From NCBI GenBank assembly GCA_026988115.1, contig JALSLV010000093.1, positions 1-43,323 on the forward strand: a DNA stretch of 43,323 nt, in the 5' to 3' direction. A program made the translations under genes and the position numbers. Numbering within the stretch: position 1 is the stretch's first letter; each line of letters starts with the position of its first letter. This DNA comes from Lysobacterales bacterium (GTDB lineage Bacteria > Pseudomonadota > Gammaproteobacteria > Xanthomonadales > Marinicellaceae). This document shows, piece by piece, positions 1 to 43,323 of the stretch. The notes beneath the pieces were generated by a model. The model saw only the letters and a list, made by a program, of their open reading frames with translations. It ran no database searches and was not told the DNA's origin.

Positions 1-76
1 TAAATAGTCTAATAGTGACTCGCTTTAATTCTTTTCTAGCCTCTGGTGTTAGTGTTCTTAAGTCTATATTTTTCAT
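1..76 (-). CDS. Probable IS630-type transposase, N-terminal fragment cut by window edge
   Basis: A minus-strand reading frame opens with ATG at 76 and runs off the window start. The 25 visible residues begin MKNIDLRTLTPEARKEL and continue with a basic stretch. From memory this resembles the first helix of IS630-family transposases, which often start MKKID.. and lead into a helix-turn-helix. A promoter-like pair lies just upstream on the same strand. The catalytic DDE domain is outside the window, so the family call rests on about 25 residues. The element would lie directly beyond the norF stop codon. Confidence 0.5.
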   Translation of the reverse strand, partial: MKNIDLRTLTPEARKELKRVTIRLF

Positions 77-82
77 GCTACT

Positions 83-111
83 ATTATAACATAATAGAGC
101 GATATTATCTA
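83..111 (-). promoter_or_regulatory. Candidate promoter of the left-edge transposase
   Basis: On the minus strand a perfect -10 TATAAT (83-88) is preceded by a 17-bp spacer and a -35-like TAGATA (106-111; 4 of 6 match to TTGACA). It ends seven bases before the ATG at 76, giving a very short leader. Confidence 0.4.
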
Positions 112-117
112 GCTAGG

Positions 118-324
118 TTAATACATTACGATTCGCCACATCAGTGAAACACCACGAAGTTCCATAAATTCACGCATAATTAGTGTGGCTTTTATGATGG
201 CAATTAAAACAATAAACAAAACCACTTGTATTCCACTGGATTGGAAATGACCAAATAGATAGGTGTTGATGGTAAGGACAATAAGAAATAACCAAATAGT
301 ATGAACATTATAATATTTTTTCAT
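118..324 (-). CDS. norF: NorF-like small membrane protein (cytochrome c oxidase subunit IV family)
   Basis: This 68-residue, strongly hydrophobic protein has membrane segments at about 9-27 and 32-50. The middle motif ..IIKATLIMREFMELRG.. is typical of the short prokaryotic cytochrome oxidase subunit IV/NorF family, where the K..L...FM.L pattern follows the second helix. It starts 4 bp after norE, so the two are co-transcribed. In denitrifiers norEF accompany norCBQD and are needed for full nitric oxide reductase activity. The catalytic genes are not in this window. The gene could instead be a small subunit of a haem-copper oxidase; its coupling to a NorE-type protein favours norF. Confidence 0.7.
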   Translation of the reverse strand: MKKYYNVHTIWLFLIVLTINTYLFGHFQSSGIQVVLFIVLIAIIKATLIMREFMELRGVSLMWRIVMY

Positions 325-328
325 GTTT

Positions 329-895
329 CTACCTGATAATATAGATAAGAGGGAATAGGATAATCCAGACTAAATCAACCATATGCCAATAAGCACCGCC
401 TGTTTCAACGCCTGTGTAATTTTGCGAAGAATAATTTCCTCGTTGCGCTTTTATGGCAACAGCCAATAAGATAATCATGCCTAAAATGACATGAAGGTAG
501 TGAAAAATAGTAAGAGAAAAATAGAAAAAATAAAAATCATTGGTGCTCATGTTGATGCCAAGTGAAAACTTTTCATTGAATTCGTAGGTTTTTATGGCTA
601 AGAAAACCCCTCCACAGATTAAGGCAGCATAAATAAAGCCAATGCAGTGTTTTATCTGATTTCTCTTAATTGAATGAACTGCAAGGACTACAAAATAACT
701 TGCGGTTATTAATAATACCGTATTAATTGCGCCAGTTTCATGATTTAACGTTAGTTGAAACTGGTTAAATAATTCGACATTTTGAGCACGAACCACTGAG
801 TAGGTGATAAAAAATATAGCAAACACTAAAAGTTCTGCAAAAATAAATATCCAAATAGCAAAATCGCCAGGTAGTAGACGTGGTTGTTTTTTCAT
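329..895 (-). CDS. norE: NorE-like protein (cytochrome c oxidase subunit III family)
   Basis: 188 residues with five predicted membrane helices (about 12-35, 55-73, 80-102, 122-148, 168-187). The opening PGDFAIWIFIFAELLVFA and the later TIFHYLHVILGM and GAYWHMVDLVWI motifs are the conserved signature of haem-copper oxidase subunit III. The protein is much shorter than a true CoxC (about 260 residues) and matches NorE in size. NorE assists nitric oxide reductase in the inner membrane. A perfect FNR/Dnr-type palindrome lies about 40 bp upstream of the ATG and no Shine-Dalgarno is visible, which suggests anaerobic or NO-dependent control and possibly a leaderless transcript. Confidence 0.8.
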   Translation of the reverse strand: MKKQPRLLPGDFAIWIFIFAELLVFAIFFITYSVVRAQNVELFNQFQLTLNHETGAINTVLLITASYFVVLAVHSIKRNQIKHCIGFIYAALICGGVFLAIKTYEFNEKFSLGINMSTNDFYFFYFSLTIFHYLHVILGMIILLAVAIKAQRGNYSSQNYTGVETGGAYWHMVDLVWIILFPLIYIIR

Positions 896-928
896 GTTTG
901 CAGTTTAACAAACTATCAAATTAAATAA

Positions 929-942
929 TTGATACGAATCAA
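929..942. promoter_or_regulatory. FNR/Dnr/Nnr-type box upstream of norE
   Basis: TTGATACGAATCAA is a perfect match to the TTGAT-N4-ATCAA consensus of the CRP/FNR regulators that respond to oxygen loss or nitric oxide. Its centre (935.5) is 40.5 bp from the first base of the norE ATG. That is the class II activator spacing if transcription starts at or next to the ATG. A -10-like TAAACT (minus strand, 902-907) fits this geometry. Confidence 0.75.
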
Positions 943-981
943 TCAATGCAGTTTATCTTGAAGTTTAGCGTATTATTTTTT

Positions 982-1009
982 TTCACATTTTTAAAATTTA
1001 GGCTATAAT
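982..1009 (+). promoter_or_regulatory. Candidate sigma-70 promoter of the thiolase gene
   Basis: The -35-like TTCACA (982-987; 5 of 6 match) and perfect -10 TATAAT (1004-1009) are separated by 16 bp. They lead to the ATG at 1073 through a leader of about 57 bases with AAGAGA as a modest ribosome-binding site. Confidence 0.55.
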
Positions 1010-1072
1010 CAATTTTTATTCATTCATCTGTTTTCGATCATTTCAATCGATAAATTTTTAAGAGATTCTATT

Positions 1073-2248
1073 ATGACAAAAGAAGTTTATATCATTGGTG
1101 CAAAACGCACCGCAATTGGTTCATTTCAAGGGCAATTTGCCAACACACCATCTCCTACTTTAGCATCAGCTGCCATTAAGGCTGCGGTTAAGCAAGCAGG
1201 AGTGAGTCAAGTAGATGAAGCTTTAATCGGTTGTGTGCTGCCAGCAGGTGTTGGTCAAGCGCCGGCAAGACAAGCAGTATTAGGTGCAGGGTTGGATAAA
1301 TCTGTGGTCTGCACAACGGTTAATAAAGTCTGTGGTTCTGGTATGAAAACAGTTATGCTTGCACACGATGCCATTAAAGCGGGTTCTGCTAACACGATTG
1401 TGGCAGGTGGCATGGAGTCGATGACGCTTGCTCCTTATCTGTTGCCAAAAGCCAGAAGCGGTTATCGAATGGGTCATGGTGTGACTTTAGATCACATGTT
1501 TTATGATGGGCTACAAAATCCCTATGATGACAATATGATGGGTGTTTTTGCGGAATCCTGTGCTGATAAATATAATTTCACTCGTGAGGCTCAAGATGAG
1601 TTTTCTGCCGAGTCAGTAAGGCGTTCTATGGCAGCGATGCAATCAGGTGCTTTTAATGATGAAATTACCAATGTTGTCGTTAAAAATAGAAAAGCAGAAT
1701 TAATAGTCAATAAAGACGAAGAACCACCGCGCTGTAATATTGATAAAATTCCAACATTACGTCCTGCTTTTAGACGTGAAAACGGCACAGTAACAGCGGC
1801 AAATGCTTCTAAAATTTCAGATGGAGCTGCTGCAATGATAATTGCCAGTGGCGATGTTGTAAAAGAAAATAATTTAAAACCACTAGCTAAAATAGTAGGG
1901 CACAAATCCTTTGCTCATGAGCCAGAATGGTTTACAACGGCTCCTGTTTCTGCCATGAAAAAGTTAATGGATAATTTGAACTGGTCTGTACAAGATGTTG
2001 ATTTATTTGAAATTAATGAAGCCTTTGCTGTGGTGACAATGGCGGCGATGGAAGAGTTAAAAATACCCCATGACAAGGTCAATATTCATGGTGGTGCCTG
2101 TGCATTAGGTCACCCAATTGGAGCAAGTGGTACACGCATCTTAGTGACTTTACTGTATGCCTTGCAACAAAAAGGACTCAAACGCGGTATTGCCAGTTTA
2201 TGTATTGGTGGTGGCGAAGCAACGGCTGTGGCAATTGAGATTATGTAA
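1073..2248 (+). CDS. Acetyl-CoA acetyltransferase (thiolase)
   Basis: The 391-residue protein is full length for the degradative/biosynthetic thiolase family, which interconverts two acetyl-CoA and acetoacetyl-CoA. The active-site set is complete: nucleophile Cys87 in NKVCGSGMK, His347 in ALGHPIGASG and Cys377 in CIGGGEA. The NEAFA motif is also present. The closest types by sequence are AtoB/PhaA/biosynthetic ACAT enzymes. No phaB/phaC or fatty-acid oxidation alpha subunit lies beside it, so its pathway (ketogenesis, PHB or acyl degradation) cannot be decided. It is monocistronic, followed at once by a terminator. Confidence 0.92.
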   Translation: MTKEVYIIGAKRTAIGSFQGQFANTPSPTLASAAIKAAVKQAGVSQVDEALIGCVLPAGVGQAPARQAVLGAGLDKSVVCTTVNKVCGSGMKTVMLAHDAIKAGSANTIVAGGMESMTLAPYLLPKARSGYRMGHGVTLDHMFYDGLQNPYDDNMMGVFAESCADKYNFTREAQDEFSAESVRRSMAAMQSGAFNDEITNVVVKNRKAELIVNKDEEPPRCNIDKIPTLRPAFRRENGTVTAANASKISDGAAAMIIASGDVVKENNLKPLAKIVGHKSFAHEPEWFTTAPVSAMKKLMDNLNWSVQDVDLFEINEAFAVVTMAAMEELKIPHDKVNIHGGACALGHPIGASGTRILVTLLYALQQKGLKRGIASLCIGGGEATAVAIEIM

Positions 2249-2276
2249 AAACTAAGGTCAATATTTTCATCCAAAT

Positions 2277-2303
2277 AAGCCCTTTATTTTAGGGCTTTTT
2301 TTT
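2277..2303. terminator. Intrinsic terminator between convergent thiolase and potassium channel genes
   Basis: Stem AAGCCCT (2277-2283) pairs with AGGGCTT (2291-2297), with a 7-base T-rich loop and a T run to 2303. It terminates the plus-strand thiolase. The stop codon of the minus-strand channel gene (2289-2291) sits inside the loop and stem. Confidence 0.8.
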
Positions 2304-3272
2304 AGCATTTTTTATGTGAATGTGATCCGAATAATGTTCTATTTCAATAATTTCATTGCAATGAGGACAAGCTAATTCAGTGAGTTTTAACTGCATGTGT
2401 TTAATTTCACGAATAATACTTTCTACCTCAGCAGGGGCGATGGCCAAGTCATGAGCCAGCTTGTTGAGTTTTCTTCTTTCCTTTTTATCAAGAATGCCAT
2501 CAGCTAAAAAATGAATAACCTTGTTTTGGAATTGTTCTCTGCGTCGGTTTATTTCTTTGGTGAAGCCCGATGCCATAATACCAGCAGGTAATGCCGCCAT
2601 GCCAATCCCTGACATTAATATAACCCATCCAAAAGCTTTGCCAGCTGCCGTGATTGGTACAACATCACCGTATCCAACCGTAGTTAGTGTAACCGTCGCC
2701 CACCAAATAGCACGAGGAATTGTGCCAAATTGTTCGGGTTGATCTTCGGCTTCAACAATATGCATGCCTGTTGCAGCAATAATAATAAGAATAGAGAGAA
2801 CAAAAAAGGCAGAAAAGAGGTTGGGACTCTCTTTTTTCATCACGGACATCAGGAGGTTCATGGAACGTGAATAGCGCGTTAATTTGAAGACTCGGATTAA
2901 ACGCAAACCACGCAATATCATAAAATCACGGTAAACAAATAAACCAAACCAGACAGGTAAAACAGCTAATAAATCAATAATAGCCATTGGCGTGAGCATG
3001 TACTTGAAACGTCCTTTGAAGGAATTATACTTTTTTACTTCAGCACTCGCCCATACACGCAATACGTATTCGAGAGTAAAAACTAGCAACGAAAATATTT
3101 CAAGAACTTTAAAAGCGGTTTTATGGGTTTCAAACAGTATGGGATCACTTTCAAGAATAACAGCAATAACAGTGACCATAATCAGCGTCATTAAAAAATA
3201 ATGGATGAATTCTGCAAATCGAGAGTGGTGCTCACGTTCCAGTATAAGGTAGACTTTTTTGCGCATTTTCAT
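2289..3272 (-). CDS. Voltage-gated-type potassium channel with C-terminal zinc-ribbon-like tail
   Basis: This 327-residue inner-membrane protein has the six-helix Kv/KvAP architecture. S1-S3 span roughly residues 20-108. The charged S4 is LRGLRLIRVFKLTRYSRSM (about 117-136), with basic residues every third position. S5 follows, then the selectivity filter TTVGYGDVVP (about 197-206) and S6. The cytoplasmic tail (about 235-327) contains a KERRKLNKLA helix and ends with a Cys-x2-Cys...His-rich segment (CPHCNEIIEIEH..H.H) that could bind zinc. It belongs to the ion transporter (PF00520) family. The physiological role is probably membrane potential or K+ homeostasis. The gene lies 24 bp downstream of the secreted-protein gene on the same strand and may share its transcript. 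Confidence 0.88.
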   Translation of the reverse strand: MKMRKKVYLILEREHHSRFAEFIHYFLMTLIMVTVIAVILESDPILFETHKTAFKVLEIFSLLVFTLEYVLRVWASAEVKKYNSFKGRFKYMLTPMAIIDLLAVLPVWFGLFVYRDFMILRGLRLIRVFKLTRYSRSMNLLMSVMKKESPNLFSAFFVLSILIIIAATGMHIVEAEDQPEQFGTIPRAIWWATVTLTTVGYGDVVPITAAGKAFGWVILMSGIGMAALPAGIMASGFTKEINRRREQFQNKVIHFLADGILDKKERRKLNKLAHDLAIAPAEVESIIREIKHMQLKLTELACPHCNEIIEIEHYSDHIHIKNAKKKP

Positions 3273-3296
3273 GTTTTTAAAAAGCCATTAGTTAAA

Positions 3297-4265
3297 TTAC
3301 TCAAAGCCATCACTATAGATTATACCATCAGAGGTGGCAGAAACACCATACCTAAGTGCTACCGAATAAGCATCATTAACGCCATCGTTGTTTTCATCTA
3401 TATCAAAGGTTGAGCCAATGCCAATGGCATTACTGCAAAAGTCATTGACACTTGCACAAAAAGAACCCGCAGTGCAATTTTCTGGTGTTAAACCGGATTG
3501 AGCACAGGAGACGATAAGAGTGCCAAAGAAAATAGTGGTTGTTATTAAGGGTTGAGTGGGATCAACACCTGCGCAAGTGCACGTGCGGTATTGTGTATCT
3601 AAAACACCTAAAAATTCATCACTGGGTAAGATGCCACCAATTTTCATGCCGCCAATAATTGTTGGATTAGTTGCGGTTAAATTTTCTGTATAAATACCTT
3701 CTTCTTTGCCAATAGGATTTTCAATAAGCGTTGCATTAAGCTTGACGGTATTTAAGGTCAGTGGCACTAAGCCTTGCTGTGCATCAAATTGCAAATTAAG
3801 TAAGCCTGAGACTTGGTTTGCAGTAGCATTGAGGATACCTAAATTATGGTTGGCAGTAAATAGGTTGTCAACTTGACCTGTTGGAATTAAGAGTTCTGCC
3901 AAGCCATCCATTCTTTGTTGCAAAGTTATATTTGGGTTATTTATTTGTGCATCTAAAAATTGAAAACTAAAGGATTGGTTGGTTTGCAATACATCTAAAT
4001 CTTGCCAATCAAAGGCTTTGACTATGCTATTATCTAAAATACCTTGGTTGATGCCGTCTTGAAAATTACTTGTCGATTGGGCTTGTAAAGTAACAAGAAA
4101 ATCACCCAAACCATCATCTAAAGTACCATCGTTGTCGTAATCAAAACAACATACTTCGGTTGGGTCAATTAAGGCTGGAAAGTGCATGCCCCAAACATAA
4201 CTAATATTTTGAGAACTGGCATTAAAAGAGCTTAAAATAATTAATAAATATAGAAAGTTACGCAT
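3297..4265 (-). CDS. Secreted protein of unknown function with DxDxDG-type motifs and DGFE C-terminus
   Basis: The 322-residue protein begins with a signal peptide (about 1-19, cleavage near SSQ). I do not recognise a catalytic family. Visible features are two acidic calcium-binding-like stretches, DYDNDGTLDDGLGD (about 43-56) and DIDENNDGVNDA near the C-terminus, plus several cysteines in the last third (CTCAG, SCAQ, NCTAG, FCAS, FCSN). It ends in IYSDGFE, a short C-terminal signature I associate with secreted proteins of Marinicella and xanthomonad-like bacteria, where it may be an export or anchoring tag. It overlaps lgt by 8 bp, so translation may be coupled. An extracellular or surface Ca2+-binding role is only a guess. 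Confidence 0.6.
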   Translation of the reverse strand: MRNFLYLLIILSSFNASSQNISYVWGMHFPALIDPTEVCCFDYDNDGTLDDGLGDFLVTLQAQSTSNFQDGINQGILDNSIVKAFDWQDLDVLQTNQSFSFQFLDAQINNPNITLQQRMDGLAELLIPTGQVDNLFTANHNLGILNATANQVSGLLNLQFDAQQGLVPLTLNTVKLNATLIENPIGKEEGIYTENLTATNPTIIGGMKIGGILPSDEFLGVLDTQYRTCTCAGVDPTQPLITTTIFFGTLIVSCAQSGLTPENCTAGSFCASVNDFCSNAIGIGSTFDIDENNDGVNDAYSVALRYGVSATSDGIIYSDGFE

Positions 4266-5109
4266 TTTTCTTTACCAAGATTCCGCTTATAAAAATGAGG
4301 CCAACTGCAATAATAGGCAGGGTTAAAATTTGCCCCATCGTCATCCAATCAAAGGCAATAAAACCTCGATTGGCATCGGGCTGTCTTAAAAATTCGATGC
4401 CAAAGCGCGATAAGCCGTAGCAAATAAGAAAGGTGCCCGAAACCACACCTTTACGTTTAAAGCGTTTAGCAATAAACCAAACAATGACAAAGGTCAGAAA
4501 CCCTTCAGTAAAGGCTTCGTATAAAGGCGAAGGGTGACGGGCAAAATCATCCAACAGACCTTGTTGATTAAGTTTAATTAATTCTTCAACTGGTTTATTC
4601 CATAAGTTGCTCGGTAATGAGTCTGGAAAAATCATTGCCCACGGATGCGAAGTTAAACGCCCCCATAATTCGCCATTTATAAAATTGCCAATGCGTACTG
4701 ATCCAATTCCTAAGGCACATAAGGGAGCAATAAAATCAGCTATTTCAAAAAACTCTTTTTTCGTTTTCCTCTTAAAATAATACATGGCAACAAAAACGCC
4801 AATCAAACCGCCATGAAAGGACATGCCGCCACCTTGGACTTTAAAAACTAAAAGAGGGTCTTCTAAAAAGGGTGTATCATTATAAAACAATACCCAGCCA
4901 ATTCTTCCTCCTAAGATGACACCGAGAGCCCCATAAAATAAAAAATCGGAAACTTCTTCCTTTGTCCAAGTTGTGTCATCGTGTTTGACTTGGTAATTGC
5001 CAAGTAAAATAAATAAACCAAAGCCAACCAAATAAGTAATCGCATACCAATGAATTTGAACGGGTCCTAAATTAAGGAAAACAGGATCGAAATTGACTAA
5101 ATAATGCAT
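4258..5109 (-). CDS. lgt: Prolipoprotein diacylglyceryl transferase
   Basis: The 283-residue enzyme transfers diacylglycerol from phosphatidylglycerol to the lipobox cysteine of prelipoproteins in the inner membrane. Seven hydrophobic segments are visible. The Lgt signature GSVRIGNFINGELWGR (136-151) contains the essential Arg139, Asn142 and Glu147. His99 in MSFHGG, GGRIGW (68-73) and HPSPLYEA match known conserved positions. Length and residue spacing are normal for gammaproteobacteria. It lies 48 bp from the pseudopilin stop and overlaps the downstream secreted-protein gene by 8 bp. Confidence 0.96.
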   Translation of the reverse strand: MHYLVNFDPVFLNLGPVQIHWYAITYLVGFGLFILLGNYQVKHDDTTWTKEEVSDFLFYGALGVILGGRIGWVLFYNDTPFLEDPLLVFKVQGGGMSFHGGLIGVFVAMYYFKRKTKKEFFEIADFIAPLCALGIGSVRIGNFINGELWGRLTSHPWAMIFPDSLPSNLWNKPVEELIKLNQQGLLDDFARHPSPLYEAFTEGFLTFVIVWFIAKRFKRKGVVSGTFLICYGLSRFGIEFLRQPDANRGFIAFDWMTMGQILTLPIIAVGLIFISGILVKKNA

Positions 5110-5157
5110 TAAAATAAAATCTAACAGTTAATAAAGAATTTATTCTAACTTTTTTAG

Positions 5158-5685
5158 TCACTGGGAGCAAACATTGGATGAAATTGGTTTGGATTGTTTG
5201 ACTCTTCCTGAGTTGCTAACGATTAGGGCGATGGCTTTTTCTTCTCCTCTGGGATCGCAAAAGTTGATAGAAAGGTTTGTTCCTGGTGAAAATCCAACAT
5301 TGTTGTAGCGAATTTTTGAACGATGGGAAGATGACACCGCCTGAATTTGTTTAACCATTGCATCCTCGTGTCGTAACAGCCTATCTTCTGGGTCGAGTTG
5401 TCTGTTTTTGTTTTTATCAGTAAAAATTATCCAACCTTCGTGCCAATTTGATTGGTTGTCACAGCCATTTCCACTCAGGCTTGGGCAGACAATAACAAAG
5501 CTTTGGTGCATGACTGAGTACGAACGGGCAAGCTGTAATGAACCTGTTAAGCGGTTTCTTTCGCTTTGCAATTGTTTATTGAGTTTTAATTCGTAAAAAT
5601 CAGGCAGTCCATAAGCGGATAAAATACCCATGATGGCTAAAGTGATGATGAGCTCGATAAGCGTAAATCCATTTTGATTATTCAT
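5158..5685 (-). CDS. Type IV pseudopilin, GspH/FimT family
   Basis: The 175-residue protein opens with a class III prepilin signal: short leader MNNQNG, then FTLIELIITLAIMGILS. Cleavage by PilD would fall after Gly6, with Glu5 of the mature protein conserved. The C-terminal domain has the GspH/FimT beta layout with a probable disulfide pair (CPSLSGNGC). Such minor pilins prime assembly of type IV pili or type II secretion pseudopili. No other pil or gsp gene is adjacent, so it is an orphan here. It has a good ribosome-binding site (AAAGGAC) and is separated from upstream tyrA by a strong terminator, implying its own promoter. Confidence 0.85.
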   Translation of the reverse strand: MNNQNGFTLIELIITLAIMGILSAYGLPDFYELKLNKQLQSERNRLTGSLQLARSYSVMHQSFVIVCPSLSGNGCDNQSNWHEGWIIFTDKNKNRQLDPEDRLLRHEDAMVKQIQAVSSSHRSKIRYNNVGFSPGTNLSINFCDPRGEEKAIALIVSNSGRVKQSKPISSNVCSQ

Positions 5686-5734
5686 AATAAAGTCCTTTAA
5701 GTAATATTAGACCCTATTATATAAAATAAAAAAC

Positions 5735-5770
5735 AAAAAAAAGACCTACAATATCCTCTTTACTTGTAGG
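5735..5770 (-). terminator. Intrinsic terminator of tyrA
   Basis: On the minus strand stem CCTACAA (from 5764-5770) pairs with TTGTAGG (5745-5751) around a 12-base loop, followed by TC and a run of eight T. It lies eight bases beyond the tyrA stop. Confidence 0.75.
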
Positions 5771-5777
5771 AAAAAAA

Positions 5778-6869
5778 CTATCCGTGACGAGACAGCATAT
5801 AGGATTGTGCTTTTTGCATGATATTAACAAAGGCTTGTTCTTGGTTGTTTTCCACAACAGATATAATGCGTTGCACCGCATCGCCAAGTGCATTGAGGGT
5901 GGATTTTGAATAATTATTGAGTTTTTGTATTTCAAAATAAAGGTGCGGATTTTCCGATACGACATTTTCACTGACTGACAATTGGGAATCAAAAGTGGTG
6001 CTGGATAATTGCGCTAAAGTTTCTGCAGCTTCTCCAGATTCTGATAAAACCGTCATAAAAGCAATATTTAATACATGAGATAAACCTAAGATATAAGCAA
6101 CTAATCGATCGTGGTCTTCTAGTTGCATGTCAATTTGTTCAGCCATAGTGGGTAAAAACAGTTCTTTGGTTTTATCCACTGACTCTTTATCGCCTAATTC
6201 GATAAAAATGACGTGTTTATTTGAGAGCAAACGAGTATTAGGGCCAAACATCGGATGGATGGACACAACTTTACAGCCAGAATCTGCTAATTGCATTAAG
6301 GGTAACTTTAATGGGCTTTTTATCGAACCCATATCCATTACTATTCCTTGGGGTTTTAAATGCGATAAGTCCTGAAGGATTTGTGCACTGGCAGCAATAG
6401 GAGCCGAAACAATGATAAAATCGTAGTCTAATTCAGCCGTTTTGTAGTCAATATTGTCTTTAAAGTCAGGGTTAACATCAGAAATGTCCACCTTAAAGTC
6501 TTGATTGCTCAAGAATTGCACAAACCATTGACCCATTTTCCCTAAGCCACCAATGACGAGGGCTGATTTATGTGAGCCATAACCTGAGGTATTGATTTTT
6601 TGGTTTTCTTGTTTTTCTAGAGAAGTCTTGATGATAAGTGAAAATATTTCTTTGGCAATTTGCGGATCAACATTTTTTTCCTTTGCAAAATTCATAATGT
6701 TATCAATGACTTGCTTTTCTCTCTGGTAGTCTCTAGTCGGACTTTTTGTGGTTAGTTTCACGGAACCAATGGCATCAACATTCATTTGCCGTTCAGCTAA
6801 TAAGCCTATAATTTGCTCATCGATTTTATCTAAGTTATGGCGTAAGCTAGTAAGTTTTGAATTGTCCAT
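5778..6869 (-). CDS. tyrA: Bifunctional chorismate mutase / prephenate dehydrogenase (T-protein)
   Basis: The 363-residue fusion makes 4-hydroxyphenylpyruvate for tyrosine. Residues about 1-88 are an AroQ-class chorismate mutase: LRHNLDKIDEQIIGLLAER at the start, the ..DYQREKQVI.. catalytic segment, then IFSLIIKTSL. Residues about 98-363 form the NAD-dependent dehydrogenase, with Rossmann motif VIGGLGKMGQWF and the HPMFGPN substrate motif. This domain order and length match TyrA of enteric and related gammaproteobacteria. It appears monocistronic, divergent from the CsgG-like gene and closed by its own terminator. Confidence 0.95.
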   Translation of the reverse strand: MDNSKLTSLRHNLDKIDEQIIGLLAERQMNVDAIGSVKLTTKSPTRDYQREKQVIDNIMNFAKEKNVDPQIAKEIFSLIIKTSLEKQENQKINTSGYGSHKSALVIGGLGKMGQWFVQFLSNQDFKVDISDVNPDFKDNIDYKTAELDYDFIIVSAPIAASAQILQDLSHLKPQGIVMDMGSIKSPLKLPLMQLADSGCKVVSIHPMFGPNTRLLSNKHVIFIELGDKESVDKTKELFLPTMAEQIDMQLEDHDRLVAYILGLSHVLNIAFMTVLSESGEAAETLAQLSSTTFDSQLSVSENVVSENPHLYFEIQKLNNYSKSTLNALGDAVQRIISVVENNQEQAFVNIMQKAQSYMLSRHG

Positions 6870-6954
6870 AGGATTTTTGATTTGACATAAGAAATATTTA
6901 GGTTAAGATTGTAACAATTGTTGTATTATTTAAAAAAACTTTTAGGGGAAATTT

Positions 6955-7653
6955 ATGAAAAAAATCTTATTTACATTAACTTTAACGTTACTTGCCAACT
7001 ACGCGATTGCAAAAAATCGACCAGTTGTCGCTGTTATTGAATTTAAAAATGAAACATCCGCACCATGGTGGCAAAATGGAGTTGGACGAGAATTAAGCGA
7101 TATGCTTTCAAACGAATTGTTGGGAACAGGTGTTTTTAAAGTTGTTGAAAGAAAGAAATTAGACAGTGTCTTAAGTGAACAGGATTTGGGTGCTTCTGGA
7201 CGTGTTTCACGTCGCACCGCAGCAAAAATGGGTAAAATTACAGGCGCACAGTATTTAATTACTGGTTCTGTATCTTCTTTTGAGGAGTCTGGTTCTAAAG
7301 GTGGAAGATTTAGTTTTAAAGGCATTTCTATTGGAGGGAAAAAGAAAACTGCATCCCTTGGAATAGATATACGAGTGATTAATGCCACTACAGGTGAAGT
7401 GGAATACGCTCGCACGGTTGAAGCCACAGCGAAAAGTGGTGGACTCAGTGTTGGCTTGTATCGAGGTGGTTTTGGTGGCGCATTGGGTGGTGAGAAGAAA
7501 ACTCCAGTGGGTAAAGCAATTAGAGCTGTTTTGATCGAAGCCACTGACTATCTTGCCTGCGTTATGTATGATCAAGACAGTTGTATTGGTGAGTACAGAC
7601 AAAAAGAACGCAGCAGACGCTCAAAAACTAGAAAGGCTATTCGTTTGGATTGA
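6955..7653 (+). CDS. CsgG/HfaB-family exported protein without lipobox
   Basis: The 232-residue protein has a signal peptide (1-19, cleavage after AIA). It then carries the CsgG/HfaB core: VVAVIEFKNET, a NGVGRELSDML.. helix, VVERKKLDSVLSEQ and GAQYLITGSVSSFE. This is the fold that in E. coli makes the curli secretion pore in the outer membrane. CsgG itself is a lipoprotein. Here no cysteine follows the signal peptide, so lipid anchoring is unlikely. No curli genes (csgA, csgB, csgE, csgF) lie nearby. A Gly/Ser-rich segment at about 105-125 falls where the pore hairpins would be. The ribosome-binding site AGGGGA is strong. The role is undetermined; a periplasmic or outer-membrane assembly factor is the safest reading. 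Confidence 0.8.
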   Translation: MKKILFTLTLTLLANYAIAKNRPVVAVIEFKNETSAPWWQNGVGRELSDMLSNELLGTGVFKVVERKKLDSVLSEQDLGASGRVSRRTAAKMGKITGAQYLITGSVSSFEESGSKGGRFSFKGISIGGKKKTASLGIDIRVINATTGEVEYARTVEATAKSGGLSVGLYRGGFGGALGGEKKTPVGKAIRAVLIEATDYLACVMYDQDSCIGEYRQKERSRRSKTRKAIRLD

Positions 7654-7673
7654 TAAAGAAAAAAATAAGTAAT

Positions 7674-7708
7674 AAAAAAAGCCAGAGTTTTTACTCTGGC
7701 TTTTTTTT
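7674..7708. terminator. Bidirectional intrinsic terminator
   Basis: Stem GCCAGAG (7681-7687) pairs with CTCTGGC (7694-7700), with a 6-base loop. It is flanked by seven A on the left and eight T on the right, so it can serve both the CsgG-like gene (+) and the metalloprotease gene (-). Confidence 0.85.
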
Positions 7709-7737
7709 ATTTTACTTAATCGTATAAGAAATATTGG

Positions 7738-10020
7738 TTAATTATGCGGATTTGTAATCAGTGTAATAGGTAAGTTTGTACGACTCCAGTTTCCTGATTC
7801 AGTGCCTTGGTAATTAATATCTAAGGTTAACACACCATCATCCAATGTGCCGCCTTTTGAATTAATTGTCATGGATAATAATCCTGCTGAGACAGTGGTT
7901 GCAGCCACAGGAGTTGCATCACGTGCATAACCCGTAAATTCAAGCATATCAAAAGATATTTCATTTCCAACCTCGAAGTTATTTTGCACGCCTTGTGCCC
8001 ATCTTGGTGAACCAGTGGCATCAAAATAATACAAAGTAACCACGACAGTACTGGCGGTTTCTCCTGCAAAGGTTAGTGAAATACCCCAGCCGTCATCATC
8101 GATACCAGCCCACCATTGAGCACCAAAATCATCAGAGGGTGCATTTCCAATAACGTTGGCAATAGGTTCTATGCACCATTCTCCACTTTGGGAGCCTATG
8201 CTCCAATTAGCAACGGCTTGATTATCACCTCGGTTTGATCCATCATTGCAAGCGTTTGATGATGTCGCTGCAGAAGTATTAAAGTCAATTTTTAATGAAC
8301 TAGTTCCTATGCTCGTATCAATTGTATTTGGATTTCCAGCGCCCGTTGGGTCAATGGTAAAATCATGGGTAAAACGCACTAATCCTCCGTTGTTAGGACC
8401 AGTGTTTAAATCAACATTTAAAATTTTATTCTCTAGCGTAGATAAGGAAGTATACCATTCAGGAGTTCCATCGTCTTTATAAGTATAAAATACGGTAAAA
8501 TAAAGACCATCATTGCCTATGGGTTCGATGACAAAGCCATGACCACTTTTAGTTCGATCATAATACATGCCAGCAGGAGGTACGTTAACTGTTGTATTTT
8601 TAGGTCGAGGATCCCAGCCTATATCCCAGAGCATAGGAGTCGCTAGTTGTAAATCTCTTAGGTTTTCATCTTGTATAGGTTCCATTAGTTCACTGTAGGC
8701 ACGGCTTAAATGGGAAACAGAGGATCCTGGATCTAAGGTTGAGGGTGCGTAAAGCTGAACCAATCCCGTGCGTATATGGCTTAAGGTATTATACTCGGAG
8801 GCAGCTGTATCGACAGAGTTCCATAAAAGCCTGCCTACATTTGCCATCGCTTGAGCCCTGAGTTCATCGGTTGCCATCTCGTTTAATGGAGTTAATGTGT
8901 CATCTTGGTTATGTTCAACCAAAAAGCTTGAAAATATATCATTGCGGTTGCAGAGCCTTGTGCCACTGACGTGGGTGACTTCAACCCCTCCAGGGCAAGT
9001 TTGTGTGTTACTTTCATCCGATACTTGAATGGCTGATGAAAAACCAAGTCCGTGAGTCATTTCATGTAGGGCTGTAGAAACAAAGTCAGGGTCATTTGTG
9101 GTGGATGTGCTATTTATGCCATAATACCAGCGAGTAGTGCCAAGCCCTTCATTGGTATCAATCTTGGGGTTAAAATTTATAAGTATCGCATGAGTATCAC
9201 AGCTTCCACCAATAAATTTGCAACCAGGGTTGCCTGATTGTCTTTCAGCTATTGCAATGGGATACCAGGTATCCAGTGTTAAACCAGGGCTATTGAAGAC
9301 AAACGTTCGAGCACCCGCATTGGCAAGTACAGCAGAAGTTTCCGAAGTTTCTAAGTCATTAGGCCAGCAACCTTGAATAATCAGAGGAACGGTAGACTGC
9401 AAATTTTGAGTCATTAATTCGGCAGCTTTTAACACGGCATTTTTACGTTGTTGCCCTCGTGTTGTGCCATTGTTTCCTGAAACGGGAGAAACGGGTGTTT
9501 CATCATTCCAGCCAGCAATGTCGCATGGAGTTCCATTAGGGTTTGCGGTTGTTACTGAACCTAAAATCTTATCTTGATCAAAAATAAACTGTATTTCAGG
9601 TTGTGATAGTGGGTTGCTGTTGTAGGTGGCTGTTAAGTTAATGCTTTCACTTGTAGTATTAAAATTTAATACAGCAATATACCAACGCCCCGCTTTAAGT
9701 GGTTTATTTAATGCCGAAGAAATTATAAAAAATTCATCAGCATCAGCTCCTCCTGAAGAATAATCAGTCTCAGCATTTAAACTTGGAAAATCAGTACCAG
9801 TAAAATCAGAACCATAACGCATAAATAAGTCAAAATCAGAAGTAGCGATTCCATTGTTTATTTCTACTTTTAGGGAGTTTGCATTTGCCGGTATATCAAT
9901 AAAAATATCCGAACTTAGGGATTGACCATTTAAAGAAAAGGTAATCATTTGCCCATTGGTGAGTTCAAGCGCTTGAACAAAACTTGTTAGAAGCACAGAT
10001 AAAAGAATTATTTTTTTCAT
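7738..10020 (-). CDS. Secreted zinc metalloprotease with N-terminal PPC domain and C-terminal repeats
   Basis: This 760-residue protein has a signal peptide (about 1-17). A bacterial pre-peptidase C-terminal-like (PPC) beta domain follows at about 20-135 (..SDFDLFMRYG.., GRWYIAVLN). The catalytic domain (about 160-490) carries zinc motif HEMTHGLGF with His319, Glu320 and His323. The third ligand is not the usual metzincin histidine at +10 and remains unidentified. The C-terminal part (about 500-755) holds two related units, SGHGFVIEP...FYTYKDDGTPEWY and DGWGISLTF...LYYFDATGSPRWA. These resemble repeats common in secreted proteins of Marinicella and xanthomonads. Several cysteines suggest disulfides and an extracellular location. 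It overlaps the upstream small secreted-protein gene by 4 bp. Confidence 0.8.
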   Translation of the reverse strand: MKKIILLSVLLTSFVQALELTNGQMITFSLNGQSLSSDIFIDIPANANSLKVEINNGIATSDFDLFMRYGSDFTGTDFPSLNAETDYSSGGADADEFFIISSALNKPLKAGRWYIAVLNFNTTSESINLTATYNSNPLSQPEIQFIFDQDKILGSVTTANPNGTPCDIAGWNDETPVSPVSGNNGTTRGQQRKNAVLKAAELMTQNLQSTVPLIIQGCWPNDLETSETSAVLANAGARTFVFNSPGLTLDTWYPIAIAERQSGNPGCKFIGGSCDTHAILINFNPKIDTNEGLGTTRWYYGINSTSTTNDPDFVSTALHEMTHGLGFSSAIQVSDESNTQTCPGGVEVTHVSGTRLCNRNDIFSSFLVEHNQDDTLTPLNEMATDELRAQAMANVGRLLWNSVDTAASEYNTLSHIRTGLVQLYAPSTLDPGSSVSHLSRAYSELMEPIQDENLRDLQLATPMLWDIGWDPRPKNTTVNVPPAGMYYDRTKSGHGFVIEPIGNDGLYFTVFYTYKDDGTPEWYTSLSTLENKILNVDLNTGPNNGGLVRFTHDFTIDPTGAGNPNTIDTSIGTSSLKIDFNTSAATSSNACNDGSNRGDNQAVANWSIGSQSGEWCIEPIANVIGNAPSDDFGAQWWAGIDDDGWGISLTFAGETASTVVVTLYYFDATGSPRWAQGVQNNFEVGNEISFDMLEFTGYARDATPVAATTVSAGLLSMTINSKGGTLDDGVLTLDINYQGTESGNWSRTNLPITLITNPHN

Positions 10021-10277
10021 TTTTGCACCCTGTCTAAGTTATGGTTATGCTTCTGCTTGCATTGATACGTATAGGTTCCATCTGCATTTTTTGTCAAAAC
10101 AGTTTGGTGTCGAGTTGGTGCTGGCATTTGCCTTTGCGCCATCGTATTTTTGACCGAAGCCTTATCAACTTGCACAAGTCTAGACTGAACTTGAATTGGA
10201 ATTGGAATCGGTTCATTTGAATTGTTTGCAAAGGATGCAAACGATAAAAGTGAAGTGAGTAAAATTAAAATTTTCAT
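10017..10277 (-). CDS. Small secreted protein of unknown function
   Basis: The 86-residue protein starts with a signal peptide (about 1-17, cleavage near SFA/NNS). The mature part is polar, with a Pro/Ile patch (EPIPIPIQVQ) and a basic His-rich end containing one cysteine (YQCKQKHNHNLDRV). I recognise no family. The stop overlaps the start of the metalloprotease gene (4 bp), so the two are translated together. It could be a propeptide-like partner, an inhibitor or a metal-binding helper of the protease; nothing in the sequence decides this. It lies 24 bp downstream of ppsA. Confidence 0.6.
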   Translation of the reverse strand: MKILILLTSLLSFASFANNSNEPIPIPIQVQSRLVQVDKASVKNTMAQRQMPAPTRHQTVLTKNADGTYTYQCKQKHNHNLDRVQK

Positions 10278-10301
10278 GTGTTTATACCTTTTCTATAATT
10301 T

Positions 10302-12668
10302 TTATTTGTTGGCACTTTTAGCAAGTGCTAACCATGTTTCTACGACAGTATCGGGATTGAGTGAAACACTTTCAATGCCTTGTGCCATTAACCATTGAGC
10401 TAAATCGGGATGATCTGACGGTCCTTGACCACAGATTCCAATGTACTTATTGCGTTTTTTGCAGTTGTAAATTGCCATAGCGAGTAACTTTTTCACTGCG
10501 GCATTGCGTTCGTCGAATAAATCAGCAACTAAACCTGAGTCTCTATCCAAACCTAAGGTCAATTGAGTTAAATCATTAGAACCAATCGAAAACCCATCAA
10601 ATATATCTAAAAACTCATCAGCGAGCAATGCATTTGAGGGCAGTTCGCACATCATAATGATTTTTAAGCCGTTTTCGCCTTGTGTTAGACCAAATTTCTT
10701 CATAATTTGGATAACCTTGCGTCCCTCATCTAATGTCCGCACAAAGGGAACCATTGCCCAAATATTAGTCAGACCCATTTCATCACGGATATATTTCAGG
10801 GCTTTGCATTCTAGCTCAAAGCATTCTTGAAAAGATTCATCAATATAACGTGATGCCCCACGAAAGCCAATCATCGGATTTTCTTCATGAGGTTCATAGG
10901 CTCTTCCACCGATTAAATTGGCATACTCATTGGATTTAAAATCAGATAGACGCACAATCACCGTTTCGGGTGCAAAAGCAGCTCCCAAAGTAGCCATGCC
11001 TTCGGCTAAACGTTTGATGTAATAATCAACTGGGTCACCATAGGCGGCAATCATAGGATCGACTATATCTTTAATGTCTTGTGGTTGTTCAGCGTAATTC
11101 AATAAAACTTTGGGATGAATACCAATCATGCGATTAATAATAAACTCTAACCGTGCTAATCCTATGCCCTTATGTGGGAGCCGAGCAAAATCAAAAGCGC
11201 GATCAGGATTGCCGACATTCATCATTATTTTTAATGGGGCAGGGGGCATTTCATCTAAATTAGTTTTGATGACTTCAAAGTCAATAATTTCGTTGTAAAC
11301 AAAACCGGTATCGCCTTGACTGCATGAAACGGTAACATCAATACCATTGGCAATTTTTTCTGTGGCATCACCGCAACCGACTATAGCAGGTATGCCAAGT
11401 TCGCGCGCGATAATGGCTGCATGACAAGTACGACCGCCACGGTTGGTTACAATGGCAGCGGCTCTTTTCATAATGGGTTCCCAATCAGGGTCGGTCATGT
11501 CGGTCACAAGGACATCACCTGCTTGTATTTCGTCCATTTGTGAGATATTGGTAATCACTTTGGCAACACCTGAGCCAATTTTTTGTCCGATACTGCGCCC
11601 TTCGCAAATGACATTGCCCGAACGTGCTATTTGGTAACGTTCAATTGTTTGAGTATTTTTATCTTGGCTTTTGACGGTTTCGGGTCGTGCCTGAACGATA
11701 TAGAGTTTGCCGTTGTTGCCATCTTTAGCCCATTCTATGTCCATGGCACGACCGTAATGTTTTTCAATAATCATCGCTTGTTTGGCAAGTTCACTGACTT
11801 CTTCATCGGAGATTGAAAAGACTTGTGAACGTTCTTTTTCAATATTCTGTGTGATAACTCCTTCATCTTCACCGTAAACCATTTCGATGTGTTTTGAACC
11901 TAAGTTGCGTTTCAAAACAGCAGGGCGGTTTTCTTCAATATTTTTCTTGTAAACGTAAAACTCATCAGGGTTAACTGCCCCTTGTACCACCATTTCACCT
12001 AATCCATAAGACGAAGTGATAAAGACTACATTTTCAAAACCACTTTCGGTGTCAATAGAAAACATCACTCCACTGGCGGCTAAATCGCTGCGCACCATTT
12101 GTTGAATACCTGCTGACAAATAGACATCATGGTGATCAAAACCTTGATGAACACGGTAAGAAATGGCTCTGTCGTTGTAAAGTGAGGCAAAAACTTCATG
12201 GATTTTTGCTAACACATTCTCTATGCCGCTGACATTTAAAAAAGTTTCTTGTTGCCCTGCAAAAGAGGCATCGGGCAAATCCTCTGCGGTTGCTGATGAA
12301 CGCACAGCAACGGATGCTTGGGCTCCAATGTCTTTTTCCATTTGTGCAAAGGCTTTACGAACCTCTTCATCCAATCGAGGTTGAAAGGGTGTTTTCATTA
12401 CCCATTTGCGGATTTTTTTTCCTGCTTTTGCCAATGCATTGACATCATCCACATCAAGCTTGGCTAATTTTTTATTAATTTTTTCATCCAAACCCGTTTG
12501 ATTTAAAAAATCGATAAAAGCTTGAGAGGTTGTGGCAAAACCACCAGGAACACTAACACCTAACTCACTTAAGTGGGTTATCATTTCACCAAGTGAGGCA
12601 TTTTTGCCGCCAACTCGTGCTAAATCTTTCATGCCAAGTTGGTTAAGTTGTAAAATATATTCAGTCAT
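10302..12668 (-). CDS. ppsA: Phosphoenolpyruvate synthase
   Basis: The 788-residue enzyme converts pyruvate, ATP and water to PEP, AMP and phosphate for gluconeogenesis. The N-terminal ATP-grasp/PPDK domain starts with LARVGGKNASLGEM (about 16-29) and includes VRSSATAEDLPDASFAGQ (about 122-139). The phosphohistidine domain has GGRTCHAAIIARELGIPA with catalytic His416. The regulatory Thr414 two residues before it is conserved. The C-terminal TIM barrel carries the substrate motifs ..GFRGASRY.., CELPSN and GSNDLTQLTLGLDRDS, ending with the catalytic-cysteine loop ICGQGPSDHPDLA. It is divergent from ppsR, the kinase/phosphatase that acts on this threonine. Confidence 0.97.
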   Translation of the reverse strand: MTEYILQLNQLGMKDLARVGGKNASLGEMITHLSELGVSVPGGFATTSQAFIDFLNQTGLDEKINKKLAKLDVDDVNALAKAGKKIRKWVMKTPFQPRLDEEVRKAFAQMEKDIGAQASVAVRSSATAEDLPDASFAGQQETFLNVSGIENVLAKIHEVFASLYNDRAISYRVHQGFDHHDVYLSAGIQQMVRSDLAASGVMFSIDTESGFENVVFITSSYGLGEMVVQGAVNPDEFYVYKKNIEENRPAVLKRNLGSKHIEMVYGEDEGVITQNIEKERSQVFSISDEEVSELAKQAMIIEKHYGRAMDIEWAKDGNNGKLYIVQARPETVKSQDKNTQTIERYQIARSGNVICEGRSIGQKIGSGVAKVITNISQMDEIQAGDVLVTDMTDPDWEPIMKRAAAIVTNRGGRTCHAAIIARELGIPAIVGCGDATEKIANGIDVTVSCSQGDTGFVYNEIIDFEVIKTNLDEMPPAPLKIMMNVGNPDRAFDFARLPHKGIGLARLEFIINRMIGIHPKVLLNYAEQPQDIKDIVDPMIAAYGDPVDYYIKRLAEGMATLGAAFAPETVIVRLSDFKSNEYANLIGGRAYEPHEENPMIGFRGASRYIDESFQECFELECKALKYIRDEMGLTNIWAMVPFVRTLDEGRKVIQIMKKFGLTQGENGLKIIMMCELPSNALLADEFLDIFDGFSIGSNDLTQLTLGLDRDSGLVADLFDERNAAVKKLLAMAIYNCKKRNKYIGICGQGPSDHPDLAQWLMAQGIESVSLNPDTVVETWLALAKSANK

Positions 12669-12742
12669 GCATTGAAACCGAAGTCATAAAAGATTAGTAT
12701 TCTATCATTCACTACGACTTCAAATGTTAGAAAAGTATTAAA

Positions 12743-13558
12743 TTGATAAAAAAATGCACAATATTTTATGTTTCTGATGGTACGGCAATCACAGCCGAAA
12801 CGGTTGGTCATTCATTAATTTCTCAATTTCAAGGCATAAGCTTTAATGAAATCCGTATCCCTTTTGTTGACACTAAAGAAAAAGCGTTAGCAGCTGCTGA
12901 GAAAATCAAAAATGCAAAGCACAAGTGTCAACCATTGGTTATTAATACAGTTGTAGATTTAGAGTTGCGTAAAATCATTCATTCTGGTGGTGGCTTAAAA
13001 CTCGATCCATTTAATCGTTTGTTACGCAAAATTGAAAAAAATTTGGGCATTAAGCGTTCGCCAGGGGTTGGCTTAACTCATGGAATTACCAATTCTAAAG
13101 CTTATGGCAGACGAATTGATGCCACTAATTATGCTTTAACCCACGATGATGGTGTCAGCGTTGATTACGATGATGCTGAAATTATTTTATTGGGCGTTAG
13201 TCGATCGGGTAAAACCCCAACGTGCCTCTATTTAGCATTGCAATACGGTGTTAAAGCGGCTAATTATCCTTTAACAGTCGAAGATTTAGATAAAATGCAA
13301 ATACCGGCACAAATTTTAAAAAATAGACAAAAAATTTATGGCTTGACAATTGATCCCTTTCGATTGTCCCAGATTCGAGCTGAACGCAGACCCAATTCTG
13401 ACTATGCAAAAATGCGTCAATGCCAAAGAGAAGTGTCCGATGCAGAAGCCTTGTTTTTACGCAATGGCATCCAGTATTTATCCACAACACACACCTCTAT
13501 TGAGGAGATTTCAGGAAAAGTCTTGCTAGCTCTTAATTTAACTAATAAACTGCATTAA
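12743..13558 (+). CDS. ppsR: PEP synthase regulatory protein (kinase/pyrophosphorylase, DUF299)
   Basis: The 271-residue protein is the ADP-dependent kinase and phosphate-dependent pyrophosphorylase that switches PpsA off and on by acting on the threonine next to the catalytic histidine. The family opening FYVSDGTAITAETVGHSLISQF and the P-loop GVSRSGKT (about 152-159) are clear. The only start that keeps the conserved N-terminus is TTG at 12743; the nearby ATG at 12754 is out of frame. No strong Shine-Dalgarno precedes it, so translation is probably weak. It is divergent from ppsA with 74 bp between start codons, and its stop overlaps the yqiB start by one base (TAATG). Confidence 0.93.
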   Translation: MIKKCTIFYVSDGTAITAETVGHSLISQFQGISFNEIRIPFVDTKEKALAAAEKIKNAKHKCQPLVINTVVDLELRKIIHSGGGLKLDPFNRLLRKIEKNLGIKRSPGVGLTHGITNSKAYGRRIDATNYALTHDDGVSVDYDDAEIILLGVSRSGKTPTCLYLALQYGVKAANYPLTVEDLDKMQIPAQILKNRQKIYGLTIDPFRLSQIRAERRPNSDYAKMRQCQREVSDAEALFLRNGIQYLSTTHTSIEEISGKVLLALNLTNKLH

Positions 13559-13992
13559 TGCATAATTCACCCTATACCAATCAAAATTGCGAAACAATTC
13601 GGCACGAAGACAACTTTCATTTAATGAAAATGCTCTTACCTGTACACCTGTATCAAGGTGTTTGTTACCAAACAACCTTAACCAATCACCCTGTTGTTCA
13701 AATCAAGGTATCCCAAGCGTTCAAATACACCACTGAAATTGAATTGAAATACATTTTTAAATTTGGCATGAGTGAAAAACTTATTATGCGCAGTTATGAG
13801 GATGCCCAAGTGGCAGAAATTGTTTATTGCACAGATTTTCAACAATTCATTCGTTTGCTTGGCCCAAGGGTTTGCCCCAAAGTCCATTTGAAAACTCGTA
13901 GCAATCTTAATGTCTTCTTGCATAAGTTGTTGAATTTTTTACTGAAATCGGGTTATAACCACAATCATTGGTTTTTACTGTCTTCTAAATAA
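13558..13992 (+). CDS. yqiB: DUF1249 family protein, YqiB-like
   Basis: The 144-residue protein aligns by eye with E. coli YqiB. An N-terminal leucine-rich helix (..NFHLMKMLLP..) is followed by YQ.....HPVVQIKVSQAFKYTTEIEL and the highly conserved MRSYEDAQVAEIVYC block. The end has the ..LHKLLNFLLKSGY.. helix. Its function is unknown; in enterics it is linked to nudF/cpdA. The one-base overlap with ppsR indicates translational coupling, an unusual partner. It is soluble with no signal peptide. The following 87 bp carry the peroxiredoxin promoter. Confidence 0.8.
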   Translation: MHNSPYTNQNCETIRHEDNFHLMKMLLPVHLYQGVCYQTTLTNHPVVQIKVSQAFKYTTEIELKYIFKFGMSEKLIMRSYEDAQVAEIVYCTDFQQFIRLLGPRVCPKVHLKTRSNLNVFLHKLLNFLLKSGYNHNHWFLLSSK

Positions 13993-14015
13993 TAGAACAC
14001 AACAATAGATATTAT

Positions 14016-14048
14016 TTGATAGCATCAATGGTGTTAATCGAGTAAAAT
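14016..14048 (+). promoter_or_regulatory. Possible promoter/operator of the peroxiredoxin gene
   Basis: An inverted repeat TTGAT-N3-ATCAA (14016-14028) lies 15 bp before a -10-like TAAAAT (14043-14048). No good -35 is present at normal spacing, as would fit an activator-dependent promoter. The 3-base spacer is one short of an FNR box, and no OxyR tetrad pattern is evident. A clear AGGAGA ribosome-binding site follows at 14069-14074. Confidence 0.3.
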
Positions 14049-14079
14049 ACTCCTTTTATTCAATTCACAGGAGATTCTT

Positions 14080-14685
14080 ATGGGCGTATTAGTCGGTAGA
14101 AAAGCACCAAATTTAAAGGGTGCAGCTGTTTTAGGTAATGGCGAAATTGTAGATAATTATAACTTCAAAAAAGCAACAGAAGGTAAAAAGAAAGTGGTGT
14201 TCTTTTACCCACTTGATTTCACTTTTGTTTGCCCATCAGAGCTTATTGCATTTGATCACAGGTTAGAAGAGTTCAAAAAGCGCAATGTGGAAGTTGTTGG
14301 TGTTTCAATTGATTCACAATTTACCCACAATGCTTGGAAAAATACACCAATTAATAAAGGTGGAATAGGGCAAGTTGGTTACACATTGTTTGCCGATGTG
14401 ACTCACAAATCGTGTAAAGCTTATGATGTTGAAACGCCAGATGGAGCGGTTGCATTTCGTGGTTCTTTCTTAATTGATGAAGACAATATCGTTAGGCATC
14501 AAGTGATTAATGACTTGCCGCTAGGGCGAAATATTGATGAAATGTTACGTATGGTTGATGCCTTACAGTTTAATCAAGACCACGGTGAAGTGTGTCCTGC
14601 TGGTTGGCAAGATGGTGACAAAGGTATGGATGCATCACCTGATGGCGTTGCCGAGTATTTGGCAGAAGAAGCCGATAAGCTTTAA
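14080..14685 (+). CDS. Typical 2-Cys peroxiredoxin (AhpC/Prx1 type)
   Basis: The 201-residue cytoplasmic enzyme reduces H2O2 and organic peroxides. Peroxidatic Cys51 lies in FYPLDFTFVCPSEL and resolving Cys172 in HGEVCPAGW, giving the typical 2-Cys arrangement between two subunits. FRGSFLIDEDN is the conserved strand before the dimer region. The C-terminal extension after Cys172 (29 residues) is of the kind linked to sensitivity to overoxidation. No ahpF or thioredoxin reductase gene is beside it, so the reductant is unknown. It is a single-gene unit followed by a strong terminator. Confidence 0.94.
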   Translation: MGVLVGRKAPNLKGAAVLGNGEIVDNYNFKKATEGKKKVVFFYPLDFTFVCPSELIAFDHRLEEFKKRNVEVVGVSIDSQFTHNAWKNTPINKGGIGQVGYTLFADVTHKSCKAYDVETPDGAVAFRGSFLIDEDNIVRHQVINDLPLGRNIDEMLRMVDALQFNQDHGEVCPAGWQDGDKGMDASPDGVAEYLAEEADKL

Positions 14686-14705
14686 TGACAAGTTTTTAAT
14701 TTACT

Positions 14706-14738
14706 AAAAATTCCTCGCCTTTTGCGAGGATTTTTTTT
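14706..14738. terminator. Intrinsic terminator between peroxiredoxin and metal ATPase genes
   Basis: Stem TCCTCGC (14712-14718) pairs with GCGAGGA (14724-14730), with a 5-base loop and eight T on the plus side. A shorter A run (14706-14710) on the left allows use from the minus strand too. Confidence 0.85.
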
Positions 14739-14741
14739 GTC

Positions 14742-16757
14742 TTAAGTTTTAAACCTTAATAACCTTAAAGCATTAACCACCACCAGCAAGGTTGAGCCTT
14801 CGTGAATGGCTACGGCTGAACCAATCGAGGCTATGCCGAAAATTGTGGCTGGTACCAGCAGGGCGACAATACCTAAAGATGCCCATAAGTTTTGTTTAAT
14901 AATAGATTTTGCTTTACGACTTAATTCTATTGCAAAAGGTAAATTATCTAATTTATCTGCCATTAGGGCAATATCGGCAGTCTCTAAAGCAACAGCAGAG
15001 CCCGCAGCTCCCATTGCAATTCCTACGGTGCTTTTTGCCATAGCAGGTGCATCATTGACTCCATCGCCAATCATGGCAACTTTGCCTTCTTGTTTTATTA
15101 ATAGTTCAATCGCAGCGACTTTATCCTCAGGCAATAAATTGCCCATTGGGTCGGTTATGCCCAGTTCTTTGGCTATGGTATTTGCCACTTGCTGGTTGTC
15201 GCCGGTAAGCATTATCATGCGTTTGATGCCGATTTCTTTTAATGCTAATAAAGTCGATTGTGCTTCTTCACGTGCCACATCCATAACAGATATGACTCCA
15301 ATATAGTTGTTGTCATAATAGACAATCATTGCCGTATGTCCTTGAGATTCGAGGTTTTCCATAACTTCATTGATAGCTAAAGGGACATCTTCTTTTGTGA
15401 TTTCTTCAAACAAACGACGGTTGCCAATATAGGCTTGTTTGTCTTCTACTATGGCTTTGACACCACGAGCAGTGAGTGCTTGTAAGTCATTGGCTTTAGG
15501 AATGATTGTATCACCTAAAATTTCTTTACCACCATTGACTATGGCAGATGCCAGCGGGTGATCACTGAGTTTTTCAACAGCTACAGCAATTTTGAGTAAC
15601 TCTTTTTGTGAGGTGTTATTTAAAGCAATAGCATTGGTGAGTTTGGGCTTACCTTCGGTTAGTGTTCCTGTTTTGTCAAACGCCAGAGCATTTAAACTGC
15701 CTAAATCTTCCAAAGGTCGACCGCCCTTTATCAACACGCCTTGTTTTGCCGCTCGTGCCACTCCTGCCAATACGGCACTTGGCGTTGAGATGGCTAATGC
15801 ACACGGTGATGCAGCAACCAATACCGCCATTGCCCGATAAAAACTGTCGGCAAAGGGTTCGTCGATTATCAAAAAAGCAAACAATAAAGCCACCACCGTG
15901 AACAATACCGCAGGTACGAAGTATTTTTCAAATTTGTCGGTAAATTGTTGGGTGGGTGACTTTTGTTTTTCCGCATTTTTGACTAACTCAACCAAACGAG
16001 AAAGCGTGCTGTCTTTTGCCAATTTTAGCACCTTGATTTCTAAGGTGCTACTGCCGTTAATAGTGCCTGCAAAGACACGGTTTTCATCATCTAAATTTTC
16101 TAAAGTAGTCGTGGTATTGGTATTATCTATGGGTGATTTACTCACAGCCATGCTTTCACCTGTTATCGGTGCTTGATTGACCGAGCTGCTACCAGCAATA
16201 ACCATGCCATCGGCTGCAATTGTGCTGTTGGGTTTAATAACAATCACATCATTTAACTGCAACTGGTCAATTTCAACTTCACTTATATTGCCATTGGTTT
16301 GTTTGAGCAAAGCGGTAGATGGTGCCAGTTCTGATAAGGCTTGTATCGACTTTCGTGCCTTGTTCATGGCGTATTTTTCTAAAGAGTGACCCAAAGAAAA
16401 TAGAAATAACAACAATGCTCCTTCTTCCCACTTGCCTAAAGCCGCTGCACCTGCTGCTGCCACTAGCATCAAAAAATCAATTTCAAATTTACCACTCTTA
16501 ACCGCTTCATAAGCTTCAATCAGCGTAAAAAAGCCACCCAGAAAAAAGGCAATTATAAACAAACTCAAAGGCAACCATGCAGGGATGGTTGCCATAAATG
16601 AAAGTATTAAACCCGTGAGCCAAAAAACACCGCTGCCAATGGCAAAATATAACTCGGTTTTTTCGTTGCCAAAACCGTGATTGTGCTCATCACTATGCTC
16701 ATTATTGTGTTCATGGTCTTGGTTGTCGTGATTATGATTATGATTCTGTTCACTCAT
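14742..16757 (-). CDS. P1B-4-type heavy-metal ATPase (CzcP/CoaT-like) with His-rich N-terminus
   Basis: This 671-residue inner-membrane pump lacks an HMA domain. It starts instead with a His/Asp/Glu-rich tail (residues 1-30; about ten His) likely to bind metal. Core motifs are TGES in the actuator domain, SPCALAIS in the sixth helix (about residue 317), phosphorylation motif DKTGTLT (about 360), HP motif SDHPLASAI and GDGVNDAPAMA. The last helix has HEGSTLLVVVNALRLL (His652). The SPC plus HEGST pair defines the P1B-4 group, linked in other bacteria to Co2+, Zn2+, Cd2+ or Fe2+ export. The start overlaps the czcA stop by 8 bp, making it the last gene of the efflux operon. Confidence 0.92.
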   Translation of the reverse strand: MSEQNHNHNHDNQDHEHNNEHSDEHNHGFGNEKTELYFAIGSGVFWLTGLILSFMATIPAWLPLSLFIIAFFLGGFFTLIEAYEAVKSGKFEIDFLMLVAAAGAAALGKWEEGALLLFLFSLGHSLEKYAMNKARKSIQALSELAPSTALLKQTNGNISEVEIDQLQLNDVIVIKPNSTIAADGMVIAGSSSVNQAPITGESMAVSKSPIDNTNTTTTLENLDDENRVFAGTINGSSTLEIKVLKLAKDSTLSRLVELVKNAEKQKSPTQQFTDKFEKYFVPAVLFTVVALLFAFLIIDEPFADSFYRAMAVLVAASPCALAISTPSAVLAGVARAAKQGVLIKGGRPLEDLGSLNALAFDKTGTLTEGKPKLTNAIALNNTSQKELLKIAVAVEKLSDHPLASAIVNGGKEILGDTIIPKANDLQALTARGVKAIVEDKQAYIGNRRLFEEITKEDVPLAINEVMENLESQGHTAMIVYYDNNYIGVISVMDVAREEAQSTLLALKEIGIKRMIMLTGDNQQVANTIAKELGITDPMGNLLPEDKVAAIELLIKQEGKVAMIGDGVNDAPAMAKSTVGIAMGAAGSAVALETADIALMADKLDNLPFAIELSRKAKSIIKQNLWASLGIVALLVPATIFGIASIGSAVAIHEGSTLLVVVNALRLLRFKT

Positions 16758-19700
16758 GTGATTCTCCTGCTTGCATCATTTTAATTTTACCCTTTGAAAA
16801 CCAGGCAAATAAAACGGGTAGGACAAATAAAGTTAAAAAAGTAGCAGTGACCAATCCTCCAACTATAACCGTTGCCAATGGACGTTGGATTTCTGCTCCT
16901 ATGCCATCAGATAATATCATCGGTATTAATCCTAAAGCTGCCACAATGGCAGTCATTAGAACGGGTCTAAGTCGTGAAACTGCACCTTCATAGATATCTT
17001 TTGCTAATTTATCTTTGGTGTTTTCAATCCGTAGATTGATGGCTTCCACCATCACTACGCCATTTAATACGGCAACACCAAACAAGGTAATAAAGCCGAT
17101 GGAACTGGGAACAGATAAATATTGCCCTGAAATCCATAAAGAAAAGATTCCTCCAATCATGGCTAAGGGTAAATTGATGAGAATTAACACCGCTTGCCCA
17201 ACCGAACCAAAGGCAAAATACAGTAATAAAGCAATGAGTCCTATGGATAAAGGCACAACAATCGCTAGGCGTTTTTGAGCTCGTTGTTGGTTTTCAAATT
17301 GCCCACCAATATCGACGGTATATCCCGTAGGCAAATCCACTTGCCTGGCAATGGCAGCCCGAATGTCTTTAACCACCGAACCCATGTCTCGGTCTTGTAC
17401 GTTGGCTTGAATCACTACTCGGCGTTGGACATCATCACGACGCACTTGTGGAGGTCCGGATTCTATGCTTATTTTTGCGACATCACCTAAACGAACCCAT
17501 GCTCCAGTTGGTGATTGCAGGCGTAAATCTGCTATGGCGTATTGGTTTTGGCGGAAATTTTTCGCCAAACGCACATAGATATCGTAGCGTTCATTACCAT
17601 TGATGATTTGCCCTGCTCCACTGCCGCCAATACCATCTCGCACTACCGACATCAAGTCACCAACTGACAAGCCATAGCGTGATAACGCTCGACGATTGGG
17701 TTTGACCACCAATTGGGATTCGCCGGCAATTTGTTCCATGGCGACATCTCGTGCACCTGTGACACTTTGCACGGCTTTGACTATTTCTTGGCCTTTTTGG
17801 GCCAATACTTGTAAATCTGAGCCAAATAACTTCATGGCTAATTGGGCTTTGACGCCCGATAACAATTCATCAACACGAGTTGCAATGGGTTGAGAAAAAT
17901 TCAATAACAATCCTGGGATTTTTTCGAGTTTTTCTTCCATTAATAACTGCAAATCTTTGCGGTTGTTGGCACTTTTCCATTCACTTACAGGTTTGAGACC
18001 AATATAAACTTCAATATTGCTGACAGGCTCTGGGTCTCCACCGATTTCAGCACGCCCAATTCGACTCATGGCATAAGTCACTTCTGGAAACTCCATTAAC
18101 ATTTTTTCAAGTTTTGGGGCAATATCTAAAGCCGTGTCTAAACTGGCGGAGGGTGCTAAAGTTGCACGTAGGTTGATGGTGCCTTCTTCAAGTTCTGGTA
18201 CAAATTCTGTGCCCAAACGGGACAATAGAAACAAGGAGGAAACTAACAAAATAACAGCAAATGCCAAGACAATAATTTTAAGCTTCATGGCTTTGGCTAA
18301 AGTAAAGCGGTAGGCTTTTTCCAGTATTTTGACTATCGGGCTGGTTTTGGCTTTGACACCTTTTTGGAAAAAATAACTTGCCAATGCTGGCACAACAATC
18401 AATGAAACCAGTAAAGAGGCAGCCATTGCAATCATAATACTAACAGCCATGGGTTGAAAGAATTTGCCTTCCACACCTTCGAGTGAAAACAACGGAGCAA
18501 ACACCACCATAATAATCGTCACCGCATAGAAAACAGGCTTTGCCACTTCGCGTGCTGCCAACTGGATACGCAAAGCAACAGTCGTATTGTTGATTAATCC
18601 AGTGGATTCAATGTTGTCTTCATCAGCCATTTTGGCACGTTCTTTATCATGGTAACTATCTGGATGTGTGAGGTGTTTGAAAATGTTTTCCATCATCACC
18701 ACCGCACCATCAACCATCATGCCAATGGCAACCGCCAACCCTCCTAATGACATGAGGTTAGCCGATAAACCATTGTAGGACATGACGGTTAATGCCATGC
18801 CTACAGAAAGAGGAATTGAAATAAGTACCAATATTACCGAGCGAATATTCAATAAAAATAACACCAAAACAATAACAATAAAAATAAAAGCTTCAATTAA
18901 GGCTTTGGAAACCGTGCCGACCGCTTTTTCGATTAAATCGGCTTGGTCATAGATTTGTTCAAAGCTCACGCCTTTGGGTAAGGCTTGTTGAATCAGTGGA
19001 ATGCGGTCTTTAATGCCATCAATAGTGACCTTAGTATTTGCACCCATGCGTTTTAAAATAATCCCAGTTACCACTTCACCCACATAGCGAGAACCATTGT
19101 TTTCTGTGCGTTCAGTCATAGTTACCGCCCCTTGACGTATTTCACTACCGAACTCTACTTGAGCGACATCAGCTACAGTAACAACCGTTCCATCAATGGA
19201 CTTTAAAGGGATTTGTCGCAATTGTGCCAAGCCTTCCTCGCCATTACTTAACCAACCCACACCTCGAATAACCAATTGTTCTTGTCCACGGTTCATATAC
19301 CAGCCACCTGCATTGGAATTATTGTCTTCTAAGGCATCAATAACATCGCTTTGAGTCAATTGATATGCCAATAGACGAGATGGGTTAAGATTAACTTGGT
19401 ATTGTTTAACTTGCCCTCCAAAAGATAGAACATCAGTTATACCATCAACAGGCATTAGGATAAGCTTAACAACCCAATCATTGAGTGATCGCAGTGCCAT
19501 AATATCCATACCAGAATCTTTGTCCGCTTTTAAATAATATTGATACACTTGTCCTAAACCAGAAGTGTTCGGACCAATTTCAGGTGTGCCAACACTGCTG
19601 GGAATCAATTCTTTAGCTGATTGCAGGCGTTCAAACACCAATTGGCGGGCAAAATAAATATCTGTGCCTTCCTTAAAAACCACAGTTATACCTGATAATC

Positions 19701-19965
19701 CAGTCTTAGAGATAGAACGAACTTCCTCGACATCGGGTAGGGCATACATGACCGCTTCAATCGGGAAGGTAATGAGTTGTTCAACTTCTTCACTGGCAAG
19801 CCCAGGAGCTTCGGTATTGATAGAAACTTGAATATTGGTGACATCAGGAAAAGCATCGAGATTTAATCGAGGAATATACAAAGTTGCCGCCGCAATCATG
19901 CCGATTAGAGCCAATACCACCAGCAGTCGGTTTTTTACCGACCAATCTATTAATTTGTTTAACAT
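16750..19965 (-). CDS. czcA: Heavy-metal efflux RND pump, CzcA/CusA family
   Basis: The 1071-residue inner-membrane proton antiporter of a tripartite efflux complex. The RND layout is clear: one N-terminal helix, a large periplasmic loop starting RLNLDAFPDVTNIQVSI, helices 2-6 at about 340-560, a second loop, and helices 8-12 at the end. The fourth helix reads AIGMMVDGAVVMMEN (about 412-426). The Asp and Glu of the proton relay are kept, but the DFG of classical CzcA is replaced by AIG, so the substrate cannot be fixed from this motif. Linkage to a P1B-4 ATPase suggests divalent cobalt, zinc or cadmium. It lies 11 bp after czcB. Confidence 0.93.
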   Translation of the reverse strand: MLNKLIDWSVKNRLLVVLALIGMIAAATLYIPRLNLDAFPDVTNIQVSINTEAPGLASEEVEQLITFPIEAVMYALPDVEEVRSISKTGLSGITVVFKEGTDIYFARQLVFERLQSAKELIPSSVGTPEIGPNTSGLGQVYQYYLKADKDSGMDIMALRSLNDWVVKLILMPVDGITDVLSFGGQVKQYQVNLNPSRLLAYQLTQSDVIDALEDNNSNAGGWYMNRGQEQLVIRGVGWLSNGEEGLAQLRQIPLKSIDGTVVTVADVAQVEFGSEIRQGAVTMTERTENNGSRYVGEVVTGIILKRMGANTKVTIDGIKDRIPLIQQALPKGVSFEQIYDQADLIEKAVGTVSKALIEAFIFIVIVLVLFLLNIRSVILVLISIPLSVGMALTVMSYNGLSANLMSLGGLAVAIGMMVDGAVVMMENIFKHLTHPDSYHDKERAKMADEDNIESTGLINNTTVALRIQLAAREVAKPVFYAVTIIMVVFAPLFSLEGVEGKFFQPMAVSIMIAMAASLLVSLIVVPALASYFFQKGVKAKTSPIVKILEKAYRFTLAKAMKLKIIVLAFAVILLVSSLFLLSRLGTEFVPELEEGTINLRATLAPSASLDTALDIAPKLEKMLMEFPEVTYAMSRIGRAEIGGDPEPVSNIEVYIGLKPVSEWKSANNRKDLQLLMEEKLEKIPGLLLNFSQPIATRVDELLSGVKAQLAMKLFGSDLQVLAQKGQEIVKAVQSVTGARDVAMEQIAGESQLVVKPNRRALSRYGLSVGDLMSVVRDGIGGSGAGQIINGNERYDIYVRLAKNFRQNQYAIADLRLQSPTGAWVRLGDVAKISIESGPPQVRRDDVQRRVVIQANVQDRDMGSVVKDIRAAIARQVDLPTGYTVDIGGQFENQQRAQKRLAIVVPLSIGLIALLLYFAFGSVGQAVLILINLPLAMIGGIFSLWISGQYLSVPSSIGFITLFGVAVLNGVVMVEAINLRIENTKDKLAKDIYEGAVSRLRPVLMTAIVAALGLIPMILSDGIGAEIQRPLATVIVGGLVTATFLTLFVLPVLFAWFSKGKIKMMQAGESHE

Positions 19966-19976
19966 GCTGATTTCTC

Positions 19977-21128
19977 CTAGTGCCCATGCGGATCAAATCC
20001 GCCTTTGGCAATTTCTGAGGCAACGAAGAAAGCACCAGTTGTCACAACTTTTGTGCCTGTCTTTAAACCAGATATTTCACGGTTTTCTCCCAAAACACGT
20101 CCCAATTCTACTTCTACTGCCGCAAATTGGTTGTGTTCAGATTCTACAAAAACAACCCAGTCTCCATCGGCACTTCGCATCAGTGCATTTTCAGGAACTG
20201 CTGTAACTGCTTTTTTGGTTTTCATAGAAAAGTAAACATCGGCAAATTCGCCAGGATGTAAGCTATCATTTGGATTATCTATGAGCAAACGAATCACCCG
20301 TGTACGGGTTTTTTCATCGATGGTATGGGCTTCTTGAGAGACAGTGGCAGAATAATAATTTCCACCTACTTTAACTTGAGCTAATGTTCCTACGGGCAAA
20401 TTCAATTGTATTGATGCTTGAATTCTTGCCTCAACCCACAATTGCGACTCATCACTAAGTAACATCAAAGCATGTCCTGCCTCAACACGTTGACCTTGTT
20501 GAAAGTCATCAGTCAAAATTGCGCCACCGATTTGAGCCGTTAAAGTGTATTCTCCAAGCGCTGCAGATTTTTGTTTAATTGCTTGGGATGAAAGACCAAA
20601 GGATAATAAGCGAGCCTGAGACAATTCAAAGTTGTTTTGTGCCTTTATGAAACGGCTGGCACCTACTGCCTGACGACCCAATTGTTTGACACGATTCCAT
20701 TCTGCTAAATTCACTTTTAATGTAGCTTGAGCTTCGGCTACGGACTCACTAAATAGAGTCACTAATTTTTCGCCTTTTTTGACATGATCACCCAAGGCTT
20801 TGTGTCGTTTCATGACCACTGAATCAACACGAGGCGAAACCAAATAACTGGTGTAGCCATTGGCTTGAATTTCACCAGGGGCATAAATGCTGTAATTGAA
20901 ATTTCGAGCTTGTAATGTTTCTACTTTAATATTAACTAAATCTTGTTGTTGTTGGCTTAAAGTAACACCTGTGCTTTCTTCATGTTCATCGCCATGTTCA
21001 TCATTATCAGCGTGTTCATCATGGGTTTCTGTTTGTTGATTGTGGCCTTGTTCTGCATATGCAATACTAGGAACTGTTGCACTCATTATAAATACAGTGA
21101 TGAGTGGTATTATTAATAATTTATTCAT
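19977..21128 (-). CDS. czcB: RND efflux periplasmic adaptor, CzcB family, His-rich
   Basis: The 383-residue membrane fusion protein joins CzcA to the outer-membrane channel. A signal peptide (1-25, cleavage after AYA) is followed by a His/Asp/Glu-rich segment (about 26-52, HDEHADNDEHGDEHEE) that probably captures metal in the periplasm. Next come the lipoyl/barrel-sandwich half (..YSIYAPGEIQANGY..), the alpha-helical hairpin (about 120-180), the second lipoyl half and a beta-barrel (..GEFADVYFSM.., AVPENALM). The C-terminal DPHGH adds another His pair. The start overlaps the czcC stop (ATGA), indicating translational coupling. Confidence 0.92.
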   Translation of the reverse strand: MNKLLIIPLITVFIMSATVPSIAYAEQGHNQQTETHDEHADNDEHGDEHEESTGVTLSQQQQDLVNIKVETLQARNFNYSIYAPGEIQANGYTSYLVSPRVDSVVMKRHKALGDHVKKGEKLVTLFSESVAEAQATLKVNLAEWNRVKQLGRQAVGASRFIKAQNNFELSQARLLSFGLSSQAIKQKSAALGEYTLTAQIGGAILTDDFQQGQRVEAGHALMLLSDESQLWVEARIQASIQLNLPVGTLAQVKVGGNYYSATVSQEAHTIDEKTRTRVIRLLIDNPNDSLHPGEFADVYFSMKTKKAVTAVPENALMRSADGDWVVFVESEHNQFAAVEVELGRVLGENREISGLKTGTKVVTTGAFFVASEIAKGGFDPHGH

Positions 21129-22363
21129 TTCATTGTCTCTGTTGTCTGGGCTTGTGTTGTATCTAATTGTGCTGTATCGAGCAATAGTTGTATCAAAGCG
21201 GATTGATACTCTTGCTCTAGTTCGATACCAGCTATTAGGCCAGCAGTTCTTTGTTGTAAAGTTAATAAGTATTCGGTCGTACTAATATCGCCAATACTCC
21301 ATTGTTTTTGTAATAGATTTTCACTGTTTTTATCTCTTCCCTGCATGAGGTTTTGCCATTTTTGAAACCTTCTTTTGTACTCTTTTACTGCCGCTTGTGA
21401 CGCTTTAATTGCAAATAATTGTTTTCTTCTAACTGCGTGATAATTTGCCTCAGATGCCATTGCTTGTTGGTCTGCTGCTTTATACAGCAGACTAAAGTTG
21501 TTGCGCACATATAAAGGGATGGATAAAGACAGTGATAACACATCATCTCTACCGAGTTTTCCTGCGCCTAAACCGATTGTAGGGTCGGGTTTTTTCCTCT
21601 TTAGGGCTATTTCAGCAGCAAAAACTGATATTTCCCATTGAGCTTTAGCGGCTTGTACGGCAGGGTGATCATCGACCAGTTCTTCTGCTGTTTTATCAAT
21701 GACATGACTCCATTGAGATTGAGAAAGTGTGATTTTACGTTTATTCCAGTCAGGTAATAATTCACCAAGTGATGCTTCAATACGCCGAAGTTGTGCTTGA
21801 ACTCTTGCCGATTGACCAAAGCGTTGAGAGAGGCTTAAATAAGCCAGCTCCGCATCGAGCTGCCCCAAGTCCCCACTTTTTGTGCGCTTTTTAACAATTT
21901 CCAACAAGTTTTCTAATTGGTTTTCTTGTTGAGTAACGAGTTGTGATTGATTTTTTATAGCCTGCCAATTGATTAGTGCATTTAATGCTTCTGCCATTTT
22001 CGTCTGCAAGACGAAGGCATAATTTTTTTGAGCAGAAATTCTGGCAAATACAGCTTGTTGTTTTCGTGAACCACGTTTATTGCTCCAGTCAATGGTTTGA
22101 TTGATACCCAAAGTGTAAGTTCTATCAGGTCCCTCGTTACCGAAATCAGTTGAAAGTTCTGGATTATAAGTGGCTTTTTCTAAGCTGTCAGCTTGATAAA
22201 GATTGGCTTTCATTGATTGTCTTGCTGCCAATACTTGTGGATGTTTGACTATTTGTTGTTTTAACCATAAAAAATCTGGTTGTGATTCTTCTATAGCTGA
22301 AACAGATATGGCAACAACAATTAAGCTTGTTGCTACCAAATATCTTGATATACATTTATACAT
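21125..22363 (-). CDS. czcC: Outer-membrane efflux channel, CzcC/TolC family
   Basis: The 412-residue TolC-fold protein has a signal peptide (about 1-22) and two outer membrane efflux protein repeats rich in long amphipathic helices. Features such as NPELSTDFGNEGPDRTYTLG and LGRDDVLSLSLSIPLYVRNN are typical of the CzcC branch. It would form the trimeric outer-membrane duct for CzcBA. The start has a modest AGGAAA ribosome-binding site. A 113-bp intercistronic region with two inverted repeats separates it from the small czcI-like gene, so it may be controlled separately from its upstream neighbour. Confidence 0.9.
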   Translation of the reverse strand: MYKCISRYLVATSLIVVAISVSAIEESQPDFLWLKQQIVKHPQVLAARQSMKANLYQADSLEKATYNPELSTDFGNEGPDRTYTLGINQTIDWSNKRGSRKQQAVFARISAQKNYAFVLQTKMAEALNALINWQAIKNQSQLVTQQENQLENLLEIVKKRTKSGDLGQLDAELAYLSLSQRFGQSARVQAQLRRIEASLGELLPDWNKRKITLSQSQWSHVIDKTAEELVDDHPAVQAAKAQWEISVFAAEIALKRKKPDPTIGLGAGKLGRDDVLSLSLSIPLYVRNNFSLLYKAADQQAMASEANYHAVRRKQLFAIKASQAAVKEYKRRFQKWQNLMQGRDKNSENLLQKQWSIGDISTTEYLLTLQQRTAGLIAGIELEQEYQSALIQLLLDTAQLDTTQAQTTETMK

Positions 22364-22397
22364 TTTATTTCCTATTATTTATTTAATATACACGTTT

Positions 22398-22468
22398 AAA
22401 CACACGAGGTGTTTAGTATTGTTTATGTGCGAAAAACACTTAGCTTAGTTGATAAACTTAAAGTGTTT
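22398..22468 (-). promoter_or_regulatory. Two intercistronic stem-loops between czcI-like gene and czcC (possible attenuator)
   Basis: Read on the minus strand, AAACACTT (22461-22468) pairs with AAGTGTTT (22434-22441) and is followed by more T, like a weak terminator. Downstream, AAACAC (22409-22414) pairs with GTGTTT (22398-22403) around a 5-base loop. The shared AACAC/GTGTT motif would allow the two hairpins to exchange partners. Location and shape suggest attenuation or mRNA processing ahead of czcCBA; function is inferred only. Confidence 0.35.
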
Positions 22469-22476
22469 GGGGTAAA

Positions 22477-22821
22477 TTAAATAATTGGAGGGCGTAAATC
22501 TGGAGTTATTGTGCGATTCTTAAAGCGGTTTGAGTAGGTGTTAAGTAAATTTGAATTGTATATAAGTGACTTTATACTCATTAAATCATTGAGACTAATA
22601 AATGTTATTGAGTGTGAAGCACAAAAATGATGACAAGAATGATTAACTTCAGTCGTTGTGGATTGATGAGATTTGAGTTCATTACCTGAAAGCGTATTTT
22701 CGGTCACCAAAGTCTGAATATGTTCTTCTTCACTGTGATGGGGTTGGTAAAAATTTGCCATAGCAATTGTTGATTGCAAAGCAAATAAAACCAATAAGAA
22801 GTGAAGAGAGTTATATTTCAT
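22477..22821 (-). CDS. Small exported protein at head of czc operon (CzcI-like)
   Basis: The 114-residue protein has a signal peptide (about 1-22, cleavage after AMA). The mature part is polar and His-rich (QPHHSEEEH, NHSCHHFCASH) with two cysteines in the HSCHHFC cluster. It ends in TPDLRPPII. Small periplasmic proteins with a His/Cys patch and a terminal RPP motif are often found directly upstream of czcCBA; the best known is CzcI of Cupriavidus. I assign it to that loose group by architecture and position, not by confident homology. MITE copy 1 ends 15 bp upstream of its ATG and offers a TATAAT aimed at the gene. No clear Shine-Dalgarno is present. Confidence 0.6.
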   Translation of the reverse strand: MKYNSLHFLLVLFALQSTIAMANFYQPHHSEEEHIQTLVTENTLSGNELKSHQSTTTEVNHSCHHFCASHSITFISLNDLMSIKSLIYNSNLLNTYSNRFKNRTITPDLRPPII

Positions 22822-22831
22822 AAGTGAAGTA

Positions 22832-22836
22832 TATTA
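22832..22836. repeat. Target-site duplication, left of MITE copy 1
   Basis: TATTA here is repeated exactly at 22996-23000 on the other side of the 159-bp element. Confidence 0.8.
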
Positions 22837-22995
22837 GAAACCTTTGCATAATTATAGTGACGAGTAAAAAATGATTAAATTCACCAGCTTTTCGCTAAAA
22901 ATCTCGCCAATAACTGGTTATTACCTTCAATTTTTAACTCAATCTGGCAAATTTTCTCTATTTTTTCTTTCGCCATATAGTTATGCAAAGGTCTC
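22837..22995. mobile_element. MITE-like element, copy 1 (159 bp)
   Basis: The element has 20-bp terminal inverted repeats: GAAACCTTTGCATAATTATA at the left, and GAGACCTTTGCATAACTATA as the reverse complement of the right end. A central palindrome AATAAC-TG-GTTATT lies at 22909-22922, and there is no coding capacity. It is identical to copy 2 at 34034-34192 except for base 3 (A here, G there). Flanking TATTA duplications prove insertion. On the minus strand TATAAT (22851-22856), with a weak TTTAAT -35 at 17-bp spacing (22874-22879), points out of the left end towards the czcI-like gene. An IS with matching ends would be needed to mobilise it; none is inside the window. Confidence 0.9.
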
Positions 22996-23000
22996 TATTA
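22996..23000. repeat. Target-site duplication, right of MITE copy 1
   Basis: TATTA, the exact duplicate of 22832-22836. Confidence 0.8.
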
Positions 23001-23042
23001 ATAATTTATATCGGAATAGACAAGTAGTTTCAATTAAAGTTT

Positions 23043-23070
23043 AAAAAAAAGCCCTCAATTTGAGGGCTTT
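23043..23070 (-). terminator. Intrinsic terminator of ibpA
   Basis: On the minus strand AAAGCCCTCA (23061-23070) pairs with TGAGGGCTTT (23048-23057) around a 3-base loop. A run of eight T (23043-23050) overlaps the stem end. It lies about 30 bp past the ibpA stop. Confidence 0.85.
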
Positions 23071-23098
23071 AAATAAGTAGATGATTTGAAATTAACGA

Positions 23099-23596
23099 TT
23101 AAGCAACATTATCCTTAACAATTTCTGGTTTTGTTTTTTCTTCTGTTGCTTCTTCTTTAGAAGTTTCTAAAGCTTGGTTGTTGTTATTAATTTCAATTTT
23201 TCGAGGTTTCATGGCTTCAGGAATTTCTTTCATTAACTGAATATGAAGTAAGCCGTTTTCCATGTTTGCTGACGTCACTTTGACATGGTCAGCTAATTGG
23301 AATTTACGCTCAAATGAGCGTGTAGCAATACCACGGTGAAGGTATTTGCGTTCAACCTCATTTTCGGTTTTTCCTCGAACAATAAGTATGTTTTGTTCGC
23401 TGGTTATGTCTAAATCATCTTGTGTAAAACCTGCTAAGGCAAGAGTGATTTGGTATTTGTTTTCATCCAGTGTTTCGATGTTATAAGGAGGGTAAGACGC
23501 ATTGTTTTGGTCTATCCTATGTGCTTGGTTCATCATTTGAGCCATGCGATCGAATCCAACTGATGTGCGGAATAAAGGGGTTAAATCTAAGTTCAT
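23099..23596 (-). CDS. ibpA: Small heat shock protein, IbpA/Hsp20 family
   Basis: The 165-residue ATP-independent chaperone holds unfolding proteins in a refoldable state. The N-terminus (DLTPLFRTSVGFDRM) and the YPPYNIETLDENKYQITLAL stretch match E. coli IbpA closely. The alpha-crystallin domain covers about 38-135, with ..RGIATRSFERKFQLAD... It is followed by the oligomerisation motif IEI in PRKIEIN. An extra acidic/Lys-rich tail of about 25 residues (EEATEEKTKPEI) extends beyond E. coli IbpA. It is preceded by a sigma-32-type promoter and a structured leader, and has a strong AGGAG ribosome-binding site. Confidence 0.95.
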   Translation of the reverse strand: MNLDLTPLFRTSVGFDRMAQMMNQAHRIDQNNASYPPYNIETLDENKYQITLALAGFTQDDLDITSEQNILIVRGKTENEVERKYLHRGIATRSFERKFQLADHVKVTSANMENGLLHIQLMKEIPEAMKPRKIEINNNNQALETSKEEATEEKTKPEIVKDNVA

Positions 23597-23693
23597 AATA
23601 TTCTCCTATTGTTTAAGCAATATTTGTGTGCTTACCTCATTAGTGAGCCTAAGCGTTTAAAATTTTCTTTATCAAACCCTTTCGGCATTTGAC
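23597..23693 (-). promoter_or_regulatory. ibpA 5' leader, probable ROSE-like RNA thermometer
   Basis: The leader of about 97 bases can form several hairpins, for example CTCA-CTAA-TGAG around 23638-23649. Just before the start, TTGCT (minus strand, 23616-23620) sits about eight bases 5' of AGGAG (23603-23607). TTGCT is the anti-Shine-Dalgarno signature of ROSE elements, and the flanking ATT/AAT bases would extend the pairing that hides the ribosome site at low temperature. Known ibpA leaders in gammaproteobacteria carry such elements. The fold was judged by eye. Confidence 0.5.
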
Positions 23694-23699
23694 AACAGT

Positions 23700-23728
23700 A
23701 ATATAGGAACAGGTCATTATATTTCAAG
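23700..23728 (-). promoter_or_regulatory. Sigma-32 (RpoH) heat-shock promoter of ibpA
   Basis: On the minus strand a perfect -35 CTTGAAA (23722-23728) is followed by a 14-bp spacer and -10 CCTATATT (23700-23707), close to the CCCCATnT consensus. Transcription would begin near 23693. The -35 lies eight bases beyond the stop of the upstream amidohydrolase gene. Confidence 0.75.
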
Positions 23729-23735
23729 AGATTAT

Positions 23736-25385
23736 TTAATTTTTTTCAAAAACTTTTTTACCGTTAATCCATGTTTGTAAGACTTTTGTTTTCCAAATAT
23801 CTTGTGGGTTGATTGCAAATATATCTTGGTCAACAATAATAAAATCAGCCAGTTTTCCTGGCTCTAAACTGCCCAGTTCCCTATCACGGCGATTGGCATA
23901 GGCGGCATTAATGGTAAATGAGGCAAGGGCTTGTTCTAAAGTCATTTTTTCAGATGGAATCCAACCGCCTTTGGGTTGGTTGTTTCTGTCTTGACGCGTT
24001 ACCGCTGCATGCAAGCCAAAAAATGGATTGGGTAATTCAACAGGGAAATCAGAACCAGCAGCAATGACCACGCCGTCTTTAATCAATGTTTGCCAAGCAT
24101 AAGCGCCTTTTAGTCGCTCTTTGCCAATTCTGTCTTCTGCCATGTTTTTATCCGAAGTGGCATGGGTTGGTTGCATCGATGCGATTATATTGTTTTCTTT
24201 GAATAAATGAATGTCATCAAGGCTGATAACTTGTGCATGTTCGTCACGGTTCCGATTCTTTTGAGTCTGTGCTCGTTTATCAACCATAATGTTTAACGCC
24301 ATGTGATTGGCAGCATCACCTATGGAGTGAATAGCTGTTTGCCAACCGTCTTTGGCATTAGCATAAACTGTTTTTTTAATAAAATCTTCACTTTGTACAA
24401 TTAATCCTGTTGAGTCACTTCTGTCACTATAGGGTTTGAGCATGGCAGCACCGCGTGAACCAAGTGCTCCATCAAAAATATACTTGATGGCATGAATTTG
24501 TAAAAACCCATTTTTATCATGAACGGGTTTTTTGAGCATTTTATTTAAATTTTTATCCCAAGAAGCCACCATTGCATTTATACGAATGGGCATGAGTTTG
24601 TTTTTGGCTAGTAACTTGTATGCGTTATAGGTTTGGTATTCAATTCCTGCATCATCAATTGAAGTTAACCCTAATGAAGCGAGGTATTTTAGTCCACCAA
24701 GCATGGTATCAATGGTATCAAATGCACTTTCTTGAGGAATTTCTTTTTGGATTAAATCCATAGCATTATCTACAAAAACACCTGTTTGAACACCATTTTT
24801 GTCAAGGATAATTTCACCACCTTCGACCTCTTTTTCTATGCTTGTTGTTCCCGCAAGTTGCATGGCAATGGAGTTTGCCCAGCCAGCATGACCATCCACA
24901 CGTCTGAGCCAAATTGGACGGTCAATTCCGAGTTTGTCAAGGTCTTGTTTGGTTGGAAACTGCTTGCCATTCCACAATACTTGGTTCCAACCTCGTCCGA
25001 GTATCCATTCTTGTTCTGGATGGGTTTCAGCATAAAATTTAATTTTTTCCAAAGATTCTTCTAAGCTTGTTACGCCAGCGAGATCCACTTGATTTTGTAA
25101 GCGAGAAAAACCCATTATGTGAGCATGAGCATCGTGTAAACCCGGTAATATGGCTTTGCCTTTGCCATCAATTGTTTTGGCGTTTTTGTAGTTTTTAATC
25201 AAAGTTGGGCCATCACCGATAGCCACTATTTTATTGTCCTGGAAAGCTATGGCACTAAAAGTTGTTCTCGTTCCCTGATTGATGGTGTTGCCTTTAATGT
25301 TATGTATTAGCGTTACTTTTGAAAATACAGGTAAACTAAGAAGAAGGATAAATAGAATTGTTATGGATTTTGTTTTCATTTTCAC
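23736..25385 (-). CDS. Exported amidohydrolase, YtcJ-like (Amidohydro_3)
   Basis: The 549-residue protein has a signal peptide (about 1-22) and a metal-dependent hydrolase fold of the YtcJ/Amidohydro_3 family. N-terminal beta sandwich strands lead to the metal motif ILPGLHDAHAHIMG (about 77-90). Later metal or catalytic positions include ..RRVDGHAGW.., GDAANHMALN, the HAQVI histidine and AAGSDFPVELPNPF (Asp). The C-terminal GSLEPGKLADFIIVDQD closes the sandwich. Substrates of this family are poorly known (N-substituted amides, formamides). The signal peptide places it in the periplasm. It lies just upstream of ibpA but the latter has its own promoter. Confidence 0.88.
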   Translation of the reverse strand: MKMKTKSITILFILLLSLPVFSKVTLIHNIKGNTINQGTRTTFSAIAFQDNKIVAIGDGPTLIKNYKNAKTIDGKGKAILPGLHDAHAHIMGFSRLQNQVDLAGVTSLEESLEKIKFYAETHPEQEWILGRGWNQVLWNGKQFPTKQDLDKLGIDRPIWLRRVDGHAGWANSIAMQLAGTTSIEKEVEGGEIILDKNGVQTGVFVDNAMDLIQKEIPQESAFDTIDTMLGGLKYLASLGLTSIDDAGIEYQTYNAYKLLAKNKLMPIRINAMVASWDKNLNKMLKKPVHDKNGFLQIHAIKYIFDGALGSRGAAMLKPYSDRSDSTGLIVQSEDFIKKTVYANAKDGWQTAIHSIGDAANHMALNIMVDKRAQTQKNRNRDEHAQVISLDDIHLFKENNIIASMQPTHATSDKNMAEDRIGKERLKGAYAWQTLIKDGVVIAAGSDFPVELPNPFFGLHAAVTRQDRNNQPKGGWIPSEKMTLEQALASFTINAAYANRRDRELGSLEPGKLADFIIVDQDIFAINPQDIWKTKVLQTWINGKKVFEKN

Positions 25386-25437
25386 TATAATCTACACACA
25401 AATTTAAAAGCTAATTGTAGCTTAAAACAGAGGCGTT

Positions 25438-27561
25438 ATGTTTAAATATATCATCATTTTTTTTACCATTTTATCTCAAGTAGGTTGTTCCCCAATGAAT
25501 AAAACAAATCACATTATCAAAGCACCAGTGGCTAAGAAAGTTCCCTATTACCATCAAGAGCATGGCAATAAACGTTATGATCCTTACCATTGGTTACGCG
25601 ATGATAAACGCAAAGACCCTGAAATAATTGATTACTTGAACAAGGAAAACAGTTATACCGATGCTGTTTTAAAGAATCAAGAGCCTTTAATTGAAGAACT
25701 TTATCAAGAAATGATTGCTCGTTTACCGCAAAAAGAAGTCTCCGTGCCTTATAAAATTGATGATTATTGGTATTATTCCCGTTTTGATGCGGGCAAAGAG
25801 TATGCTATTTATGCCCGAAAGTTAAAAAATCTTCAGGCACCTGAACAAATCATGGTGGATATGAATCAACGTGCCGAAGGCAAAAGTTATTTTGCATCAA
25901 ACTATCAAGCGATTTCTCCCAATCATAAAATATTGGGGTTTTCTGAAGATGTCACTGGGCGTAGAAAATACACCTTACGTTTTAAAAATTTAACGACGGG
26001 AGAGTATTTTGATGATGTCATTGAAAACACGACGGGTTCTATCGTATGGGCTTTGGACAATAAAACATTTTTCTATACTAAAAAGCACCCAACCACTTTA
26101 TTGCCCTACCGTGTCTATCGGCATAAACTGGGCAGTGATGACAAAGATGTGTTGGTCTATGAAGAAAAAGATGATACTTTTTACACTTCGGTAAGTGCAA
26201 CAACCTCAAAAAAATACATCATCATTAGTTTAACTAGTACTTTATCATCTGAAATGTTGGTATTGGATGCCAATAATCCAAAAGCTGAGTTTAAAACTTT
26301 TGTACCACGTGAAAAAAATCACGAGTATTCTCTTGAAGAACTTAATGATGAATTTTATGTGTTAACCAACTGGAAGGCTAAAAACTTCCGCATTATGAAA
26401 ACTGATTTAATGCATTCAAACGATAAAAATAGTTGGCAAGAAGTGATTGCCCACGATTCGTCAACTTTGATTTATAACATGCAGGCTTTAAAAGACAAAC
26501 TGGCTATTGAACAACGCAGCAATGGTATTCGTCACATTAAATTGTATGATTATAAAACAAAAGCTTCACAGTTTATAAAAGCAGAAGAAGACACTTACAC
26601 CATGTTTTTGGATTATAACCCTAATCAAAACAGTGATTTACTGCGGTACAGTTATGTTTCCATGACTACTCCTTTTACGGTGTATGATTATGATATGAAG
26701 TCTGCTGAAAAAACCTTAATGAAACGCGATGAAGTCATTGGTGGTTATGATGAGAAACAATTCAAATCGCAACGCACTACAGTTGTTGCTCGTGATGGAG
26801 CGCAAGTTCCTGTTTCTTTAGTCTATAAAAAATCGGAAACACCATTATCGGAGCGTCCTCTATTAATCTATGCTTATGGTTCTTACGGTTACTCGGTTGA
26901 TCCAAGTTTTTCATACGCACGATTGTCTCTGCTTGATAGAGATTTTATTTATGCTATAGCACATATTCGTGGTTCACAAGCTAAAGGACGCGCTTGGTAT
27001 GAAGACGGTAAATTGTTAAAAAAGCAAAATACATTTAACGATTATGTTGATGTTACCAAAGGTTTGCTCGCACAAGGGTATGGCGATAAATACAATGTTT
27101 TTGGAATCGGTGGATCAGCAGGTGGTTTATTAATGGGAGCAGTGGTTAATATGAATGCCGAGTTGTATAAGGGCATTATTGCTGCAGTTCCATTTGTTGA
27201 TGTTATTTCTACCATGCTTGATGAGTCCATTCCATTAACAACAGGCGAATTTGACGAGTGGGGTAATCCTAAGGAAAAAGTATACTACGATTATATGTTG
27301 TCTTATTCGCCCTATGATCAAGTTACTGCTAAAGATTATCCCAATATGTTGATTACTGCTGGTTTGCATGATTCTCAAGTACAGTATTGGGAACCTGCTA
27401 AATGGTTGGCTAAGTTACGTGATGTTAAAACAGATAATAACATATTGATTATGCGAACCAATATGGACGCAGGTCATGGTGGTGCATCAGGGCGCTTTCA
27501 AGCTTACAAAGAAACAGCAGAAGAATATGGGTTTTTATTGAAGCTTCTAGATGAAGGTTAA
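25438..27561 (+). CDS. ptrB: Oligopeptidase B-type serine peptidase (S9A), apparently exported
   Basis: The 707-residue prolyl-oligopeptidase-family enzyme cleaves short peptides after basic residues. A seven-bladed propeller (about 85-440) precedes the alpha/beta hydrolase domain. The catalytic triad is Ser560 in GIGGSAGGLLMG, Asp645 in GLHDSQVQYWEP and His680 in DAGHGGASGR. The intervals (85 and 35) equal those of E. coli PtrB. Acidic residues of the S1 pocket (..TTGEFDEWGNP..) are kept. Unlike cytosolic PtrB it begins with a hydrophobic signal ending in QVGC (Cys17), an imperfect lipobox, so it is probably a periplasmic lipoprotein. It overlaps the next gene by 11 bp. Confidence 0.92.
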   Translation: MFKYIIIFFTILSQVGCSPMNKTNHIIKAPVAKKVPYYHQEHGNKRYDPYHWLRDDKRKDPEIIDYLNKENSYTDAVLKNQEPLIEELYQEMIARLPQKEVSVPYKIDDYWYYSRFDAGKEYAIYARKLKNLQAPEQIMVDMNQRAEGKSYFASNYQAISPNHKILGFSEDVTGRRKYTLRFKNLTTGEYFDDVIENTTGSIVWALDNKTFFYTKKHPTTLLPYRVYRHKLGSDDKDVLVYEEKDDTFYTSVSATTSKKYIIISLTSTLSSEMLVLDANNPKAEFKTFVPREKNHEYSLEELNDEFYVLTNWKAKNFRIMKTDLMHSNDKNSWQEVIAHDSSTLIYNMQALKDKLAIEQRSNGIRHIKLYDYKTKASQFIKAEEDTYTMFLDYNPNQNSDLLRYSYVSMTTPFTVYDYDMKSAEKTLMKRDEVIGGYDEKQFKSQRTTVVARDGAQVPVSLVYKKSETPLSERPLLIYAYGSYGYSVDPSFSYARLSLLDRDFIYAIAHIRGSQAKGRAWYEDGKLLKKQNTFNDYVDVTKGLLAQGYGDKYNVFGIGGSAGGLLMGAVVNMNAELYKGIIAAVPFVDVISTMLDESIPLTTGEFDEWGNPKEKVYYDYMLSYSPYDQVTAKDYPNMLITAGLHDSQVQYWEPAKWLAKLRDVKTDNNILIMRTNMDAGHGGASGRFQAYKETAEEYGFLLKLLDEG

Positions 27562-27925
27562 TTCAGTGCATAAAGCTTCGTGTCACTGTGGAGCTGTTCA
27601 GTTTAAATTGACACTTCCTAATGGTATTGAGGACCCAAGGCGTTGTGACTGCTCTATGTGCAGAAGACGTGGGGCAATTGTTGCTTCTGTGGCCCTTGAT
27701 GGCATTAGAATCATCAAGGGCAGGGATAAGCTTAGGCTTTATCAATTTAACACGATGACTGCGAAACATTACTTTTGTTCTGTTTGTGGAATCTATACTC
27801 ATCACCAAAGCCGTTCAAACCCAAAACAATATGGTTTTAATGTGGCATGTCTTGAAGGAGTTAATCCATTTGAGTTAGAAAATGTTCCGACAAATGATGG
27901 CGTTAATCATCCTGCAGATAGTTGA
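27551..27925 (+). CDS. GFA/CENP-V-family zinc protein
   Basis: The 124-residue protein has the zinc-binding pattern of the glutathione-dependent formaldehyde-activating (GFA) family: SCHCGAVQF (Cys11, Cys13), RRCDCSMCRRRG and YFCSVCGIYTHH. The family binds glutathione adducts in a few cases, but most members have no proven activity. It is soluble. Its start lies inside the end of the oligopeptidase gene (11 bp), so it is translationally coupled to an apparently unrelated gene. Confidence 0.88.
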   Translation: MKVNSVHKASCHCGAVQFKLTLPNGIEDPRRCDCSMCRRRGAIVASVALDGIRIIKGRDKLRLYQFNTMTAKHYFCSVCGIYTHHQSRSNPKQYGFNVACLEGVNPFELENVPTNDGVNHPADS

Positions 27926-27994
27926 TTTAAATCAATAACTTTAAGAGATAAAACTGCTATACTATCAATTATTAACGGGAACCAAAGGGTACTT

Positions 27995-28948
27995 ATGAAA
28001 GATACAGTGAAAAAGAACAAAAAGTCTCAACCAAAATTTAAAGACATTAAAACCACTAAGCAGTCAAAGAAGGTTTTAAAGCACTTGGTGAATTCTGATG
28101 TGGTGATGAAATCTAATAAAGTGATGAAGGGGAGTCAGTTGTTAAAAATTTCAGCACTAGCTGGAGATTATCCTTACGATAAGAAAATGTCGTTGTTTGA
28201 TTACGAAAGTGAGAAACATTTACTTCAGCGTGAGTTATTAAAAGTACAAAGCTGGGTTAAAGAAACGGGTCAGAGAATTGTTTGCTTGTTTGAAGGGCGT
28301 GACGCGGCAGGTAAGGGTGGAACCATTAAGCGATATATGGAGCATTTGAATCCTCGTGCTGCTCGTGTAGTTGCTTTAGAAAAGCCTACCGATAGGGAAC
28401 GTGGGGAATGGTATTTTCAACGCTATATCCATCATTTACCTACTAAAGGTGAAATGCGTTTTTATGATAGGTCGTGGTATAACCGTGGTGGTGTCGAAAA
28501 AGTTATGGGCTTTTGTACGGATAGAGAATACCTTGAATTTATGCGTCAAGCACCAAATCTTGAACGCATGTTGGTAAATTCTGGCATTATTTTATTTAAG
28601 TTTTGGTTTTCAGTGACACAACAGGAGCAGTTGCGCCGTTTTCATTCACGCAAATTTGACCCACTAAAGCAATGGAAACTATCACCAATAGATATTCAGT
28701 CGTTAAGTAAGTGGAATGATTATACTGAAGCCAGGCAATCTATGTTTTTCCATACAGATACGGGAGATGCGCCTTGGACTGTTGTTAAATCTGATGACAA
28801 AAAACGCGCAAGAATCAATTGTATTCGTTATTTTTTACATAATTTAGATTACCCTAATAAAGATAAATCTATTGTTTATGCACCAGATGGGCAGATTGTT
28901 GGTTCTGTGAAAGCAATTTACAATAATAGAGTAGTGGATAGAGATTGA
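27995..28948 (+). CDS. ppk2: Polyphosphate kinase 2 family protein
   Basis: The 317-residue cytosolic enzyme transfers phosphate between polyphosphate and nucleotides. The PPK2 core shows Walker A FEGRDAAGKGG (99-109), lid residues ..KPTDRERGEWYFQRY.. and the Walker B region RFYDRSWYNRGG. The FWFSVTQQEQLRRFHSR and WKLSPID stretches are typical of the class I (single-domain, ADP/GDP-forming or reverse) enzymes. The N-terminal 45 residues are an unusual, very Lys-rich extension (MKDTVKKNKKSQPKFKDIK..). Three bases separate it from a Lys/Ala-rich small protein gene, forming an operon. Confidence 0.93.
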   Translation: MKDTVKKNKKSQPKFKDIKTTKQSKKVLKHLVNSDVVMKSNKVMKGSQLLKISALAGDYPYDKKMSLFDYESEKHLLQRELLKVQSWVKETGQRIVCLFEGRDAAGKGGTIKRYMEHLNPRAARVVALEKPTDRERGEWYFQRYIHHLPTKGEMRFYDRSWYNRGGVEKVMGFCTDREYLEFMRQAPNLERMLVNSGIILFKFWFSVTQQEQLRRFHSRKFDPLKQWKLSPIDIQSLSKWNDYTEARQSMFFHTDTGDAPWTVVKSDDKKRARINCIRYFLHNLDYPNKDKSIVYAPDGQIVGSVKAIYNNRVVDRD

Positions 28949-28951
28949 AAA

Positions 28952-29242
28952 ATGAGTGAGAACAATATTAATCTTGAAAATAAACTGATCGAAGCCATTC
29001 AACGTGCCGAGAAAGCAGCTAAGACTGCTGAAAAAGCAGCTAAGAAAGCCAAAAAGGCTGCAAAAAAAGTTGAAAAAACTCGGTTGAAAATAAAAGCATC
29101 GAAGAAACGGATTATTGCCCTACAAAAACAAACAGATGACAAGTCTGATTCTTTACGTGATGAAATTATTGAAATTGCATCAAAAGCAGCTAAAAAGAAC
29201 AAGGCGTTAAAAAAGATTGCTAAGATGAATAAAAAAGATTAG
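28952..29242 (+). CDS. Lys/Ala-rich coiled-coil protein downstream of ppk2
   Basis: The 96-residue protein is dominated by heptad-like repeats of AEKAAK/AKKAAKK between about 15 and 50, then a basic region (KIKASKKRI) and a second helix ending in KKNKALKKIAKMNKKD. It is strongly basic, with no signal peptide or membrane segment. Low complexity prevents family assignment; histone H1-like and phasin-like proteins look similar. Its coupling to ppk2 suggests, as inference, binding to polyphosphate, possibly at granules, or lysine polyphosphorylation. Confidence 0.6.
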   Translation: MSENNINLENKLIEAIQRAEKAAKTAEKAAKKAKKAAKKVEKTRLKIKASKKRIIALQKQTDDKSDSLRDEIIEIASKAAKKNKALKKIAKMNKKD

Positions 29243-29255
29243 AAGTTATTTTGAT

Positions 29256-29292
29256 GAGCTGTGTAGAGACGTATTTGAGTTATACACAGCTC
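29256..29292. terminator. Perfect 10-bp inverted repeat between convergent genes
   Basis: GAGCTGTGTA (29256-29265) pairs exactly with TACACAGCTC (29283-29292) around a 17-base loop, between the Lys-rich gene (+) and the GGDEF-EAL gene (-). Neither strand has a T run after the stem. It may stabilise 3' ends or act as a weak bidirectional terminator. Confidence 0.45.
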
Positions 29293-29299
29293 GTTGTCA

Positions 29300-32200
29300 T
29301 TAATTAAGTTGAATTAATTGTTTAGCAGTTTGCGCTTTAGCAAAATAATAGCCTTGAAAATACTTTACCCCCAGTTCTTTTAATATTTCAAACTGTTGTT
29401 TTGTCTCAATGCCTTCTACTATAAGTTCAATTCCCATAGATTTAGCAAGAGTTAGTATGGTTTTAATGACATACTGAGAGGATTTTTCTGGTGTTAAATT
29501 GTCGATAAACATCTTGTCTATTTTTAACTCATCAACAGGCAGTTTTTGTAAATACGCTAATGATGAGTATCCTGTACCAAAATCGTCAAGAGATATTTTT
29601 ATGCCATAATTTCTTAGTTCTTGTAATTTTTCAATTAGAATTTTTTGATTATCAAAGAGTACTGTTTCTGTCAGTTCTAAGGTAATTCTCTCAGGATTGA
29701 TTTTATAGTTACTCACTACACTTATTATTTGTTCAACAAATAATTTTTGATGCAATTGTTTAGGGCTAATGTTTATTGATAACGCTTTTATTGTACTTTT
29801 TCCTTCCCATTGCTTTAATTGAGAACAAGCATTGTCTAAAACCCAATTTCCAAGTTCGTTTGTTAATCCTACCGTATCAATAGTTTCAATGAGCTTCTCT
29901 GTATCAATATTAAATTCTTTAAGGCGATTCCATCTTAAGAGGGCTTCTGCTGAGGTTGTGTTTTGATGTTCGTCCACTTTAATTTGGTAGTGGAGTTCAA
30001 ATTCCTTTTTATCTATTGCATCTTTTATTGCTTTTTCTAAATGTAATTTTTTAGCGACTTGTTGTATCATGTTTTCTTGGAAAACTGTTATGGTGTTTTT
30101 ACCTTTATCTTTTGAAGCATACATAGCAATATCTGCTTGGTGAACGATTTCATCTAAACTGGAATTTTTATTTGGAAATACTGATATACCAATACTCGGA
30201 GTGATAAAATGCTCATAGTCACCTAATTGATAAGGCTCATTAAGTGCTTCTAAGATTAATTCTGATTTCACAAGACTTTGTTCTAATGCTGTTTGAATGT
30301 TTTTTTCAAGACTGCGCGTTAAGATAATAAACTCATCTCCTGCTAGTCGAGCACAAAAATCATTGTTTTTGGAGGTGTTTTTTATTCTCTTAGCGACCAT
30401 TTCAAGTAGTTTATCTCCAGTATTATGACCCAGTGAATCATTGAGGAGTTTAAAACGATCGAGATCCAGATAAATTATTGTACCAAATTGTTTTTTATTT
30501 TTTGCAAGTTTGTGAAAAAATTCAAACTTAGAATAAAAATACTCTCGATTTGGTAATGAAGTTAACTGGTCGTAGTAAGCTAATTGATTAATTTTTCTTT
30601 CGTGTTGTCTATTTTCAGTAACGTCAATAATTGAGGCAAGGATTAACTTGTTTTGTGTTTCAGGTAATTTAATAAACTCAATTTTACATATAATTTCTTC
30701 ATGAGATCTGTTGTGCATTTTCCATTCAAATCTATACAAGTCTTTTGTAAAGAGAATTTTATAAATTTTTTCTAAACGACTGCTAGATAAACTGCCATCA
30801 GACTGTTTGATGGGAGATAAATCTGATAGTGTTAAGGTGCCTAATATTTTATCTAAACCAAAGAGAGTATTTGCTTTATCATTACAGTCTTTGAATAAGT
30901 GAGACTCTAAATCAATAAGAATCATAGGTTCTGGAGCATGTTTAAACAAAACTTCGTATTTACTTTCACTGATATTTTGTTTAGTCTTCGCTTCATGGGT
31001 TTCTGTTGTATCTATCATTAAACCTACGAGTTGTGCATTGCCTTTTTTGTCTTTATTAAAGGAGACAACATCTTTAATCCAGGCAACAGTAGAATCTGCT
31101 CGCATGAAGCGATATTCGAGTTCAAAAGATTTTCTATTTGCGATTGCTGCACTGACTGTATTTGCAACATGCTCTTGATCTTCTTTGACAATACGGTCGT
31201 ATCTAAAATTAGGGGTAGTCAGCCACTGTTGGTGATCAAAACCATACAGTTCTTTGACTTTGCTGCTTATGTAAGTCAATTGATTCGTTTTAATGTTTTG
31301 ACGCCATAAAACTACGTGGTGGTGTTCAATCAATTTCTGGTATTGCTTTTTTTCATCTTCAAAGTTTTGGATTTTGATATCAAGATTTAAAGTCCTTTCT
31401 TTCACTTTTAAATCAATTAAAGTATTTTTTCCAGTGATTAGTAACAAAATCATGCTTAATAAACCCGTAAAAATCAAGCCAATTATGGCGACAAGTTTAT
31501 TATTATTGTCTTTGTAATTTGTGACATATGCCTGTGTGGGTTGAAAGTTTAATTTCCATTTCTCTTTACCAAACTTTAAGGTTGTGTTAACTGAATAATC
31601 ATTAAATGAGCGAGAATTAGTTTCTCCAATGTCAAACTTTTTATTGAGATGGTCAATTGTAAGTTGCACTAGAGTGTCTTGTAAACTATGCAAAGATAAT
31701 GTGTTTTGCATTAATTTAATTGGATTATGAAAAACAATAATTGTTACTTTAGTGTTTTCCTTATTAAAGTGAAAAGTACTACTAAATAAATTAGTGTTTT
31801 CATCGTATTGCGTGGTGTTTTTTGATGATACTATTAGAGCAGTTTTTTTAATTTCAATTTTTTGTCGCTTATTAAATCGATTATTATCGTGCAATTCAAT
31901 TAATTTAACAGTTTCACCTTTTTCAAACCAGGCAATGGCTCTTATGGAATTATCGAGTTTTCCTGCGCTATTTAGAAATTGTTCCAACTTCCCCTTCCAA
32001 TCTTTATAAGGCAGAAAGTGACTAAAACTCATGTTAACAAAATCATTAACCCAGGTAATTTCTAGATTAATGGCATTAGTGATAAGTTGCGATTTTACCT
32101 TAAAATTTTCTTTAAGACTTTCTTTATCCGAATGTTCTGTTTTATTGTAAAGAAAAATGATAAATAAAAGGGTAAATAATACCGGTAATGCAAGGGTTAA

Positions 32201-32806
32201 ATAACGAGGTCGCCATACCGATTTAGGCTGACCAATGACAACCAATAAAAGAGGAGCAAATATAATAAACCCCATATAATCGCCAAACCACCAATCAAAA
32301 TAATTTGAAAGCAGAGATGCGCTGTATCTATCGAAATCTAAAAAGAGTGCGACAAAAAAGTTTAAAGTGGTTGATGCAATTGCAATAAGAGGGCCAATGA
32401 CAAGAAAAAATTTTACAATGGCGATATTTGATATCAGTGGATTAGGGTGACCAATAAATAAGCGCATAAGATAGGCGCCTAAATAACTGCGAATTAAGCC
32501 AATTAAAATGAATAAATTATTGAGTACTAGGTTATTTAATTGAAATCGTTCTTCTGGATGAATGATAAAGCCGAGCAATAGTTGAGATAGGTATAAGGCT
32601 GGAATGACCCGATACCCCCACACTAATGCAGAAATCACACCTATACCGACAGCCGGCCAAATTAGTATTGACTGGCTTATATTGTTCATAGCAAAAATTA
32701 CGAATAAAGGGATGAAAAAATTTGCTATAAAGGCATATATATTATTTTTTAAAAACATGGTTGTTAGTTTTATTCTAATTTTTATAATTTTAGATTTTTT
32801 ACACAT
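29300..32806 (-). CDS. MASE1-PAS-PAS-GGDEF-EAL signalling protein (cyclic di-GMP)
   Basis: 1168 residues. The N-terminal 240 form a MASE1 membrane sensor (..ISQSILIWPAVGIGVISALVWGY..). Next come a predicted extracytoplasmic segment (about 245-450), another membrane helix (LVAIIGLIFTGLLSMILLLI), a coiled coil and two PAS/PAC domains (about 495-720). The cyclase domain carries AGDEF (about 822), a G-to-A variant of GGDEF that can still be active. The EAL domain has SAEALLRW (about 953), LDDFGTGYSS (about 1077) and IVEGIETK, so phosphodiesterase residues look complete. Net activity is probably c-di-GMP breakdown, possibly GGDEF-regulated. Start is uncertain: Met17 (ATG at 32758) would also give a complete MASE1, and neither start has a strong ribosome site. 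Confidence 0.9.
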   Translation of the reverse strand: MCKKSKIIKIRIKLTTMFLKNNIYAFIANFFIPLFVIFAMNNISQSILIWPAVGIGVISALVWGYRVIPALYLSQLLLGFIIHPEERFQLNNLVLNNLFILIGLIRSYLGAYLMRLFIGHPNPLISNIAIVKFFLVIGPLIAIASTTLNFFVALFLDFDRYSASLLSNYFDWWFGDYMGFIIFAPLLLVVIGQPKSVWRPRYLTLALPVLFTLLFIIFLYNKTEHSDKESLKENFKVKSQLITNAINLEITWVNDFVNMSFSHFLPYKDWKGKLEQFLNSAGKLDNSIRAIAWFEKGETVKLIELHDNNRFNKRQKIEIKKTALIVSSKNTTQYDENTNLFSSTFHFNKENTKVTIIVFHNPIKLMQNTLSLHSLQDTLVQLTIDHLNKKFDIGETNSRSFNDYSVNTTLKFGKEKWKLNFQPTQAYVTNYKDNNNKLVAIIGLIFTGLLSMILLLITGKNTLIDLKVKERTLNLDIKIQNFEDEKKQYQKLIEHHHVVLWRQNIKTNQLTYISSKVKELYGFDHQQWLTTPNFRYDRIVKEDQEHVANTVSAAIANRKSFELEYRFMRADSTVAWIKDVVSFNKDKKGNAQLVGLMIDTTETHEAKTKQNISESKYEVLFKHAPEPMILIDLESHLFKDCNDKANTLFGLDKILGTLTLSDLSPIKQSDGSLSSSRLEKIYKILFTKDLYRFEWKMHNRSHEEIICKIEFIKLPETQNKLILASIIDVTENRQHERKINQLAYYDQLTSLPNREYFYSKFEFFHKLAKNKKQFGTIIYLDLDRFKLLNDSLGHNTGDKLLEMVAKRIKNTSKNNDFCARLAGDEFIILTRSLEKNIQTALEQSLVKSELILEALNEPYQLGDYEHFITPSIGISVFPNKNSSLDEIVHQADIAMYASKDKGKNTITVFQENMIQQVAKKLHLEKAIKDAIDKKEFELHYQIKVDEHQNTTSAEALLRWNRLKEFNIDTEKLIETIDTVGLTNELGNWVLDNACSQLKQWEGKSTIKALSINISPKQLHQKLFVEQIISVVSNYKINPERITLELTETVLFDNQKILIEKLQELRNYGIKISLDDFGTGYSSLAYLQKLPVDELKIDKMFIDNLTPEKSSQYVIKTILTLAKSMGIELIVEGIETKQQFEILKELGVKYFQGYYFAKAQTAKQLIQLN

Positions 32807-32922
32807 TCCAAAAGTTGTGCAAAACTCTCTTTATGTTGTTATATGAGTTAATGTATCTATAAAAAAAAGATTCATTAAACTTTACTGGTATCCTCTATTA
32901 TGACATAGAAAGTTGTTTTTTT

Positions 32923-33249
32923 TCAGTTTAAATTTTTACCACAAGGTGGAAACTGACAATTATTATTCGCATCTCTACCCACAAACTTTCCATCAGGGCG
33001 TTGCTTTACATCAGCAGTACAAAACGTTTTTGTGTTTTTTTTATCTTTCGTGCAGGAATCAAATTGGCAATTGAGTTTAGGATTTCGTCTCACTACTTGA
33101 CCATCGGGGCACATTTTGGCTTCTTTACTGCAGGCTATAATTTGCTTTGCTTTTTGTGCGTTTAGTTCTGCTTCTGGGTTAGTTGTGCATGAAAAAAGCG
33201 CACTAAATATAACTAAACACCCAATGGTTTTCACAATTTCTTTTCCCAA
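32923..33249 (-). CDS. Small lipoprotein with two Cys/PDG repeats
   Basis: 108 residues with a lipoprotein signal (lipobox LFSC, Cys21). The mature part contains two similar units, KMCPDGQVVRRNPKLNCQFDSC and, 30 residues on, DVKQRPDGKFVGRDANNNCQFPPC. Each has the pattern PDG..V.R....NCQF..C. This short disulfide-rich repeat occurs in many uncharacterised secreted proteins of gammaproteobacteria. In the second unit the first Cys is replaced by Arg, though FCTADV supplies one a few residues earlier. Its start overlaps the end of the acetyltransferase gene by 19 bp, placing it third in a DUF1244-acetyltransferase-lipoprotein operon. Confidence 0.7.
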   Translation of the reverse strand: MGKEIVKTIGCLVIFSALFSCTTNPEAELNAQKAKQIIACSKEAKMCPDGQVVRRNPKLNCQFDSCTKDKKNTKTFCTADVKQRPDGKFVGRDANNNCQFPPCGKNLN

Positions 33250-33713
33250 AATTCTGCTCTTCCCATAATTGGATCTAGCTCATAAGGTAAGAATCCAAAT
33301 TTGCGGTAAGAGTTAATGGCGATAACATTTTTTTGTAAGACTTCTAAAGTCAATTTGCAGCACTCTTTTTCTTTTGCTATTTCTTCAACCATAGTTAACA
33401 TTTTTGTACTGAGTCCTAAACCTCTGAATTCAGTAGCTACAATTAAATCATGTATGTTTATCAATGGCTTACAATTAAAAGTTGAGAATCCTTCAAAACA
33501 GTTTAATAAGCCTGCAGGTTGCCCTTCTACATAAGCTAAAATACTAATGGCGTCACTGCGATTGGACAATGCATGAACTAAATTTTGCGCAACAAAGTCA
33601 GAAAGAGCTTCATTGCCACCCATAGGATCATTGGCATAACAATCAAGCATCTCGATTAAATGCGTGCCCTGTTGTTCATTATTGTAGTTGACTTGAATGA
33701 TTTTGATTGTCAT
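33231..33713 (-). CDS. GNAT-family N-acetyltransferase
   Basis: The 160-residue protein has the GNAT fold. Strand beta-4 (INIHDLIVATEFRGLGLSTKML) includes the acetyl-CoA pyrophosphate loop V..EFRGLGLS, related to Q/RxxGxG/A. The later LEVLQKNVIAINSYRKFGF is the usual motif B. The substrate is unknown. It lies 14 bp after the DUF1244 gene and overlaps the lipoprotein gene. Confidence 0.88.
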   Translation of the reverse strand: MTIKIIQVNYNNEQQGTHLIEMLDCYANDPMGGNEALSDFVAQNLVHALSNRSDAISILAYVEGQPAGLLNCFEGFSTFNCKPLINIHDLIVATEFRGLGLSTKMLTMVEEIAKEKECCKLTLEVLQKNVIAINSYRKFGFLPYELDPIMGRAEFWEKKL

Positions 33714-33727
33714 ATTAATTCTCGAGT

Positions 33728-34021
33728 TTAGCCTTTGTTCTTGAAGGCTTGTTTAAATGCGGTTAGTTTTTTATCTGATACTTCTTTTTGGTACTTATCT
33801 TTCCATTGCGTATAAGGCATTTTATAAATGTATTGCCTTGCTTTGTCTTTTGGCAACTCTACGCCGAGATTTTTTGCTTCTTCTGTCATCCAATTGGCTA
33901 GGCAATTACGACAAAAATTAGCGAGAATCATTAAATCTATGTTTTGCACATCTTTTCGATTATCTAGATGATTGATTAATCGATCGAAAGCTTTGGCTTT
34001 AATTTCTATTTCTTTATCCAT
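33728..34021 (-). CDS. DUF1244 family protein
   Basis: The 97-residue protein matches the DUF1244 pattern: FDRLINHLDNRKDVQNIDLM, then ANFCRNCLANWM with a Cys-x2-Cys pair, and a second half with YKMPYTQWKDKYQ. The family is small, soluble and of unknown function, common in proteobacteria. MITE copy 2 begins 12 bp upstream of its ATG, with a perfect TATAAT facing the gene. The ATG has no clear Shine-Dalgarno. Confidence 0.88.
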   Translation of the reverse strand: MDKEIEIKAKAFDRLINHLDNRKDVQNIDLMILANFCRNCLANWMTEEAKNLGVELPKDKARQYIYKMPYTQWKDKYQKEVSDKKLTAFKQAFKNKG

Positions 34022-34028
34022 TACTGTG

Positions 34029-34033
34029 TTTGC
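34029..34033. repeat. Target-site duplication, left of MITE copy 2
   Basis: TTTGC, repeated exactly at 34193-34197. Confidence 0.8.
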
Positions 34034-34192
34034 GAGACCTTTGCATAATTATAGTGACGAGTAAAAAATGATTAAATTCACCAGCTTTTCGCTAAAAATC
34101 TCGCCAATAACTGGTTATTACCTTCAATTTTTAACTCAATCTGGCAAATTTTCTCTATTTTTTCTTTCGCCATATAGTTATGCAAAGGTCTC
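34034..34192. mobile_element. MITE-like element, copy 2 (159 bp)
   Basis: The sequence equals copy 1 (22837-22995) in 158 of 159 bases and lies in the same orientation. Terminal inverted repeats are GAGACCTTTGCATAA-T/C-TATA (20 bp, one mismatch), with the central palindrome at 34106-34119. It sits between divergent genes. On the minus strand TATAAT (34048-34053) points to the DUF1244 gene; at the other end TATAGT (34173-34178) points to folD. The ATG inside the right repeat (34180) is in frame with folD but is not its natural start. Confidence 0.9.
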
Positions 34193-34197
34193 TTTGC
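34193..34197. repeat. Target-site duplication, right of MITE copy 2
   Basis: TTTGC, the exact duplicate of 34029-34033. Confidence 0.8.
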
Positions 34198-34233
34198 GTG
34201 TTAAAATTAGATTTTATCATTAACTTTGACAAC

Positions 34234-35079
34234 ATGACAGCACAAATACTAGACGGTAAATTAATATCTCAACAATTAATAGCAAGCATTGGAGAAAAAA
34301 TAGCTAAACGTATTGAAAAAGGGCACTCACCTCCTGGTTTAGCCGTTGTTTTAGTTGGAGATAATCCCGCATCAGAAATTTATGTTAGAAATAAGGTCAG
34401 TGCTTGTGAAAAAGCAGGAATAAACTCAGTATCATTTAAGTTTCCACGAACGGTATCAGAAAAAGAATTGTTCCAATTGATTGATGAACTCAATGAAGAT
34501 GAAATGATTCACGGTATACTTGTGCAACTGCCATTGCCGCAGCATATTCATGAAGTTGAAGTAACCAATAGAATTCATCCCAATAAAGATGTCGATGGTT
34601 TCCATGCTGAAAATGTTGGTCGATTAGCATTAAGACAACCTGGGCTAAGACCCTGCACGCCACGTGGAGTAATGACATTGTTGCATGCTTATGACATTAT
34701 TCCAAAATCAAAACACGTGGTTATCGTTGGCGCATCCAATATTGTTGGCCGCCCATTAATGCTTGAAATGCTTTATGCAGGAGCGACCGTAACGGTTTGC
34801 CATCGTTTTACCAAAGATTTAGAAAAACACGTAAACAGTGCTGAGATATTGTGTGTTGCTATTGGAAAACCAGGCATAGTAAAATCTGAATGGATTCCAA
34901 ATGATTGCATCGTAGTTGATGTGGCAATCAACCGCAAAGAAAATGGTAAGCTGTGTGGGGATGTGGATTTTGAAGCGGTTAAACCAAAAGTGGCATGGAT
35001 AACACCAGTACCTGGCGGCGTGGGTCCCATGACAGTAGCGACTTTGATGCAAAACACTTATGAGGCAAGCTTGTTATAA
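34234..35079 (+). CDS. folD: Methylenetetrahydrofolate dehydrogenase / cyclohydrolase
   Basis: The 281-residue bifunctional enzyme interconverts 5,10-methylene-, methenyl- and 10-formyl-tetrahydrofolate. The active-site region YVRNKVSACEKAG places catalytic Lys at residue 54, exactly as in E. coli FolD, only when translation begins at ATG 34234 (MTAQILDGKL). GILVQLPLPQHI, the NADP-binding GASNIVGRPL (family usually GRSxIVG) and PGGVGPMTVATLM are present. An in-frame ATG at 34180 would add 18 residues read from the MITE end and is rejected as the start. The native promoter region upstream has been split by the MITE. Confidence 0.95.
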   Translation: MTAQILDGKLISQQLIASIGEKIAKRIEKGHSPPGLAVVLVGDNPASEIYVRNKVSACEKAGINSVSFKFPRTVSEKELFQLIDELNEDEMIHGILVQLPLPQHIHEVEVTNRIHPNKDVDGFHAENVGRLALRQPGLRPCTPRGVMTLLHAYDIIPKSKHVVIVGASNIVGRPLMLEMLYAGATVTVCHRFTKDLEKHVNSAEILCVAIGKPGIVKSEWIPNDCIVVDVAINRKENGKLCGDVDFEAVKPKVAWITPVPGGVGPMTVATLMQNTYEASLL

Positions 35080-35102
35080 AGCATATAGATAAGTGGCAAT
35101 AA

Positions 35103-35129
35103 AAAAGGGTTCATATTTGAACCCTTTTT
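35103..35129. terminator. Bidirectional intrinsic terminator between folD and etfA
   Basis: GGGTTCA (35107-35113) pairs with TGAACCC (35118-35124) with loop TATT. It is flanked by A and T runs, so it serves folD (+) and etfA (-). Confidence 0.85.
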
Positions 35130-35165
35130 GCTTTTATTTGGATGCAAAGGTCTTGTAAATTAATT

Positions 35166-36101
35166 TCAAAGTTTCTCCATTAACTCTGGAACAATTTTAA
35201 ACAAATCACCCACCAAACCAATATCAGCCACTTCGTAAATCGGAGCATCGGCATCTTTATTGATGGCAACAATGGTTCCTGCATCCTTAATGCCTGTCAA
35301 GTGTTGAATTGCACCAGAAATGCCGAAGCTCATATACAAGTCTGGGGCAATAATTTTACCCGTTTGACCGACTTGCATTTCATTCGGGCAATAGCCCGCA
35401 TCCACTGCGGCACGTGATGCCCCTGTTGCTGCGCCAATCTTATCGGCAAGTTTGTACATCAATTCAAAATTTTCTTCACTGCCTAAACCGCGACCACCTG
35501 ATATAACTTTTGCGGCTGTTTGCAGGTCAGGGCGTTCTGAATTGCCAGCTTGCAATGAAATAAACTTGGTATCAGTTTGGGCTTTTTCAATGCTGTGGTT
35601 CTCAATATTAGCTGAACCTGAAGTCATGTCACCTGTTTTAAAGGAGGCGGTACGTATGGTTGCAACAATTTTATCGTGATTGGATTTAACTGTAATCACG
35701 GCATTGCCTGCATAAATAGGGCGTTTAAATGTTGTGGCATCTATCACTTGCATAATGTCGCTGATTTGGTTTTGACCGAGCAGGGCAGCAACACAAGGCA
35801 TAACGTCTTTGCCAAATGTTGTTGATGGACCAAATACATGACTGTAATTGGCGGACAATTCTGCTGTTTTCGGAGCAATGCCTTGGGCAAGTTTCCAGTT
35901 TTCATTGCTTGTTGTAACTGCATGAACGGTATTTACACCTGCTAACTTACTTGCTTTTGCTGCAATTGTGTTGACATCATCTGCAAAAACAATCAAATCA
36001 ATGCTTGCTCCTTGTATTTGCTGTGCGGCGGTAACGGCTTTTGAAGTGCTTTGATTGATGCTTGAACCATCGTGTTGTGCCAAGATTAATATTTTACTCA
36101 T
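35166..36101 (-). CDS. etfA: Electron transfer flavoprotein alpha subunit
   Basis: The 311-residue subunit holds the catalytic FAD of ETF, which carries electrons from acyl-CoA and other dehydrogenases to the quinone pool. The conserved C-terminal FAD domain shows VISGGRGLGSEENFEL, GAATGASRAAVDAGY, QVGQTGKIIAPDLYMSFGISGAIQH and AINKDADAPIYEVADIGLVGD. Length is normal for group I ETF. It overlaps etfB by one base. The ETF-quinone oxidoreductase gene is not in the window. Confidence 0.96.
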   Translation of the reverse strand: MSKILILAQHDGSSINQSTSKAVTAAQQIQGASIDLIVFADDVNTIAAKASKLAGVNTVHAVTTSNENWKLAQGIAPKTAELSANYSHVFGPSTTFGKDVMPCVAALLGQNQISDIMQVIDATTFKRPIYAGNAVITVKSNHDKIVATIRTASFKTGDMTSGSANIENHSIEKAQTDTKFISLQAGNSERPDLQTAAKVISGGRGLGSEENFELMYKLADKIGAATGASRAAVDAGYCPNEMQVGQTGKIIAPDLYMSFGISGAIQHLTGIKDAGTIVAINKDADAPIYEVADIGLVGDLFKIVPELMEKL

Positions 36102-36850
36102 TATACTAGCCCCTTTTCTTTTAATGCTGCGACCAATTCATCCACCGATTCAACCATGACGCCTTTTTGGCGGGGTTGTGGTGACTCATAATTTTCGATG
36201 TTTAATTCTTTGTCATCAAAACCTGTAACCGTTTCATCAATGTTAATGACATCCAAGGGTTTGCGTTTGGCTTTCATGATATCAGGCAGTTTAACAAAGC
36301 GAGGTTCATTTAAACGTAAATCCGTAGATACGAGTGCTGGTAATTTTATTTCAATAGTTTCAAGTCCTGCATCGATTTCACGAGTTGCTAATGCTTTATC
36401 TTCGTTAATTTCGAGTTTTGAAACAAAGGTAGCCTGCGGACGTTTCCATAATGTGGCTAGCATTTGAGGGGTTTGGTTGTTGTCATCATCAATGGCTTGC
36501 TTGCCCATAATTACTAAGCCAGGTTGCTCCTTTTCAACGATATGCAACAAACTGTGAGCAGCTTTAAGCGATTGAATTTCTGATTCTGATTCAACCAGTA
36601 TTGCGCGATCAGCTCCCATGGCTAGTGCCGTTCTTAGTTGCTGTTGGGCATCATTTACCCCAATTGTTACCACAACAATTTCATCTGCTTTTCCTGCTTC
36701 TTTAATGCGTAAAGCTTCTTCAATGGCAATTTCATCAAATGGATTAATGCTCATTTTGACGCCATCGGTGGCAACACCACTGCCATCAGGTTTGACTTGA
36801 ACGCGGACATTGAAATCAACTACGCGTTTAATGGCTACTAATATTTTCAT
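36101..36850 (-). CDS. etfB: Electron transfer flavoprotein beta subunit
   Basis: The 249-residue AMP-binding partner of EtfA begins [19 protein letters not shown] and includes [16 protein letters not shown], the GADRAILVE segment and [17 protein letters not shown], all standard for group I EtfB. The loop [22 protein letters not shown] is the recognition/anchor region for partner dehydrogenases. It is first in a two-gene operon with etfA. The 207-bp upstream region is shared with the divergent FHA gene and holds no other gene. Confidence 0.96.
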
Positions 36851-37018
36851 ATAATGTTCTCGAATTAAGTAGAGGTTAATTAATGACTATTGCCATTATT
36901 GCGTAGGAAAGCTACAGATAAATGGCGAATAGATTGGAATTAACGGAATTATATCATTTGAGTGTGTTAAAGCCACTAATTATGCGAAATAAGCTTTAAG
37001 TTTAAGTGATATTTTTGT

Positions 37019-37024
37019 TATAAT
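37019..37024 (+). promoter_or_regulatory. Candidate -10 element of the FHA gene
   Basis: A perfect TATAAT lies 34 bp before the ATG, with only weak -35 matches (TTAAGT at 36996-37001, 17-bp spacer). A TAGGAA ribosome-binding site follows at 37046-37051. Confidence 0.4.
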
Positions 37025-37057
37025 TTTGCAAAATAATAAATGACATAGGAATTTGCA

Positions 37058-37861
37058 ATGAAGTTAGTTTTTCCACATAAAGAACATAAAGATTTTGAAC
37101 TTATTGGCGATAACTTTTCGATTGGTAGTTCAAATGATGCCACTATACAACTAGAAGCTGTTGGTATGTGCGAGAATCACGCAACCATTGTTAAAGATGG
37201 AGAGGATTATTCCATTAAAGTTGATAATCCTGCAGCTATGGTTTCAGTAAATGGAAGACTCGTTAAAGAATCTCGTGAGGTCAGAGAAGGGGATTTAATT
37301 ATTATGTCTCAAGTGCATTGTAAAATTATTTCCGAAAAAGCTGAAGTCCCTGATGATAACAGAACTCGAATCCGTATGGCATTACCTAAATTTGTATTAC
37401 GCGGTGTTTCTGGGGTTTATTTTGGTAAAACTTTTCCGCTAAGAGGAAAAACCAGCTTGGGTCGGCATTCAGAGAATGATATTTTCATCAATGTAGATGG
37501 AATTTCAAGAAAACATGCCATTATTTCTGTTGTTGCAGAGGGTTTGGAAATCGAAGATTTAGGCTCATCTAATGGAACCTTTGTCAATGGAGAAAAAATC
37601 ACAAAACAAACTATAAAAATTGGAGATGAAATCAAATTAGATAATATTCGTTTTCTTATTCAGTCTCCTGGAATGCCTGCGGCACAAAATCAATCAGACA
37701 ACCCAAAACAGGCACAAGGTTCAGCTCAATCTAGTAGCAACAATTTATCACCCGATTCATCAGGTTCTGCCATGAAATGGATGATAACATTAGTGGTTTT
37801 ATTACTGGCTGCAGGAGGAGGTGCTTGGTACCTCGGTTTGTTAGATAAATTTATTAAGTAG
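37058..37861 (+). CDS. Membrane-anchored protein with two FHA domains
   Basis: The 267-residue protein has tandem forkhead-associated domains, which bind phosphothreonine peptides, then a Ser/Gln-rich linker (about 208-238) and a C-terminal membrane helix (MKWMITLVVLLLAAGGGAWYLG). The second FHA (about 108-200) is complete: TSLGRHSENDI with the key Arg, GISRKHAII and DLGSSNGTFVNG. The first (1-95) is degenerate: SIGSSNDATI lacks the Gly-Arg and NHATI replaces SRxHA, so it probably does not bind phosphate. It is a tail-anchored cytosolic adaptor. No Ser/Thr kinase, phosphatase or secretion gene is nearby. Confidence 0.88.
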   Translation: MKLVFPHKEHKDFELIGDNFSIGSSNDATIQLEAVGMCENHATIVKDGEDYSIKVDNPAAMVSVNGRLVKESREVREGDLIIMSQVHCKIISEKAEVPDDNRTRIRMALPKFVLRGVSGVYFGKTFPLRGKTSLGRHSENDIFINVDGISRKHAIISVVAEGLEIEDLGSSNGTFVNGEKITKQTIKIGDEIKLDNIRFLIQSPGMPAAQNQSDNPKQAQGSAQSSSNNLSPDSSGSAMKWMITLVVLLLAAGGGAWYLGLLDKFIK

Positions 37862-37967
37862 CACTTGACCGAGAAGGAAGTCCTTACCCCTGTTGAATAA
37901 CCTAACTATAGGATTTATAGGTAAGCTATTCTATACAAAGACACAATCTTTAGGTAAAATTTAGCTC

Positions 37968-39743
37968 ATGAAAGAAACAGATATTAAAGATATTAACTAC
38001 TTTCACAAAGTGGTTGATTGCCAATATGCGTGCCCTGCGCATACCCCCGTTCCCGAATACATTCGCATGATAAGTGCCGGTCGATTTGATGATGCTTATA
38101 TGATTAATTGGGAATCCAATGTTTTTCCAGGTGTGCTTGGACGAACCTGTGACCGACCGTGTGAACCGGCTTGTCGAAGAGGACGAGTAGAGGATCAACC
38201 AGTTGCCATTTGTCGGTTAAAGCGTGTGGCTGCCGATCATAAGAGTGACATCAGGCACCGTTTACCTGATATACCAAAACAAAAAAATGGCAAGAAAATT
38301 GCCCTAATTGGAGCAGGACCTGCCTCATTAACGGTTGCGCGTGATTTAATGCCATTGGGTTATCAAGTGGACTTATATGACGAGCAATATAAGGGCGGTG
38401 GCTTTATGCGAAGTCAAATCCCATCTTTTCGTTTGCCTGAAGAAGTCTTAGATGAAGAAGTTAATTACATCCTTGACATGGGAGTTAGCACTCATTTTAA
38501 ACACAAGGTAGAAAGCCTAAAAGAAATGATGGCAAAAGACTACGATGCTATTTTTATTGGAACAGGAGCTCCGCGTGCTAGAGACTTGCCGCAATTGGAT
38601 GGACGCCAAGAAGCGGATGAAAATGTGCATTTAGGCATTGATTGGCTTGCTAACGTTGCCTTTGAGCACACCAAAGAAATTGGTGAGAAAGTTTTAGTTT
38701 TAGGTGGAGGCAATACCGCCATGGACTGTTGCCGAACGGCACGACGAATAGGTGGCAAAGATGTTCGCATTGTTGTGCGTAGCCCAAAAGCAGACATGAA
38801 AGCATCGCCTTGGGAAATAGAAGATGCGCAAGGTGAAGGCATACCGATGCATGAAAATCATACGCCAAAAGCATTTGTTTGTGAAAAGGGCAAACTGGTT
38901 GGTATGTTATTTGAGTTAGTCAAAGCTAAATACGATGAGAATGGTCGAAGAACACTTGTGCCAACAGGAGAACCCGACGTCTTTATGGAATGCGATGATG
39001 TGTTGATGGCATTGGGTCAAATGAATGCTTTTCCGTGGATAGAACGTGATTTAGGTATTGAGTTTAACGACTGGGACATGCCTGAAGTGGATAAAATCAC
39101 TTTCCAAACATCTAAAGCCAATATTTTTGTTGGTGGTGATGCGGCTTGGGGTCCTGAAAATGTTATAACCGCAGTGGCGCATGGTCACCAAGCTGCTATT
39201 TCTATTGATAAATATTGCCAAGGAGAGGATACCACAGACCGACCTAATCCAGGAACAACACTTATCAGCCAGAAAATGGGTTTTCATGATTGGTTATACA
39301 ATGCGCCAGTATCCAGTGATAAACGCCATGTGGTTGAACACGTGGACACCAACTTGGCATTAAGCAGCATGAAAATTGAGGTGGAAAAAGGCTTTTCACT
39401 GGAGCAGGGTTTAAACGAAACCTTACGTTGTTTAAATTGCGATGTACAAACCGTATTTGAAAAAGACCGTTGTATCGAATGCGATGCTTGTGAAGATATT
39501 TGTCCAACCAATTGCATTAATTTTGTGGAAAATGAAGAAGAAGACTTGCTGCGCCAACATTTAAAAATGCCAGCAGATAATTTAGAACAAGATTTATACG
39601 TTTCAGGCGAACTCAAAACCAAACGGGTCATGGTGAAAGATGAAAATGTCTGCTTGCATTGCGGATTGTGTGCCGAGCGGTGCCCAACAGGAGCCTGGGA
39701 TATGCGTAAATTTTTACTAAACGAAGCCAAAGCGGGGCGATAA
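37968..39743 (+). CDS. GltD-like FAD/NAD(P) oxidoreductase fused to two [4Fe-4S] ferredoxin units
   Basis: The 591-residue protein is first in the kor operon. Its N-terminal domain has the cysteines of the glutamate synthase small-subunit iron-sulfur module (Cys18, Cys22, Cys61, Cys65, Cys69, Cys82). FAD-binding GAGPASLTVARDL (about 107-119) and NADPH-binding VLGGGNTAMDCCRTARR (about 244-260) follow. After about residue 480 come CIECDACEDICPTNC and CLHCGLCAERCPTG (Cys562, 565, 568, 572), two typical 4Fe-4S motifs. It could carry electrons between NAD(P)H and the 2-oxoacid oxidoreductase encoded by the next two genes, acting as their built-in ferredoxin. This role is inferred from fusion and linkage. 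Confidence 0.88.
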   Translation: MKETDIKDINYFHKVVDCQYACPAHTPVPEYIRMISAGRFDDAYMINWESNVFPGVLGRTCDRPCEPACRRGRVEDQPVAICRLKRVAADHKSDIRHRLPDIPKQKNGKKIALIGAGPASLTVARDLMPLGYQVDLYDEQYKGGGFMRSQIPSFRLPEEVLDEEVNYILDMGVSTHFKHKVESLKEMMAKDYDAIFIGTGAPRARDLPQLDGRQEADENVHLGIDWLANVAFEHTKEIGEKVLVLGGGNTAMDCCRTARRIGGKDVRIVVRSPKADMKASPWEIEDAQGEGIPMHENHTPKAFVCEKGKLVGMLFELVKAKYDENGRRTLVPTGEPDVFMECDDVLMALGQMNAFPWIERDLGIEFNDWDMPEVDKITFQTSKANIFVGGDAAWGPENVITAVAHGHQAAISIDKYCQGEDTTDRPNPGTTLISQKMGFHDWLYNAPVSSDKRHVVEHVDTNLALSSMKIEVEKGFSLEQGLNETLRCLNCDVQTVFEKDRCIECDACEDICPTNCINFVENEEEDLLRQHLKMPADNLEQDLYVSGELKTKRVMVKDENVCLHCGLCAERCPTGAWDMRKFLLNEAKAGR

Positions 39744-39746
39744 AAT

Positions 39747-41591
39747 ATGAATAAAATCAAAGCTATCAATGACTTTGTTATCCTGTTTGCTAACATCAAT
39801 GGTTCGGGTTCTGCCAGTGCCAACAACTTATTTGCCAAAGCGGTATTTCGTTTGGGTATACCCGTCTCGGCTAAAAATATATTTCCATCCAATATTCAAG
39901 GTTTACCGACTTGGTTTGAAGTAAGAGTCAGTGAAAAAGGTTATCTTGGTCGCCGTGAAGGTTATGATTTTGTGGTGGCGACAAATGGTCAAACCATTGT
40001 TAAAGATTACAATGAGTTGGCAACAGGTGGTTATTTCTTTTATGATTCATCAAGGCGTTTACCCGATCATTTACAACGCGATGACATTACGGTCATTGGC
40101 ATTCCATTAACCAATATTTGCAATGAAAATTATTCTGACCCACGGTTGCGCCAGATTTTTAAAAATATTATTTATGTGGGAGCGTTAGCTTATCTTTTTG
40201 AGATGGACTTTAGCATTTTTGAAGAATCCATCAAAACACAATTTGCCAAAAAAGCAAAATTGATTGAACCCAATATCAACGCGTTGCGTTTAGGGTTTGA
40301 TTATGCCAAAGAGCATTTTGCTGATGCCTGTGATCTTAACATACATCGCCGTGATTTAAATGGCGACAAAATCATGATAGAAGGCAATACAGCAACAGGA
40401 CTTGGTGCAGTTTTTGCAGGTGTTACTGTGGCGGGATGGTATCCCATTACTCCTTCGACTTCGGTTATTGAAGCGTATGAAAAATATTGCCGTCAATACC
40501 GTGTTGATGAGACAACAGGAAAAAACAAATTTGCCATCGTACAAGCCGAAGATGAATTAGCCGCCATTGGTATTGTTATAGGAGCGGCATGGAATGGCGC
40601 ACGCTCTTTTACCGCAACATCTGGTCCTGGTGTTTCATTAATGGGAGAATTTTTAGGGTTGGCTTATTTTGCTGAAATCCCTGTATTTTTGGTGGATATT
40701 CAACGTTCTGGACCTTCAACAGGCATGCCAACGCGCACACAGCAATCTGATGTATTGGCTGCCGCTTATGCCTCTCATGGCGATACCAAGCATGTGTTGT
40801 TGTTTCCTGCGACTCCAAAAGAGTGCTTTGATATGACGCTGATTGGTCTCGATTTGGCTGAAAGACTGCAAACCCCCGTTATGATGATGAGTGATCTTGA
40901 TTTAGGCATGAATACGCATTTATGCGAAAAGATAGAATACGATGACCATCGAGTCTATGATCGCGGTAAAGTGTTGGATTATGAAGCACTTGAGGCTAAA
41001 CAAGAGAGATGGGGAAGGTATTTAGATATTGATGGTGATGGTATTGCTTACCGAACCATACCAGGTACTCACCCAGAAAAAGGCGCATTTTTTACCCGAG
41101 GCTCATCTCATGATGAGTACGCTGGTTATACCGAAGATGGTAAAATTTATGCCAAAGGCATGCAGCGTTTGCTTAAAAAGTTCGACACAGCAAAGACTTT
41201 AGTTCCACAGGCCGAGATTCATCGTGTTAAAGAAAACAATAAACTGGGCATAATTTACTACGGAACTAGTACTTACGCAGGACACGAAGCCGATGATTTA
41301 TTGCAAGAACAAGGCATACATTTGGATGAAATGCGCATCAAAGCCTTCCCGTTTGGAAAAGAAGTGGAAGAATTTATGCAATCGCATGAAACCATTTATG
41401 TGATTGAACAAAACCGTGATGCACAAATGAAAACTCTACTGGTAAACGAATTTCAGCTCGATCCCAAACACCTAATTCCTGTGCTTAATATTGATGGCAT
41501 GCCCATCACTGCACAATACATTGCTGATGAAATAAATAACCACATCAACCCAATCCAAAGTAAAAATCAAACTTTAGAGGTAGTCTCATGA
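39747..41591 (+). CDS. korA: 2-oxoacid:ferredoxin oxidoreductase, fused gamma-alpha subunit
   Basis: The 614-residue protein joins a PorG-type gamma domain (about 1-190: VILFANINGSGSASANNLFA, GIPVSAKNIFPSNIQGLPTW) to the alpha subunit (about 200-610). The alpha signature GNTATGLGAVFAGVTVAGWYPITPSTSV and the QAEDELAAIGIVIGAAWNGARSFTATSGPG block are complete, as is GPSTGMPTRTQQSD. This gamma-alpha fusion is the KorA type, usually for 2-oxoglutarate but possibly for branched-chain or other 2-oxoacids. It starts 3 bp after the flavoprotein gene and overlaps korB by 4 bp (ATGA). Confidence 0.92.
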   Translation: MNKIKAINDFVILFANINGSGSASANNLFAKAVFRLGIPVSAKNIFPSNIQGLPTWFEVRVSEKGYLGRREGYDFVVATNGQTIVKDYNELATGGYFFYDSSRRLPDHLQRDDITVIGIPLTNICNENYSDPRLRQIFKNIIYVGALAYLFEMDFSIFEESIKTQFAKKAKLIEPNINALRLGFDYAKEHFADACDLNIHRRDLNGDKIMIEGNTATGLGAVFAGVTVAGWYPITPSTSVIEAYEKYCRQYRVDETTGKNKFAIVQAEDELAAIGIVIGAAWNGARSFTATSGPGVSLMGEFLGLAYFAEIPVFLVDIQRSGPSTGMPTRTQQSDVLAAAYASHGDTKHVLLFPATPKECFDMTLIGLDLAERLQTPVMMMSDLDLGMNTHLCEKIEYDDHRVYDRGKVLDYEALEAKQERWGRYLDIDGDGIAYRTIPGTHPEKGAFFTRGSSHDEYAGYTEDGKIYAKGMQRLLKKFDTAKTLVPQAEIHRVKENNKLGIIYYGTSTYAGHEADDLLQEQGIHLDEMRIKAFPFGKEVEEFMQSHETIYVIEQNRDAQMKTLLVNEFQLDPKHLIPVLNIDGMPITAQYIADEINNHINPIQSKNQTLEVVS

Positions 41592-42640
41592 GTTACATAA
41601 AATCAACATTTAGACACCCAAGTGCTAAAGTCAATGGATTGGGTTTTGCAAAAACAGCTTATGAAGGGGCGTTATCGACACTGTGTGCAGGTTGCGGACA
41701 CGACTCCATTAGTGCTGCCATTATTCAATCCTATTTTGAGATGAATATTGAGCCTCATAAAATTGCCAAAATATCAGGCATAGGGTGTTCATCCAAAACA
41801 CCGACCTATTTTTTAGGCAAAGCCCACGGATTTAATTCAGTCCATGGCAGGATGCCATCGGTGGCAACGGGTGCCAATATGGCAAACAAAGAATTGCAGT
41901 ATATCGGCATATCTGGCGATGGAGATACCGCATCCATCGGTATGGGGCAATTTGCTCATGTGGTTCGACGCAATCTCAATATGATTTATATTGTCATGAA
42001 TAATGGTTGTTATGGCTTGACCAAAGGACAAGACTCAGCCACTGCAGATATTGGTTCAGCAGGCAAAAAAGGCGTAGAAAACCAATTTGCAGCCATTGAT
42101 TTGTGCCAATTAGCCTTACAATTGGGCGCAGGCTATGTGGCGCGCAGTTTTTCTGGTGACAAAAAACAATTAATTCCCCTAATCAAAGGGGCAATCGAAC
42201 ACCAAGGTTTTGCTTTTATTGATGTCATTTCACCGTGCGTCACTTTTAACAATGTTCCAACATCCACCAAAGGGTACGAATACGTCCGCGATCACCTCGA
42301 TGCCACTGGTACCATTGATTTTGTACCCGAACGCCAAGAACTTAAAATCATTCATCCCGAAGGCACAAGCAAAGAAGTTAAGCTGCACGATGGCAGTAAG
42401 CTAGTGCTGCAAAAAAACACCCACGATTACGACTTATCAAGCAAGCGAGAAGCCATGGGTATTATCGAAACCGTACGCGAACAAAAGAAAATTCTTACAG
42501 GTTTAATTTACCTGCACGAAGACCCACAAGATACACATAAAAAGATAAATTCCGTGGATAAACCCTTAAACAGTTTGACACAAAATGAAGTGTGCCCAGG
42601 CAACAAAGTCCTCGATGCTTTGAATGAGGGGTTTAGGTAA
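41588..42640 (+). CDS. korB: 2-oxoacid:ferredoxin oxidoreductase beta subunit
   Basis: The 350-residue thiamine-diphosphate subunit has LCAGCGHDSISAAI, a Cys pair plus the later ISGIGCSSKTP cysteine for the [4Fe-4S] cluster. It carries the TPP/Mg motif SGDGDTASIGMGQFAHVVRRNLNMIYIVMNNGCYGLTKGQ (about 113-153). DVISPCVTFNN is the usual third conserved block. It works with KorA in the cytoplasm to oxidise 2-oxoacids to acyl-CoA with reduction of iron-sulfur acceptors, or in reverse. It is last in the operon; no terminator is visible before the next gene, 2 bp on. Confidence 0.93.
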   Translation: MSYIKSTFRHPSAKVNGLGFAKTAYEGALSTLCAGCGHDSISAAIIQSYFEMNIEPHKIAKISGIGCSSKTPTYFLGKAHGFNSVHGRMPSVATGANMANKELQYIGISGDGDTASIGMGQFAHVVRRNLNMIYIVMNNGCYGLTKGQDSATADIGSAGKKGVENQFAAIDLCQLALQLGAGYVARSFSGDKKQLIPLIKGAIEHQGFAFIDVISPCVTFNNVPTSTKGYEYVRDHLDATGTIDFVPERQELKIIHPEGTSKEVKLHDGSKLVLQKNTHDYDLSSKREAMGIIETVREQKKILTGLIYLHEDPQDTHKKINSVDKPLNSLTQNEVCPGNKVLDALNEGFR

Positions 42641-42642
42641 AA

Positions 42643-43041
42643 TTGATAAATATACCAACAGATTTAGAAATATTAGAAGAAATCCATGAGATGTATATTT
42701 CTGATTATCTATTAAATATAAAAGGTAGAGAAGCTAAAATATTTGTTCCTATTGATTGTCTTAGGGTTGCTCGAAATCTAGGAACAGATGGGAATATAAT
42801 TTTCGGAAGATTGTATTATGATTTAGACAAAAGATATGGATATAAAAAAAATGAAACTTCTATAGTACACTTTTTTTCTCTTAAAGTTGGAGAGGATAGA
42901 CATTGTATTAATTTCCCGATGTTATCCTCTGTGTTGGCAGGATTGATAAATGAGAACAAAAAATTTATTACAACTACAAAAATTTCAATTTTAGCAATAA
43001 TATTAGCTTCGATTTCTATTATAATTTCAATAGTGAAATAA
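42643..43041 (+). CDS. Unknown tail-anchored protein
   Basis: The 132-residue frame opens with TTG at 42643, 2 bp after korB, with an AGG-type site in the korB end. A later in-frame ATG (Met17, MYISDYLL) is an alternative start. I recognise no domain. The first 100 residues are soluble and charged. The last 25 (TTKISILAIILASISIIISIVK) form one membrane helix, suggesting a C-tail anchor. Codon use is visibly more AT-rich than in korB, and the gene sits between the kor operon and an IS66-type element, so it may be acquired. Confidence 0.5.
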   Translation: MINIPTDLEILEEIHEMYISDYLLNIKGREAKIFVPIDCLRVARNLGTDGNIIFGRLYYDLDKRYGYKKNETSIVHFFSLKVGEDRHCINFPMLSSVLAGLINENKKFITTTKISILAIILASISIIISIVK

Positions 43042-43125
43042 TAGTTTTTTTTGACTTTAATATAAAATATTAGAATAGCTATAGTGTATTTGATTAATTT
43101 AAATGACTGATTTGAGGTATTGTAG

Positions 43126-43151
43126 GTTGGGCTAAGCTTGCGAAGCCCAAC
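43126..43151. repeat. Palindromic GTTGGGCT repeat unit
   Basis: GTTGGGCT (43126-43133) pairs with AGCCCAAC (43144-43151) around a 10-base loop, preceded by GTAG. This motif (GTAGGTTGGGC..AGCCCAAC) recurs in intergenic regions of many proteobacteria as a dispersed palindrome. Only this copy is seen here. The rest of the 157-bp gap 43042-43198 shows nothing else. Confidence 0.5.
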
Positions 43152-43198
43152 AGCATTTTTTCCAATACCTCGTAAATTGTAATTTTACTGTTTATAAC

Positions 43199-43222
43199 GT
43201 AAGCGTCAACCAAACCACATAC
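43199..43222. repeat. Probable terminal inverted repeat of an IS66-type element
   Basis: The plus strand reads GTAAGCGTCAACCAAACCAC inward from 43199. IS66-family ends characteristically begin GTAAGCG. It lies 37 bp beyond the transposase stop, as expected, and marks the left boundary of an element that continues past the window. Confidence 0.6.
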
Positions 43223-43235
43223 TTGACAAGTTCTA

Positions 43236-43322
43236 TCAATCGTTGTTTGATTTAAAATTCCAAGGCAGGAGTTTTTCGTAGCCTTCAATAGATTCAACCA
43301 ACTGCAGCTCTTTATAAATATG
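43236..43322 (-). CDS. IS66-family transposase (TnpC), C-terminal fragment cut by window edge
   Basis: A minus-strand frame enters from the right edge and ends with TGA at 43236-43238. The 28 visible residues include IYKELQLVESIEGYEKLLPW, then NFKSNND. ..YEKLLPWNF at the extreme C-terminus is the hallmark of the IS66 transposase tail (usually ..ED.EALLPWN). With the GTAAGCG inverted repeat just beyond the stop, this identifies the 3' end of an IS66-type element. The catalytic part and tnpA/tnpB lie outside the window. A 67-codon frame across 43094-43297 in another phase is spurious. Confidence 0.7.
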   Translation of the reverse strand, partial: HIYKELQLVESIEGYEKLLPWNFKSNND

Positions 43323-43323
43323 T

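Follow-up and report, generated by a model that had tools for sequence, protein, structure and literature searches.

A 159-bp MITE of a Lysobacterales bacterium with a conserved hairpin core and two kinds of ends

The window (the whole stretch of DNA analysed here, 43,323 nt) is contig C93 of the 3.51-Mb, 121-contig genome G000 and carries two copies of a mobile element. This element is not just an IS with a deletion: paired changes have preserved its hairpin across the bacterial family, and one strand is favoured. We read it as a non-autonomous MITE that is moved in trans and has changed its transposase partner, and in which the conserved part is a hairpin specific to one strand, probably of RNA; we put the probability of this reading at roughly 0.7. 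From the sequence data we infer that mobilisation occurs in trans, that the element is transcribed, and that selection acts on RNA and not on single-stranded DNA.

Two copies in the window

The features around the two insertions are listed below. R1 is a covariance model of the hairpin core without the ends (short calibration, rough E-values).

22477..22821, minus strand: 114-aa ORF with no Pfam match; start 15 bp from copy 1
22832..22836: target duplication TATTA, left of copy 1; perfect; G006 has an empty site with one TATTA
22837..22995, minus strand (hairpin strand): MITE copy 1, subfamily A, 159 bp
22854..22978, minus strand: hairpin core of copy 1; 132.2 bits to R1, E 1.2e-24, subfamily A being among the sequences from which R1 was built
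22996..23000: target duplication TATTA, right of copy 1; perfect
23099..23596, minus strand: Hsp20/alpha-crystallin gene, adjoining copy 1
33728..34021, minus strand: DUF1244 gene, divergent from folD
34029..34033: target duplication TTTGC, left of copy 2; perfect; G006 and G008 have empty sites with one TTTGC
34034..34192, minus strand (hairpin strand): MITE copy 2, subfamily A, 159 bp
34051..34175, minus strand: hairpin core of copy 2; 132.2 bits to R1, copy 2 itself being part of R1
34193..34197: target duplication TTTGC, right of copy 2; perfect
34234..35079, plus strand: folD; copy 2 ends 41 bp before its start

The original prediction had placed two 159-bp elements here, and both were found where it put them, with element position 3 (A versus G) as the sole difference. 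As it had also stated, each copy has a perfect 5-bp duplication of its own, TATTA for copy 1 and TTTGC for copy 2. Both copies end in GAGACCTTTGCATAA-type termini (GAGACC). Terminal inverted repeats (TIRs) are present, but the predicted length of 20 bp is slightly generous: over 20 bp, 19 positions match in copy 2 and 18 in copy 1, and the first 15 bp are perfect in copy 2 and agree at 14 of 15 positions in copy 1. The predicted central palindrome (AATAAC/GTTATT) exists as well; it forms no more than the tip of a hairpin spanning the full length of the element. With up to three mismatches allowed, the 15-mer end occurs seven times in the window, versus 1.8 expected. An isolated 12/15 end match beyond folD (35140-35154) has no element body; by eye, a terminator-like inverted repeat adjoins it.

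Copy 1 lies between hsp20 and the 114-aa ORF, with the hairpin strand in the sense direction. The ORF is the head of a unidirectional cluster (14742-22363) of P-type ATPase, RND pump, membrane-fusion and outer-membrane genes, a cluster of the heavy-metal efflux type. Copy 2 is placed between the divergent DUF1244 and folD genes. Another copy directly follows folD in G004 (L216 1655-1815, G004:C568), and another sits at the opposite side of hsp20 in G008 (L198 1182-1343, G008:C143); thus the same neighbourhoods have been struck more than once. In G000 (L034 449-3498, G000:C26), a 38-bp element remnant forms the start-codon region of a 999-aa protein, GGDEF-type by eye, with a subfamily-B end at its stop.

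The family, its mobility and its age

The prediction of a MITE family with 5-bp duplications was borne out by a survey of copy number and flanking repeats. In G000 we found 15 near-full-length copies of subfamily A (91-100% identity, two of them in the window), truncated pieces besides, and 52 exact 12-mer ends. Subfamily B shares the ends of subfamily A and has a homologous interior; of its G000 members, six measure 158-159 bp, four 227-228 bp and one 130 bp, and a minimal one has 43 bp. The 27 elements checked for duplications (15 of subfamily A and 12 of subfamily B, length variants included) have perfect 5-bp flank repeats in 22 cases and repeats with at most one mismatch in 26; for every other repeat length between 2 and 9, at most 4 of the 27 have a perfect repeat. 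In relatives, the 5-bp duplication is perfect in 19 of 40 copies. The duplicated targets are five mostly AT-rich bases. A length of 159 bp (too small for a transposase), TIRs, duplications, empty sites and dispersed copies together identify the element as a MITE, and its mobility is well supported. A collection of plasmids gave no element match.

The comparison of empty sites that had been proposed yielded, in congeners, single-repeat empty sites for both loci. The folD/DUF1244 site is empty, with one TTTGC, in G006 and G008 and holds the element in G004 and G003; compared with G000, G004 shows 3 differences in the 159 positions of the element and 45 in 1193 positions of its flanks. The hsp20 site is empty, with one TATTA, in G006; G004 is without the element there and its spacer has diverged, and the element of G003 shows 0 differences over 156 bp. 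From this distribution, both insertions are younger than the split from G006, and the folD insertion is also younger than that from G008. The shared insertions make both older than the separation of G000 and G003, and the folD insertion also older than that of G000 and G004. The claim that near-identity means recent transposition was therefore upheld in part: empty sites exist, but the folD insertion is common to three species and the hsp20 insertion to two. A relative with both copies in diverged form had been named as evidence against recent mobility; G003 carries both, but their sequences are identical over the 144 and 156 bp compared. ‘Recent’ is correct at the scale of the genus, not at that of strains.

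Several loci touch on the limits of the family. Minimal 43-bp elements, hardly more than two ends, occur at L032 517-559 (G000:C16), with a TTATA duplication, and at L075 8383-8425 (G004), with TACTA. At L064 3019-3038 (G019:C2), the 20-bp sequence GAGACCTTTGCATAAGTCTC amounts to two overlapping ends with AGTTT at each side; it may be an even smaller element, or chance. The loci L039, L043 and L045 have single end matches and no element body, and we regard them as chance or remnants. A composite transposon suggested by GAGACC ends 1557 bp apart at G000:C57 was rejected: its right part is an independent 228-bp subfamily-B element, and the left match has no duplication. At L023 439-2975 (G000:C11), four direct copies of GCGACCTTTGCGTTACGCTTTTGA surround a transposase and, by eye, a small toxin-antitoxin-like gene pair; this looks like a cassette or a repeat array unrelated to the element.

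A partner among IS5-type elements

The original prediction could not name the parent IS. Its type can now be named as an IS5-family IS of ∼1.2 kb with GAGACCTTTGCATAA-type ends, present in relatives (congeners and other proteobacteria). A search of the G000 assembly itself found no transposase with such ends; there was one weak match (E 7e-4). The six DDE_Tnp_1 matches of G000 were rejected as the parent IS: none has these ends in the stretch examined. Contig ends truncate three of the six, so the assembly could lack a collapsed IS. At contig ends C89, C17 and C15 of G000 (L016, L017 and L018), where the assembly breaks, another IS with ends like TTAACCCTGCTAGATA interrupts copies of the element. 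Its start suggests the IS630 type. These loci are thus junctions with another IS and were ruled out as parent-IS ends.

The MITE has partners with matching ends elsewhere: left ends with a transposase in G004 (3′-truncated) and in G006 (at contig ends), and complete relatives in G045. In G004, the end GAGACCTTTGCATAATAAATTC is followed by a 3′-truncated reading frame of 262 aa that encodes an IS5-family transposase (NF033581, 192.2 bits against a cut-off of 140; DUF772 and DDE_Tnp_1). Parent-type transposases score 192.2, 271.7 and 204.7 bits against this NCBIfam model (cut-off 140). In G006 the left end of one parent-type IS occurs at two sites, with a 160-bp overlap that contains one mismatch and with different flanks; both lie at contig ends, as is expected of a collapsed repeat. 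Complete parent-type relatives of 1.16-1.25 kb were found in G045 (68% identity) and in records named Methylococcaceae, Thiomicrorhabdus and Azospirillum. Among 12 two-ended parent-type IS, the 5-bp duplication is perfect in three, matches at 4 of 5 positions in one and is absent in eight. One parent-type IS5 element (L153 990-2394, G045:C114) is inserted within a hairpin element whose ends are of the GAGACCTCTGCATAAGTC kind.

A second set of ends

Three cores in G000 sit in elements with other ends, (C/G)AGACTGTGAAAGTATT, which we call class C. The class C set measured comprises 15 of 20 fetched stretches together with L047-L049 and L310 (the other five stretches have GAGA-type ends); all 19 elements, from seven genomes of the genus, are exactly 159 bp long. 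Their duplications are 4 bp long, perfect TTTA or TAAA in 12 of 19; a 5-bp duplication occurs in none of the 19. In 7 of 19 the flanks are palindromic, of the GACTTTAGTC kind (6 or more of 8 positions). A 150-bp element with class-C-like ends (L271 851-1000, G004:C520) adjoins a subfamily-A copy; it breaks the 159-bp rule and is in no count.

Ends like those of class C are found on two IS of 1724 and 1725 bp with IS1182-family transposases (363.4 and 374 bits, cut-off 270). These IS, L084 and L089, have CAGACTGTGAAAGTATT ends and a 490-aa transposase and are not the partner of the window copies. In the two complete copies, the only ones available, there is no perfect 4-bp flank repeat.

A core alignment (A2) was made that leaves out 4 of the 47 rows of the alignment A1 described below and adds three class-C cores. 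In a tree of 48 chosen cores without ends, rooted on a distant pair of genus g4, class C forms one clade (bootstrap 98) placed among the IS5-ended classes; supports of the enclosing nested clades range from 34 to 82. The tree fits a single change of ends, short of proof.

A hairpin kept by paired changes

Folded as RNA, the 159 nt form one long, imperfect stem, with −62.3 kcal/mol (z −11.4) for the minus strand of the window and −46.4 kcal/mol (z −8.6) for the plus strand; the DNA fold is stable as well (z −6.2). All 69 copies, near-duplicates included and oriented by sequence similarity before energies were compared, have the lower RNA energy on the same strand. The same holds for 19 of 19 class C elements, although L049 with 60-nt flanks folds slightly better on the opposite strand.

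Alignment A1 contains 47 of the 69 copies; those within four mismatches of a kept copy or outside 150-163 bp were dropped. Its consensus stem has 55 pairs, with 96.0% of cells paired versus 83.9% in shuffled controls, and with changes on both sides in 32 of 55 pairs versus 20.9 shuffled. The covariation score is 0.370 versus 0.151 (sd 0.006) in the shuffle control, which is inflated by sequence relatedness, and at most 0.096 for slides, which preserve relatedness, yet favour a structure that was itself obtained from these sequences.

G-U is favoured over A-C. The 44 pairs found from either strand of A1 contain 63 G-U and 28 A-C cells, and columns with a G-U excess outnumber those with an A-C excess by 19:5; the union of pairs has 234 G-U versus 71 A-C cells. 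Changes out of Watson-Crick pairs, placed on a tree, lead to G-U in 49 and to A-C in 24 cases (44 pairs, p 0.005), or 83 and 35 for the union of pairs. Changes confined to individual copies are weakly skewed (26 G-U, 13 A-C), and raw transitions do not differ significantly between paired (124:94) and unpaired (48:42) columns (Fisher p 0.61). The hairpin structure is thus kept at the level of element lineages. A greedy script also produced a set of pairs meant to be ‘strand-neutral’ (47:11); it was discarded, being mis-registered and having only 14 of 32 pairs in common with the structure.

The core extends beyond the genus. R1 has matches in 26 of 33 genomes of the bacterial family: in 11 of 11 in the genus of the element and in 13 of 18, 2 of 3 and 0 of 1 in three others. 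The genus with 2 of 3 (g4) includes two genomes with at least 105 R1 matches each (105 and 106, near the 106 scored); element ends in these genomes read GGAAGC(T/G)CTGAT(T/C)GAATC, and CTAG/TTAG adjoins L320 (two examples only). A tandem array of four hairpin cores, in steps of 148 to 155 bp, lies at L316 1501-2070 (G023:C9). For a comparison across genomes we used 18 of 31 R1 matches and L047, omitting six on the other strand, three tandem, one partial, one with a long insertion (L065) and two subfamily-B copies (L302 and L088); this set and the class C set overlap by two elements. All 19 elements have their lower energy on the same strand, the strand having been fixed by R1, whose scores differ widely between strands (129 versus 41 bits for L302). 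More than one Watson-Crick type occurs in 34 of 38 pair columns, and the 38 pairs seen from both strands contain 41 G-U and 7 A-C cells, with columns at 19:1.

These figures bear on three other readings. An ordinary MITE could owe its palindrome to its origin from IS ends and have its arms kept alike by quasi-palindrome correction at the DNA level, with no structural selection. Template switching in replication can indeed produce double changes in the absence of selection, and the undifferentiated raw transitions, the weak single-copy skew and the orientation of the copies all suit this account: where neighbouring genes agree, the hairpin strand is sense in 16 and antisense in 12 of the 63 copies examined in G000, G003 and G004, i.e. 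without sense bias, in a count that uses crude ORF calls and includes some shared insertions repeatedly. Such correction, however, should treat G-T and A-C alike, whereas G-U-rich columns exceed A-C-rich ones by 19:5 and 19:1; moreover, the hairpin persists under other ends, and so does the length, in 19 of 19 elements. We consider this reading unlikely, though still a serious competitor.

A somewhat poorer candidate is a hairpin that acts as single-stranded DNA, at replication forks or as a folded substrate of transposition or recombination. G-T wobbles would likewise stabilise single-stranded DNA hairpins of one strand, the stability of the DNA fold agrees with it and a constant length of 159 bp would suit a DNA substrate. 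The clean 4- and 5-bp duplications and the IS5 and IS1182 partners nevertheless point, by what these families suggest, to DDE transposition of double-stranded DNA.

Very improbable is a family of structured small RNA or cis-regulatory genes located between repeats by chance. Its structure would covary, as seen here, and it would lie outside ORFs, as 62 of the 63 copies do (overlaps with ORF ends reach 38 bp); yet transposition is evident from the target duplications, from the empty sites with one repeat and from the many copies that are unlinked, and the empty sites contradict a gene family of this kind. No Rfam covariance model matched at its gathering score in the window, and five loci had sub-threshold matches only, to miRNA families.

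Proposed mechanism

We return to the MITE with a selected, strand-specific hairpin. In the mechanism we propose, an IS5-family transposase would recognise the GAGACCTTTGCATAA-type (GAGACC) ends, move the element in trans and duplicate five mostly AT-rich bases, and an IS1182-type transposase would act in trans on the CAGACTG ends of class C. A transcript of the hairpin strand would fold in host UTRs or intergenic RNA, so that the element is tolerated or useful, as proposed for ERIC/NEMIS. The ends would then be the replaceable part, the same core bearing IS1182-family ends too.

A bolder version, to which we give even odds, is a mobile RNA hairpin that survives the loss of one transposase after another. 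Selection across the family would maintain this hairpin, which is specific to one strand and in most cases exactly 159 nt long. Its ends, together with transposase family and target rule, would have switched from the IS5 type (5-bp, AT-rich duplications) to the IS1182 type (TTTA duplications of 4 bp, frequently within palindromes), and another genus may have a third type (GGAAGC(T/G)CTGAT ends). MITEs are often read as deletion derivatives with an irrelevant interior; here the interior is conserved, the ends are exchangeable and the total length is mostly constant.

Comparison with known systems

MITEs, IS5 partners and hairpin transcripts are already known; a 2024 review describes stable stem-loops as a general feature of MITE transcripts (PMC10969869). 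Searches of the open-access literature brought up nothing that we recognised as a description of the element itself, or of a single covarying core that bears ends from two IS families.

Among the closest known systems are BrickBuilt_4, a MITE of Porphyromonas gingivalis with the ends GAGACCTTTGCA, and the IS5-linked ISNme1 of Neisseria, with the ends GAGACCTTTGCAAAA (PMC4596501). These ends are nearly identical to those of the present element, and an IS5-family partner is common to them (ISPg1/ISPg9 for BrickBuilt). BrickBuilt elements have a 23-nt minisatellite and duplications of varying length, whereas this element is mostly a 159-bp hairpin with regular 5-bp duplications.

ERIC/RU-1, YPAL/RU-2 and Correia/NEMIS are likewise mobile sequences of 100-200 bp with long-stem transcripts (PMC2229807, PMC2267715; reviewed in PMC10969869), and a transcript of this kind, i.e. 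one long stem, is predicted for our element. ERIC is reported to affect neighbouring mRNAs in an orientation-dependent manner, and YPAL mobility was deduced from empty and filled sites; effects of ERIC and NEMIS transcripts on adjacent mRNAs are reported in PMC2229807. ERIC and Correia have TA at their termini (PMC2229807, PMC2267715), whereas this element has GAGACC ends and 4- or 5-bp duplications. The element works like Correia/NEMIS/ERIC but is not a member, because its ends are GAGACC with 5-bp duplications and not TA termini. ERIC, YPAL and NEMIS also have other ends and other hosts; here the ends identify the IS partners, and the core occurs with a second set of them. Whether MITE hairpins are by-products or selected RNAs, a question raised for ERIC, YPAL and NEMIS, thus becomes testable with a conserved interior and exchangeable ends, through natural compensatory variants and two transposases on one core.
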